From Capniomyces stellatus (taxonomy: Eukaryota; Kickxellomycota; Harpellomycetes; Harpellales; Legeriomycetaceae), in contig LUVW01000002.1 in assembly GCA_001661515.1 (NCBI GenBank), positions 69,850 to 133,849 on the forward strand: a stretch of 64,000 nt of DNA, written 5' to 3'. A program made the translations under genes and the position numbers. Positions 1 through 64,000 of the stretch are shown one piece after another. Every line of letters starts with the position of its first letter. The first letter of the stretch is position 1. A model generated the notes under the pieces. The model was not told where the DNA came from. It did not search any database and was given only the letters and a program-made list of their open reading frames with translations.

Positions 1-622
1 ATATCATCACCATGTTTTATTTTGATGTTAAACAAAATACTATATCATTTTATTCATACAACAGATGTAGCAGAACAAACCAAATGGCATCACCATAACC
101 AAGCCTAAAAGGCAAGCAGCAATGTAGAAACAGGTAAACAGGTAAACACCAAACATATTCAATGGATCACCAACATTAATCCCTACTTCAACAAATCCAA
201 CATCAACATCACTTTATTTCCACATCTATTATTCAAGGGTCAATATCATAGTCCATAATCAATGTCAAGCCATTTAATCTCATTTATAAAACATTTCAGC
301 AAATACCACCAACTGAAAACAAACCAAACACCCCAAAACCAGCTTCAACTTACTCGGAAAAGCGATGTCAACAACAACACAAAACTGTCAATGTTAACAA
401 ACAGTCATTCGTATTAATTTATCATTCAACAGAATAAAAACAAACCCAAACAGTATTACTAACTCTAACCAAAGTCGGCTCATTTCACATTTTTCTATTA
501 TCCAAGTGTTTAACCAAGTAACTGAAACAGATATTCAGATTATCAAACAATAAAACCCAAAAACAGTAAAACCAAAAATAAAAACTAGACAGCAACTCTA
601 GCAAATAAATTACATTCAACAA
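1..622. other. AT-rich intergenic stretch
   Basis: No open frame of useful length or recognisable exon is visible on either strand. It lies 3' of the minus-strand ankyrin fragment that ends at 623, so it may hold that fragment's 3' flank. Confidence 0.5.
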
Positions 623-1010
623 TTACAAATGTTTAATCAACAATTTTGATTCCTCGATGCTGTTTCTCGAACAAATACTAATAATATTAGAATACTTGGA
701 ATCATCCAGAGTAGCGCCATAGTCGAGCAACATTTTGATAATTTCAGCATTCTTATTCAAACAAGCCTGGCCAAGACCATTGCACTCTTGGTTGGTCAAA
801 TCTGGTTTGTGTAATAGCAACAGTTTCACCATTTCAATGTTGTTAAATTCACATGCCACATCCACCCCAGTATACCTTGTAATTTCCATATCCAACCCAT
901 TAGTAATCAGTTTTTTGGCCAATTCAGTATTATTGGTTTTACACGCCATCCTAAACATATTATTCCAACTGAATCGGGGATACGTAACCTGTTCACCAAC
1001 AGTGACAGAA
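623..1010 (-). pseudogene. Ankyrin-repeat gene fragment (3' end)
   Basis: The minus strand encodes ankyrin-like units with the pattern NNxEMVKLLL and NTELAKKLI, ending at a stop at 623. These are protein-interaction repeats; the specific partner is unknown. The fragment begins at the single undefined base at 1011. On the far side of that base the same sequence starts again almost identically (offset 229 bases), so this is either a second paralogous copy or the other allele joined across an assembly gap. No F-box or start region is attached. I read it as a partial gene in a family with the F-box/ankyrin gene at 1436-3643. Whether it is a broken gene or only truncated by assembly cannot be told from the sequence. 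Confidence 0.6.
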
Positions 1011-1240
1011 NACTCTTGGTTGGTCAAATCTGGTTTGTGTAATAGCAACAGTTTCACCATTTCAATGTTGTTAAATTCACATGCCACATCCACCCCAGTA
1101 TACCTTGTAATTTTCATATCCAAACCATTAGTAATCAGTTTTTTGGCCAATTCAGTATTATTGGTTTTACACGCCATCCTAAACATATTATTCCAACTGA
1201 ATCGGGGATACGTAACCTGTCCACCAACAGTGACAGAATT
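783..1240. repeat. Near-identical tandem copy of about 229 bp around an N
   Basis: The sequence from 783 to 1010 recurs from 1012 to about 1239 with only a few substitutions (for example ttccatatccaacccat against ttttcatatccaaaccat). The undefined base at 1011 sits exactly between the copies, which is typical of two overlapping haplotype or paralogue contigs placed end to end. Confidence 0.8.
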
Positions 1241-1434
1241 TCTACATAGTCTTTATCGCAAGCCTCGTTAATCCCGATATAATATTTACCACTTAGTTTG
1301 CACCATTATCAAGCGACAATTCGACTAACTCGATGTTGTTGTTTCTACAAGCCTCGTCGATCCCGTTATGGCGCGAATCCTCCAATTTAGAACTATAATC
1401 GAGCAGCAGTTCCATCATTACAATGTTGTCGTTT
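1012..1434 (-). pseudogene. Ankyrin-repeat gene fragment with frameshift
   Basis: Bounded by undefined bases at 1011 and 1435. Read on the minus strand from 1434, it gives ankyrin units aligning with the C-terminal units of the 1436-3643 gene (RNNNIELVELSLDNGAN versus RNNNIGLVKILLENGAE). One base is missing after DNGA relative to the intact paralogue, which brings in a TAA stop; the ankyrin frame resumes for CDKDYVEILSLLVDRL. A further frame change precedes the MFRMACKTNN units at 1186-1012. The two frame breaks suggest decay, though errors at a low-quality assembly join could mimic this. The first part matches the end of the neighbouring gene, so the joins probably connect paralogues. Confidence 0.55.
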
Positions 1435-1435
1435 N

Positions 1436-3643
1436 GGGGACATGCAATCTTTCCACTAACAGTGACAGAACCTCGGCATAGTTTTTATTGCAAGCCACCT
1501 TAATCCCATCATAATTAAATTCACATAGTTCAGCACCATTTTCAAGCAAAATTTTGACTAATCCAATGTTGTTATTTCTACAAGCTTGACTGATCGTGTT
1601 ATACTTTGTGTTGTCCAATTTAGCACCATTATCGAGCAGCAGTTTCGTCATTGCAATATTTTCGTTTTTACAGGCTTCTTTAACTTCCTTACATTCTGTG
1701 TTGTCCAATTTAACACCACGCTCAATCAGCAGCTTTGCCATCTCGATGTTATTAATTCTGGCTGCAACCAACAAACCTTTAAAATCGTTACTGTCCACTT
1801 TCAAACCACCTTCAAGCAGCATCTTCGTAGCCTCAATCGCCTTGCTTTCCATCTCTTTTTGGATCTTGACAAAATAACTGGCATTCAATATGAGCCTATT
1901 GCAATCTTTCGAGTCTATTTCTTTAGCCTCTTCAATATCCGCCCTATTTAGCTGTCTACGTGTACCGATTAGGTTGCCACTTTCTTTGTTTTGAGAGACA
2001 AATGTCACTATCTGATTTACAATGGTCAAAACCAGATGTGAGTCTTGGTTATTCCAATCTCTGTATCTTAAATTTCTCTTGATATCTTTTTTTAAACAAA
2101 ATTCTTTTTCAGGATCAAGATGTCGCGATATAAATTCATACTTGGTATTATACTCACAACAGTCTATTTTGTCTAAATAACGTGTGTATTCAAGCAAAAC
2201 CTCGATTATTTCTTTGTAAGCCGATAATCCCCTCCCATTATTGTCGCCTGATAATACTAGATTGTCTGATGTCAGCCTTTTCATTAATCCATTTTTGTAG
2301 AGCTCAATAATATCCTCAACTCCATTAAACTCGTCGTTCCCCAAACTCGATCCGTTTTCAAGTAAATATTTTACCAGCTCTAAATTACCACCTCTAATTG
2401 CTGCTCTCAACGCCAAATTGTCATCTCGGATCACATTTAGGCCTGAATCTATCAACCATTTTAACGTTTCTGAATCACTTGTCTTGTATGCCACCTCTAA
2501 CAGCATCCCTACATTCTCTTCTGTCTGCTCTACTCTAGTAAAAAGTTTTCTTGCTTCATATATATTTCTAGTTTTACAAGCCAGCTTAAACACCTCCTCT
2601 TTGTGTGTCTCAAACAATCTGTGCTGAATTAGATGGCCTGTAAACTCGCCTTTAAATACGATGAATGAAATGAGACACACCATCATGTAAGCGCCAGTTA
2701 CCAAATCCCTATCCTTTTCTACTTTTTCAAGTATATATTCGATGTTCAGATTCACAAAATATGGTTTGTCCAATGTATTTAGATATTCACTGTCTATTTT
2801 GATATCAAGCTCAACCAATTCGTCCAAAAGCTCAAGGTCTCTTCGTATACAAGCTTCAAAGATGATCATCAACAGATATATGAAATAGTAGTTACTATGT
2901 GTCAGCTTGACTCTTTTGATTTTTTCAACAGTTTCCAAATGTTGGCTTAGTATATTTGCCGGAATGTATATTTCCGACCTCCCCAACCCGATAATCTCTT
3001 CTAGAAACTCCATACCTGGCATATTATGGATTTTCTCACTCGGCTTGACAAGGTCTCTGTCTAAATTCATCTCGTTACTCCATTTATTAATGCTTTGATT
3101 TAGATACTTGACTTCAAGGATATTGCTGCCTTTTAAACTGTATAATGGACTGATTGTTAACCCTTCGCTTGCAATATCAGAGTCTCCATATCTTCTATAT
3201 AGTAGAGCTAGCATATCCGCTATATCTATATCCAACAATACACCGTCCGATACATTCGTGTTCGAAAACAGTATCATTCTATCTCTCGAATCCAAAACTA
3301 CATACATTTTAACTATCCATCCCTTCATGCTTTTCCAATTATATTTTCTTGCCAGCTCTACCAGTCTTGGATAACTTATTTTTTTACAGTTTGCCAACGC
3401 CTCTATAATCCATTTTTCATTCTTTGCTATCCTGCTGTATTTGTTTAAAATGTTATCTTCAAAGTCCTCAAAATAAATACAATCACCATCTGCGTTTCTT
3501 GTGTGTAAATTCAAAAATTGCTTGATTGTACTGAACTCGTTTGATACTCTGTAAAGCGTTCTTGAAAGCGTAGATATTTTTGGGTTTTGAGCCAACACAA
3601 ATATTTCCGACACGACACTTTCAGGCAAATCGTCAAACCTCAT
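1436..3643 (-). CDS. F-box-like ankyrin-repeat protein, 3' end cut at an N
   Basis: About 735 residues are readable before the undefined base at 1435. The start ATG is at 3643-3641. The N-terminus (MRFDDLPESVVSEIFVLA...) has the F-box-like pattern DLPxxxxxxIFxLAxNPxxxxLSRxLYxVS, which in known families docks a substrate adaptor to Skp1-cullin ubiquitin ligases. The middle (residues about 50-400) is divergent. Ankyrin units follow, clearest at residues about 390-450 and 610-735, with signatures such as NNIEMAKLLIERG and ENIAMTKLLLDNGAKLD. By inference it is a substrate receptor of an SCF ligase. The true C-terminus is missing, since the frame runs into the N and the few codons beyond belong to another contig. 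The 5' flank is shared with a dead copy at 4084-4213, so the family has expanded here by local duplication. Confidence 0.75.
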
Positions 3644-4082
3644 CTCTGTTTTATTTCTCTTTTTCGTGGACCTGTTTGAATATGAATTCGTAAGGTGATG
3701 TTTAAATTAGCAACAGGAAATAAGATAAGAGGAATCAAACTTGATTGAATAAAATATATGCTTTGCCTTTCACTCGACTTTCAACCCCTAAATAACCAAT
3801 TCTGCCTGTTTTGTTTTGTTTTGTTTCTATATTACAATATCTGAAAATAAAAACAGCGAACTGTCAATTGGATTCACCAATTTAATCCAGCATTTTTTGA
3901 TTGGACTGCGGAATTGTTTAATTCGGTTTTGGTGCTATTTTCCGCAGTTTATTCAGACTTCAATTTTTCAATTCTTCGACGAAAAGCCAAATCAACGGTA
4001 TCACTTTTTCTTACTATCCACCCACTCGACTCTTGTAAAGCACATTCTAAATCACGTACCACACACCACTCCTTCAACTGAG
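3644..4082 (-). promoter_or_regulatory. 5' flank of the F-box/ankyrin gene, duplicated at 4214-4700
   Basis: This is about 440 bp upstream of the start at 3643. It aligns patchily but in order with 4214-4700: an aataagataagaggaatcaaa block, an aattcggttttggtgctattttccgc block, an acttcaatttttcaattct block and a final cttgtaaagcacattc-type block. Order and spacing are preserved, so the duplication unit included the promoter region. I cannot point to a defined core element. Confidence 0.5.
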
Positions 4083-4083
4083 N

Positions 4084-4213
4084 ATAAATCCAAAAATTGT
4101 TTGATCGTACTAAACTCGTTTGGCACTCAGCAAAGCGTCCTTGAAAACGTTAATATATCTGGGGGTTCAGCCGACACGAATATCTCTGATATGACACTTA
4201 CAATCTAATCTCT
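4084..4213 (-). pseudogene. Dead 5' end of a second F-box/ankyrin gene
   Basis: The minus strand encodes a clear paralogue of residues 9-45 of the 3643 gene (VSVISEIFVSAEPPDI, then NEFSTIKQFLDL). Relative to the intact gene, the start codon is changed to ATT, about 13 bases are missing just after it (the RFDDLPE codons), and there is an in-frame TGA in the place of the Tyr codon in RTLYRVS. The copy stops at the undefined base at 4083, beyond which lies unrelated upstream sequence of the intact gene. The lesions are within continuous sequence, away from the N, so this is very likely a true pseudogene and not an assembly artefact. Confidence 0.75.
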
Positions 4214-4700
4214 GAAACGGGCTTTTCTTTCTTTATTGTCGTTGAAATTCAATTTCCTTTTTTTTGCTGTTATCGTCAAAACATTTTTCGTGCTTTCACC
4301 TTTTTCATTGATCTGTTTAAATCCGAGTTGGTTTGTTGTTTATTAAAACTATAGTTGAAGTAAGAGGAACAAAAGTTTAAAGGTTATTTGCCTTCTCTCA
4401 AGTCTTCAAGCCTCACACAGTCGAGTCAATTCGTTCCAGTTTTTCTTTTTTTTAAAAGATTGAAAAACTGCACTTTTATTGGGAAAAAATGAACAATAAA
4501 CCTTCCAATTAAATCATCCTATTTAATTCAAATTCGGTTCTATTTTCTATTTTATTCAACTTATACTTCAAGTTGTCAATTCTCCAAAACTAAAAAAAAT
4601 ATGAATAAAAAAACGGTCAACATCAACCTTTATTAAAACATATTTACTCAACTTTTTTTAAAACGCAATACATCTTGTACCACTCCACCAACTAGTCACC
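4214..4700 (-). repeat. Duplicated upstream region of the dead F-box/ankyrin copy
   Basis: Diverged copy of the region upstream of the intact paralogue (3644-4082), with the same blocks in the same order. It marks the right edge of the segmental duplication near 4700. Confidence 0.5.
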
Positions 4701-7700
4701 TCAACTTTATCACAATATTATTAAACATTGAAGATAAAACCAACCCTATTGTGAATAAAACATCTTGGATCTAACTAACCCACAAGCATATTCAGTAGCT
4801 AGTTCAGTCTCTTTTTTTGTCTAGAACCTAAAAGCATAAATCACCAACTGATATTTTATACAAAGTTTCTGATGTTGGAAGCAGTGAATTGCGCTGACTT
4901 TAAAATATGTGCTGCTCCTACTACCGACTTATCATCAACTCCCCGCCCAGTTTCCACCTAGTTCAATTCACAATACATCAAATTTTTGCAAACTTTTTCT
5001 AGAAAAGCAGTGTATAACCTAGCATTGTCTACAATTAACAAGTCATTTTAATCATTTGACCATCTGACCAAAAGTGGTCTGTATTCGGGGAATGTATTGG
5101 AGTGCATCACTTTCCCGTAAATTGGTGATGAAGCCCAAGTCTTTCATCTATTTTTTCAACAATATCAAGTTGTTGATGTCGAGCAGATATTGATCAATTC
5201 TTGAAGCTGTGAAAAATGATAATAAATCGGGTCAATGTGAATTTGTGCTCAGGCTTGACATTTTTCACTAAAACGACGTACTTTTGACAGTGCAATTCCA
5301 GTATCAGTATTGCAAATTTACTTGAACTTGATTGTAACTTTTTCTTGAGTGGAATATCAGAAAAATGATGGCAAATGCAAGGATAGTGGGTGTGATTTTG
5401 AAAAAGTTGACTCAATAAAAAAAACAATAATAATGGTGGTGATAGGGATAGTGGTTGTGGTTGTAGGTGTGAAAAAGTAAATTATATAAAAAATAAAAGG
5501 TGAATTTTATTGATAAATAAAAAGTGTCAAAAAGACAAACTCGATAAAAAAATATAAAGTATTGATAAATAAAAGGGGGTTGTTAGCCTTGGTACGAGTT
5601 GGATTTGTATTTGGGGATAAAGGTGAAATCAGGGTGCGAGGGGCTGAGCAATAACCCAGGAATTATGGGGAAATTCGAAAGGTATACATTTAAATTATAA
5701 TGTATGTAGCTATTCCAAAGACAAGTGCTATTTTTATATTCATAATCATACCATTGATTACACATTGAGTTTAGTTTCGATATAATTTTCCAAATCTGAA
5801 ACTGATAGTTAAAACGCATTGTTACTGATCAATCGAGTCAACTAACAAGTGATGCTGTGTTATTGTCGAGCATCTGAATCTTTCTGAAAATAAACACCTT
5901 TCTTTTATATTTGCAACTTCTGGTTATAACTGTAATTGAAACGAATCTTACAACACAAATAACAATACATTGTTTAAAGAAAAAGACACGAGCTGAATCG
6001 AAATGATTTACAGCTAGTTTAATGCTCAAACGACAAATTCAATTATAAAATCAAAAAATAGTTTGTAAATCCAAACAATCAATGTAGAAATTGTTAGTTC
6101 GATTGGCTGGCGCTGTTGATCTTCGATCAGTAGTTCGTCAGTTCAAGGACTGGAGTTGTGATTCACTAATTCTAAAAAAAAAAAACAATCAATGTATTTT
6201 GGTGATTGTTGGCTGAATCGATTCACCTTTTTTTTTTTTATTGAAAAGAATCGTACATTTCTATTGTATATAATTCTATTGATTATTGAATAAATAGTGT
6301 ATTACATCACATCTTAGTTCGCTGAAACATTAATCGAAGAAACTAAAACCCTCAATCAAATTACTGAATCGCAGTCAATTAGAGAGCGTTTAATTTGGAA
6401 ATAGGTTAGAAAAAGTGTTGTCAGATCTAGTACAGCAATTTGCTAAGTTGTCGCATAGCGAGATACGTATTTATCAAAGCTGGCAACCACTGTGACGTAT
6501 ATTATTAATTGACAGTATTCTGTCAATAAAACAACCATTTGGGATTGTAGTCAAAATTGTAACAAAGCGCTTGGTTGCCTGGCAGCCTTCAAAGTCGATT
6601 ATGCTGAGTTGGCAGTTATTGTCTAAACTAATTGTCGTAATTAAGTTTGATTGAATGTGAGTAATAATGTTTACTACAACTGATAGCTTCGTAAAAACGT
6701 ATCAAGAGTCAAAATTCAAATAAACAAACTTGCTTGTTTTGTTATCTCTGATATAAAGCTTTCCAAACATTGTTCTATGAATAAAAATGGTTATATATGT
6801 TGGGGCATAGTATTTATTGTGTGCACCAAGTAGTGTTCTCGAGTATTTTATAAGAATATAGTTTTGAGATTACGTGTTATATTATATCAATAGGATTTCT
6901 GTGTAAAGGCTAATTATAAAAATATATACTATTCCGAGTAACAGTGACATTGAACAACAAAAACAGACCATTTTAAACTTGAGAAACCAAGTCTTTCTCA
7001 TTAATCAAAAAAAAAGAAAAAACGGAATACATCGCTAGTAATTAAAGTAGAATAAATTAAAATATGCAGTTGGATAGGGGCGGGGAGAAAAAAAAGCAGA
7101 AAAGTTAAACAGTGTTGGTAGTGAAAAGAAAAATATAGTGGAGGCAAAGAAGAAAAAAATGATATTAATTGATAGTTTTTTTTATTGATGCGAGTCGAGA
7201 TTTAAAGTATTTTTGTCACAATCGCTAACAATGAGGTATTAGGCGACGAATTGAACATAATTCGCAATATGTTTTAATTGTAATGTGCTTGGAGATATTT
7301 GAATCGATTAGATATATGTTTAGGATTGGGTGTTACGCTGAAAGTAGGTCAAAATAGCATCATTTATCACCTTGACTCAAGACCTACTCAAAATACACAT
7401 TTAAGAAAGTTTGTTAAGTCCTGATTATTGGTGGTATCATTGGTATGCTGTAGTTGTTTGTCTACAATAATTGCCTTTTATTTATTGTTGAAATAAAAAC
7501 AAAAAAAACCAAGAGACAAAGGTAGCTATCATTCAAAATTGAAACATAATAACACTCGATACACAGTGGTTTAACAAGTGGTTGAATGCCGTATTGTAAA
7601 ATCATAAAATCGCAGTTAGAAAGAAGAGTACAAAGTGTCAATTTGATTTATTTCATTGATGTGATTGTAGGCTCCACTTGTGCAGCGTTTTAATTCATTC

Positions 7701-8363
7701 CTATGTTTAAACTGGTTATATATCGTTGTTGGGTAAAACTGTTTGCATTATATTGTCAAGCAAGGTGGTTATGAGTATATATATTGTGATATCATAAAAC
7801 AATACTTTAGATTCAGAATAAATTAAAAAAACAAAAAACAATGCAGTTGTCGGACTACCAAACCTTTGAAACCCGACATCGATTTTAAATAGTGAAATTC
7901 AGTAGATCGCTAAACCAATTTACAGACACAAAATCAATGCTTTTAATGCTGGGTCAGGATATACTTGGAGAAACGACTTTAAAATGCAAATATAAAAACG
8001 TTGTATTATAGCGCTCGATATTCCTTAAAAGCGGTAAATAAGACTTTAAAATCAACCAAAACTTTCATGTCAAATTCCAACTCCAATTATAATTTCAGTT
8101 CAAATCATAATTTCAATTTAATAACACAGATTAACTGTTCTTTTGCCACCACACAAGTAATCTTACATTTTAAAAAGTATTGTGGTGTGATAAAGTCTAA
8201 TCAAAAAGAAGGATAGCATTAATATATACCATCAACAACAAAATCTCAAATCGAAACTCCTAAAATACTTTTACATTAGAATCAAGATCTTTGACAAAAA
8301 AAACAAGATAGAAATAATTATAACTAATAAATAACAACTTTAACAAAGGAAAACACTTCAAGT
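4701..8363. other. Long AT-rich intergenic region
   Basis: About 3.7 kb with only short, low-complexity open frames on both strands and no exon I can support. No tRNA or rRNA pattern was seen. The last few hundred bases are A-rich and probably contain the promoter and 5' leader of the gene starting at 8364. Confidence 0.5.
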
Positions 8364-11300
8364 ATGAAATTCAACATATTTCTAGTGGTGAGCCATGCTC
8401 TTACCACCCTGGTTCCAGCTACCGATACTTTGCAGTATTCCAAACGTGAATATACGGGAACTTACCCAAGCGGCTTAGAAAGTGTCACAACCATTGGAAC
8501 TCTGTTTCCAAAAATATGCGAGATCACAACAGGCGAATGCGGTACTAGCACAGAATCTCCAAGCTTGGGAACTATAGTTGAAGTTTCTGGACAGGCGCTT
8601 GTAGTTGGGCCAGAAGTTTTTGTTGAATATGACATTGTGACAGTCAAAACCACGCTTACGTTGGAGATAATTAATTCAGAAAGTCCTGAAACGCTGGCTT
8701 TACAATCAAATGGCCTCTCTGTTGTGTCGGCGAGTTCAGTCAACTATTATTGCCAAGCTACTTTTCCCGACATTAACATTTCATCAGGCGGAGCTTCGTA
8801 TGACATAGGATCTTACAACATGGACGCTCTAGCTCAAATAAGATGCCCTAGCTATGAATTCGATATTTACTTTGACGTAGAATATGGATCTATTTACTAC
8901 GCTCAGCTATTTGGCGCAAACGGTGATGAGAAAAGCAGCAAATTTCAAGGATACTTTGACATGGAAAAAGGTGCCATGGGCTTTAAAGTTACCAACAGCA
9001 CTGGATTTCCCTTTAAAGTAGGAAGCGCCCCAAGCCCTCGATTGTTTATCCGAATAGGCACTAACCATGTTTCGATTGGAATAGACGGCGTAGTAATTGC
9101 AAGTCAACTGATTGAAAGTTCGCAGCTAGTTGAACATATGTTTACAGATAAGCTGTTTTTGATTTTTGGGTCAAACACAGATAATACCAAAATCAAAAAC
9201 ATGATAATAACGTGCAAAAATACTACCCAGTGCCCTTCAACTGATAATCCTATATCCGCACTAGGTATCTCAAGCGATCCCTTATGCGTTAGCACTGTGC
9301 CTGAAATACGCATACCAACTGGGTCAGACTGGTATTCTTCAGAAAACTACAGTTGGGACTCTGCTATTCAAGTCAACTGCCCATACAATAACTTTGAGGT
9401 CACTTTTGATGCTGACAATGGAGCAGAATATTACCTACAAATCCATGACAATAGCACAGTTGGGACCAAGTTCTATGGCGTGTATGGACTCTCTGTTGGA
9501 TCAACTTGGTTCATGTCTCCAAAAAGCTATGGTACTAAAGAGTTCCTAGATTTTTCGTCAGAAATACCTCAACTTTATGCTAGATTTACTCCAGACTATG
9601 TGTCTATTGGAATCAATCACCAAAGCGTACTAGACATTGACAGCTCTGCCTACAATTTTAATCAGTTTAGCACCTCGAAACCGTTGTATTTAATATTTGG
9701 CTCTAAAAGCCAAAATGCAATTATTAGAAACGTGGCAGTAAGCTGTCTTGATATTGCCCATTGCACCATGGGCCCAACAGTAGATTCTACTACAGAATTA
9801 GTAGAAGACTCTACTACTGAATCCACCACTAAACCAACACCAGAATCAGTAGAAGACTCAACAACAGAACCCACCACCGAGTCAACCACCGAGTCAATTG
9901 CCGAGTCAACCACAGAATCAACCACTGAGTCGACAACAGAACCCACCACTGAATCCACCACTGAACCCACCACTGAATCCACCACTGAATCCACCACTGA
10001 ATCAACCACAGAATCAACCACTGAGTCAACCACTGAGACAACCACAGAATCCAAAACAGAAACAAAATCAGACTCTACTCTAGAAGTTACAGAAGATTCG
10101 GTTGGAGATTCAGCTTTGGGTACTATTGATGAAATATCGACAAATTCTATTGCAAGCTCTATAGTATATTCTATGATGCATTCTTTGACACACCACGAGC
10201 CTGCAGAGCCTTCCAATGTTGCTGAGCTTGTCGACACAAACTCTTTTACTACTACATATCCGTGTGTCAGAACGTATTCTGATATCAGCATTCAATCAGA
10301 AGGGCATTCTTATTTCAACGTTTCGGCCTATAATTGGGAGTCTACCGTCCGAGTTGATTGTCCCAGGGATGTCTTTGAGGTTACTTTTGATGTTGATTAC
10401 GATGGAATTTACTATATTCAATTGAATGATTTGCAAGGCTCAGAGAATAGCACCAAGTTTCTGAGTATTTTTGACATGGATGGCGGAACAATGGGATTTA
10501 TATCAATAAAAAGTCTTAGTGAGAAATTTGAGTTGGACAACACTCTTACCCAAAAGCTTTTTATAAGGTTTGCGCCCGACAAAATAGCTATTGGATTAAA
10601 TGGCAAGGTAATTACAAGCATAGACAGCACGGAATCTGAGCTGTCAGAGTTCATGGGAACAAACCAACTGTATATTGTATTGGGGGGTTATAGGAAAGAT
10701 AAAGTGATCAGAAATATAGAGCTGTCGTGCACCAATCCAGTACAATGTCCGCTTCTTGAGACATTAGTACCAGTACCCATTATTGGAACACTCGATACGT
10801 CAAGTTTACCAGAAGATTCGATAACAATGGTTACATCAACAACCGTTTTAGAATACACGTTAACCGACTCAACAACGACTACAACAAGCGACACAACAGA
10901 TACCATCACAACTGATACAATTTCCACTACCACTGCCACTGCCTCAGCAGAATCGATCATTGACTCTTGTACAAACTCGTATTCAGATATAATAATCCAA
11001 AATGGTGGCGACTTTTACAGCTCTACATCATACAACTGGGATTCGATAGCTGAAATAAACTGCCAGAAAGATGCATTTGAAGCAAGCTTTAGCGTTGAAT
11101 ACGGGCTTGTTTACTTTGTTGAAATTAACAACCTAAGAAACTCCACAAACAGCTCAAAGTTCCAAGGTTTGTTTGACATGAAAAACGGGATCATAGGGTT
11201 CCAATCAATTGACAACAATGCAAAGAGCTTTGAACTTAACAACACTGTTAGTTCAAAAGCCTTTGTTAGGTTTGAGTCCAACAAAATCTCAGCGGGATTA

Positions 11301-11462
11301 GACGATGTTGAGGTTGCAAGCATTTTAAGTACCGAGTCCAGCTTGGAAAGTTTTATGGGAGCAGAAAAATTAAGCCTAGTTTTTGGCTCCGAATCAAATA
11401 ACCTAGAAATAAAAGATTTGATTATAGTCTGCAACAGGCAATCAGACTGCCCAGGCTCCTGA
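8364..11462 (+). CDS. Secreted four-domain surface protein with mucin-like linker
   Basis: 1032 residues in one exon. The N-terminus MKFNIFLVVSHALTTLVPA looks like a signal peptide; no C-terminal anchor is visible (it ends in CPGS). Four copies of a domain of about 160 residues lie at roughly 128-292, 308-468, 632-797 and 868-1032. Each has C...Y.DI.I..G, then Y.W.S...I.C, then FEV.FDV(E/D)YG..YY.Q(L/I), then an FxG.FD...G.MGF block, then L(F/Y).RF...(K/V).SIG(I/L), and closes with L.FGS....I.N..(V/L).C.....CP. Four Cys per copy are conserved. Domains 2 and 3 are separated by a Thr/Glu/Ser-rich tract (residues about 472-575, repeated TEST/TEPT units), typical of O-glycosylated stalks. The domain layout suggests a lectin-like beta sandwich, but that is inference; I do not recognise the family. 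The same domain ends the convergent trypsin-like gene at 11888. A cell-surface or matrix adhesin is the likely role. Confidence 0.75.
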   Translation: MKFNIFLVVSHALTTLVPATDTLQYSKREYTGTYPSGLESVTTIGTLFPKICEITTGECGTSTESPSLGTIVEVSGQALVVGPEVFVEYDIVTVKTTLTLEIINSESPETLALQSNGLSVVSASSVNYYCQATFPDINISSGGASYDIGSYNMDALAQIRCPSYEFDIYFDVEYGSIYYAQLFGANGDEKSSKFQGYFDMEKGAMGFKVTNSTGFPFKVGSAPSPRLFIRIGTNHVSIGIDGVVIASQLIESSQLVEHMFTDKLFLIFGSNTDNTKIKNMIITCKNTTQCPSTDNPISALGISSDPLCVSTVPEIRIPTGSDWYSSENYSWDSAIQVNCPYNNFEVTFDADNGAEYYLQIHDNSTVGTKFYGVYGLSVGSTWFMSPKSYGTKEFLDFSSEIPQLYARFTPDYVSIGINHQSVLDIDSSAYNFNQFSTSKPLYLIFGSKSQNAIIRNVAVSCLDIAHCTMGPTVDSTTELVEDSTTESTTKPTPESVEDSTTEPTTESTTESIAESTTESTTESTTEPTTESTTEPTTESTTESTTESTTESTTESTTETTTESKTETKSDSTLEVTEDSVGDSALGTIDEISTNSIASSIVYSMMHSLTHHEPAEPSNVAELVDTNSFTTTYPCVRTYSDISIQSEGHSYFNVSAYNWESTVRVDCPRDVFEVTFDVDYDGIYYIQLNDLQGSENSTKFLSIFDMDGGTMGFISIKSLSEKFELDNTLTQKLFIRFAPDKIAIGLNGKVITSIDSTESELSEFMGTNQLYIVLGGYRKDKVIRNIELSCTNPVQCPLLETLVPVPIIGTLDTSSLPEDSITMVTSTTVLEYTLTDSTTTTTSDTTDTITTDTISTTTATASAESIIDSCTNSYSDIIIQNGGDFYSSTSYNWDSIAEINCQKDAFEASFSVEYGLVYFVEINNLRNSTNSSKFQGLFDMKNGIIGFQSIDNNAKSFELNNTVSSKAFVRFESNKISAGLDDVEVASILSTESSLESFMGAEKLSLVFGSESNNLEIKDLIIVCNRQSDCPGS
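9778..10090 (+). repeat. In-frame Thr/Glu/Ser repeat tract
   Basis: Tandem 12- and 24-base variants of gaatccaccactgaacccacc encode TEST/TEPT units. Repeat number is likely to vary between strains by slippage. The long antisense frame over it is a by-product of the repeat. Confidence 0.8.
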
Positions 11463-11887
11463 AAAGTATTACTAGTTAAAGCACTAGGCTTTGCCGATCA
11501 ACTTTCAAGTTTTCTTGCCTATAACATATACACAGTGGGCAATTCAAAAGCCCGTCACCGATTTCCTGGAATAATTTAATTTGAAATTATCATAAATTTA
11601 AACGATAAAAACTATTATCGCAATTCTTTTTTATTTATTTTATTAACGAGTTTATTGGTAACAGAATCAACACACCAAAATTCTTTTTTTAATAAAAAAA
11701 ACTATACCGTTTATGATTTATAGTTAATACCTAGAAAGCCAGGAATGCTATATTTGTATGTATATATTTATTTATCTAAGAATGCTATATTTACAATTAT
11801 AAAATTAGTTTTGCTATTACAAAAACTATGCATTTCTATCCAGGCTTAAGGAATCAAATATTGGCATGAATCTTTTAGTATTATCAT
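11463..11887. terminator. Shared 3' region of two convergent genes
   Basis: About 425 bp of AT-rich DNA between two stop codons that face each other. It contains several aataaa/ttaata-type stretches suited to polyadenylation on either strand, but no defined signal can be assigned. Confidence 0.4.
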
Positions 11888-13465
11888 TTACTGTGTACAG
11901 TTAGCTTTGTCGATGCAATTGACTTGGATTTTTGATATTGTTGTTTTATCCTTTTCTGACCCCAGTCCAAGATAAAGCGCGCTGGACGACATCATAGCTT
12001 TATAGTTATACTCTGACGGTTTAATACGCAAAACCACTTTATTATTATACCCAATGGCAATTCCATTATTTCCGGAGATTATCTGAACTTTAGTACTATT
12101 TATATTAACCAATTTATTTTCTCCAGCTTTTGCAGGCTTGTTGCCCTCCAGCGTCCATTTCCCGGTATTTAATCCCAATTTTGCTTTAGTCAAATATGTT
12201 CTCTGTAGGCCTGATTTGATGTATATGGCAAAGTAATAGTCTGACGAGCTTTTAACCTCCAAACTGACAGAAAACCCAGCATCCTTGCATTTAATTTGCA
12301 GCGCTTTACCGAAGCTCGGAGCCATTTTTGAGTTTGACCCGGCACCTTTATTTATAACTAAATCCTTATATTTTTTATTACACTTGTTGCTATTAATAAC
12401 ACGACCGTCGTCAAAGCAGACCCCTGCGTTATCGCATCTTGGTCCTGTACATGAAATATGCTTTGAAATAAACGAGTTCCAATAACCCGACAGAAGCATA
12501 TATACCGCAACAGAGCCGTTGGAGTTGCATGAGTTGCCCTTTGGTTGTATTATGGTGCTTCCTATTCCTATAAGTTTGGTGTAATCTCTGCTAACTAGTG
12601 GTCCGCCGCTGTCGCCAAAACATATGGAGCCAACTGAGGATTGGGAAACACAGAATACTTTGCCGCTCTTTACGTTTTGTTTATGGTAGACATTACAGAC
12701 GGATGGATTGCCTGCCACTACTGCCAACTGCTGCAGTACTGAATGCCTTGAAGCATCAGAACCAGAATCAGACGCCCCAAATCCTAGTATTCTAAAGCTT
12801 GAATTGATGTTTACCCGTTCCTTTTCAATTTCGACTGGGGTCGCAATGCTATTTGGAACACAGCTGCTTAGAACTAGTAATGCTATATCGTTCTATAGTC
12901 AGTATTTAACATAAGCCATTCAGAATTTGGCATTGTGTAGTATCTCAATGACTCGAATAGCTGTAAAGTCAGCCTTCCAACTAATAGAGTATGTACTGGT
13001 GTCACTAGTTGCCCATGTTATATCAACTGGTTGTGCATGTAAGCAACTTACATTATACGGCTTTACGTGCTTGTAATCGGGGTGGATTATAACCTTCTTC
13101 ACTTTAAATATGTTTTTGTTTATAGGTAGCGGATCGATGCTACCTACTCCTACTTGTATTTTGTCCATATTGGCTGGTAGGCTGGTCTTTGACCCCACCA
13201 AGCACTGTGCTGCTGTTATTACTACATTTGGCGCTATGAGCGTTGCGGTGCAGCTGAAAGCCACTTTGCCAGTGGTTCTAAAGTGCACCACTGATTTAAA
13301 ATGTTTGAATTCTGCATTTAACCCACCATCAATGTTTGCCACTATTCTGTCGTCGACACTGTCTTTTGCTGATATGATAGGTATGTAACTGTTTAATGAA
13401 GATTGATGCGATGGGTTGATAAAATATACAAACAGATACAAGAGTAATGATAGTAACTTGGACAT
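11888..13465 (-). CDS. Trypsin-family serine protease homologue, His-to-Gln, with extra C-terminal domain
   Basis: Two exons (13465-13052 and 12892-11888) with an intron 13051-12893 (donor GTAAGT, acceptor CTATAG) give 472 residues. A signal-like N-terminus (MSKLLSLLLYLFVYF) precedes an activation-type motif DDRIVANIDGG near residue 39. The catalytic His of the TAAHC motif is replaced: the sequence reads TAAQC (Gln87, codon CAG). Asp140 (NDIALL, formed by the splice junction) and Ser233 (GDSGGPL) are present, and the S1-pocket position is Ser227. Such changes make inactive serine protease homologues in other groups, so catalysis is doubtful. Residues about 305-472 form a diverged copy of the domain found four times in the neighbouring 8364-11462 gene (KYKDLVINKG, YYFAIYIKSG, VNCIDKANC). 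It is probably secreted. By inference it acts in binding or as a decoy, not in proteolysis. Confidence 0.82.
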
Positions 13466-14958
13466 TCTAGATGATTTGGTTAGTTAACGATTGCATGTTT
13501 ATGTGTTTTGTAAAAAGGGAGGGAGATGATTGTTGTTAGGTGCTTTAAACTCAAGTGTACAGATGCGAGTTGATTTATAAACAGTTTTATGGATTTGATA
13601 AACAGGGTAAATTATTTGGTGAATAATTTTCTGGTCTTTAGTTACAGTTTAATGTTGAATCTAAATACATAAAAACAATAAATCCCGGGATTTTACACTT
13701 TTCTTTATAGAAAGAAAAGCACACTTAAAGCCAAAAATAAAGAGGAGTAATAAAAAATTGTAGGGTATGGGTATTTGGAGTTGTTACTAATAACACCGGA
13801 AACAACTTCCATGATACCTCAAAGTATATCAAGTTGAACATTGAATTACTTAATCTGCTAGTAAACCATCTCCTTGGTCGTTTTTTTTCTTCGATACTTT
13901 TCTTATTACTGAAATAGTATTTGCAAATCATAAACTACTTTTTTTTTTTTTTGACATCAACCATTAATTCCCGTAATTTTTAATATTTGCTCATTTTATT
14001 TATGTGGTATATTGGCAACAGTAATAATATAACAATTCTCGTAATTTAATTTAACTTAACAAATCTTAAAGAAATTAAACCAATCAAGTAAATTAAGCAC
14101 TAATTTTAGAATTGAATTATTTTTTAAAAAAATTTGAAATTTTGGCTTATTTGAACAAAGTTACAAATTGCTCAAATAACTTTGTAATCTTTACATTTTA
14201 GCTTAATATGCAAATAGTCGATTGCAAACTGGTGTTTCATTTCTCTATTGTAATTGGCGTTTCTCTTATATAAGCAAAAAGTTTGGTAATAAGAAAAGAA
14301 ACTCGTCAATTTAGTCAATAAAAAAGAATCTAATTATATATAAATTCCAAGTATAGAACTTGAAAAACGTAAAACTTGTAAAACTTGTACTTTTAAACCA
14401 AGCAGTCTGGAGTTGGTGAGTGAGTCTGGGATTTACAATGATGGGGGAAACATTGTCAAATTAAATGATACACGAGCAAGGACAGTCATGGGTGCTGCAG
14501 TTGCCTATAATTTTAATGTAGTCGAGACTTTGACTTTAAATTAGAAGGAGCTGAAAAGAGTTTTTCGACTTGTTAGCTACCCATTTTTTATACCACAGGT
14601 GATGAATAAAAAATGAGTCATAAATTGTACAGTAGCACACTGAACGCCTGATATATTTGGATCCAGACTTTAGTTGTGTTTGTCAGTAGACTGTGTAACT
14701 TGCAAAGAACCGTGTTTGTTTACATAATAAATAAACTAGCACGTTAAACAGCTGGGTACAACAATTACAATACGGGACTTTGAGGAACTAAATAGTGGTG
14801 GTAGTGGTTATTCTATTAAATAATGTGATTAATTTTGATCTAAACCTGTTGCCAATACCGCTAGAATGTAGAGTATTTCCAGGAAGTGTGCGTATAAACA
14901 AATAAAAGTGATAAACTATAGTTTGCGAGTAAACGGTAGATAAATACAAATTTATGAT
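13466..14958. other. AT-rich intergenic region
   Basis: Promoter side of the protease homologue and 3' side of the palmitoyltransferase. Only short, unlikely frames are present, and no RNA gene pattern was seen. Confidence 0.5.
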
Positions 14959-17732
14959 CTAATAACGAAAGTACAGCTTGACGTTGTTGAATATGCTGTC
15001 AGTGTATGGGTTTTTAGAATGCTTTTTAGTGGCCTTTACCCACACTTCAGGATCCACGTGTGTGTCGTTGGTAGTCTTCAATATCATATCTTCACCGATG
15101 CAATCATTTGAGCACATGTCGGCATTGCTGTCATTTGGTATAAACAACGGGACCAAAGAACTGTCGCTGAAAGTTGGGTCTAGCAGCAGCTTTTTGTAAA
15201 TGAACAGTCTGCCGTTTTTTATTGCGCCGTTTAGCACCCTCTGTTTATACATCTCATTGGCAGTGGCTCCGTGCAATAAAAGATACATTTGGTAGAATAT
15301 GTAAAACAGCACTGCTGGAATCAAGAAAACCATACTAGACGTCAAAAGAGTCAGATTCCTGTTCATTTTCAGCATAGCCTAGGTTTTGGTTTTAGCACAA
15401 GAAATGAATTAGTGATCAAAACATTTATTATAAGTGAACTCGATTTTTTTTTAAAAAAAAAAGTCATGATTCGTTTCTTAAAAAAAAGCTTCAATTCAGT
15501 TGAAAAAAAAAGTTTCCCTCACTTTCAAAAAAGATGGAAAGAAGATAATAAAAGTTGGCAATGGGGAAATTTAAAAACGCTGGAAATATGATATTGAAAC
15601 TTACTAATGTATACTCCAAGGCATTCAAATCTCTATTGATATTCAAATAGGCATCGTAAACCTTCTTTTTGCCAATACCATGCTCGACATAATCGTTGTA
15701 TAGTATAGAGGCCATCACCAGCGATCCCAGCACACACAAAGCAGCAAAGGATAGCAGAAAGGCCATAAACCACTTATAGTTGTCATTTGCAACGCACGAG
15801 TTGGTCCATAGACAATGATGGTCATACATCGATACGCATTTGTTGCAGGCGTTGCAGTGTTTTGATCTAGCTGGTCTGAAATGTGTGTATTTCAAATAAA
15901 TAAGTCTTGGAAAAGCAGTGTGTACATTCCCAACCACCAATATCACTTTTAGTAAATGACTCGTGCCGCATAAATAATTGAACTTACTTTAAGGTCTTGC
16001 AAGTTGTGCAGACTTTCTTTGAGTAATATATCCCGTCGTAGAAAAATCTTTTGGAAAGCTCACCCACATTCCCCACCTCAACGTATCCTGGATCCATTTT
16101 GGCTGATCTCAAGTATGTCACTATGTTTACTGCAACCAACAAAAGCGAGCCATATCTAGTTTGGTCAAATATAACATTTAAATTATAATTAGTTTTGCTT
16201 TTGCTTTTGCTTTTTCCACAATTGAGATTTTGCTCTATTGAGATTTTGCTCTTTTCTTTAAAAAAAATATATTCTGATTCTGTTTTTTTTGGTATGCACT
16301 AATTTTTGAGAATGATAAACTTTTTTTTACTTTATAAACAACCCGATTCGGTAGCCTTTGTCCGACAGTCTAAAAATGTTGCAAGTTCGGGATAATAGCA
16401 GTTTTCGATATTGGTGTTAGTTTAAAAAAAATCGGGTAAACAGCACAGGGTATTGACTTTGACAAAATCAACTATACCATGGTAAATGTAAAAAGTACCA
16501 ATGTACTAATGTTTATATGTGTAAATACATGAAATGTTACCCAATGAAATCCGGTAGTCCCAGTGTATCCAGCACAACCCTAAATAGCACAAGGTTAAAT
16601 TTATACACTCAAGAGTTAAACTGCATTCTGATTTTTCAACCAAGCTGATGTTACAATCAAGCAAGATCACCGCGAATTAAATGCATAAAGAAAATGTTGC
16701 TTACTTGTAGGCTGTGACTGTTGAGTAACCTGCCTCAACCATTCTATGGAATGGCCCAAACAAATAGTAAACCAGCGAGATCGTATACAAAACCACAAAC
16801 ATTCTCTAGTACAAGAGTAAAAAGGCGAAATACATTTGTATCCAAAACAATGTTAATATATTAGCCTAAACAGCTGGCTGTACGGTGCTGTGTATATATA
16901 TTGATACCAATGGTAGTTTAGCTCGGATTGACTTACAGCATATGTTGGGCTGGACTTGTACTTGTCAATGACCTTCTCAAACTTTTTATCGTCAAGCAAA
17001 CACTTCAAGTCATAAATCCTAATCAGTTTCATTATTTTGTGTTTTATTATACTGCACACACAAAACCGACTAGAACAACGTCGTGTGTTTGAAACACATC
17101 AAATTCAAAAAATAAATTACTTTAGTTAAATCAAAACTTACAGTGACGAAGGTCTAAACCCATTTATGTAGTCATGGATGGTTCCTATTATCGTGTTTCT
17201 ATTTTTAAAACACCATGAAAAAAAACTGCCAATCAGCTAAAGTTCGTCGCTGTAAATTTTACCGCCAACTTTTATCTTGCTACTTTATCAGTTCAAAATT
17301 GTATAACCTGTTTTGTACAAATATGGCGGGTTTTAAACATACCTAAAATATATATTTTTTCCAAATATCATTATCGTCAGAAACATACAAAAAGCAACAA
17401 AAGAAGCAGCTACCGCAATCTCGATTTCGCCCTATTTTGTTTTCAAAATGTAGTAAACATAGCGATACACATTATGTTTGACTTGTCAATAGTGTTTGTG
17501 TTAAATAGGCTAAATCATTGAGCAATTCTACTTTATGGATTCTGTTTTTTTTTAGATTTCAATTCTGAATTCTGAATGAAACCAAAATATTAGTCAATGT
17601 GATAATGCTTGGCTACTAGTAGATACCAATTTGCATACTGGCGTCAAGCTCTGTCTAGCTTACCTTTGAAAATATGTCTGCCTCCTCCATTTCTATGCCT
17701 ACGCCTACGTTTATAATATCTTGTTTTATCAT
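14959..17732 (-). CDS. SWF1: DHHC palmitoyltransferase, Swf1/ZDHHC4-like
   Basis: Nine exons with matching phases: 17732-17664, 17431-17343, 17198-17142, 17051-16937, 16805-16705, 16579-16541, 16155-15988, 15875-15605 and 15378-14959; total 442 residues. The enzyme transfers palmitate to cysteines of membrane proteins; Swf1 acts at the ER on SNAREs and other tail regions. A hydrophobic N-terminal segment is followed by FGKNIYFRNTIIGTIHDYI, like the Swf1 N-terminal region. The zinc-binding module reads KVCTTCKTLKPARSKHCNACNKC followed by DHHC at residues 231-234 (Cys234 catalytic). Two membrane helices flank it on each side. NEMYK follows the last helix as in the TTxE region, and NPYTDSIFNN near the C-terminus resembles the PaCCT motif. 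Usual DHHCPW...NNCVG is here DHHCLWTNSCVA. The start is uncertain, because the frame stays open 14 codons upstream to an acceptor-like CACAG at 17775. Confidence 0.85.
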
Positions 17733-20418
17733 TATAAACCGTTTCTTTATCGCTTTCGCTGATACTTCCCTCAACTGTGAATAATAAAGGAAAAGTACGA
17801 AAGTTTGGTTGTGGATCGCTTAGTTTATTTTTTAATATTTAAATTAGCGCTGTAACGACAGCCTCTTATTATATATTGCATAAATTTGCTTTAGCTTGGT
17901 TGAATGCCTTTACGTTGTGGAGATTTAAACTTTCAGCCTTGTTTCCATTAAGTTGTCAAACTTTATTCTTGACACTCTGATTTGAGCCTGATATGATCAT
18001 TTTGATTTGATTTGATTTGATTTGATTTAATACCCGATTTGACATGAATTATTATTGGAAAGTAGCATTATAAATAGAAAATTGGTTCTGACAAATAAAC
18101 GGATCAGTTCCATTGGACCAAAAAAAACTGACAATAAAATAATGTCTATTTTTAGATGCCTGAACAACTCTCTCGGTCTTATTTTTTAAATCTCTCGAAT
18201 CAAGCCTTTTTAGCGATCGTTTTTATAAACCAAAGTTCCAAATGGTTTGAGGCAATTACTCAAATGCTCGTTTTTTATTTTTACATTTGACCTCAAGGCA
18301 ATAACACAGCTTACTTATTATACTCCCAATAGTCCTAATGTTTGAGCTTTAGGAAGGCTTCTTTTACTCCGGGAATTATCTAGGAACTAGAATTTTTTTT
18401 TTTATGTCGTATTAACAGAGTATATTTATACTCGCATTCATATTTAAATTGGGTTTTTTTTTAGACCTTTGACCAATTTGGCGCATTTGACTTTTAGAGC
18501 CTCAAAACTCCAAAATGTGCAAGTCTTTTGAAATAGAGCTAATGTGCTCAAGAACAAGAAAGTGGTCTATTTGACAAGGCATGACTGGTTTAGTTACAAT
18601 TCAAATTGCCAATCCAAGAAGCTGGTCTGCTAAAATTCATTGTTGGCAGCTTTACTGTCAGACCAAAAAAACGTTAATCCGTGTGTTTATGTTTTTATTG
18701 TGAGGTTAGCCCGTGTTTTTGTATAATCACTGTCGACGTAATGGGGACAATCATTTGATCTGCTTCAAAATAGTGTGTATCTAAAAAAAAATACAAGGAT
18801 TTGCACTCAACTTGGTGGCATTTCCCCTAACCATTGGTACACTATTAACATGTAAATCTAGGTCAATATTTCAAGGATAAAGTCCTCCTGAGATCCGTAT
18901 TTTCGGAGGCGAAATTATACACCACTAGTCCGACAATCTAAACCAACCCAGACTGGGGGTTCTGCCAGATGATTTTTGCCGAATAGAACTGTATTTGAAT
19001 CTAACTATAATTCTCAAGAGTTGCAGAATTTAAGCTGAATACAATAATGGTATGACGATTTCAATAATAAAGAAAAGTGGTATGATGGACTAAAACCCAA
19101 AAGAAATCAAATAGAGATCTACAAAATCACCAAAACAAAATGTTTAATCTTTAATTTTCAAACAGACAAGTCGAAATAAAACAAAACGACCACCTTAAAA
19201 AACAAACAAATGACCTTGTATGAACTTCAGTAATGATAAAAAAGACCCTGTATGAATTCAAAAAAAATCAAAGTCTTGTTTGGGTTTATCTGATTTTCAC
19301 CTGATTGAGGAAATTCGAGGCTGCCAGTTTTGTAGTGGAAAAAAAGTTAGATCGAAAAATCCTTTATAGATTTATAATTCTAGTTGTATTATAGTACAAT
19401 TTAAGAGTCTTGTACTTGGGCAAATTGCTATAAAAAATACGCAAAAGATTAAAGTGCTTGTGAGTAAGAGAAAAAGATGGAGCTGTGGAAACTAGCAAAG
19501 TAACTGGTCAAAACAATTACTAAAAAAATATGGTTGGGATTGGATGCGATTGAGATTTAAAATTGCCACCTATTTTATTTCGATTTCTGCTGACTAGGCG
19601 CCTAAATGTGTTTTTTTTAATTTAAAAGAAAAAGATATTGAGCGTACTTTATTGGCTTCGTACCAGCTTTCCTTGGAACTTGTTGGACATTTCAGCTATG
19701 AAATGATGATATATAATTAATTACAAAGTAGCAGAGTAGTTATTAGGAGAAATCAATACTTTAACTGAATTTCCCAGTCGTTCCATCAACCAAGGAAGTA
19801 ATAGTTAGAAAGTGCAAACCTGAACAAGTACTCAATAATTCCTTATTAGGTTAAAGTTTTTTATTTGATAAATAAAAATATTTGTTTACTATGTCGCCTT
19901 GGAACTTGAGCAAATAGATTTTAAGAAAGTAAACTTTGTTTTGTTCAGTAAAAGGCCCCAAATTAATATATGCCTGGCAATACAATACCCAGGACAGCAA
20001 TGAGTAAACTATGATTCCACATTTCCCTATTAAAGAAAAGAACGATATATAATACCTAGATTTTTATTCCAAGAGCTTACTTTTTAAAATTCAAATTGGA
20101 TTTGAACATACAACGCAGTAATTTATTCAAAAGCAAAGTAGAATAACGCGCGAGTGGAAAGGGTAATAAACAAAAACATAAGACGCAATCTTCTGGTAAA
20201 GAGCTGCACAAAGAAAGCAAAGTAAGCATCGAAAAAAATCAAAAAGTTATAAAGAAAAGAAAAGGATTAGAGATAGAAACGGAGAATCGAGACTCAAAAT
20301 AGACTTGGTTTGAAATTAGCTGAATTAAAGTGCTGAAAATTGTCGCAAGGAGCATAACAGGGCAGAAGAGTAGGCGGGGGGTAAGGCGTTTAGCATCCAA
20401 AGGTATACCTGCTATATA
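17733..20418. other. Intergenic region between divergent genes
   Basis: About 2.7 kb, AT-rich, without a supported gene. It should contain the promoters of the palmitoyltransferase (leftwards) and the O-GlcNAc transferase (rightwards). An upstream non-coding or coding first exon of the palmitoyltransferase could lie at the left edge. A short pentanucleotide array is at 18001-18028. Confidence 0.5.
18001..18028. repeat. Pentanucleotide microsatellite (TTTGA)n
   Basis: Five perfect units plus a partial one. Confidence 0.9.
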
Positions 20419-23400
20419 ATGAATGCAGGTTACCAACAAGGCAATGCAAAGTTGAAATGTTCACCTCAAGATTTGAAAGCCTCAGAAATATGGGCGAATC
20501 GAAATAATAGTGGCAAGTTAAAGAAAGTAATAAAACTCGACAAAACCAAAATAGCCGAAAATAGAGGCAAATTCAAAAGCAAGTACAAAACAACGATCCA
20601 AGAGAAAATGAGCAACATAGGAAGTGTTGTGGTTGCTAGTGAGGAATTGAAAAAACTGAACTGTGTTTGTAGTCAACAAACAAGCGATGACTCGGCAGAA
20701 AAGGCCAGACAGACACACTTGAATTTTAAAAGGAATGTTTATAACAGAATTTGGATAGATAGAACAGATAGAATAGAAAAAGTCGATGCAGTCGATAGGA
20801 AGGGCGATCACATGGATTTATACAATGAGCATCAAGAAGCTAATAAAGTGAATATGGTTGATGGGGAAATAAAAGGGCCTTCGCGATATGAAGGGGGAGT
20901 TAATTTAAGGTACGATGAAAGCCAAGTAAGTTGGCGTGAGGCATTAGCGGTTGAAGGACCACGAATAAATTATTCGGCTATAGGAGCACCCCTAAGCTAC
21001 AACCCAACATACATAAACAATAACAGCAACGCTCCAAGCCGCAACAGCGTAAACAATTTAGTGGGCGGTAGCAGATACGAAGACTATGCAAACTACGGCC
21101 AACAGTCTTGGTTTTACGACGCCCACGGCCTACAAAACAATCAAAATGTAAATTACACTCGAATAGCAGACAATAACCGTTACCCGCAAATGGATCCACC
21201 ACCATCGCCAACAATACCTTCTTTTTATACCAGAGATACACACAATTTGATGTTGCCCGCTTCACCAAGACAGTATGCGCCACAAATACATCATCCCAAC
21301 ATTAGCAACTCCAACTGCACTAGTTACCAAACCTCAGAGTATAGAAATGATAGAAATTGCTACGAGAGTACCAGCTACAGGACCAACGGCTACAATCCAG
21401 ATAACATGGTTGGCAACGAACGGACTGATTACACAGTTCCCAACACCGCACTGGGCATTGGTGTAGGGGCGACAGAAGGGGCCCGATTTTTTGCTTTAAG
21501 TTGCCAGTTTGGTTGTTGCAACAACCAGCTGGGTCCCAGACTTGATGGCGCTAGCCTAGGCTGTACTCGAAACACAAGCTATAGCAACTTGGCCTATGGC
21601 GATAATGGAAGCGGATATTCAGACAACGCGAACGGTTTGGCTCGAGCACAGCCTAGCAACATACCACTCAATCCGTACTATCCAAACCTGAGTCAAAATA
21701 TTCTCCATGAAAATAGTGCATATACTGATTCAATCTACCAACAAGCTGGTAGCCAAACCAACTCGTCTAGATATTATGCTGGTTCGGAATACAGCTACCA
21801 TGGAGCGGTCGCTGGTAACATTGGTCAATATAACAATTTGGCCATGGGGAACGATGAGGTAAACTATAAAGACAGCTCTGTTGAGAGACGCCACTACTTT
21901 TTAAACGGAAACGATGAAGAAAACAAAGCTACTCAAAGCCTCGAGGCTGGAAGTGTATATAGCAGCGGCTTTGTGGGCAGCAATTCGAACACACACCAAA
22001 ATGGACATATGGGTTCCAGCCACCAGAACCATTACGGCGGACCCAACCAAATAGGCGTCTGCGAGAGCAACTATAAATTCCAAAGCGACTACAGCAACCA
22101 AAATGGGATTGGGTTGAACAGTAACTTGGGTGGGTATGGTTTGGGGGAGCAAACGTTTGATGAGGCAAAGCTTGAAAAGATACTGATATACGCACACGAG
22201 ACGTTCGCGAAAAACCACATGGACAGGAATTTGCTATCCGACCTTGAGTATATATGTCATAGCTATCCGAAATTCCTTCCAGGGAAACTGCTTTTAGCGT
22301 GTGTTCACTTTTCAAGACGGAGCTTTGACGAGTCGTTGAAAGTGAATATGGACATTTTGTCGATTGAGCCCAGCTATGTTGAGGCAATGTCTAATATAGG
22401 AACAACGCTCCAGAGTATGGGGCGATTAAAAGAGGCAGAGGGCTGGTGGCGGAAGGCAATTAGGATAAAGAATGACTACTTTGACGCGATCGAAAACCTG
22501 ATAGGCGTTTTGTGTGCTAATGAGTCTGGCGGTGCAAAGCCGAGGTACTCTGAGGCTCTCCAGATCTGTGAATTTGTGGTAAGCAGATTGGAGATTGGTG
22601 TTGATGGCAACGGCAGCGGCGCCCCAGGGGGAATAGATGGTGTACAAGGAACACAGGGGAGGAGAAAGAGGCCTAAAGCATACAGTGTGCTGGATAAACA
22701 CAGGCCTAGACTCCAGTCGCTGCTCTACTCGCTGGGAAACCTGAAGCACACACTAGGGGATGCTATTGGAGCCAGAGCCGTGTACCAAGACGCCATTGAG
22801 TGTGTACTGGGGGAGATGACGCTGAGTGAGCTGATGGAAGATATGGAACGGGTTGCAAAACTAGATGAGCTAAGTCAGGTTTATGACAGCGCGATATATG
22901 GCAGTGGTCCTGGCACTGATGCAAATGAGTCAATGGACTGCAACGAGGGGTCAAGGGACCTGTGCCCCAGCAAAAGCATTGGTGGCTGGATGGCAAGTTT
23001 GAAGACGTTCCTGATGACTCCAAGCAGGGCAACAGAGTGCTTGAATATAATATTCCCCGGCTACAATGGGCTGCTTCCCGGGCTTGCAGCCGCGCTTACA
23101 GGGGACAGATCTGTTGAGCTTCAAGTAAGTCAAGTGTCAGCCAATTTGCTCCTAACCCTTGCAAAGTCCTTTCAAGAACACCCAACCGAGGTGCAGCCGC
23201 TATCGGTTGTTCTTCCCCTGTACTATCTGTCATTGGCACTGAATCCATCGCCCTCAACATGCAACAACTTGGGGATTATTCTGTCTGGACTGCCTAGTCC
23301 GCTGACACCAGTCAACTTACCTAATGGAGCAAACCCAAACAGGCCTATTCAGACCCAGGCGTCATTGGGGTCGGCATTGGCAATGCAGTACTATGCCTTT

Positions 23401-26400
23401 GGGCTGACACTGGACCCAAAGCATCCACACCTATACACGAACCTAGGCAGTTTACTGAAGGATCTTGGCTTTGTTCCAGAAGCCATAAACATGTATGAGA
23501 AGGCTGTTGAATACAACCCGAGCTTCGATGTGGCTTTGGCCAACTTGGGGAACGCAGTGCGTGACATGGGCCGTATTCAGGACTCGGTGGAGTGGTACCT
23601 GAGGGCTGTCAAGTCTAACCCAGGTCTAGTCGAAGCCTTCTGCGGACTTGCAAGTGCCATGGCTGGCATCTGCGACTGGCGTGGCAGAGATGGCTGTCAC
23701 CCCAAATTCATCAATAGCTCTATGCCAAGAACCATGGTTTACGAGCCAATCTCCCAGCTACTGTACCAGATCTCTACAGAAAGCAGGAACTTGGCTATGC
23801 ACACAGATGGCAAGTATGGCCTTATAAAAGCCAACGTCAACACGAGTCAACCAGCCATTGGCAACCAAAACGCCGATCCACGTTGTAGGATGTCCAACCA
23901 GCGAATGGTTGGCTGGATGGATAGAGTGGTCGAAATTGTTGAGGACCAGCTATCCTCTCAGACCTACGCAGACAGGTTCTTCTTATTATCTATCACACAG
24001 GACCAAATCAACTTCATAAACCACCTTTACTTGCAAAGCCCGAGCACGAACAAACACGCTACAAATAATGTGCACGCAGAGGCTATTGATCTTAAGTTTG
24101 TGCCTACAAGAAACATGGTGGTTTTTCTTGAAAAGGTGCAGTTGGCTTTTGAAAACTACAACTCTTACAAAGCCAGCCAAAAAAGACTGCACGCATCAAA
24201 CCAGCGGGCTGATCCAGGTCATGACTGCATGGTTTCAAGGTACGTCAAAAGATCTTCACATCTTGCAAGAACCATTGAGGCGTTGGTGAATGCAGCTGAA
24301 AAAGGTTTACCCAAGCCTAGTTGCACACTGCCAGCAGACCATGGACACGGAACCGAGTTTGGCGGGTGCAAAAATAGCAATGACCACCAATGCGCGGATT
24401 CTGCCAACTTTTCTCACATTGCAAACGGTGGCACCAGCCACTTAAGTGCAAGGGTTGGTGACTTGTTAGAGTGGAAAAGGTTGACAGACAGCATTCTGAA
24501 TGAGGGTGGTTGGGCAGTGAGGCTTATTGAAGCGGCAAATCGGTGTCTGTACCGTCTTTGGTATATTGAAAAAAACAAAACTGTGCAAACTGTTGAAGAG
24601 TTTGGCCGTTTGGCAGCTAGCTGGCAGAACAAGCTTGTTTTGCCAGCCGGAATAGCATCCCCTTCCGTCCCCACGGTTCTTCCCTTCCACACCTTTACGT
24701 ACCCAGTGGGACCAAGGCAAGTTCGGCTAATTTCCCACAGAAACGCACTCCGTGTATCCCACAACGTCTATGGGGGCGTGCAAAGCCAAGTCCCGCTGCT
24801 GCCGATCGGTGTCTACCCGCCCCCAGGCCTGCCAAAGCCAGCAGAAGCCCTCATCCCGAGTGCTAGTTCAGGTTTAAACAGGCCGGCAAACCTGACAGCG
24901 GCATTGTCGATCAAGTCGCTGAAGTTGGACTCGGAAATCAAAGCCAAGGAATCCAACAGTGCTTTAAACAGCGTTAATGACAAGCACATTTTGAACATTG
25001 GCTATGTGTCGAGCGACTTTAACAACCACCCTCTGTCGCACCTGATGCAATCGGTGTTTGGCTTCCACGATCGATCCGGGTTCCGGTCATTTTGCTACTC
25101 GACATCGGCTCCAGACAACTCGGTGTACCGTGCTAAGATCATGCGTACAACAGACGTATTCCGCGATGTCAGCCTGCTTTCAAACAACCAGATCATTGAC
25201 CAAATGGCCCAAGACAACATCCACATTTTGGTCAATTTGAACGGATACACCAAAGGCGCTAGAAACGAGATATTTGCTGCTCGGCCTGCTCCCCTGGTTG
25301 TTGCGTACATGGGGTTTGCTGGCGGTTTAGGCTCAGGATGGTGCGATTACATGATCACCGACCCCATTGCTTGTCCGCCCTGGACAGTCAAGTCCGAGCT
25401 AGATGTAATAAAACACCACATCCAACCCAGCAGCAATAACCTTGTCAGAAACGACTCCAAACTGGACCTGCACTCCTCGAGCAACACCAGCTCTAGCTCA
25501 TGGCTTGGCTACGGCAACAGTGACTTGGAAACTGGGAATGAGCCTGGACATGGACCTGACTGCTCATTCAGCGAGTATGACCCTGAAGAAAGTGATGAGT
25601 CGTGGATATATGCTGAACGGGTGATATACCTTCCACACTCTTACTTTGTCAACGACCACCGCCAATCCTCAATCGACCAAAACTACCTGTACCCAAACTC
25701 TGCCAACAAGCCGGTTCCCAGTATCCACCACTTGAACAGCGACAGAACCACCCCTGAAAACAAAACCGACTTGTTCTCTGAATCTAAAGCTAGGTCTGAA
25801 CTCGACACACCAAATGATCCTGCAATCAACACCAACACCAACTCTGGCTACGCACCTTGCTCAAGCTCAACCGCATACCTCCGAAATGATCACCCAGCGG
25901 GCAACTGTGGTCTACTGCTACATAAAGACCTGGTTCCGGCTCCTTTGCCAGCAGTGCTGCCCAAACTTCCTACTCCGGAGCCGGTAGAAATTGTAGAAGA
26001 GGCTGTAGACGTAGTCAGCGAGTCAGAGTTGCAGTGGCTTAATGAACAGGACCTGCGCTGGGCCACTCGGGTCAGGCTGTTTCCATGGCTTCCTCAGGAC
26101 ACCTTTATATTTGCAAACTTTAACCAGCTGTACAAAATTGATCCTTCACTGTTCAAGCTTTGGCTTTCGATTCTTGAAGCCACCCCAAACTCTATACTCT
26201 GGCTGCTAAACTTTCCGCAAGCAGGCCAGCAAAACCTAATCCAGGTGGCTATACAGTGGTGTGGCGAGGAGTTGGCAAGCAGAGTGGTGTTTACGAATGT
26301 GGCGGCCAAGTGCCTTCACATATTTAGAGGCAGAGTTGCCGACCTGTTTTTGGACTCGTTTGATTGCAACGCTCACACTACTGCTGTGGATATACTGTGG

Positions 26401-27294
26401 AGCGGAACTCCTATCCTCACTTGGCCAAAGCTAGACTACAAAATGTGCTGCCGTGTTGGTGCTTCTGTTGCTTCAGCTGCTACAAACTTTTCCAACTCGC
26501 ACATTCTGCACAAGTCCAACATGATGATTGTTGGCTCTGAGACCCAGTACTTTGAACGCGCAGTCCAGTTTGCAAACTCGCTAAAGGTCAAATATGTTTT
26601 GCTTTCAACACCCTCAACGCTACTCCCAGCCTCTCATCACTCCCCCTTGGTACACCGCTTCCAACCACCATTAAACAGTACACAGAGCTCTAGCTACCCA
26701 TTCAACGAGCACAACATGTTTGTTCCTGACCCAATAACCAAAAGGGTTGTTCATAGACTGACCAGCGGACTGGTAAGCGACTATAGAAAGGCTCTTTTTA
26801 CCAACAGGTTCCAAAACCGCCTTTTTGACACCAAAAGGTGGGTTAGAAACCTTGAAACCGGTCTTAAAACTATCTGGGACGAATGGGTTGAAAACGGCTA
26901 TTGCAAAGGAATCAGACCCACCAAACCACAAAGCCCAATCCACCAACCTCACACTGGCTACGCCGATGACTGCCACTCTGTTAGTACTGTAAACAACTCT
27001 AAAAACACTCGCTTTTATCTCTCCCAGCTTGCCGGTTCCATCCACCAAAAACACGCCTTTAACGTGTCTAAATTCCGCTCAGCCGTCATCACCAATACAA
27101 GCTCAAAAACAAGCTTCGACACTCCAACTGACCCCATCAATCAATCAAGAACTAATGTCAACAATGAAAGCTGCTCTAACGACCTTGCCTCTTACAAGGA
27201 CCTGGCTATTATTTCTCCTGCACAAAATGTATATGTTTTAGACGCCGATGACGGGATGCCATCACTTGATAGTCTCATTTCTTTGTCGTTCTAA
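20419..27294 (+). CDS. Giant O-GlcNAc transferase (GT41) with TPR region
   Basis: 2291 residues in one exon. The enzyme class moves GlcNAc from UDP-GlcNAc to Ser/Thr of nuclear and cytosolic proteins. Residues 1-580 are Asn/Tyr/Ser-rich and unlike known domains. TPR-like helical units occupy about 585-1090 (for example NIGTTLQSMGRLKEAEGWWRKA and LYTNLGSLLKDLGFVPEAINMYEKA). The catalytic half starts near 1520 with GYVSSDFNNHPLSHLMQS and ILVNLNGYTKGARNE, closely matching animal OGT. Positions equivalent to human His498, Lys842 and His920 are present (His1537, Lys1906 in FNQLYKIDP, His1986 in NAHTTAVDILWSGTP), so activity is expected. The region between the two catalytic lobes (about 1655-1870) is long, acidic and Ser/Asn-rich, larger than the animal intervening domain in spacing and unlike it in sequence. 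A further low-complexity tail follows residue 2180. Ascomycete yeasts lack this enzyme, while basal fungi keep it. Confidence 0.93.
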   Translation: MNAGYQQGNAKLKCSPQDLKASEIWANRNNSGKLKKVIKLDKTKIAENRGKFKSKYKTTIQEKMSNIGSVVVASEELKKLNCVCSQQTSDDSAEKARQTHLNFKRNVYNRIWIDRTDRIEKVDAVDRKGDHMDLYNEHQEANKVNMVDGEIKGPSRYEGGVNLRYDESQVSWREALAVEGPRINYSAIGAPLSYNPTYINNNSNAPSRNSVNNLVGGSRYEDYANYGQQSWFYDAHGLQNNQNVNYTRIADNNRYPQMDPPPSPTIPSFYTRDTHNLMLPASPRQYAPQIHHPNISNSNCTSYQTSEYRNDRNCYESTSYRTNGYNPDNMVGNERTDYTVPNTALGIGVGATEGARFFALSCQFGCCNNQLGPRLDGASLGCTRNTSYSNLAYGDNGSGYSDNANGLARAQPSNIPLNPYYPNLSQNILHENSAYTDSIYQQAGSQTNSSRYYAGSEYSYHGAVAGNIGQYNNLAMGNDEVNYKDSSVERRHYFLNGNDEENKATQSLEAGSVYSSGFVGSNSNTHQNGHMGSSHQNHYGGPNQIGVCESNYKFQSDYSNQNGIGLNSNLGGYGLGEQTFDEAKLEKILIYAHETFAKNHMDRNLLSDLEYICHSYPKFLPGKLLLACVHFSRRSFDESLKVNMDILSIEPSYVEAMSNIGTTLQSMGRLKEAEGWWRKAIRIKNDYFDAIENLIGVLCANESGGAKPRYSEALQICEFVVSRLEIGVDGNGSGAPGGIDGVQGTQGRRKRPKAYSVLDKHRPRLQSLLYSLGNLKHTLGDAIGARAVYQDAIECVLGEMTLSELMEDMERVAKLDELSQVYDSAIYGSGPGTDANESMDCNEGSRDLCPSKSIGGWMASLKTFLMTPSRATECLNIIFPGYNGLLPGLAAALTGDRSVELQVSQVSANLLLTLAKSFQEHPTEVQPLSVVLPLYYLSLALNPSPSTCNNLGIILSGLPSPLTPVNLPNGANPNRPIQTQASLGSALAMQYYAFGLTLDPKHPHLYTNLGSLLKDLGFVPEAINMYEKAVEYNPSFDVALANLGNAVRDMGRIQDSVEWYLRAVKSNPGLVEAFCGLASAMAGICDWRGRDGCHPKFINSSMPRTMVYEPISQLLYQISTESRNLAMHTDGKYGLIKANVNTSQPAIGNQNADPRCRMSNQRMVGWMDRVVEIVEDQLSSQTYADRFFLLSITQDQINFINHLYLQSPSTNKHATNNVHAEAIDLKFVPTRNMVVFLEKVQLAFENYNSYKASQKRLHASNQRADPGHDCMVSRYVKRSSHLARTIEALVNAAEKGLPKPSCTLPADHGHGTEFGGCKNSNDHQCADSANFSHIANGGTSHLSARVGDLLEWKRLTDSILNEGGWAVRLIEAANRCLYRLWYIEKNKTVQTVEEFGRLAASWQNKLVLPAGIASPSVPTVLPFHTFTYPVGPRQVRLISHRNALRVSHNVYGGVQSQVPLLPIGVYPPPGLPKPAEALIPSASSGLNRPANLTAALSIKSLKLDSEIKAKESNSALNSVNDKHILNIGYVSSDFNNHPLSHLMQSVFGFHDRSGFRSFCYSTSAPDNSVYRAKIMRTTDVFRDVSLLSNNQIIDQMAQDNIHILVNLNGYTKGARNEIFAARPAPLVVAYMGFAGGLGSGWCDYMITDPIACPPWTVKSELDVIKHHIQPSSNNLVRNDSKLDLHSSSNTSSSSWLGYGNSDLETGNEPGHGPDCSFSEYDPEESDESWIYAERVIYLPHSYFVNDHRQSSIDQNYLYPNSANKPVPSIHHLNSDRTTPENKTDLFSESKARSELDTPNDPAINTNTNSGYAPCSSSTAYLRNDHPAGNCGLLLHKDLVPAPLPAVLPKLPTPEPVEIVEEAVDVVSESELQWLNEQDLRWATRVRLFPWLPQDTFIFANFNQLYKIDPSLFKLWLSILEATPNSILWLLNFPQAGQQNLIQVAIQWCGEELASRVVFTNVAAKCLHIFRGRVADLFLDSFDCNAHTTAVDILWSGTPILTWPKLDYKMCCRVGASVASAATNFSNSHILHKSNMMIVGSETQYFERAVQFANSLKVKYVLLSTPSTLLPASHHSPLVHRFQPPLNSTQSSSYPFNEHNMFVPDPITKRVVHRLTSGLVSDYRKALFTNRFQNRLFDTKRWVRNLETGLKTIWDEWVENGYCKGIRPTKPQSPIHQPHTGYADDCHSVSTVNNSKNTRFYLSQLAGSIHQKHAFNVSKFRSAVITNTSSKTSFDTPTDPINQSRTNVNNESCSNDLASYKDLAIISPAQNVYVLDADDGMPSLDSLISLSF

Positions 27295-27838
27295 CCAACT
27301 CTATCACTATTCTCTTAATGGTGCTTGTTGCGTAGTACAAAATTCCCCCTTTTTTCCGCCCTCGCTTTCCCCTCCTATACCCGCTTTCTTTATTCCTCAA
27401 AACTTGTAATATATTTTTTTTCTAACGCTTGCTTTCCACTTGCGCGTGCCTTTTATCTAACAATTTAACTTGATGATTTGGTGTGATTAAAATAAAAATA
27501 TACAATGCAAAAAAAAAATAAAATAAAATAAAATAAAAAATATATATTAACATTGTACAAAACTTGGATATTTTGTCAACTTTGGAATTCTGCCCTCCTT
27601 ACTCCGCGCATATCTAGTACCAGAAACTTTAAATTTGTGCAAATGTAAATTGATTGGTTTATCAACCAGGAAACGAAACGAAACGAAAGCATGACGCTAA
27701 AATGGACTCAAAAAAATACTTAAATGTGCTTGAAATGAGTTTTAGGAATAAACATCAGCTAGCTCAACAAGACTAAACTCAAATAAAAAAAAACATAAAA
27801 ATAAAAAAAAGAGGGGGGAAGGGGGGGCAAGAAAATTG
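27295..27838. terminator. 3' region between convergent genes
   Basis: About 540 bp between facing stop codons. An A-rich stretch with repeated aaataaaataaaa near 27517-27545 could serve as polyadenylation sequence for the transferase. No gene was seen. Confidence 0.45.
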
Positions 27839-30800
27839 CTACCTCGAGTAAATGAGGGAAATCAAGATTCGTTTAGCCAATTCGCCAACGGGTCTTACCA
27901 ACAGACTTTTTTCAACTTCGTTCATTTGTTTGTTTTTAGCAAAAAGGGATTGTTTTGAACTGAAATACTCAAAGACCTCGAGCAACTCGGATTTGTACTT
28001 GAACTGGGCCTTCTTTCCCTTACTTTCATCGCCATAGCCAGCATACAGGTCTTTATAAGCGGTTCCGTCAAACACATCGAGTTCGTTTTGGCGCTCGCTG
28101 TTGTTGTGGAAGATGGCGCTGTAGAGCATACACAGTTTCATTAGGATCTTTTTGGGCTCGTACTTTTTGTGCTTGAACGCGGTCTTTGCTATTATTAGGG
28201 AAACCATCAATATTTTGTTGATTTTTGTTGGTTGCAAGTATCGATGGTAGTTTTGCACTTTTACGCTTTGTGCGTGGTCCCGTATTTGCTGGATGATAGC
28301 GCTGCAGCTGTGTGAAACACTGCCCTTGGTGTTTGTTCGCGAAATGGACTCGATCTGGGATCTGGGCTTGGGTTGGTCCTTGCTATCAAAGTACGACTTG
28401 CCTATGTCAGCTTTGCTTACTTGGCCCGATCCACGGCTTGGTTCTGAACCAGCATTGCCATGTTTTGGGGTGCAAGACTTGCTGGTGTTCGCATGTACAC
28501 CAATGGTCGAGTTTAGGCTTGAGGTCAAATGGCTGCTGTTAAAGGCAGCCTTTTTGTTCTGTGTAACGTTGATGCCCAACTTGCTGAACACTAGTGGGAA
28601 CATCAAAAACATTTTAGTTTTTACAAAAAAGTCATACATCAGCTGGTTGCTAAGCTCGGCTGAACACGCGATTAGGGCCTCAAAGTCGCTATAATCCATG
28701 CTGCTCCTATGTTCACTATAAAACGACTTTATTATGCAGACCGAAAGCCTACTAAAGTACGAGTCGACCCTTGTGGCACCTTTATCTCCAACCTCGCCAC
28801 TGCTGTCGCCGTCTGCATTGGAAATACACTCGGTGCTGCTATCTTCCGGCTGCTCCACACTGTGCCTTTCCTCGCTTGATTCATCCTCTGCTTCAAGTTC
28901 TTGCATCTGTGATATCATTTCTATCTCGAGCTCGCCAGCTATTTGCAGAATACTGGCGTTCAGTTCGGTTATCTCGCTTTCCTGCTGCTCATCCTCCACA
29001 AATGTATTTGGGTCATCAAAAAACAACTCCCCTGAACTGTTTTCTGTTCTCCATGTGGACAGGTCATTCAGATCCGTATAGGAATTGATTGCAGAGCCAC
29101 TGCTTCTACCCGGCCCATTGTCTCTACCAGACCCAAGCACGGTTTTGGTCAGCCTCGAGTCAGGTCCACTGTTTCCCCAGTCTGTGCCACTTCTTGTGTC
29201 CGTCTCGACACTACCCCTGTACCTATAGCTGCCATTTGCGCTTTTTTCATTCAGCTTGATGTTCTTTTTAGACAAAAACACATTTCCTCTGACACTTGGC
29301 TTGAATAACGACTTTGGGTTAATGATCTCATCTACTCTAAAATAATCACTGTCGATATGCCAGGCACTGTTTGCATCTAGTGCCAGCCTGTTCAGCCCCA
29401 ACAGCGAGCCTCGCTCTCTCTCTCTCTCTCCACGCCCAATCCTATCAGCCTTATCGTTTGGTCCAGCCAGCTCCAAAAACGCATTGCTTGCATCCGGCTT
29501 TCTGTCATGTCTGTGCCTTGGACTTAATTTGGCCATTTTCACGTCTTTGATACTCAGTCTATGTCTATTCTCATGTCTATCCATGCTGTTCGCCTGTGAT
29601 CTCTCCGCCAACGGATACAAAGCCTCTTTAAGTTTTGTGTTGCTTGTACCCAACACCCCAGCTTCTTTGTCTCTGCTGTACAACCTTTGTCTAATTCCAA
29701 TATCTGTGTACTTGCCCTTATCCCCTTCTAAATACATATTGTAACTCTCTGGTTTGTAGCCATTGCCGCTTGAGCTCTTCTGCAGTCGTCTGCCAACCTT
29801 TGGTCTGGAATCTATTTTTTTCGTCCCAACACCTGCATATCTGGACAATCCCTCAGTATTTAAATAATTGCTGGTGCCGGGCAGCTCTACTTGGCCTGCC
29901 ATATTGCCACCATACCCCGCAACCGGCTGCATACCCCCAGCCAACCTCAGTTGGTTTTCATAAAAGTCCAAATCAAAATCAGTGGCTTTTTCTTTTTCTT
30001 TTTCTTTTTTTTCTTTTGCTAGCAGCTCTACTGCACCTAGCGCCAACCCAACTTTAATCGCTGATCCCTTGCTCTCCCTATATATATCTGCAATGCCAAA
30101 GGCCTTATCCAAAAACATACCTTCTCTAGCCAACATATCCCCTAAACCACCCTTCATATTCATAGCGATATCAATTTGGCTTCTATTCGCCTTTATTATG
30201 CCCATTTTGCTCCTGTATGAATCAAGGTTTGGCCCCAAATCATACAGCCCACCATATTTCACTTCATGGATAAAGCTATCATCAACTGAGCCTATCTTTA
30301 TTGTCTTTTTTTTGTTACTTTTATTTGGACTCTTCTTTTTCTTCAAGCCCGCATCGTCCTTGTGCTCCGTATACTTGCTACCCCTCTCCCGTCTCCCATT
30401 AAACGTTTTTAGACAATCTATCGATATAGACTTGCTCAGTCTAAACGAGTCCATCACCTTGCTAGACTTTGCTCTTCTTGTTCTGTTTGGATTGTTGAAT
30501 CCGTTTCTTATTTTCAGATAAGACTCGTTGGTATACTCGACACACTCTCCGTAATCTTCGTCTGTTGAATACATGTCAGACAATACGCCATCACAGTAGT
30601 AGCCCGCTGCTCTACAGTCCAGCCCGCACCTGTTGCAAACATCTCTCCAATCCTTGCTCGTGAACTGGTTTGAATCAATAAACATAGCCAGTTTCTTGTC
30701 CATAGCCAAATTCGGTTTCAAAACTGTTCTAGCATTGGTTGGTCTGTTTGTAACTTCTTTGCTTTTTAAGTTTCTTTTTCCCGAATTGGCAAAAAATTCT

Positions 30801-31420
30801 TGGTTAATATTTAAATAATCTATACTGCCATTCTTATCTCTACCCACTCCGCTTGGCGATTTATAATCAAGTAAATCCTCGCGCGCCATGCCACGCTTTG
30901 CAAAGCTGTTTTCTACACTATCCATCACAACATAACTTTCGCCCATTACATTGTACTTTCCAAAACATCTACCGTTTGTATCTGCTGCGTCTGTGTTGGC
31001 CACGTTCGCCTTTTTATAATTATGCTTTAACCCAACATCATTATTTGACCTTCCTGGCGCTAAAAATCTTATATCGTTTGCCAACCTTACTCCTTTCCGC
31101 TCCTCTGATAAATGGTATTTGTGCTTATCCATCACCAACCCATTTTTATCTTTGCTTGCTGAAGATACACCAAGGTCGTATATTCTTTCGGTTTGGAAAA
31201 AGTCCTGTGCAATGTTGGTGGCTCTGGTATCTTTGCCATTCTGCGCCCTACTTGCCCTGATCTTCTCGCTACTCGGTTGAAGATGCATGCTTGTCATAAT
31301 TGACGCTATGTCCTCCTCTGAGGAATTCAAAAAGTGTAACTCCTTTGAGTACAAACTACCTGCGCCCATTCCTTGATATCCTTCATTTCTCTTATGTTTG
31401 GTAGTCTTGTAATTGATCAT
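27839..31420 (-). CDS. Unrecognised 1193-residue Ser/Asn/Lys-rich protein
   Basis: One long frame. The first ATG in it is at 31420-31418; it stays open upstream to a possible splice acceptor (TTGCAG, about 31440), so a further 5' exon is possible. The N-terminal two thirds are basic and low in complexity with many Ser, Asn, Lys and Arg. A Cys-rich patch lies near residues 260-290 (CNRCGLDCRAAGYYCDG), possibly metal-binding. An acidic Glu/Ser segment (EAEDESSEERHSVEQPEDSS) lies near 840-870. The C-terminal 300 residues look folded, with helical hydrophobic patterns (FEALIACSAELSNQLMYDFF, NKILMVSLIIAKTAFKHKKY, VGELAKRILISLI). I do not recognise the family. It could be a lineage-specific regulatory protein. 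Coding status rests on the frame length and the folded-looking C-terminus. Confidence 0.75.
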   Translation of the reverse strand: MINYKTTKHKRNEGYQGMGAGSLYSKELHFLNSSEEDIASIMTSMHLQPSSEKIRASRAQNGKDTRATNIAQDFFQTERIYDLGVSSASKDKNGLVMDKHKYHLSEERKGVRLANDIRFLAPGRSNNDVGLKHNYKKANVANTDAADTNGRCFGKYNVMGESYVVMDSVENSFAKRGMAREDLLDYKSPSGVGRDKNGSIDYLNINQEFFANSGKRNLKSKEVTNRPTNARTVLKPNLAMDKKLAMFIDSNQFTSKDWRDVCNRCGLDCRAAGYYCDGVLSDMYSTDEDYGECVEYTNESYLKIRNGFNNPNRTRRAKSSKVMDSFRLSKSISIDCLKTFNGRRERGSKYTEHKDDAGLKKKKSPNKSNKKKTIKIGSVDDSFIHEVKYGGLYDLGPNLDSYRSKMGIIKANRSQIDIAMNMKGGLGDMLAREGMFLDKAFGIADIYRESKGSAIKVGLALGAVELLAKEKKEKEKEKATDFDLDFYENQLRLAGGMQPVAGYGGNMAGQVELPGTSNYLNTEGLSRYAGVGTKKIDSRPKVGRRLQKSSSGNGYKPESYNMYLEGDKGKYTDIGIRQRLYSRDKEAGVLGTSNTKLKEALYPLAERSQANSMDRHENRHRLSIKDVKMAKLSPRHRHDRKPDASNAFLELAGPNDKADRIGRGERERERGSLLGLNRLALDANSAWHIDSDYFRVDEIINPKSLFKPSVRGNVFLSKKNIKLNEKSANGSYRYRGSVETDTRSGTDWGNSGPDSRLTKTVLGSGRDNGPGRSSGSAINSYTDLNDLSTWRTENSSGELFFDDPNTFVEDEQQESEITELNASILQIAGELEIEMISQMQELEAEDESSEERHSVEQPEDSSTECISNADGDSSGEVGDKGATRVDSYFSRLSVCIIKSFYSEHRSSMDYSDFEALIACSAELSNQLMYDFFVKTKMFLMFPLVFSKLGINVTQNKKAAFNSSHLTSSLNSTIGVHANTSKSCTPKHGNAGSEPSRGSGQVSKADIGKSYFDSKDQPKPRSQIESISRTNTKGSVSHSCSAIIQQIRDHAQSVKVQNYHRYLQPTKINKILMVSLIIAKTAFKHKKYEPKKILMKLCMLYSAIFHNNSERQNELDVFDGTAYKDLYAGYGDESKGKKAQFKYKSELLEVFEYFSSKQSLFAKNKQMNEVEKSLLVRPVGELAKRILISLIYSR

Positions 31421-32976
31421 TTCTGTTAACTCGGACTGCAATTATGTGCATATATATACATATATCTCTCTCTAGATCCCAGCGCTTTTATTGCTTATTG
31501 ACTTCTACTGTTACAAATATAAATATCCACTTGAACTTGCCTACAGTTGGGCTGCTTTACTTTCTATTCCTTTTCTGTGCAAGATGGCAGTTAATTTAAA
31601 TCAACTCGAATCTGGTTTTTTATTCAAGTTTTTTCTTCTTCCAAATACTAATGGATATATTTGCGTTAAGCTAGTTTGTATGAACAAGTCTAGAGTATGT
31701 TGACACGCTGTTTCGTTTTCTGCACCTCCTCGTTTTTTTTCTGTTTTTTTTTTTGTATTTCCCTTTTTCCTACTAGTATTTGCCTAAATCTTTAGCTTTA
31801 AATTTGGTAGATCTGTACTATTTAAACTTAATTTCCCTTGGCTTGATCAGTTTTGTACTATTTTCTTCAACCAGAAGCAAGAGACTCTGTGTCATAATAT
31901 TAGTGTCAAAATGACAGTGCCAGAGTATCAGCAAATCGCCATTCCATTTCCATGCATCTATTTTCAGCTCCAACCCAACAACCACTACTTTGCATTTTCA
32001 GATGTTACATATTTTCAATCAGCATACTTTAGGGAAAGCTATAAAAATAACACTACTTTATATAGATTTTTTTAATAAGCAATTACGCAAAACCAACAAT
32101 TTTACCATCATAATATACCAACTGTTACATACAACTATTATCAATTGGTATAGCAGAACTTGCAACCTGAAAAAATAACATTTTTTAATTCAATAAAGTA
32201 AACATCATCTTTTCTTTAGCTTATAAACAGTAAACATCGCCTTTTTGAAATATTAAATAAAGGCAAGAGCGCTTTGTAAACCAGCAAATCAAATGACGAT
32301 TTCAACTTTTTTTTAATTAAATTGAACAAGATTACCAAATAAATAAATTACATTGGTATCAAGAGGACTACTGAACTTTTAGCTTTCAATTTGATTTAAA
32401 ATTCTGGTTTATAAATACATTTGCAACATCTTTCAAATGAATAGCAAATTCAACTAACGGAAAAATCATCCCCTGGGAGGATATTTTATTAGTCGCGTTT
32501 CAATTTGATTTAAAATGGTGCGAATCTTTGATATAAAGACGGTTTTTCTAAGCTAACAGGTTTCCAAATTTTTTTATTTTTTATTTTTTACCTTTTACCA
32601 TTTACTTTCAGAGCTACACCTTTTTTTTCGCCAATTGCCTCCTAAAGCTAAGTTAAAAGTATCGCATTATAAATCAGCATCCGTTTTCCTACTTCAAAGT
32701 GGAACTTGAATTAAGCACAAAAACGAAATTACAGTGCTCAAAAGATCCTTCCCAAAATGAACATCTGCATCAATCCAATTATCCTGACTTTACACCAATT
32801 TCAACGTTGCAAAAGTGGACAATCCATTTATAAATTATGTACCATCACACAAATCTCAATCAAAGCAATCGAACGTTACTCGTGCTGAGACGTACAAATA
32901 CACCTCACCAAATATCTTCGATTGTAACTTCAATAATATTTCTGTGCTATATTTCTTTAAAAAGGTGTCGGTGCTT

Positions 32977-33025
32977 TTTCCTATTTCCTATTTCCTATTT
33001 CCTATTTCCTATTTCCTATTTCCTA
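32977..33025. repeat. Heptanucleotide array (TTTCCTA)7
   Basis: Seven perfect units. The unit (TAGGAAA on the other strand) is not the usual fungal telomere repeat TTAGGG. Confidence 0.95.
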
Positions 33026-34282
33026 TTTTCTAAAATAATTTTTTGAAAATAATAAAAAGCGAACATGTTACTCCACTTCGAACATATGATTTACTATTTA
33101 TCACACAAATTCACTCCATACTATTTCTTTCAGGTTGGGCTTTTTTACGCTATTCTCAACTGGAAATAGCATAATTCATTTGCTAGCAACTGCAAAAGTA
33201 TTTCCCGATTGACTTTGGCTTTCTGCACCAGACACAAATCATTCGTTTAAATAAAAAATGTACTATTAGTATAAAGTCATTTTGATTTTTAAGTAAACTG
33301 TTCCAAACTCCAATAACGTGCGCTTCACTGTTTTTTCTTTAGGTAATTATTAGTCAATTTGGCACTTTTTTTATTGTAAATAAATCATAATTGGCACGCT
33401 TTACTTTATTTTTGGGCTCCTATTAAATCTCCACTGTATTAATATACCAATTAAGCTAAATTGATGCTGGCCGGCAATAATGACATATGAAACTAACAGC
33501 AGTAACCTGGCTCCCTTTATTTTGTCTTTAACTATTACTTGATCGGTTTTCGCACTAAAAAAAGCTATCCAATTACATTGTTCAACTCGCTGGCTGTGGT
33601 TTATCACCTAAACATTGGTCAAGGATATTGAATTACAACTGTGTGTATCAAAGTTAACATCGTCGTACAAACTCCTTTTTTTGTATTGAAGTTGCGTCAG
33701 TACTGCTGGTAGCTGATGTTTCAATATACCATTGCTGTATATTTTTTTGCAGCACTTCTAACATTTATTTTAGATTCTTTTTGTTAGCGAGACTATAAAC
33801 CAACAATCCTTCTTATTGAACACCAATCAACCACACGCCTACTAGACCCTTTTTTTTGAAAAAGTAAAGGGTTTAAGCTTCAAATATTAGTATTATGTTT
33901 TTCAAGGCTAGGTTGTGCACTCTAGCGATTACTTTTAAGCATGTAGCTATATATCTTTATATGCTGTTGACCCAGTATAATTTCAGCCAACATCTTGGCT
34001 TTTTCCCTTTATTTATAAATACATATTTATAAATATGAATTTGTAACTATTTATTTGTAACTATGAATTTTATTTTATTTTTTTCGCTTTAAACTTTGTA
34101 TGTAGATGGTAAAGTCAATATATTCATACATTAAAATAAATGTCACAGTATCGTTTACTGCTATACCTTTGTAAAATATCTAAAGGAAATAAATTAATGA
34201 ATGAAAAAAGTTCTCTAAAATGCTGATGTTTATAAACCAGATAGTGTAGACTTATGAACTAGTAAATAAAATAAATTGAAAA

Positions 34283-34312
34283 TGCTATTGCTATTGCTAT
34301 TGCTATTGCTAT
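34283..34312. repeat. Hexanucleotide array (TGCTAT)5
   Basis: Five perfect units followed by a degenerate one. Confidence 0.95.
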
Positions 34313-34601
34313 TATTGTTTCTATTGCTGTGGGTTTAGTTATGAATTTAGTTGAATTTAGTTGAGTTTAGCTATGAGTTTGGCTGGTATTGAGGTTGTGG
34401 TTGGGATACAGCTAAACACAACTTGCTTGGTGGCAATTATCAAAGCTGTCTCGCATTCTTTGGTGGCTCACAATAGCCATCTCTTCTGTTGGAAAACAAG
34501 AAACAAAGTAACGGAAAGAAAGATAAATGCATATATCATTTTTTTTTAAAGTACTCTGTAGAGTTGAAATCAAATGCGTGCAAGGATAGGCTCGGATTTG
34601 C

Positions 34602-34841
34602 CTAGTTTGGGATTTGACCTTTGTTCGCCTCGATTATCATCCTTAGCTCTTTTTCTTTTTCTCTTAGGTATTCATTCTGCTTTGATATATCCATCATAAG
34701 CTCCACCAAAGCTGGGAACCCTGATAATTTCTTTTCCAGCCTGTTGATTAGCCTAATGTCTTCTAGTAGGTTGTTTACAGCTCTGGTATGGCTGTTTTTC
34801 TTTATTTTCCCAGATTTTTGGTAGTTAAGGCGCGTCTTCAT
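34602..34841 (-). CDS. Small basic coiled-coil protein, 79 residues
   Basis: A single frame from ATG at 34841 to a stop at 34602. The first 20 residues are basic (MKTRLNYQKSGKIKKNSHTR). The rest is predicted helical with heptad-like spacing (AVNNLLEDIRLINRLEKKL, then LVELMMDISKQNEYLREKEKEL). The amino-acid use, lacking the Phe/Ile/Asn bias of random AT-rich frames, suggests a real gene. I do not recognise the family. It may be a subunit of a larger complex, but that is a guess. Extra exons cannot be excluded. Confidence 0.6.
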   Translation of the reverse strand: MKTRLNYQKSGKIKKNSHTRAVNNLLEDIRLINRLEKKLSGFPALVELMMDISKQNEYLREKEKELRMIIEANKGQIPN

Positions 34842-35866
34842 TGTTTATATGCTTGCTGTTGTACAAAAAAAAGCGAGAGATATGTTCTTTTGGATTTATT
34901 TATTTTTGAGATTTGGAGGGTGCTGGGCGTTTATGTGGTTTTTTATAGTAAACTGACGCGGGTCAGAATGTTATACCAACGTTCAGTATTAAAATAGGAG
35001 TGGTGATTATGCATGTTGGATTTTCTCAACTCTTGGGCTTTTGTAAAACCTGGTAAAAAAAAAGGTATAAGCTAAAAACTAAAAACTAAAAAAAGGAGGT
35101 GTTTAGCAAAATTGCATTGATAATTAGAGCATCACTGCTATTAATATTGTTGAAAGTGATTTTCACACTTTAGCAGAATTACAAAAAGTTGGCTATTAAT
35201 ACTAAAAGACACATTGCTTTACATGTTTACAAGCGTAAAAGCTGGCTTTATTGAGAGTTTACATAATGCGTAATGATTAAAAAAGGATGAGATCAAGGAA
35301 ATTGCTTGTAAACGGTTTTATAAACATGTCATCGTTTGTAAAAAAAATATTTGTAAAAAAAAGTAAAGATGGTATATTTGTTTTTTGATTGTTTGAATTG
35401 CTTGTAAAAACCATGCTCATTAATTAGTCATGATCGCAGCCAATCATCGCTACAGAGCTAGGTAAAAAGATGCAATAAAGAGTGACATTAGTAAAATGAT
35501 TTCCTTAATTTATAAAATAAAATGACGTTGAAGCAAAAGGAAAAAAAAAAAAAGGCAAGTGGAACTATTGTTGACGATTTGTTATATCAAATGTTGGAGC
35601 CAAACTGGTGTAGTCTTTAGGATCCGTGTCGTTTTCATCAACTAGCTGTTTGTTTCCCAATAAGTTTTACCCAAAATTTTAGAATCGCGTTATTATCACT
35701 TCTCAAGCAAAACTCCGTTAATTAACACCCTTAGAAAAGTATATAACACAGGGAAAACTCGGTAGGAAGGAGACAGTGTGCTTTTAGTGAAAAGTCAAAG
35801 GACTCTCGCACCTCGCAACAGTTGGTTTCGCCCCACCCCAAACCAGCTTTTGCATTTCTGTTTGCT

Positions 35867-36088
35867 TTAGTCTGGGCAAGATACACAAAGCCTCTGGCCC
35901 ACATTTGCGTTTTCCAATTTAGTCCAGTTTAGTTTTCTGTTTTGTTTTGCTTCGACAACTTGTTTGGATTGTGTGCTATTTTTTGAGATTTGGTAACTTG
36001 ATGCGATTTTATAAATGAGTGAACTTGTTTTAAAGATGAACGCTGATATACTTACTACAAAAGGCAAAATTGTTGATAAAGATGCCAT
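35867..36088 (-). CDS. Possible first exon of a small spliced gene
   Basis: ATG at 36088 opens MASLSTILPFV, followed at once by a strong donor-like GTAAGTATATC; the frame itself runs on to 35867. Downstream on the same strand is a GC-richer open stretch (about 35890-35715). Its splice acceptor and reading frame are not settled. No family recognised; low confidence. Confidence 0.2.
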   Translation of the reverse strand: MASLSTILPFVVSISAFIFKTSSLIYKIASSYQISKNSTQSKQVVEAKQNRKLNWTKLENANVGQRLCVSCPD

Positions 36089-38961
36089 TCTGTGTAGATG
36101 TTGCTGTTTGCTGTAATTGGAGTTAACACTAGAATATACTAATTAGTTGATGACTAGTCTCCAAATAGACAAGGTTTTATGTAAAATAGCGTTCAATTAT
36201 TGTTATCGCATCGTTGTTACTACTACATTTTTTAGAAGATGAAACGAAACACAAAAAAAAACAAACACCCAACATCTTATTACTCAAGTAAAAACATATT
36301 GAATATTCCATTTTTAGAGTAATTTGAGCCTAATAACAATTTTTTTAGAAATTTTCTTGGTCTATAACTCGTTTTCATCAGGGAATTGGCGGTGAAGACC
36401 AATAACAAGGTCAACAATATAGGTATTAATAGCAACAATAGCTTAAAAAAATAGTAGCAATTAAAAAGTAAGCAATTGAAAAATATCAGACTAGAGCAAT
36501 AACTCTTTTGATGGTGAACGTTAGCGTGATCTCACAAACACCAAAGTATAAATCACAACATCAACATAGTGTATTACTGGCTATCAAGCCAACTTTAGCC
36601 CTAAAAATAAGATTGTAATTGAATTAAGAGAGATGGGAAATATATTACAAAGTCAAATCTAATTTAGAGGATAGTAAATGGATTTGGAAATTGAATGTGT
36701 CAATAAATAAACTCTCGATAGTTTAAACGATCCAAGAAAAAGTATATGTATCATTGAATGCAAGAACTGCATTTTCTGCGCCATACCAAATCAGCAGATA
36801 GGCACAAGGTTTCAAATACAGAACTTGTAGGTTAAATTTGATAAAGGAATATACTTTTTTTTAAAAAATAAAACTGTGGGTTAGACTAATTGAAATATAA
36901 TACCAAAGACTACAATAGAGTGCATAGAAATAAATGGAAGCAAAACGAATATATTTGTAGTGTTGCAATAAAGGTATGTATATTTAGTTATAATCTAAAT
37001 GTTTGTTGGTGTCCGTTGGTGTCCGTTTGCGTACTTTCTACTTTATAAATTGGCTATGGTGATCCTCAAACAAGATGCTATTCGCCTTTGCCAAAATTTG
37101 GTATAGGCAATGCACCCAATCTCCAACTTGCTCCGACTGTCTTTTTTTTTGTCTTTAAATAAAAGTCTGCTGATAGATCCAACTTTGAAATTTGCTAATC
37201 TGCGTTTTTTTTCTTCCAGGTTGGTATATAATGGTTTCAAGTCAATCGGCTAGTTAATTGAGACCTTATTTCCTAGTCGGGAGGTGTAAACTCTGTAAAA
37301 TATTCTGAATATCCACAACATCTTTAAACTGATGTATTTGCAAAACAAACATTACAAATCACTAGAAATTAAACAGATAATAGTGAATAGTGCAAATAAA
37401 CCCACCAACAAAGGTGTCTTTGAGCTTTCAATAAAAAAAAACTAAAAAGTATCTCTGAGCGTACACAACCATAGACTAGTTGGTCAGCCAGAATAGCGGA
37501 AGATGCAAATCTTGAAATAATTCAATTTATCAATGTGCTTACTTCTATAGGCTTTGGCCAACAGGAGTTTACCTATCAGTACAAAAAACCTTTGAGGCTC
37601 TGGAATGAGCCGGACATCGCGAATTTCAAGAAAAATAATTGCTGGTCTTACATAAGCTCTACACTTGAGATTTTGACTTTTCACACTTCTATTGGTGCAA
37701 AACACTAATATTATTATACAACGCGCAAGTTCAGCCTTACCGTTCTAGTTTGTTTATTTTTCTTGACTAAAGATCAGTGTACGGAGACGTCAAAGATACA
37801 ATGTGGAATATCTTATATATGCCTTTGATTTATTGTTACGCCACCTAGCCAACTTTCTTTTGATCTTTTTTCTTTTTACCACGGAACTAACACTACCTTG
37901 TAGCATCACTAGACGCGCCGAAAACGTGCATTCAAGCGACGGGGGATAAACAGAGCAAACGATTAAACGCATTGAATTGGATTAGCAATACTTGTGTCAG
38001 ATCAAAACGCGGATTAAGAGTGATAAAAGTACAGAAATATTTTAATGTCTTTGCAGCTTTTAGCAAACATTAACGCTTGTATTAATAAACTTCGATTCAA
38101 GAAGAAACGAACAATTGATTATAACCTATAAACACAAATAGCTACTTCCAACTCGGATGCAAATCATCTTTGAATGCAAAAGTAGATTAATTAAACCAAG
38201 TTGTAAACATAATAAATTAATTGAAAAAATAAGATTAGAGAAATACGATTAGAGAAATACAGTTAGAGAATTGCAAAAAAGCTCTTGAAGAATATCCAGG
38301 ATAAAAGTAAGCTCGAGCCATGTCAGACTGGAAAAAATAAACAAGCCATAAAGACCTGTAGAAATCGAGTCCTAAACTTAAAACAAGAAGTAGAGGGTAA
38401 ATGTTGCAGAGTTTTTACACGGAACAAGTCAAGTTGAGATTTTAGCATCCAAAGCATTTGAAACCCCGAGTCAGCGTTTTAAGCAAATCTTGAATTTCTA
38501 CTAAAATGTTACACAGCACTCAAATCTTAAGATTTACCCTCAAGCTGTAACAAACAGATGATTCACAGGTGATTGGTGGTTATAAATTCCCAACATTCGC
38601 TTCACAAAAAAAAATAAAATCTATCCAGGTACTTGACGGTGTTATGGCTAAGGTGTAAACTGTTGAAGCTTTATTATGCAACTAAACGTAAACAGCAATA
38701 CATTAATTGGGCTTTTTTTTGAATTTCAAAAAACACCGGTTTAAACAAAAGATACTTTTTTTGTTTAAAGAACACAGCTTTAGAAATAAAAAAAGATACG
38801 CCTTTAGTTAGTAGCAAGGTTAGTATAATGGCATCAATTATAATGGCTGCTAGATTTCTCCTTAAAGTGCAAGCAGTTTATGTAAAGCACACTGTTTGCT
38901 CCATTTTTAGAAAATCACTTGCAAAAAAAAAAAACTCGATAAATAATATTACAAGTCAATA

Positions 38962-39051
38962 AAAAATATACAGCAGATGAAAAATATACAGCAGATGAAA
39001 AATATACAGCAGATGAAAAATATACAGCAGATGAAAAATATACAGCAGATG
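38962..39051. repeat. 18-base tandem repeat, five copies
   Basis: Five perfect copies of aaaaatatacagcagatg, with a partly degenerate copy preceding and following. Because the unit is a multiple of three and lacks stops, all frames are open, so openness is no evidence of coding. Confidence 0.95.
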
Positions 39052-39169
39052 AAAAATATATAACAGGTAAAAAATAAGTACAATCGACTTAACCAGTTGT
39101 CAAGGCAAAGTAGCAAAAAGGCACGTTATTTTCCTTCTTTTAACCAATCTTACCAACTCGGTTTTATAA

Positions 39170-39372
39170 GTAAATTGCTTAGGGGTATAATACATCCAAC
39201 TTGGCCATTTTGTGTTTGCTACAGATTGACTTATGGTAACCATACAGCCACCCAAACCAAAGAAAATCACTCGATAGTATAAAAACAGACAAAACAAAAT
39301 GCAAGAACAGTGGTACTCATCCGATTGCACCAAATGTGCAAAGTCTGAGGCAAGCTTGAAAATAGATGCCAT
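39170..39372 (-). CDS. Possible small membrane-protein exon(s)
   Basis: ATG at 39372 gives MASIFKLASDFAHLV and then a hydrophobic stretch. A segment reading NTKWPSWMYYTPKQF ends in TEL just before a donor-like GTAAGA near 39170. The start faintly recalls the ERD2 N-terminus (IFRLAGDLSHL), but the rest does not. Exon boundaries are not established. Confidence 0.2.
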
Positions 39373-40791
39373 CTAACTTTGTATAGCCAAAATAATGTTG
39401 TTCTTTCCTTTTTGTTTCAATGTTTAAATATTTTCAGAGATGTGTACACTTGTTGGCAATTGGCAAAAATGCAAATTGCTTTAAAATAAAGTTTCTGGTC
39501 AGTTTTGAAAAATGTCACTCGAAAGTTGCAAAGCAAATCACAAACTCAATAAACCAAGTCTGAACCAATTTATTGATCAATCCTTAGTTATTCAAAAAAC
39601 TTGATTTGTATGACATATAAACAAGCAAAACTTCTAGTCCTACAGTTGTAAAGTTGATGATTGATTTTTTCTCTTACAAGTTTTACAAAATAAAAAGCCG
39701 ATATAAGGATATTTGGGTCTAGAAACTCTGGTACTACACCAACACCAAAAATATAACGCCGTACTTACAACTTGGCCTCAAGCTAATGTACCAGGGAAAA
39801 TAGAGATTAAGTAGCATTGGTGGTGTATTTGTATGCTACATAAAAGCCAAGTTTTAAGTTTTTTTTTCTGGTTGTATTGTTTACTGACCTGGTTCGATTG
39901 GTAAAAACTGCTTTGCTTTGCTTTTTTTAAAACTTGATTAGTGAAAATAAAAATAAAACTACATATATATATTTTTTTATTGAAATTTTGATAAAACTAT
40001 ATATTTTATGTTTTATAATTTGTAACAGATTGCAATTTTCGTAAATAAGCTTACTAACCAGCCTAAATAAACGAAAAAAGTACAAACCAATAATTCCAAT
40101 AATAAAGCACAACCCAACAATTCCAATAAAAATGCGCAAACCAATTCCAATAAAAAAAGTACAAACCAATTCTAATAACAATAAAAATCCAAAGTCGGCT
40201 ATCCAATTATTTTTCCAAAATTTAATACAAATGATACTTAAAAAATCGTTTCAAAGTTATAAATAGCCTTTTGGGCCAAATGGCCTAGCTGTGTTTCGGA
40301 ATGTGTTTTGTATTACCATTTGTCATAAACAAAACACAGAACTAAATACAAGTAAGGGTCTAATGACAATATAGCTATTGGAGGTATTTGAGTTGACTAG
40401 TCAGCGTTGATTCGCTTTTTGTTAATCATTTACTGTTTTAAACTGTGGGCAACATGAGTGCAAAGTGTTTGGTGAGTAAGCTAAATCATAAAGCTTGTTT
40501 TATAGGAGCAAACGGAGGCTAGTAAGATACCCTTGTGGGTAAAAAAAAAACTAAACTTAAAGCAATTCCAAGACACAAGACGCACTTTTATTACTGACAG
40601 TATATGATTTGGCTTAAAAATAAAGATTATAGATACCATTATCAAGAAATACAAAGCAAGATAGTTGCAACAATAACAAAATGTACCTCCCGTTTTAGTT
40701 TGCTTTGTCCCGATTTGTTGGCCAGCCTGAGGTTTTTTGGAGGGGGAGAAGAAACGTTGTATAACCAAGAAGGTGCCTAAATATAATCAAT

Positions 40792-41054
40792 TTATTTCGG
40801 ATTCAAACATAGCCAAGTATATCCGAGTAGAAACATTGTACCCGTTATAACACTATTGTTGGCAGTTTGTTTTAGTCTGTAGCGTACAAGGTCTCGAGCT
40901 CTGAAAGATGAAAAGCCCAGAGCAGCTAGCAACACAACAGTACGTGGCTGATAAATAAAAAACAACATATTAAAAATGTCAAGAGAAGTGAAACATTAAA
41001 TACTGACAACAGTGGTGAGTTTGCTGTTACCAAAAACGCAAACCCTATAAACAT
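40792..41054 (-). CDS. Possible spliced small membrane protein (ILM1-like?)
   Basis: Two minus-strand exons fit in phase: 41054-41004 (MFIGFAFLVTANSPLLS, donor GTATTT) and 40947-40792 (acceptor TATCAG; PRTVVLLAALGFSSFRARDLVR ... to a TAA). Together they give 68 residues with two hydrophobic segments. The frame remains open a few codons upstream of the ATG, so earlier exons are likely. The pattern SPL...LAALGFS....DL followed by FLLGYTWL loosely resembles the ILM1 family of fungal membrane proteins; this is a weak resemblance only. Confidence 0.4.
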
Positions 41055-43357
41055 TGGCTGCAGACTGTGTCCTATTGGCTTGTATAATTAAAATATGCCA
41101 AAGTCTTGAACTTGAAAACCATTGAAGATTATATTCGTTGGAGGGAGCTTAAAACAAGGCTTTTCCGTTTAGAGAGTTGCAATGAGATGACATTTTTAAA
41201 AACAATAAAAGAAATAGATGAAAAAAGAACAAATTTCCATAATAAAAAAAATGGTAAGAGTTGCAGTTTAAGAGTTAACTGTCTAGCATGAAAATATTAG
41301 TGGATATTGCAAAGGTTAAATGACCTAATGACATACTCTTTTCTAAAAGATAAAATAAAATAGAACAAGATATGATATAACATGCCTGTTCAAGTTTTCA
41401 AAGAACAATTAGTTAAAAGTCTTTAACTTTATTATTATTTTTGTTCAGTAAGTACTTTTTTTACGATATATTTGCTTTTAAAGGATAACCTTGAATCAAA
41501 AAGGATATTGAATAAGCATCATTTACGAAAATTTCACGAAAAAGGCTTTAACACGCTTCCATTCCATAAGTATATATGTGCATTGAGGTATTATTATACT
41601 ATTGTATTTACGACTATACGGCGGAATTAAACAAACCAGCTTCGGCAAACAACCTAACGACATTTTTATGCATTGAATAAAGCCAGCAGACTTTTAGAAA
41701 CAAACACAATTGTTTTATCGAAAAACCAAAATCCCAGGCTTATAAATTAACGATAAAGAAAAAAGTACCGATTAGGTAGCTAAGCAAACAAACAAAAACA
41801 GAGAGGGTACATAGACTTTAAAGCCCATTTAAACGGCATAAAAAAAAAAGGGTTTACCGACAGTCAAACGAAAGATAAACAAAAGTTTAATATCCAGAAT
41901 TAAACAGGAATTACTAGACGCAATATAAGAGGCAATTAATATCGCTCAAGAAAACGAAAAGCAAAGGAAACGGCCTTGATATATATATTTCTTTAATCAA
42001 ACAGCTTGAGAGAGCGCATAATTCAAAGAATTGTTATTTTCAGCTTAGAGTGTGAGGAGTTGGAAATAGTATAGTGCAGTAAGACATAACAATACTCGAT
42101 TGATTATAAGCTGAAGAGTGTAAAGGAGAAAGCAGGTAAGAACCAATTTAAGATTTGCTGTGGCTAAGCCATAGATTTAAATTGAAAAGAAATTAATATA
42201 AAAAAAGGACGTAATGTTAAGAATTACAAAAAGAACTAAGAGGTGAAAGGTTAAAGCATTTCACTTGAATACCAATATTCTATATTTAGGACCTAGCAAT
42301 AATTTAATAACATACAGGGATAAAAAGGTAAAAAAAATTGAGTTGTAATCAATCAGATTATGTAATAAACTTAACATTGGAAAAATGAGTTGTGGTAAAG
42401 CAAATGAAATTGATAAACACACTGAGAGATCAATTGGCAATTGGCGGTAAAGGTTTGTTTAAGCAAAGACGAGAAAAAAAAACAAGTGATTGTGAAGAAT
42501 AATTAGTAAGATCTGGGCAAATAGTTGCAAAATAATTAAGGTGTAGAACCAAATCGAGTAATCTATTAGCGGATTTTAAAAATCAAAGCAGCAAAGTGTA
42601 GCTTGAAGAAAAAAAAAGAGCAAATAAAAAGTGAAGTTAAAAAAAAAGGTGTAATTTTGCATTAAAAAGGAAAATCTAAAAAAAAACAAGAAAGGCCTAA
42701 AAAGTGCTCGAGAAAGGCAAAATTAAACCTAATATCGGTGTTGATTTGAAGCTAAAGTCGACTAGAAAGAGCAGATAAATCACTGAACAAAAAGGCTCAT
42801 CAATAAAAATAAAGTATTGCAAAGAAATTAGCAACTAGAGCTAACTAAACCCAATTAGAGTAAAAAAGTCAAACAGATAGTACAATAATCAAAACCAAGT
42901 CTATACAAGGGTGTAGAGAGGCGGCTCAAAAATTGGTTTTATAGTATAAACTCAAAGAGTTATAGATACAGTTAAATAGAGCTGTAGAGTACACGAGCAA
43001 AAGCAGATAGTTTGGGTAAAATTTAACAAGATATTGATGAACACAAAAATAATAAAGAATAGGAAACGTCAGGCAGGTCGATAAAAGCCCTAGGGTGATT
43101 ACAAGGGAAATAGAGGGCGTTGATTGGCATTGCCGATATATACTTGAGGTTGAAAACACTAGCAAGAGAAAAGACCACTATTGTTGACGATTAAGCAAGG
43201 CTAGCACGGTAGTATTAGCGGTGCAGATACAAGTGGATAGAGTAAATATTAAACGTAAAACAGATAGGCTGTCCAACGGTTTTAAAGGGGAGAAAGAGAA
43301 AGGGATCAATGGAAACAGGACTGTAGCCCAAAATAAAAAGAAACAAACAAATACAAA
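41055..43357. other. A-rich upstream region of the kinase gene
   Basis: About 2.3 kb, strongly A-rich on the plus strand, with no supported exon. It probably contains the promoter and leader of the gene starting at 43358. A plus-strand Lys/Glu-rich frame at 41106-41291 ends near a donor-like GTAAGA but has no ATG. Confidence 0.45.
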
Positions 43358-46300
43358 ATGGGCACAAAAATGGAAAGATATAAAGTCATTGAAGACATTG
43401 GAGAGGGTGCTTTCAGTTCAGTAGTGTTGGCAATAAACAAGCAAACAGGAGTAAAGGTATGTAAATTTACAAAATTATATATTATACACACAAGAGTAAA
43501 TAAATCAGGTTGGAGTGGTGCTAATTAAAATCAAACCGAGAATGGAAAAGAAAAGAAAAAGGATAAAACAGAGTGCAAAAATGAGCTTACTGGTAATGTA
43601 AATCCAACTAATTGTTTAATACTTAAAAATCTGACAATGTAATTGGTGCTGCGATTAGGTTGCTATTAAAAAAATGAAAAAAAGAAAGTGGAAAGACAAC
43701 GCAGCGGTTGCAGAGGCGGATGCACTTCAAAAAATGAACCATGAGAATGTAGTAAAGCTATTGGATTTGTTTCGAGAGGACTATCGGTCATTTTTAGTAT
43801 TTGAGTGTATGGATTGTGACCTGAATGAGCTGTCGGATAGACAAGGTGGTGTAAAGTTTAGTGATACGTTTATAATGGATATGACGTGCCAGATATTGTC
43901 AGGGTTGGAGCATATACACGAAATGGGTTTTTTTCATCGGGACATGAAGCCAGAAAATATATTGGTGCAGGGGAGAGAGGATGGAAAGATCAGAGCAAAG
44001 ATAGCAGATTTTGGGCTAGTTCATAGCATGGATTTCAGTCGACCATTGACAAACTACATAAGCACAAGGTGGTACAGGGCACCAGAAGTGTTGCTAAACT
44101 GCAATGCATACTCAAAACCAATAGATGTATGGGCAGTAGGAACAATAACAGCAGAAATGTCGATGATGCGACCATTGTTTCCAGGAAACAACCAGCTGGA
44201 CCAGCTGAGGCGGATATTTGATATTTTAGGGTCGCCATACTCGGTACAGGAAAACGGGATGCTGTGGAGTGACGGAGGAAATGCGGCGCGAAAATTGGGG
44301 CTAGTGTATAACAAGGCAGAACCAAAGACGATAGAAGTGGCAATGGCAGGAGTGTCAAAGCAGATAATAGGATTGGTGGTGTATATACTGAAGCTAAACC
44401 CAGAAATGAGGCCAACAGCAACGGAGGCGTACCAGAAAGCAGTTGTGATATTCAAAAATGTTGAAAACAACGAAGACTATGGGAGGTATGGGCTAAGCAA
44501 GGTCGTGAGAAAAGACACAGACGAAACAGTGGTTCCAAGTATAGACACCGGAAAGGTAGACGTAAAGGCCGATAAGGATGTACAACTGAAGACAAGCCAA
44601 ATCAAAAAAGAGATTGAAGAAAATGTGATCAAAGGGCCAAGTGACAGACGAACGAGTAGATTTGAGTCGCATTTGGAAAGTAGGTTTAATATTTTTGGAA
44701 GCAAGAAGGACAAGGCGAGAGGTAAAACTACAAAGGATAATATGGTTCCAGGAGAGGAGGAGGAAAAGAATAAGTCGATGTTTGAAACAGGGTATCAAAA
44801 GTACAAAAAGTCGGCTGCTGAGAGCTCAGAGGTACAGCAAATAAGCTTGGATCGCAGGTTCAGTGTTAGGTTAACAGAGAGTCAAGATATGAAGCCAACT
44901 GTACTCAGCTGCGACAATAAGTACGAGTTTAGAGCAAAGAGCAGTAAGCCAAAAGTGAAAGCAAAGGCCGAGAACAAGTATAAAGTTCCAAGCCTAGACA
45001 ATATGCGGAAGCTATACCAGAAGAATGAGGAGGGCGTGGTGGCAGGGATGGAGAGAAAGGTATCAGGCGGGGAGGCGTTGGAGGTAGATAGGGTAGTGGG
45101 ATTGAATGTAGATGGCATGAAAGCTGTCGAGTCAGGATTTAGAACAAGATATAGAAAGAATAGTGTAGGAGTAAACGGGCAAGTACAATTGACAAGTGAA
45201 ACGGTTAAAACAAGAGAAATGGAGAGCGACGGAACTATTGATGTAAGTATAGTGCATGCAGGTCAAAGTAGCATCAGCAGCCGCAATTATACCCACAACC
45301 ATAACTATAGTCATAGCCAGAGTCACAGCCTTGGTCTCAGCCAAAACAACAAGATTGATAGCAAGGGTGAAATGCTTCAAGTTCCAGCAAAGGATAAATT
45401 CACTAAAAGTTTGAATAAGAAGCCAAGCTCAAACAGCATTAAAGCAAAGTTGTTTAGCGAAAAGGTGCCAAAGAAAAGCCAGGAGACCGAGTTGGTAGGA
45501 AAGGAAGGACAAAAGGCAAAAGGGTCGCCAATAGTATCGATATTCAAGTCAGTGCAAAAGGTGACAAACCTGGGGTACGGGAGGCTAGGGGGCAGTAAAA
45601 AAACACCCGCGTTATCTCCAAGTAAAGGACAAGTCAAGCCAACCGAGTTGACTACTATAAAGCCCGAAGCAATGTCAAACAACAAAGAGAGTTATGTGTT
45701 GGCTGAGCTGGCGCACAGCCGTGGTGTGTTGGAGCCCGAGGTAGCTGAAGATAAGCAGGACGGAAAAATGGAAGGGGGTGTGGATGCTGGTATAGTGGAT
45801 ATGAAAACAAAAATGGATCGAGAAATAGAAAGAGAAATGAAAAGAGAGATAGAAGGAGAAGCGGAAAGAAAGGTAGAGAGAGAAGAGAAAAGAAAGATGG
45901 AAAGAGAAATAGAAAGAGGGATAGAAAGAGAAATGAAGAAAGAGGTGGAAATAAAAAGAGAAAAGGAGCCAGGAATTGAGGTGGAGGGGAGAGGCAGTAA
46001 AGTTAGTTTGGATAGTGAAAAGGAGGGTAAGGGGACTAGAGAAAACAAAATGTCAATACTCAGAAACACATCAAAACGAATATCAGCATACATCACAGGA
46101 TTTGACCAAAACCAGATGAAGACGCAAAGTCAAAGCAGCGGTAGCAACATCGAGTTAATTGAGGCACTGGATGGCAAAAAGACGACGAGTGTAGAGACAA
46201 CACACAGTGGGGGTAGCAACAGTGCAAACAGCAGCAGTGCAGTGAGCAGGGCCGAAATGAGCAGTGGATCAAACAACAGCTTCAGTGCAATAAAGGCAAT

Positions 46301-49300
46301 AAAAAAGGAGTCAAGTTTGACAAGAAAAAGGTTGAGTCTGGGAATCAAGGGGTTATTTTATAACAATGCAAGCAGCAGTGGGTCACCGTCGACAGCTGAA
46401 TACAGGCCCTCAAAGTTGGCAAATGAGGTAGGAATTTCAGCAAAAGAATTGGAGAGCTATACCTTGGGCAACGAGACCAAGACAGCTGACCAGATGATTG
46501 GAGAGCTCACGTCAGAGCAGATGGCAAAAACAAAAACACTGGTCCAAGAGAAAGAAGTAAGTCAGACGGCTAAAGTTACTACAAACTTGAGTCATTTCAG
46601 TAAAGGAGTAAGTGGTAGCGTGGATGGTGACAGTGGAGATGGTATGCTGATAAAAGAGATTGCTTGGGAAGCAACTTTACAAGAAGAAATTGGGGAGAGG
46701 GGTGAGAGTGACAACAATTTCAAGGCGGTAAAGAGTGTGGCTAGCATTGAGAAGGATTTAGGTAAGGCAAAACTAGGAAAAAGGCACAATCCATTCAAGG
46801 CAAGCAAGCAGCAGAGTAAGGGCGAGCCAGAAGAAAAGGTAGAACTGCCAAACCGGTTTAATTCAAGTAAGAAGATTTACAATCAGTTGGTGACCAGGTC
46901 GCAAAAGGATCAAACGTTTAAAAAGAGTTACAAGGTAGAAAGCAGCATTAATAGTATCTCTATAGCAAGCAAATCGGTTGTAACTTTGAAAGACGGGGTA
47001 GCTGGTGTACAAGAAGGGGAGAGTAAGATCAAGGGTATGAATGATAGTGAGGCAAACAACAAAATCACGGGTTTAGGAGTTGCAGTAGCTGGGACTGGGA
47101 CTGGGGCTGAGGCTAAGGCTAAGGTTGATGTTGAGGCTAAGGTTGAGGTTGAGGTTGAGGCTAATCACATTGGTAGTAGGGACATGGGATTAGCAACCAA
47201 TAGCACCAGCAATAGAGGAGGTATGAGCAGGTATGCGGTTCCTGAGGGAATGGCAGGCAAGACTAATCCCATGGTTTCTTCAAAAAGCATGAACCAATAT
47301 GCAGTTTCAACAACACCAATGAGCTCTACCAACAACTCGTCACAGTCGCAGCTGCAGTCATATAGGCAATTACAGGCGCAAACAAAGGCAACGTCGTCGG
47401 TTCCTAGATTTGTTGATGTGTCAAGAAGATTGTCAACAACACATTCAAGTTCAAATCCAAAAATATTTGCTCGTTCACATCAGAATGTAACGAGTGCAGA
47501 TATGAGGTATCGAGCAAGACCGTCGTCAAACTCGGTTTCGTTTTCAAACTCAACCTCGCGTTCAAATTCGGTGATAAACTCGTATTCAACAAACACCGTT
47601 TCCAACGTCAACAGCAGCAGCGGCAATAACGCCACTACTCGGAGCAACGGTAGTGGAAGCAATGAGTATAGCGAAGATCGGTCAGGCAGATTCAGACGGC
47701 CAAGTAATCTGAGAACCAGAAGATCCAAGTCGCAGTTGATCGACCCATCGTATAAGTTTAATTCCACCAGCCCAACAATAGATTCAGAAACCGAGGAGTC
47801 TTTTGAAGTCAGCACGAGCCATAATGCCAGCAGTATAGATGTAGACAGCCCTGGTCTTAGGAATAACAGCGGTATAATCAGCAAACCCACAGAGCTGATA
47901 GGAACATCGAAACCAACACGAATGGAAGAATACCAAGTTCAGACTAAGGGCCAGACTCAAATAGCAGACACAAGCAGTAACGCCAACAATAATGGTGGTA
48001 ACACCAATATTGTTAGCAATCATAACCACAAATACAATTTCAACTCGCTATCAAAAATTACAAACGAAAAAAGTTTGGAGTCGGTTCGAGAAGAGAGAAT
48101 TTTGGATTCGAGTAAGCCTGAGTTGAGAATTGATACAAGAGCCAAGGAATTTTTCAATGAAGAAAATGAGGCAGAAGCAGAGGCAAGGACGGAGGCAGAT
48201 ATAATGCAGGAAATACACGACAACTTTATAGGTTCAACGGGCAGAAGGGGAATGGTTGGGAGTGCGTTTGACGAGACAAAAAAGAGGAACAGTTATACAG
48301 GTCAGTATGAAAGCGAGTTTTCAAAGCTAGAAAGCTCAAGTCCGTTTCAGCAGCAGCCGGCAAGTGCAACTGCTGGCAATTTGGGGCGCAAGATCAACAG
48401 ATCAAGCTATATAGCAGAAATTAATCAGAAATTAAAAGAGACGGCAAACAAGTACAGAGGTCCGACACAAAGAGTTATTCCAGAGCTTGGAACTTCTCAA
48501 CACCAAAGCTCGTTCAACAACTCTTCCAAAAAGTTTTCCTCGATTGTTGACCTGAAAAACATGTTTGAGCCCGAGTCCGTTGAGCTAAACCCAGTGTATA
48601 TCCCAAATATAAAAAGCACAAATAAAAGCAGAAGAAGCAGTCTATTTATCGGAAACGAGGCGAGGCCGCTTACTAAAAGCCCAACTGGAGCCAGGACGTC
48701 TAGTGGTAGGTTAAGCTCATCGTTTTTGGGCAAGGGTGACAACAGTTCTGCTCAAATCAGTCCAAATGTTATTACCGAATTTAGCGAGTATGAGCAGGCA
48801 AGGATCCGTCAGGTCAGCGCTGTGTTTAGAGCGGACACTGAGTCAATATCTAAGGAAGCAAGCCCAAGCTATGGGGGCTTAGCTAAAAGCGATGAAGCTA
48901 AAGCGGTTGATGAATACGGATACATTACAGGCAACAGAAACAACATCAGCATCAGCTATGGCCACAAGAGCAGTGCGACTGGTGAAGAACGAGACTCCAA
49001 CATTCGTTCAAAGAGGAGCTCTGTCATCCGGGTTGGCCCAAAGATCCACAAGCAGTCATTAGCCGGGGCCAACAATATCTACATTGACCCTGATGTCAAC
49101 AGCAGAAATATCAATCAACAAACCATGGATTCTGGAAACAACGGGCTTGGAAACAGTGCAGCTGGGTTGGTCGATGTGTCAAGCTTTGTTGAAGAGTCTA
49201 TCAACTTTGCCGACTCGAAGATCCAAACGCTTCAGCTTGATAAAAAGTACAAGTTGGCATACGCTGACAATGCTGGTCCAGCTGGCAGCAACGTTGATGG

Positions 49301-50726
49301 TAGGAAGGTTGGAATGGATACAAGATTCAACAATGACTCAAAGTTTAATTTGGACTTGGACTTGGATCTGGACTTGGATCTGGACTTGGATCTGGACTTG
49401 GATCTGGACCTGGATTTAGACCTGGACTTGGTTCCTCAAGCCGAAAAACAGCAAAAGACAATATTTGGCACCCAAAACTCAAGTGGTGCGCTTGGCAGCA
49501 ACAGAGCCGGTGCTGAGAAAAAGCTCTCTGTTGGGAATTCTGAAGACAATAGCGGAGGCAGGATGGCAGCTAGGCAGTCAGAGCTTGACAAGTACACAAA
49601 CATAGGGTTTGAGCCAATCAGATACAAATCACTAAGTCCAGAGTATAGCATGTTTAGTCCAGAGTCACCACGGGGAGCTGGGAGCGGTGCCAGTGGTAAG
49701 CAGGAAAGGCAGAGACAAGCTGCAGAGTACAGCGGCGCGGGGGTGATCAGGAAACAAAGCAGCAACAGAAGCATAAGCTCAATAGTCAACACACAAAACA
49801 ACGTGATAAAGAACAAACAAGGCAAGATCAAAAAACTTATTGGGCCTGAGCTCAAGCTCAAGTCCAAACTCAAGTCGACCTCAATATCAACCAGAATCAA
49901 CCCGATTTTGTCCAAGTTCAAGAGCCACTCCGAGCTGAGCTCTTCAACCAACGCGAGTCTGAAGCAAAAGATCCAGAGCTCTGCGAATGCCGAGTATACC
50001 CTCGCTTCATTATCACCACCACACCCACTTTCAAAGAACCCGCTAGCCAAGTCCTCAGCGCAGCAGCAAGCACAGACAGGCTTGATCGCGTCGGCTCAGC
50101 CTTCATCACAACAGCCACCAAAGCCGATGGCAAAGGGGCTATCGGGCTCAAAGTCAAAGTTTGACCTGAGAACTATTGCCAAGCTGGGCGATAGGCAGTT
50201 TGTAGCAACAGAGGCGCCGATTGCGTTTGATTCAGACTTTTTGAGTTTCAATAAGGCAGCGGCAAAGACCGCGTCAGAGGGCGGGGCTGGAAGTGCAGCG
50301 CAAAGCAAGGGCACGAGTAGAAGCAGCCCGATGGTGGCAAAGCCACAGGGGCTAAACAAGTTCCAGGAGAAATACAACAAGTACGAGCGAGAAAACACAA
50401 GGAACATGTTTGTGATCCAAAACATTTACTCCAAGCCGCAAAAGCCAACGGCCTCAGTCAATACATCGGCGCGGACCAACAACAGCTTCGGTCCAAATCA
50501 ACCAAATATGAACATTGGCTTGGAAACCAGCGCGAGTAAGCCAGGTCAAAGCATATATGGCAAGGGCAGCTTTATGAGATTTGGTTCAACCAATAACTTT
50601 AGTGAGCCTAACACCAAGCAATACAACAGTGCTGCTGCCAACAAGAGCAAGAGCACTGCTGAATTGGTTGCAAACGATAGCTATGCGCTTCCATCGTTTG
50701 AAATGCACGACTTCAAATTTCATTAA
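43358..50726 (+). CDS. Giant Ime2/MAK-type CMGC protein kinase
   Basis: Two exons (43358-43456 and 43659-50726; intron with donor GTATGT and acceptor GATTAG) give 2388 residues. The kinase domain occupies about residues 8-275. It has the Gly loop GEGAFSSVV (15-23), catalytic Lys37 in VAIKK, HRDMKPEN (Asp128), DFG (150-152), the dual-phosphorylation TNY motif (Thr164, Tyr166) and STRWYRAPEVLL. TxY plus this activation segment is the signature of the RCK group (MAK/ICK/MOK in animals, Ime2, Mde3/Pit1 in yeasts), regulators of meiosis, cilia length or cell shape. The first exon supplies the ATP-binding loop and so is needed for a complete kinase. The remaining 2100 residues are Ser/Asn/Lys-rich and low in complexity. 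They include a Glu/Arg/Lys helix-like tract (45800-45970), an alternating Asp-Leu tract (49353-49430) and a conserved-looking C-terminal end. Known relatives are far shorter. Confidence 0.93.
49353..49430 (+). repeat. In-frame (Asp-Leu)13 repeat
   Basis: Thirteen consecutive Asp-Leu dipeptides, built mostly from a 12-base unit gacttggatctg with synonymous changes near the end. Confidence 0.95.
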
Positions 50727-51487
50727 AGCTATTTTACTCAGATTCAGTACCACTACGCTGTATTTATGCAACTCATCGAGATTACCGAAAGGCGGTGGGC
50801 AGGTATGAGAGTCGAGAATCTGTTGGTTCTTGCCATGCTCATCATTTTAATTATTACTTTTACTATTATTATTTATATTATCACTACTCTACATTAACGC
50901 ATCATGATTTTACTTACAAATCTTTTTAAACCTCACGATTACGCACTTGACAGCATTCTCGACAACACAATCGCAAACAACCAAGAATTGATACAAGGGG
51001 GTTTGCGGTGGTGTTCATCGAATTATTTATATACACTTTTTTTTTTTATTCACAGCCTTTTCTTTTATTACTACTTTTACGCACACCTTACACTCATTTT
51101 TAAAACTACTTGATTTTAAATACACCCATAATAAAACAAACCCCTTTAATTAATACCGATCGAGCTTTAAAACAAGGTGCTATATTTACGTTTTTTTTCC
51201 TAATTGAAGAGCTTGTTTTTTTTTCTCGATTTAATTGATCTGTTTTTTTATTATTATTATTATCGAAATTGGTTGACCAACTTCGATATTTAATTTGATA
51301 TTGAAACTCTTAACGTTCAACCTCGCTTACTCCTATTTTAGTTTTAACTGTGTAAAACTCCTTGTTGAAAAAAAAAGCTGTCAATGATTCAAGAGCAACT
51401 TTAGAGAGCACCAAAAAAAGATAAAAGCAACACAGCAAGCATAACCAGGATTTAAACAAACTTGCCACCTTGAGTAACTTGGTAATT
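50727..51487. other. Intergenic region, kinase 3' side and SEN15 5' side
   Basis: About 760 bp, T-rich, with no supported gene on either strand. Confidence 0.5.
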
Positions 51488-52447
51488 ATGGAGCGACACC
51501 CAAAGGTAAAATTCAATCCCAATTATACCTTTTTTTCCTTTCACATTCCAATTTTTTAAATTATACGAGTATATTGCTAAATTCTCAGGGTCAATAGTTT
51601 AAAATAACAACGTAATTCAATTATTATCGTAACATTTTTATAAAACTAAAGTATGCAAAAGTCAGACATGTTTGCGAAAAATATCCGAATTATGCGACTC
51701 ACTCATTTCTGACATTTTTGGATTTAAACTATGGTAAGCTAATAGCTCATTTGTACTTGTGAGGTTTCCTCATTTTCCCTGGCACTTGACCCTTGATTTT
51801 TATAAAATATTGGTTACATTTGTTTATAGTTCAGGGACTAAACGATCTAGTTGATTTTGGACTACCCGACTTGAGCCGACCAGTTTTTGTTTTAGTAAAT
51901 ATATCTATCATGAATTCTTATTTTTGATCATGGATGACTAATTGTTAACATGGAAAATATATATTGTTGGTTTATCTCGCTAATACCTTCAATACCACTT
52001 CCTTTTCCTTGTATAGAAAAGTTCCGGTTCGGTTATTGTGCCAACAGGCTTAAATGAAAGATGGAGCATGGAAAAGTAAGCTATATTTATAGCCAGATAG
52101 CCAAAAGTTTGACACTGCGAGTAACATAGTTTCAATTATTTTTGTGTAGATTTAATGACGTATTTTGCTCTATACACTCGCTGCAAGGTAAAGTTGAAGG
52201 TCTCGGAATCGAAGCTTCAAAGTAAGTTTACCATGGCCTAACACGCAGCACATCTAATACAGTATTCGATATAATCATTTCTAGCTACTTTCATTTATTT
52301 GCTTTACACCCATACGGCCATCAATAACTTTTTTCTTTTTTTACTTCTAAAAACACTCAAACACACAGGTTTACTCTGGCCATTGTTGGTGATGATAGCA
52401 CCATGGTATACTACGTTGTTCACAACAACTTTGTCCCTCCATCCTAA
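51488..52447 (+). CDS. SEN15: tRNA-splicing endonuclease subunit Sen15
   Basis: Six short exons with consistent phases: 51488-51505, 51652-51733, 51830-51894, 52017-52075, 52150-52221 and 52369-52447, giving 124 residues. Sen15 is a structural subunit of the heterotetrameric endonuclease that removes introns from pre-tRNA and pairs with Sen34. The match to human Sen15 runs in order: HPK followed by an aromatic residue at the start; FLTFLDL (human AFLVYLDL); GLPDL (human GLPEL); VIVPTGL (human TVVPTPI); and the C-terminal strand FTLAIVGDDSTMVYY (human FTLAIVESDSTIVYY), which is the most diagnostic part. Donors are GTAAAA, GTAAGC, GTAAAT, GTAAGC and GTAAGT; acceptors AAAG, ATAG, ATAG, GTAG and ACAG. 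No single frame longer than about 30 residues marks this gene, so automatic callers would miss it. Confidence 0.88.
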
Positions 52448-52566
52448 CAGCAGCAGCGACAATAAAGGCAAAACGAACACATAGCTACTCGGATTAAAAC
52501 TTTTCTGCTTTGTACAGCTTGTTATATACATTGAGGCTATATGTAACACTCAGCTGTTCAGGTACT

Positions 52567-52900
52567 ATGCCACACCTTCAATCAGAAAGGAAAGCCAAGA
52601 AAAGTCAAGGAGGAAAAAAGAAAAGTAAAGATATGCCTGTTTCTGTTGTATGTACAGGGTATCTAAATATCCAGACGTCAATTACATTTACATACTTGCA
52701 CCAGTTCGCTTAGTTATTTATTTGTAGTCTAGTCACAACATGTTCATGTGTATCAGTCTGTAATATTGCTGGTGTTTTTCATGTTCCAGTACACTGAACC
52801 TTGCTATGCGAACTGTCTTGACTTGGCCATGTTTATTTGTGTGGTATCTCCAAAACAGGCAAATTTGATATTAAAGCCCGATAGAGGACTCGATAAATGA
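52567..52900 (+). CDS. Possible small two-exon gene of unknown function
   Basis: Exon 1 (52567-52647) reads MPHLQSERKAKKSQGGKKKS then KDMPVSV, ending at a strong donor GTATGT. Exon 2 (52790-52900), after acceptor TTCCAG, reads in phase YTEPCYANCLDLAMFICV and on to a TGA. The product is 63 residues with a very basic N-terminus and a Cys-containing second half. A second donor-like GTATCT after FICV could extend it differently. It starts 120 bp after the SEN15 stop, on the same strand. I recognise no family; the good splice sites are the main evidence. Confidence 0.4.
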
Positions 52901-53317
52901 ATAAAACAAACAATTTGAATTTCAGTTAAAAAAAAATCTAATGCCAGATTAGGCCATTTAAACATTAGTATTCCTAAAAGAACACATTGATAGCCAATAG
53001 ACGTTCTGAAGTCAAAAGATATTTCACAAACCGACATTGCATGTTGCCAATTCGCCAATCCAACAAGTCCGTATATTAACCTCAAATCAATCTCGTTTTT
53101 GCAAAACACAACGCATTAAAAGCAATAAACCAAAGTGAGAAAATAATAGGGTGTTTTGTCAAGTTTAGGAAAAGATAGTCTAATAACAGGGGTTGAGCCG
53201 CTATTAGTAGAAAGTGGGCAAGGACAATGAAGATAAAAGAAAGCCAAGACAAAGCAAATATAAGGAGCCAAAACAAAGTAGGTTTTAGAAATCAAACATA
53301 TTTTGGCTGGTTGCGCT

Positions 53318-53550
53318 TTAGCTGCTCGCGTTCATGGAGTGTTTTTCTACTAATGATATGTAGTACATCAGGAGGTCTGGGGAACAAATATTCTCGATAG
53401 GCAAGAATGAAAGGCCAAAAATCCACTCAATCAGATTGTCTACTGTATGTTAAGCAAAGCAAATTCAAAAGGAAAAAGCTAAAAGGATTTCAACTTTAAA
53501 CGTTTGGTTCAGATACACGAACAATAGTGCCAAATGGAGGTACAAAGAAG
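53318..53550 (-). CDS. C-terminal exon(s) of an unrecognised spliced gene
   Basis: Exon 53442-53318, after acceptor ACATACAG, encodes DNLIEWIFGLSFLPIENICS and then PDLLMYYISLVEKHSMNASS before a TAA. It has balanced, folded-protein composition unlike random frames here. An upstream exon 53550-53519 (FFVPPFGTIV, acceptor TTTAG, donor GTGTAT) fits the phase. A further basic exon may lie around 53600-53740. The 5' end is not resolved and I do not recognise the family. It faces the small gene at 52567. Confidence 0.42.
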
Positions 53551-54057
53551 CTAAATTAAATTAATCTCAATAAAGCTGGTAAAAAAAGCTGCAATTTATA
53601 TACCAAGTCAATTTGGATTGCCCTGGTTTGTTTACTTTTTTTATTTTTTTTCCTATTGAATTTTCTGTTTCTTTTTTTCTTTTTCCATCGTTGATGCACA
53701 ATTATAACATTGAACAATAGGCTTATTTAGAGCTGCAAAAGCTACTTATTGAAAAAACAAAATAGAGCAAATAAAAGCATACAGAAAAACGGCAATAAAA
53801 GCTAAAAGTTAAAAAACGAGCCAAATAAAAAACATAAACAGTGCTCACAAAATATCTCGAGTGTTTGGATTTAACTGTTTTAACTTTTTTTTTAAATAGT
53901 TTTGGATGTCTGCTCGTTTAATTTATACATTTCTGTTATAGATTATAATAAATTGGTCGCTTTATACATTGAACCCAGCTCCATTTCTCTACTTATTCAT
54001 AAACACCAAGTAAAACAAAGATAAAAACAAAGTACACACGACAATTACAATTCAAAA
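53551..54057. other. AT-rich region upstream of EB1
   Basis: Probable shared 5' region of the EB1 gene (rightwards) and the unresolved minus-strand gene (leftwards). A-rich frames here are open in several phases and cannot be assigned. Confidence 0.4.
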
Positions 54058-55514
54058 ATGTCCAAGAGTCGCCAGGATTTATTATCGTGGCTAAACGGAT
54101 TGCTACAAACCAACTATACCAAAATCGAAGCTTTGGGTTCAGGTAAGCGCCATACGAAACAATTTAACTGAGAGTCATTGTAACTACGTGTGTGAATACA
54201 ATTGCTAAGCAGCCATGTCTAATAACAGGAATATAATTGTAGCTGACCAACTATACCATTTTTAATTGAATAAGTGTATTAACAGCTTGTTTGATTGCAC
54301 TTTTTATTTCACAAAAAATAAAATAAATTTGTAGGCGCTGCGTACTGCCAAATCATTGACTCGATATACAGTAATTAGCCGCATTTAAATATATTAAAGT
54401 TTTACCAGTGTTACTCTTCTTTTACCGTGCATCCTGTTTTTCTAATGACAAATACGGACTTCACATATACAACACAGGAAGCAAACTAAATATATAGTTT
54501 TTTTCTTCCTTTGTATATTATTTTGATCGTGTCGTTTATAGATGATGTCCCACTTAACCGCGTAAAGTACAACGCCTCAAGCCCATACGAGTACATGAAT
54601 AACCTGAAAATTTTGCAAAACTCGTTTGCTAAACATAAAGTCGACAGGCCATTATTCCCAGATAAAATCATGCAGCTCAAGTTCCAGGATAACTTTGAGC
54701 TCTTGCAATGGCTCAAATCGTACTGGGAGATGAATTTCCCAGGTGGAACTTACGACGCTGTTGCTAGAAGAAAGGGCTTACAAATGGAGGTACCCAGCTC
54801 AATGAGCTCAAGACCCCAAAGCTCTGCTGGTTCATTCAAAGGAACAAAACCTGTTGTTCGCAGTGGTAACTACTATATTTAGATAAAATTTAAACTATCA
54901 TCCTACCTTTTACCATCCTTTTTTTTATTTTATTTTAATTGATAAATTTATTCTATTTTGCAAAACTTAATAGTTCCAAGTAGGAATATGGGAGTTGGAG
55001 TTGCAAGACCTGGATCTTCGGCTAGCAGAGGGGGACAGAACGGATCTGTGAGCTCAGCAGCACTTTCCGATGCCCACCGTCAAATCGAGGAGCTGAAAAA
55101 CCTGTTAGGAACTTCCGAAAAGGAGAGAGAGTTTTACTACAACAAACTACGAATGGTTGAGTCGATTTTGCAATCCAAGGAACCTGAGTCCAATTCAGAG
55201 ATCGATATATTTATTAGACATCTCCAGGACACCCTGTACAACGATGATGTAAGCATTCTTTACTAAACCTTGGGTGTGGTTTTTTAAGGCCTTGTTATTT
55301 GACTAGCTGAGCTTGTCGGCTATCTACACACACACGAATAATTATGTATATATATATAAACATGTGAAGTTTGTACTAATGGCTGCAACTAAAAAAAAAT
55401 GTTTGTTAGACGGGCGACTTTGAAGGCATCGAGGATGAGCCTCAGCAAGAAGGCTACCCAGAGACATACGACGCTATGTCAAGCCTGAGAGTTGATGAAG
55501 AGGAGACGTTTTAA
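54058..55514 (+). CDS. EB1-family microtubule plus-end-tracking protein
   Basis: Five exons (54058-54142, 54335-54370, 54542-54865, 54974-55248 and 55410-55514) give 274 residues, close to the 268 of human EB1. EB1 (yeast Bim1, fission yeast Mal3) binds growing microtubule ends and recruits partners. The calponin-homology domain fills residues 3-130: SRQDLLSWLNGLLQ, TKIEALGSGAAYCQIID, DVPLNRVKYNA, and KFQDNFELLQWLKSYWEMNF. A Ser/Gly-rich linker follows. The EB-homology coiled coil at about 175-240 has the diagnostic EFYYNKLRMVESIL (human FYFGKLRNIELI). The acidic tail ends DEEETF, an aromatic-ended variant of the EEY/F motif that binds CAP-Gly domains. Introns interrupt the CH domain early, leaving a first exon of only 28 codons. 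Confidence 0.92.
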
Positions 55515-55964
55515 CTCTTTTTGGTAAACGCCAACCAAAAATTGTTTGGTTTTATTGTTCACAGTTTTAATTTGCAATTTATATAAATGAATATACTTAT
55601 CTACTTTTATACCTTTACGTTTTACAATCTCTTTAATACTTTTTTATTTCTTTACTTAACCTACTTGGCATATATACATACTTCCTTTACATGTTTTTTT
55701 TTCTTATTTTGATTGAATCGAGAAAAGAAACCAAAGCAATAAAAAAGTATAAAAAAACTATAAAAGTCTATTTATCTGTGTTTAAAGAGTAAAACATAAA
55801 AGTGGATTTTTGGCCTATTTATCAATTCAAACAAAGTGTGATGTGGATGTAGAGCAAGTGAGGCGCAAAAGAGAAAAGTTTAAAAAGTACAAGGAGAAAA
55901 GAAAAAAAGTACTAACTAAAAGTAGAGCAGGAAAAAAGGAAAAAAAAGGCAGGATTGAAGGGTA
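55515..55964. terminator. 3' region between convergent EB1 and FAM210-like genes
   Basis: About 450 bp, AT-rich. The 55723-55770 stretch is rich in A and has aaagcaataaaa-like sequence that could be a polyadenylation region. No gene. Confidence 0.4.
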
Positions 55965-56801
55965 TTATTTTTTAAATATTCGGGCAAAGCGGAGGGTAAA
56001 AGGTTCAACAAACCACTTTGAAAAGGCGGGAGTAAAAGCAAAGCAGAAAGCGATTCTTAAGGGCATGATGGATTTGACGATAGCGTAACTAGCGATTAGT
56101 CTGACCATAATTTGGTCGTCTGGGTCAAGTGGGGGGAGGCCAAAGTACTCGCGGACTTTGGAAAAGTACCTGTTGCCGCTTGCGAGAGCGTCTTTTTGGA
56201 TGGGCACTTGGATGTTGGAGTGTTTGAGGGAGTAGTAGGCGATGAATATGGGTAGAATGGCGGTGATTTCGTGTAGGATTGCAAAGGAAATGAGGTTTGA
56301 TGCTGGTTTGTCTTTGAATTGTTGTTTGTAGTAGCTCCAGGAGTACTTTTTTCTGTCTTTTCCTGGGGCAATGTTGTTGGTGCTCACGGGGTTTGTGTGT
56401 TTTGTGTGTTGAAGGGGCATGGGATTTTTGTGAAGTTCGGTTTGGTTTAGGGTCTGTTTGTGAGCTTTGATATCATTGTTGTTGTTGTTGTTGTTGGGTG
56501 TTGATTCTGACGAGTACTTGGCAGACAAATTCAAGTTGAGAATAGCATGTTTTGGACAGGGATTAAACATACTTTTGAGCCTTATGTTGTTGAATCTCGG
56601 GTTTCCGACAGTACTTTTCATTCGAAACGTCAAACCCCCGGACCTACAGGGATTACCAACTCTGTTGACATCTACCGTTTTCGTTAGAGCAGTTTTGTAC
56701 GGGTATCGAGTTTGGAGATTTCTTGTGATATTGGATTTCTTGGTGAAGGTGTTGGTTAAACGCGGTAGTAGGTTGGGTCTGATTTTGATTGTCATTGTCA
56801 T
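55965..56801 (-). CDS. Mitochondrial FAM210/DUF1279 membrane protein
   Basis: 278 residues from the ATG at 56801 (another ATG two codons on). The frame is open upstream but only with non-ATG codons. The first 40 residues are rich in Arg, Lys, Thr and Asn without acids (MTMTIKIRPNLLPRLTNTFT), like a mitochondrial presequence. An Asn run and a hydrophilic linker lead to the DUF1279 domain at about residues 150-278: YYKQQFKDKPASNLISFAIL, HEITAILPIFIAYYSL, then LIASYAIVKSIMPLRIAFCF, ending ALxxxF-type TPAFSKWFVEPF. FAM210 proteins sit in the inner mitochondrial membrane and influence mitochondrial translation or shape; yeast Nat2 is the counterpart. The exact role here is inferred from the family. 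Confidence 0.85.
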   Translation of the reverse strand: MTMTIKIRPNLLPRLTNTFTKKSNITRNLQTRYPYKTALTKTVDVNRVGNPCRSGGLTFRMKSTVGNPRFNNIRLKSMFNPCPKHAILNLNLSAKYSSESTPNNNNNNNDIKAHKQTLNQTELHKNPMPLQHTKHTNPVSTNNIAPGKDRKKYSWSYYKQQFKDKPASNLISFAILHEITAILPIFIAYYSLKHSNIQVPIQKDALASGNRYFSKVREYFGLPPLDPDDQIMVRLIASYAIVKSIMPLRIAFCFAFTPAFSKWFVEPFTLRFARIFKK

Positions 56802-57403
56802 TGGTTGCGTTGTATGTAACTGTCGGTCAATATATAAAAAGCAACACGAGTTTAGCACAAGTGTTTTTTTTATATATTTAATTTGATTTATTTTTATTTT
56901 TTTTCTTTCTTGAATGCAAAAGCCAAGTGTGAGGTTGGATTATTTGGATTTTTTTTTTACTTTTTTTCAGTTTCAGAGCAACAATGATTTTTTTGGTAAA
57001 AGTTGACAAATTCACAGCACTTCTTTTTTAATTTCATTGACGTAAAGTTAAATTCTTGATTTGCACTGGTATGAAACAATCTCCAAACTTTTTTTTTTTG
57101 TTTTTTGTTTTTTTTATTTCCCACATTAATCTTCATGTTTATTTGGATGAAATTTGACGGTGGGTTAAAATGTCAAAGCGGGTTTGTGTTTGGAGTAAAA
57201 AAAAAAAAAGGGTTATAGTGTTGATTATTATAGTTGGTTTTAGAGAGGCGGATGAGACAGTCGGTTTGAATTGAATTGTATAAACAAAGCAAAGCGTGGA
57301 TGTTTCAACTGATATAGTAGGAGATTTATGCAAGCATAATATACAAAAAAAAACAACAAAAACAACAAAAACAAAAAAATGGTGGGGAAGATGGAAAGGG
57401 AGA
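56802..57403. other. Spacer between FAM210-like and HECT genes
   Basis: About 600 bp of T-rich DNA with long T and A runs. It is the promoter side of the FAM210-like gene and the 3' side of the HECT gene, both on the minus strand. Nothing else seen. Confidence 0.5.
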
Positions 57404-60400
57404 TTATTTTAAAGCAAATCCTTCACTGTTAGTGATTGCAGTGATGAGCTTGTTCTTGAAAAGTTCCATGGTAGAGTAGTTATAAACGCCAAGCTGGTTA
57501 AAACAGGTTCTTGCAATGGGTAATCTCCGTTCATCATCACCAAGCATTATGAGTTTAAGTCTGATTGGGGGGTGTGCTGGGGAGGGTAGTCTGTTTGTTC
57601 CGGTAACAAAGGTCAAAAACAGTCTGCGCATTTTCTCGCCAACGGAATCGAGAATCTGCCACAGGTACCCAACAACCTTGTCGTTTTTGTCGATTGACGA
57701 GTAATCGGTGATGGATTTGAGGTCGTCAGTAGAAATTGGCAAGTCGGAGCCTCTAACAAGTTGTTCAAGTTCGGATGGCAAAAACAGGCTGAGTGCGGGG
57801 CCACCACAGACGAGGTGGAAGCCTCTTCTAAAGGGATCAAATTGCCTGGCGACAGCGACATCGAGCCACCAGTGGCAATATCGTTGGACGTATTCGTAGC
57901 GATTTTCGTTTGTGACGTTGATATTGTTTCCGTTTGGAACAAGTGGGATGTACACGGGGTCACCAAAAGCGTCGTAGGTGGCCTCAAAGGTGAGGCAAAA
58001 GACGTCCTCGACATCGGGGTCAGAGTGGTTGAGCAGGGCTCTAAATCCCTTTGACAAGTTTGGGTTGAACTGGGCAATGTCGTCAAGCATTTCGTATAGC
58101 TGGAGTCTAGCCTGAGCGAGTGGGGACAGCAAGGTGGGCGCGGTGGTGTGGTCGTAGGTAGGGACACTAGCGACTCTGTGGAGTCTGCGCGGAGGAGGAG
58201 TAATAGGATTTCGCGAGAGAATGGCGGTTAGGTCGTAGACACGCAAGTCGAGCAGTTTTTTGTAAATGGCGAGAGGGAAGTTGAGGTCTAAAACGGTGCC
58301 ATTGTACATGGCGAGGCCAACAACAACGCCAAACAAAAAGTACTGGTCAGAGGTTTCAAAAGCAGCAGGGTTGAACCATAGTGCAGAGTGGGGGGAGTCG
58401 GGCTGGACAAAAAACATGCCGTTGAGCGGGGTTGTGAGCTCGCGGACTAGCAACATAAACCACTCCTTGGTGAGCCCGCCAGCATCAACGCCATCCTCGC
58501 CCAGGAACTTGATTTTAAGAGGTTTTTTGAGGTCAGACTCTAACGACGACAGCTGCCGAAGCGAGTCGTCAGCCAAGCACATTCTCCGCACACTCAGCGA
58601 CAGCGCAAACGTGTTGAATCTACCAGGAATGTTTTCTGGCTGGCATTGCGAGGAGTCTAGACTGTTGGGCGAGATGGGCCCGTGTGGGTTTTGGAGAATA
58701 GCGTCGATGAATGCGTCTTTCACGTGGCTTTTCATCTGTCGGGCAGCATCGTCGTTTAGGATCTTGACTTTGGACTGTAGGCTTACGAGGAACGGGTACT
58801 TGCAGATTGCAAACTCGTTCAGTTTTTTCTCGCGTGCTTGCTGAAACGCTATAAAGTCGGTGGTCAGGTTCAGGTTTCCTATTTCTCTGTTCAAAAACGC
58901 AGCTTCGTCTAGTCGGCTGGTTTGGGCGCGTAGCAGGTTGGACGAGTAAAACAGCGCCATTGTTTTGGCTGCTGCTGCCAGCACCCAGTCGTCACCATGC
59001 AGCAACCGAGCCCGTGTCTTTGGGTAGAAAATCCCATCGTCGCCTACCATGTAGTTGGTAAACGCAAGCCCGGTAGCTCGCAAGATATTTGCTGCATTAT
59101 TTCCATTATTTGTATTATTTCCATTATTGCTGTTGTCGACCGTCTGGGTTGCAATTCTGGCATCGTTTCTTTGTGCGTTTCTCGAGAGCTGCTGTGGGCT
59201 TGGTTCCATGCCTGAGATTGGGTCCAGTTCAAACTCGGCATCGAGGTTCAGGTAGTTGTTTTGGTTGTGGACCGCACTAGTTTGAGGAAAAGTGTTATTT
59301 CGAGCCTGCAAGCCCCTGTTTACATTTGTGTTTATGTTTGTGTTTGTGGGCTTTGTTTGAATTGGCTCTCTCTCGTTTCGGTTCTTGGACTTGTCGCGCG
59401 AGTCGGTTATTTTTTCGCCTGGTGATCCAAACCCTCTGATGGGACCATTGCGCGACCGTCTGGTGTGCTCCTTGCTCTTGTATCCGACTGCCCGTTCCCT
59501 GCTTCTCCTGGAACTGCTTCTAACCGTCGAGTTTACGTTATTCGTTGAGACTTGCTGCGGCTTGGAAGCACCGAATCCCGCACCAAACCCAGGTCGTGTA
59601 CTTTCTGCTAGTTGGCGATCTCTTCCATCGCTGGGGACATTTCCTTTGTGTTTTCCGTTACCATAAGGGCTGATGTTTGCTTGCATGGTGTCTTGGGTCT
59701 TGAAATGTATACCTCCTTCATTTCTTCTATCAGCAGTTGGGTGGGACGTGCCAAAAGCAAGGTCAGAGTCTAAAAAGACATCTCCTCCAACGAACCTGGA
59801 GACTTGCGAAACCCCCGAATCGTTGCGTTTGCGGGTTCCGGTGTCAGGTGCATTGGACTTGAATGGGTTGTTGCTGTTGCTGTTGCTGTGTGTGTCCTGC
59901 TTATACTTGCGATCAACAGCAGCGTCTGTGTCGATTCCGGCTGGTTGGCCGTAGCCTGGACCCTTTGAGCTGGCTACAAGAGTCGGTTTTGGGTACTCAA
60001 TATTGGTGTTGTACGACTTGAATAGGTATTCCTGCGACTCGTCTCGGCTGCTTTCGCTAAACAAATCTATTTTTGGGTCTAGCTGAACAGAGTCCAAGTA
60101 ATCAAAAATACACTTTTTCACGTCACTACTTGGATCTAACTGAATTCTGTTGGTGCCAATTGGCGCTGTTTCCTTGTTATTGTCATGCTCAGGGGTTTGC
60201 TTGTACCTCAGTAGTTTGTGGTCTCTGTCTACAAATCGTTCGTTTCCAAAGTGGCCACCGTCATTCCCAGTCTGCATCAAGTTATTGGAAGATCCAGCTG
60301 TGTTCTTTATATTTAGACTCGATGCACTGCTCTCAACCAAACCATCCAATCCCTCATTTCTGAGTTTGCTGGGAACAACACCCTCGTTGCTGCTATGGTC

Positions 60401-62585
60401 TTCTCTAGACTCCAGTTTAGGTACGGATTGGAAATCCACAACGAGCGGGGATGTGTTCACCTCAAGCTTGGCTATTTTGGGAAACTTGTTTAGCTGAATT
60501 GACCCTTTTGCCCGAAGACTTCTAGTTTTGGGTCTGATTTTAGCCTTTGTTTTAACCTTTGTTTTGGTTTTGGTTTTGGTTTTAATTTTGGTTCTGGTTT
60601 TTGATCTGGAACTGGAACTGGAACTGGAACTGGAACTGGAGCTAATATCCCCTTTACTGTCCCCAACCTCCTCCATCTCCGAGTAGCTTGACTCGTACTC
60701 GTTTCCATTTACCTTCACGTTCCTACTGTGGTCGCCCTGCATAGTGGGCACAATAACAAAGTTATCTGTTTCAACCGAATTTTCTGCTGCTTCGTTCCTG
60801 CACACATACGACAGTTTACCGGTACTTGTCTTTGACCGGATTCTGTTCATGCTGTACGTCTGTGTGTTTGAATCTCCGTTGCTCCTGCTGTGCCTAAGAC
60901 CCTTTGCCACTCCCACTCCCACTCCCAGCCCTTCACTTGAGCTCGTCGACTCGCACCAGCCTTGTTCTTTAGCCTTCGTTGTTTTGCTTCGTCTAGACAC
61001 TTCAGTTTCAGTGCGTGTCGTCATTGACCTCTGTTTGGTGTTTGGTGCTTTACTGCCATCTACACCAATCCTGTGTACCATTTCTGATGATGGCATTATC
61101 AATCCTAGCCCATTTGCCAGCTCGTTTGCGTCTAATTCGTTTCTTAGTATCACTGCTTCCTTATTTTCCTTGCCACTCCCTCTCACTTCCCTCAACCCAT
61201 CCTCAATCCGCATTCTGGTCTCTTTTTTCTCTTTGTTCCGTAAATAGTCGTTCGATCTATCTTCGGTTTCTACATCAGCATCCTCTTCTTGCTCCCTATC
61301 TACCTTTTCGTTTCGCCTATTCCCATTCCCATTCTCATTCCCATTCCCGTCGGTTCTAACTCTCCTTATCCCCTGTTTTCCCCCTGGCCTGTTTTCCATC
61401 AATCCATCCCCCTCTATTCCCTTGATCCCCCCAGTCTGTCTTTTTATCAAAATACTTATATACCTGTTCACTATTGTCACCTTTTCGTGCAGTGTGCCTG
61501 CCTCTCGCTCACACTGCCACAGCAACACCGAGTTGTACAGCCTATCCGGCAAATTCGATACTATTCCTGTCAGCCTTTGCAGCACTCTAAGTGCTCTTCG
61601 ATCTGTCTCTGCATACTTCAAGTATGGGTTCTCCATTATTATCAGCAGAAATCTAATGTCCTTTCGCCTCCTCAATGCAAGCCCCGGATCCTTTAATGCC
61701 ATCTCTGCCCCATCCATCATCGCTTTACCTATACACGATGGAAGCGCCAGTATCAACCTGTAACTCTCTCGAACTTGCGTCCACTCTATTCCCGATTCCC
61801 GGTCGTCAATCTCTAACCCATTCAAAAACGACTCGCTCAGAACTCTACTGTCCCCAAACGAATCTCTAACCATTGCCTCCAACAACTCCAGCTTTCTTCC
61901 CTGCCTTTTACATGCCGCTACCCCCGCTTGCAGCCGTGCCCATGTCAATCCCGGCAATATATCTACCAACACGTTTCATACATTTTTTTTTCCCCTCTTA
62001 ATTTCCTCAACAACATATTACTCCCTTATTTGCATACAAATCATCTATTTAAAACTCCTTTAAATTAAAACCAACTAATTAAACTTACTTTTGCTCTTTT
62101 CTCTCTCTATTCCTTCATCATTCTTTACATGAAACCGCGTAACTGTGTTGCATGAATTACATTCAAACTTTTTCTCCGTTTTGTTGACACTTTTTTTTCT
62201 ACTCGTTGGTTTTATTTTTTTTTTATTTTATTTTTTTTAGTTGCAGACACCCAACACTACCTCATCCGCATTTTAATATCATATTTCTAATACTACTAAT
62301 ACTTACCTTCCACAACATATGCACTTTGCCTGAACCTACATGTATTACATTAAACACAATCAACATCCAACAACCTTTCTTTTTTTTAAAAAATAAAATA
62401 AAAAAAATAAAACCAAGTCAAAAACAACTAACCTTTGAAACTGTCGAGTCGGTTTTACTTAGACTACTGCTTTGCTTTTTTCCTTCTTGAAAGGTGTTGT
62501 CTGAATCCCACCGCTGTGCTTTGGTTTTTGCTGCCGTCTTTTCATTTTTACGTGTGAGATTTCGCAACGGATTCAAAAAATTCAT
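57404..62585 (-). CDS. HUL4: HUL4/HECTD2-type HECT E3 ubiquitin ligase
   Basis: Four exons (62585-62433, 62335-62307, 62198-62089 and 61962-57404) give 1616 residues. The last exon alone has no ATG near its start, and the three 5' exons join it in phase (donors GTTAGT, GTAAGT, GTAAGT). They add a zinc ribbon: AKCICCG at residues about 54-60 and FECNSCNTV at about 72-80, matching the CxxC...CxxC region at the HUL4 N-terminus. Helical repeats follow (ENPYLKYAETDRRALRVLQR, LPDRLYNSVLLWQCEREAGT) as in HUL4/HECTD2. A central low-complexity region of over 700 residues includes Ser and Lys/Thr runs. The HECT domain begins near 1235 (FLGEDGVDAGGLTKEWFMLL) and ends with LPIARTCFNQL, where Cys1584 is the thioester cysteine. 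The ligase takes ubiquitin from an E2 onto this Cys and then onto substrate. Confidence 0.9.
60527..60650 (-). repeat. In-frame hexanucleotide tracts in the HECT gene
   Basis: A (GGAACT)-type run, read on the minus strand as consecutive Ser codons, adjoins a ggtttt-type run read as alternating Lys/Thr. Both units are multiples of three and keep the frame. Confidence 0.85.
61322..61356 (-). repeat. In-frame (CCCATT)n hexanucleotide tract
   Basis: About five near-perfect units, read on the minus strand as Gly/Asn/Glu (GNENGNGN). Confidence 0.85.
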
Positions 62586-64000
62586 CGCGATATCTCTCTC
62601 CCTTACTATTTTACCCCCACTTGCTCTTTATTATAACACCTGTTCTATATCTCTTTTATCCCTCCCAAAATCGCCCTATATTTATCCCAGTTACATTTAT
62701 CAGTAATTATCCCCCCCTTCTCTCTGAAACTTTAAAAAGCAACCTTCAGCAAGTTTGGTGCTTTTTATTCGGTGCTTGTCCCTTAGGGATCCAAACTTTG
62801 CTCTTTTATAGCTCAAAAACTTGGCTACATTACTCAGGTATCCGATTTATACGATGTATCTGCTTTATCTGCTTATACACCGCTTTTATAGCGTAATTCG
62901 CTTGTGTTACTTTGCCGGTTTCTTTTTTGATCAAAAAAAATACTAAATTTACCTTTATTTTACTATTGCTCTTGCTTTTCAGCTCTTTATTTCTCTTTTG
63001 TCTTTGAAAAAAGCGTTTGTGAACTGACCTTCATGAATGTTTGATCAAAATTAACCCAATATTTCTTCGTATTAGTCCGTATCAAATAAAGAAATGCTCT
63101 GGGTATTGGCACTGTTGTTGGTACTGTCTATATTGTCGGTCTGATATTGTCTATATTTTTGATTTGGTGATACTACATTACCTTTTTTTATTCATAAAAA
63201 GTATAAAAGACAGAAAAAAATAAAAACGAAAACAAAAGCCTATTTTTCAACTGTGTTTTGGACTTTTACTACTATTTATTGCCACAACATTTAATATTGC
63301 GCTATTTCCAGTTGTCAAAACCTTCCGAGTTACTAACTTTTTAACACCTTGCTTAAAAATTATTAATATAAACAAAAAATCGACAAAAAAACAGAAATAA
63401 AGACTTTTTTTTTATCTCAAATATCCAAATTTTACTTGTTGATTATTGTGGTCATCAATTAGAAATTTACAGCTATTAATCCACTCATCTCATCTAGCCA
63501 AACCTTAACATTTATAATCAAACTGTTTTCGATTATTTATTTTGTTTTTATAAAAGGCAATATTTAGTCTTTATTTCAAAGTTTTCAACCCTTGAAAGTT
63601 ACAATGCAAATAATTTACATTGACATCCGTTTAACTCTAGCTTGTTGTCTGCTTATTATCTGCCCAAACAATGCCACTCGCATAGCTGATTATCTCCAGA
63701 ACTCAAGAATTAGCACAAAAATAGCTTGAATCTAACCAACTCTTGTTTTTTTAGCTAGAATAAAATCAATATATTAAAATAAACCAAATAATATGCTTTG
63801 TATACCAAATGTACCACGAACATTAATGTGCGATTGATTTAATATATTGTTAACGTCTAGAGGCTTGCAACTAGACCCATTGCCTCCAACAATCACTTCA
63901 ACTATACGTACGAGTCCGATTTAATCAACAAAACACTCCCTCTCCCCAATCCCATAGCTATATTATGTCTTTTGCTTTTAATATTACACCACAACACACT
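62586..64000. other. AT-rich upstream region of the HECT gene to window end
   Basis: Promoter side of the HECT gene followed by AT-rich DNA. No exon or RNA gene that I can support. Confidence 0.45.

Follow-up and report, generated by a model that had tools for sequence, protein, structure and literature searches.

A predicted beta-sandwich domain with four conserved cysteines in tandem-repeat and trypsin-like proteins of a Harpellales-like fungus

Two neighbouring, convergent genes in a 64,000-nucleotide stretch of fungal DNA (the window, by which we mean the whole of the stretch analysed) have a domain in common. One encodes a 1032-residue protein and the other a trypsin homologue. The locus raises the question of whether the two genes form a dedicated pair or simply draw on a more widely used domain, and of what that domain could do. 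The features of the two genes are as follows.

8364-11462, + strand: open reading frame of the 1032-residue protein (ORF list)
8364..8741, + strand: N-terminus of the 1032-residue protein, a Cys-containing region after a hydrophobic, secretion-signal-like start (start judged by eye)
8742..9239, + strand: domain copy D1 (profile, alignment)
9279..9773, + strand: domain copy D2, clustering with copies 2 and 4 of the C16 protein at 100/98 (profile, alignment, tree)
9774..10250, + strand: mucin-like linker 1, 159 residues with 48 Thr and 29 Ser (composition)
10251..10757, + strand: domain copy D3, an AlphaFold beta-sandwich with pLDDT 80.9 and pTM 0.80 (profile, alignment, model)
10758..10961, + strand: mucin-like linker 2, 68 residues with 24 Thr and 9 Ser (composition)
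10962..11459, + strand: domain copy D4 (profile, alignment)
13465-11888, - strand: trypsin homologue gene, 473 residues, one GT-AG intron (exon join)
13052..13465, - strand: exon 1, with a secretion-signal-like start (by eye), an activation-like site R-IVAN and TAAQC (Pfam Trypsin, 35.2 bits)
12893..13051, - strand: intron of 159 bases, GTAAGT...CTGACTATAG
11888..12892, - strand: exon 2, which keeps the Asp (NDIAL) and Ser (GDSGGP) motifs and ends with the domain and a stop codon
11891..12391, - strand: domain copy T, an AlphaFold beta-sandwich with pLDDT 78.4 and pTM 0.78 (profile, alignment, model)

The four copies in the 1032-residue protein and the one at the C-terminus of the trypsin homologue are homologous, as the first-pass annotation had proposed. 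All ten pairwise local scores among the five exceed the best of their own 1000 shuffles, the lowest z being 12.2 (D4 against T). With a profile built from D1-D4, the trypsin C-terminus scores 71.0 bits, against 9.3 bits for the best of 2000 shuffles. These shuffle controls rule out a chance resemblance. The alignment has 13 invariant columns, among them the four cysteines that had been described as conserved. A further module at the N-terminus of the 1032-residue protein (VGPGT.VEY.TVT-like) may be common to the C14 and C16 proteins, a likeness that is only suggestive: region 8364-8741 scores 15.2 bits with a profile of the same region in the C16 protein and four C14 proteins, and the best of 2000 shuffles reaches 13.1 bits.

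The trypsin homologue matches PF00089 (Trypsin) above cut-off in both exon ORFs. Its His-Asp-Ser triad is incomplete, the catalytic His being replaced by Gln (TAAQC vs TAAHC). By eye, an intron at the same position, just 5′ of the Asp motif, is present in six other family genes (L020, L023, L033, L050, L062, L080) and absent from at least four (L025, L028, L029, L030).

The domain is not limited to these two genes. We searched the genome (24.5 Mb, 59 contigs, 120 trypsin matches with each exon counted separately) and obtained 29 matches with D3 and 45 with T as query at E ≤ 10, and 45 matches at E ≤ 1 with a divergent C-terminal sister form, which is homologous to the first form. At E ≤ 1e-3, the merged set takes in 28 of the 29 D3 matches, 31 of the 45 T matches and 30 of 37 sister-form matches, the other seven overlapping first-form places; the 46 matches of a further search, with a C56 copy as query, lie outside this set. 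The merged result comprises at least 60 non-overlapping domain places in about 39 gene-like clusters, the best query being the first form for 30 places and the sister form for 30. At least 19 of the 60 have a same-strand trypsin hit no more than 2.5 kb upstream, the hits making up 11 distinct trypsin pieces; these counts are lower bounds, with degenerate trypsins below Pfam detection (e.g. beside L033 and L062) falling outside the 19. Tandem domains without any catalytic domain are found in C12 and C16, and copies also occur behind long linkers elsewhere. Two pairs of places, G000:C13:399655 with C46:54786 and C33:279601 with C33:313968, have identical sister-form search scores, which suggests that they duplicated recently or that the assembly contains the same piece twice.

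We built a midpoint-rooted tree from all first-form copies but the weak one on C39 (29 of 30); only six of its 26 inner branches are well supported. One split, with support of 100/99, separates 12 copies from non-trypsin proteins, namely the window 1032-residue protein (D1-D4), C16 and four genes on contig C14, from 17 others including T. Eleven of these 17 are on trypsin-like genes, which answers the earlier question of whether other such genes carry the domain, and six are on additional proteins in which no trypsin is recognised. The copies of the window neighbours thus belong to separate subfamilies, so neither gene acquired the domain recently from the other, and recent local exchange is excluded by the tree.

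The same split bears on the proposal that the neighbours form a two-component system, for example a surface protein with its cognate protease homologue. The genes are adjacent and convergent and have the domain in common, but their copies fall on opposite sides of the tree. Of the six genes in the subfamily of the four-repeat protein, one is seen with a trypsin neighbour: contig C14, home to four of them, has no trypsin hit, and the C16 gene has none closer than 100 kb, degenerate trypsins being liable to escape such searches. With about 39 clusters in the genome, the proposal is highly improbable, and the first-pass view of pairing plus domain sharing as a system is not upheld. The window pair is just two of many domain carriers.

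For 17 of the trypsin-like genes that carry the domain, a subset of the whole, we read the catalytic triad from its motifs, using patterns and visual inspection. Ten of them lack one triad residue. The His is lost in the window homologue, C39 and C1:209k; the Ser is replaced by Ile in C56:133645 and by Asn in C20:7k, C29, C38, C13, C1:1564k and C33:279k, and C29, C13, C1:1564k and C33:279k are close paralogues. A full triad with GGSGG instead of GDSGG is found in three (C34:549800, C18, C3), and the triad looks intact in the remaining four (C56:128646, C2, C33:499k, C5). The idea that the domain marks dead proteases was dropped, since a triad residue is also missing in four of ten comparison trypsins without the domain (L083, L084, L086, L089; a non-random pick). 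No enrichment is claimed, and dead trypsin folds are evidently common in this genome generally.

A second trypsin-like group, L081-L086 (e.g. L082:285-1949:-), has a long, charged C-terminal region of roughly 200-300 residues; in the three proteins scanned, Pfam matches nothing besides the trypsin domain.

Catalytically dead trypsins are known from insects as serine protease homologues. The proteins described here resemble them in having a trypsin domain without some triad residues within a secretion-type multidomain protein. They differ in being fungal and in carrying a C-terminal beta-sandwich, and no clip domain is listed by Pfam for the window gene.

To place the domain among known families, we compared it with profile libraries. 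No Pfam model matches it better than E 0.005, consistent with its earlier description as unrecognised. Trypsin aside, the best E-value for the 1032-residue protein is 3.9 (Pfam), and for nine full family proteins 0.019 with Pfam and 0.0044 with NCBIfam. The 29 first-form copies reach 0.0052 and 0.02, respectively, and 18 sister copies, scanned against Pfam alone, reach 0.019.

The Pfam family listed most often is PF12248 (farnesoic acid O-methyltransferase-like), which appears for four of the 29 first-form copies, two of them near-identical. The three distinct matches share one register, with copy residues 22, 32 and 24 falling on profile positions 4, 13 and 5, so that a distant kinship, already raised at first pass, is possible. 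That hint stands, but it is sub-threshold: the best match has 17.0 bits (E 0.0052), all four copies fall short of the curated cut-off of 24.2, and the matches span 56-73 of 140 profile positions in the N-terminal half. The other 25 first-form copies and all 18 sister copies have no PF12248 match. A whole-genome search with PF12248 is likewise empty, although 14 control genomes are equally silent. We therefore regard it as possible, if somewhat doubtful, that the domain is a fast-evolving branch of this known family, a placement that would be compatible with a binding role.

Protein databases gave no match at E ≤ 10 among 605 candidates for the five-copy alignment, and none at E ≤ 1 among 7990 proteins scored for a nine-protein alignment; Zancudomyces and Smittium proteins are included, but relatives, also in other Harpellales, may have been hidden by the limits on length and words and by words from the Thr-rich linkers. 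Four sequence queries of the PDB gave best E-values of 0.74, 0.16, none and 0.015, the last over a 49-residue stretch. The domain is unmentioned in the available portions of the literature found, including PMC11105155, PMC5954228, PMC5567314 and PMC8778642. Within the libraries searched, the domain family appears to be new, as do its wide occurrence and its association with a group of trypsins that are often dead, in a relative of fungi that live in guts.

The models predict a beta-sandwich of about 165 residues of the concanavalin A/galectin type, and comparison of predicted structures bears out the galectin-like fold suggested earlier. The top structural matches are GH32 C-terminal sandwiches, and Foldseek also returns alginate lyases, glucanases, a legume lectin and other members of the concanavalin A-like class. 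Because this list spans several such folds, the match is to a fold class rather than to any single family.

Galectins have a carbohydrate signature, H-x-[NG]-x-R. It is absent from all 47 domain copies, one of which has a W..E.R piece, and its absence counts against a binding module. Identity is 5-15% in the galectin match rows, and no galectin family is among the Pfam families at E ≤ 1 for the 29 and 18 copies. Unlike galectins, the domain has four conserved cysteines and is found on secretion-type proteins. Carbohydrate binding, which the first-pass annotation had suggested, is possible.

The cysteines, C1 to C4 in order, probably form disulfides C1-C4 and C2-C3, a pairing favoured on balance because of paired losses. 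Two of the 29 first-form copies lack both C1 and C4, and four (two near-identical) lack both C2 and C3; C4 is shifted by one residue in two copies, and another copy is uninformative because its end is masked. Single losses argue against the pairing: C3 alone is lost in one first-form copy, and C2 alone in one of the 18 sister copies (L033), all of which keep C3 and C4.

Sandwiches of the GH32 type do not necessarily have a ligand. The domain could likewise be a ligand-free structural stabiliser or folding appendage, a role fitting its top structural matches and its nearly invariant Cys, Phe and Gly columns among the 29 first-form copies, which look like core positions. In levanase, levan fructotransferase and inulinase, the sandwich follows a GH32 catalytic propeller, whereas here it follows a trypsin-like domain or there is no catalytic domain at all, and no GH32 family is listed by Pfam for three window sequences, nine full proteins or the 29 and 18 copies. 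Tandem copies without a catalytic domain (C12, C16) and copies behind long linkers make stabilisation of a neighbour an unlikely role.

Sequence matches indicate the kind of organism. The HECT region of a window gene is 71% identical over 373 residues to Zancudomyces culisetae, a member of the Harpellales (Kickxellomycotina), followed by Smittium mucronatum at 57%, and ten Zn2Cys6 hits fit a fungus. The window also contains, by eye, ankyrin-like repeat ORFs (623-3643, - strand), which include a duplication bridged by masked bases, and an uninterrupted 2291-residue ORF (20419-27294, + strand) resembling an O-GlcNAc transferase with TPR repeats. By analogy with its Harpellales relatives, the source fungus may live in insect guts. 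According to PMC5954228, Harpellales dwell there and their spores release glue; of four known fungal adhesins, few or none are found in the order, and a novel way of holding on to the larval gut of aquatic insects is expected.

Our preferred reading, to which we give a probability of roughly 0.55, is that the five window copies are part of a large family, in a Harpellales-like fungus, of secreted surface-binding or tethering beta-sandwiches that anchor trypsins or build adhesin-like proteins. The N-termini, judged by eye, suggest that the domain proteins are secreted. In trypsin-like proteins, whether or not they have a Thr-rich linker, the domain would act as a C-terminal anchor or targeting part that keeps the protease fold, active or dead, at a surface. 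Tandem copies, which sit partly on mucin-like stalks (the 1032-residue protein and the related C16 protein), would form an adhesin- or matrix-like protein. Candidate surfaces are the fungal wall, spore glue and the insect gut lining.

A more far-reaching version makes the family a main protein component of the Harpellales gut adhesive: tandem sandwiches on mucin-like stalks would be the glue, in which the domain would also display trypsin homologues, both live and dead, and the dead homologues might be decoys that draw off protease inhibitors of the gut. This is decidedly unlikely. Against gut attachment by this family, PMC5954228 proposes a fasciclin-domain protein as the Harpellales adhesion protein instead.

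Pfam Trypsin counts alone would score as proteases multidomain trypsin-like proteins of which 10 of the 17 examined lack a triad residue, and the domain family provides further candidates for gut attachment that are directly testable for binding.
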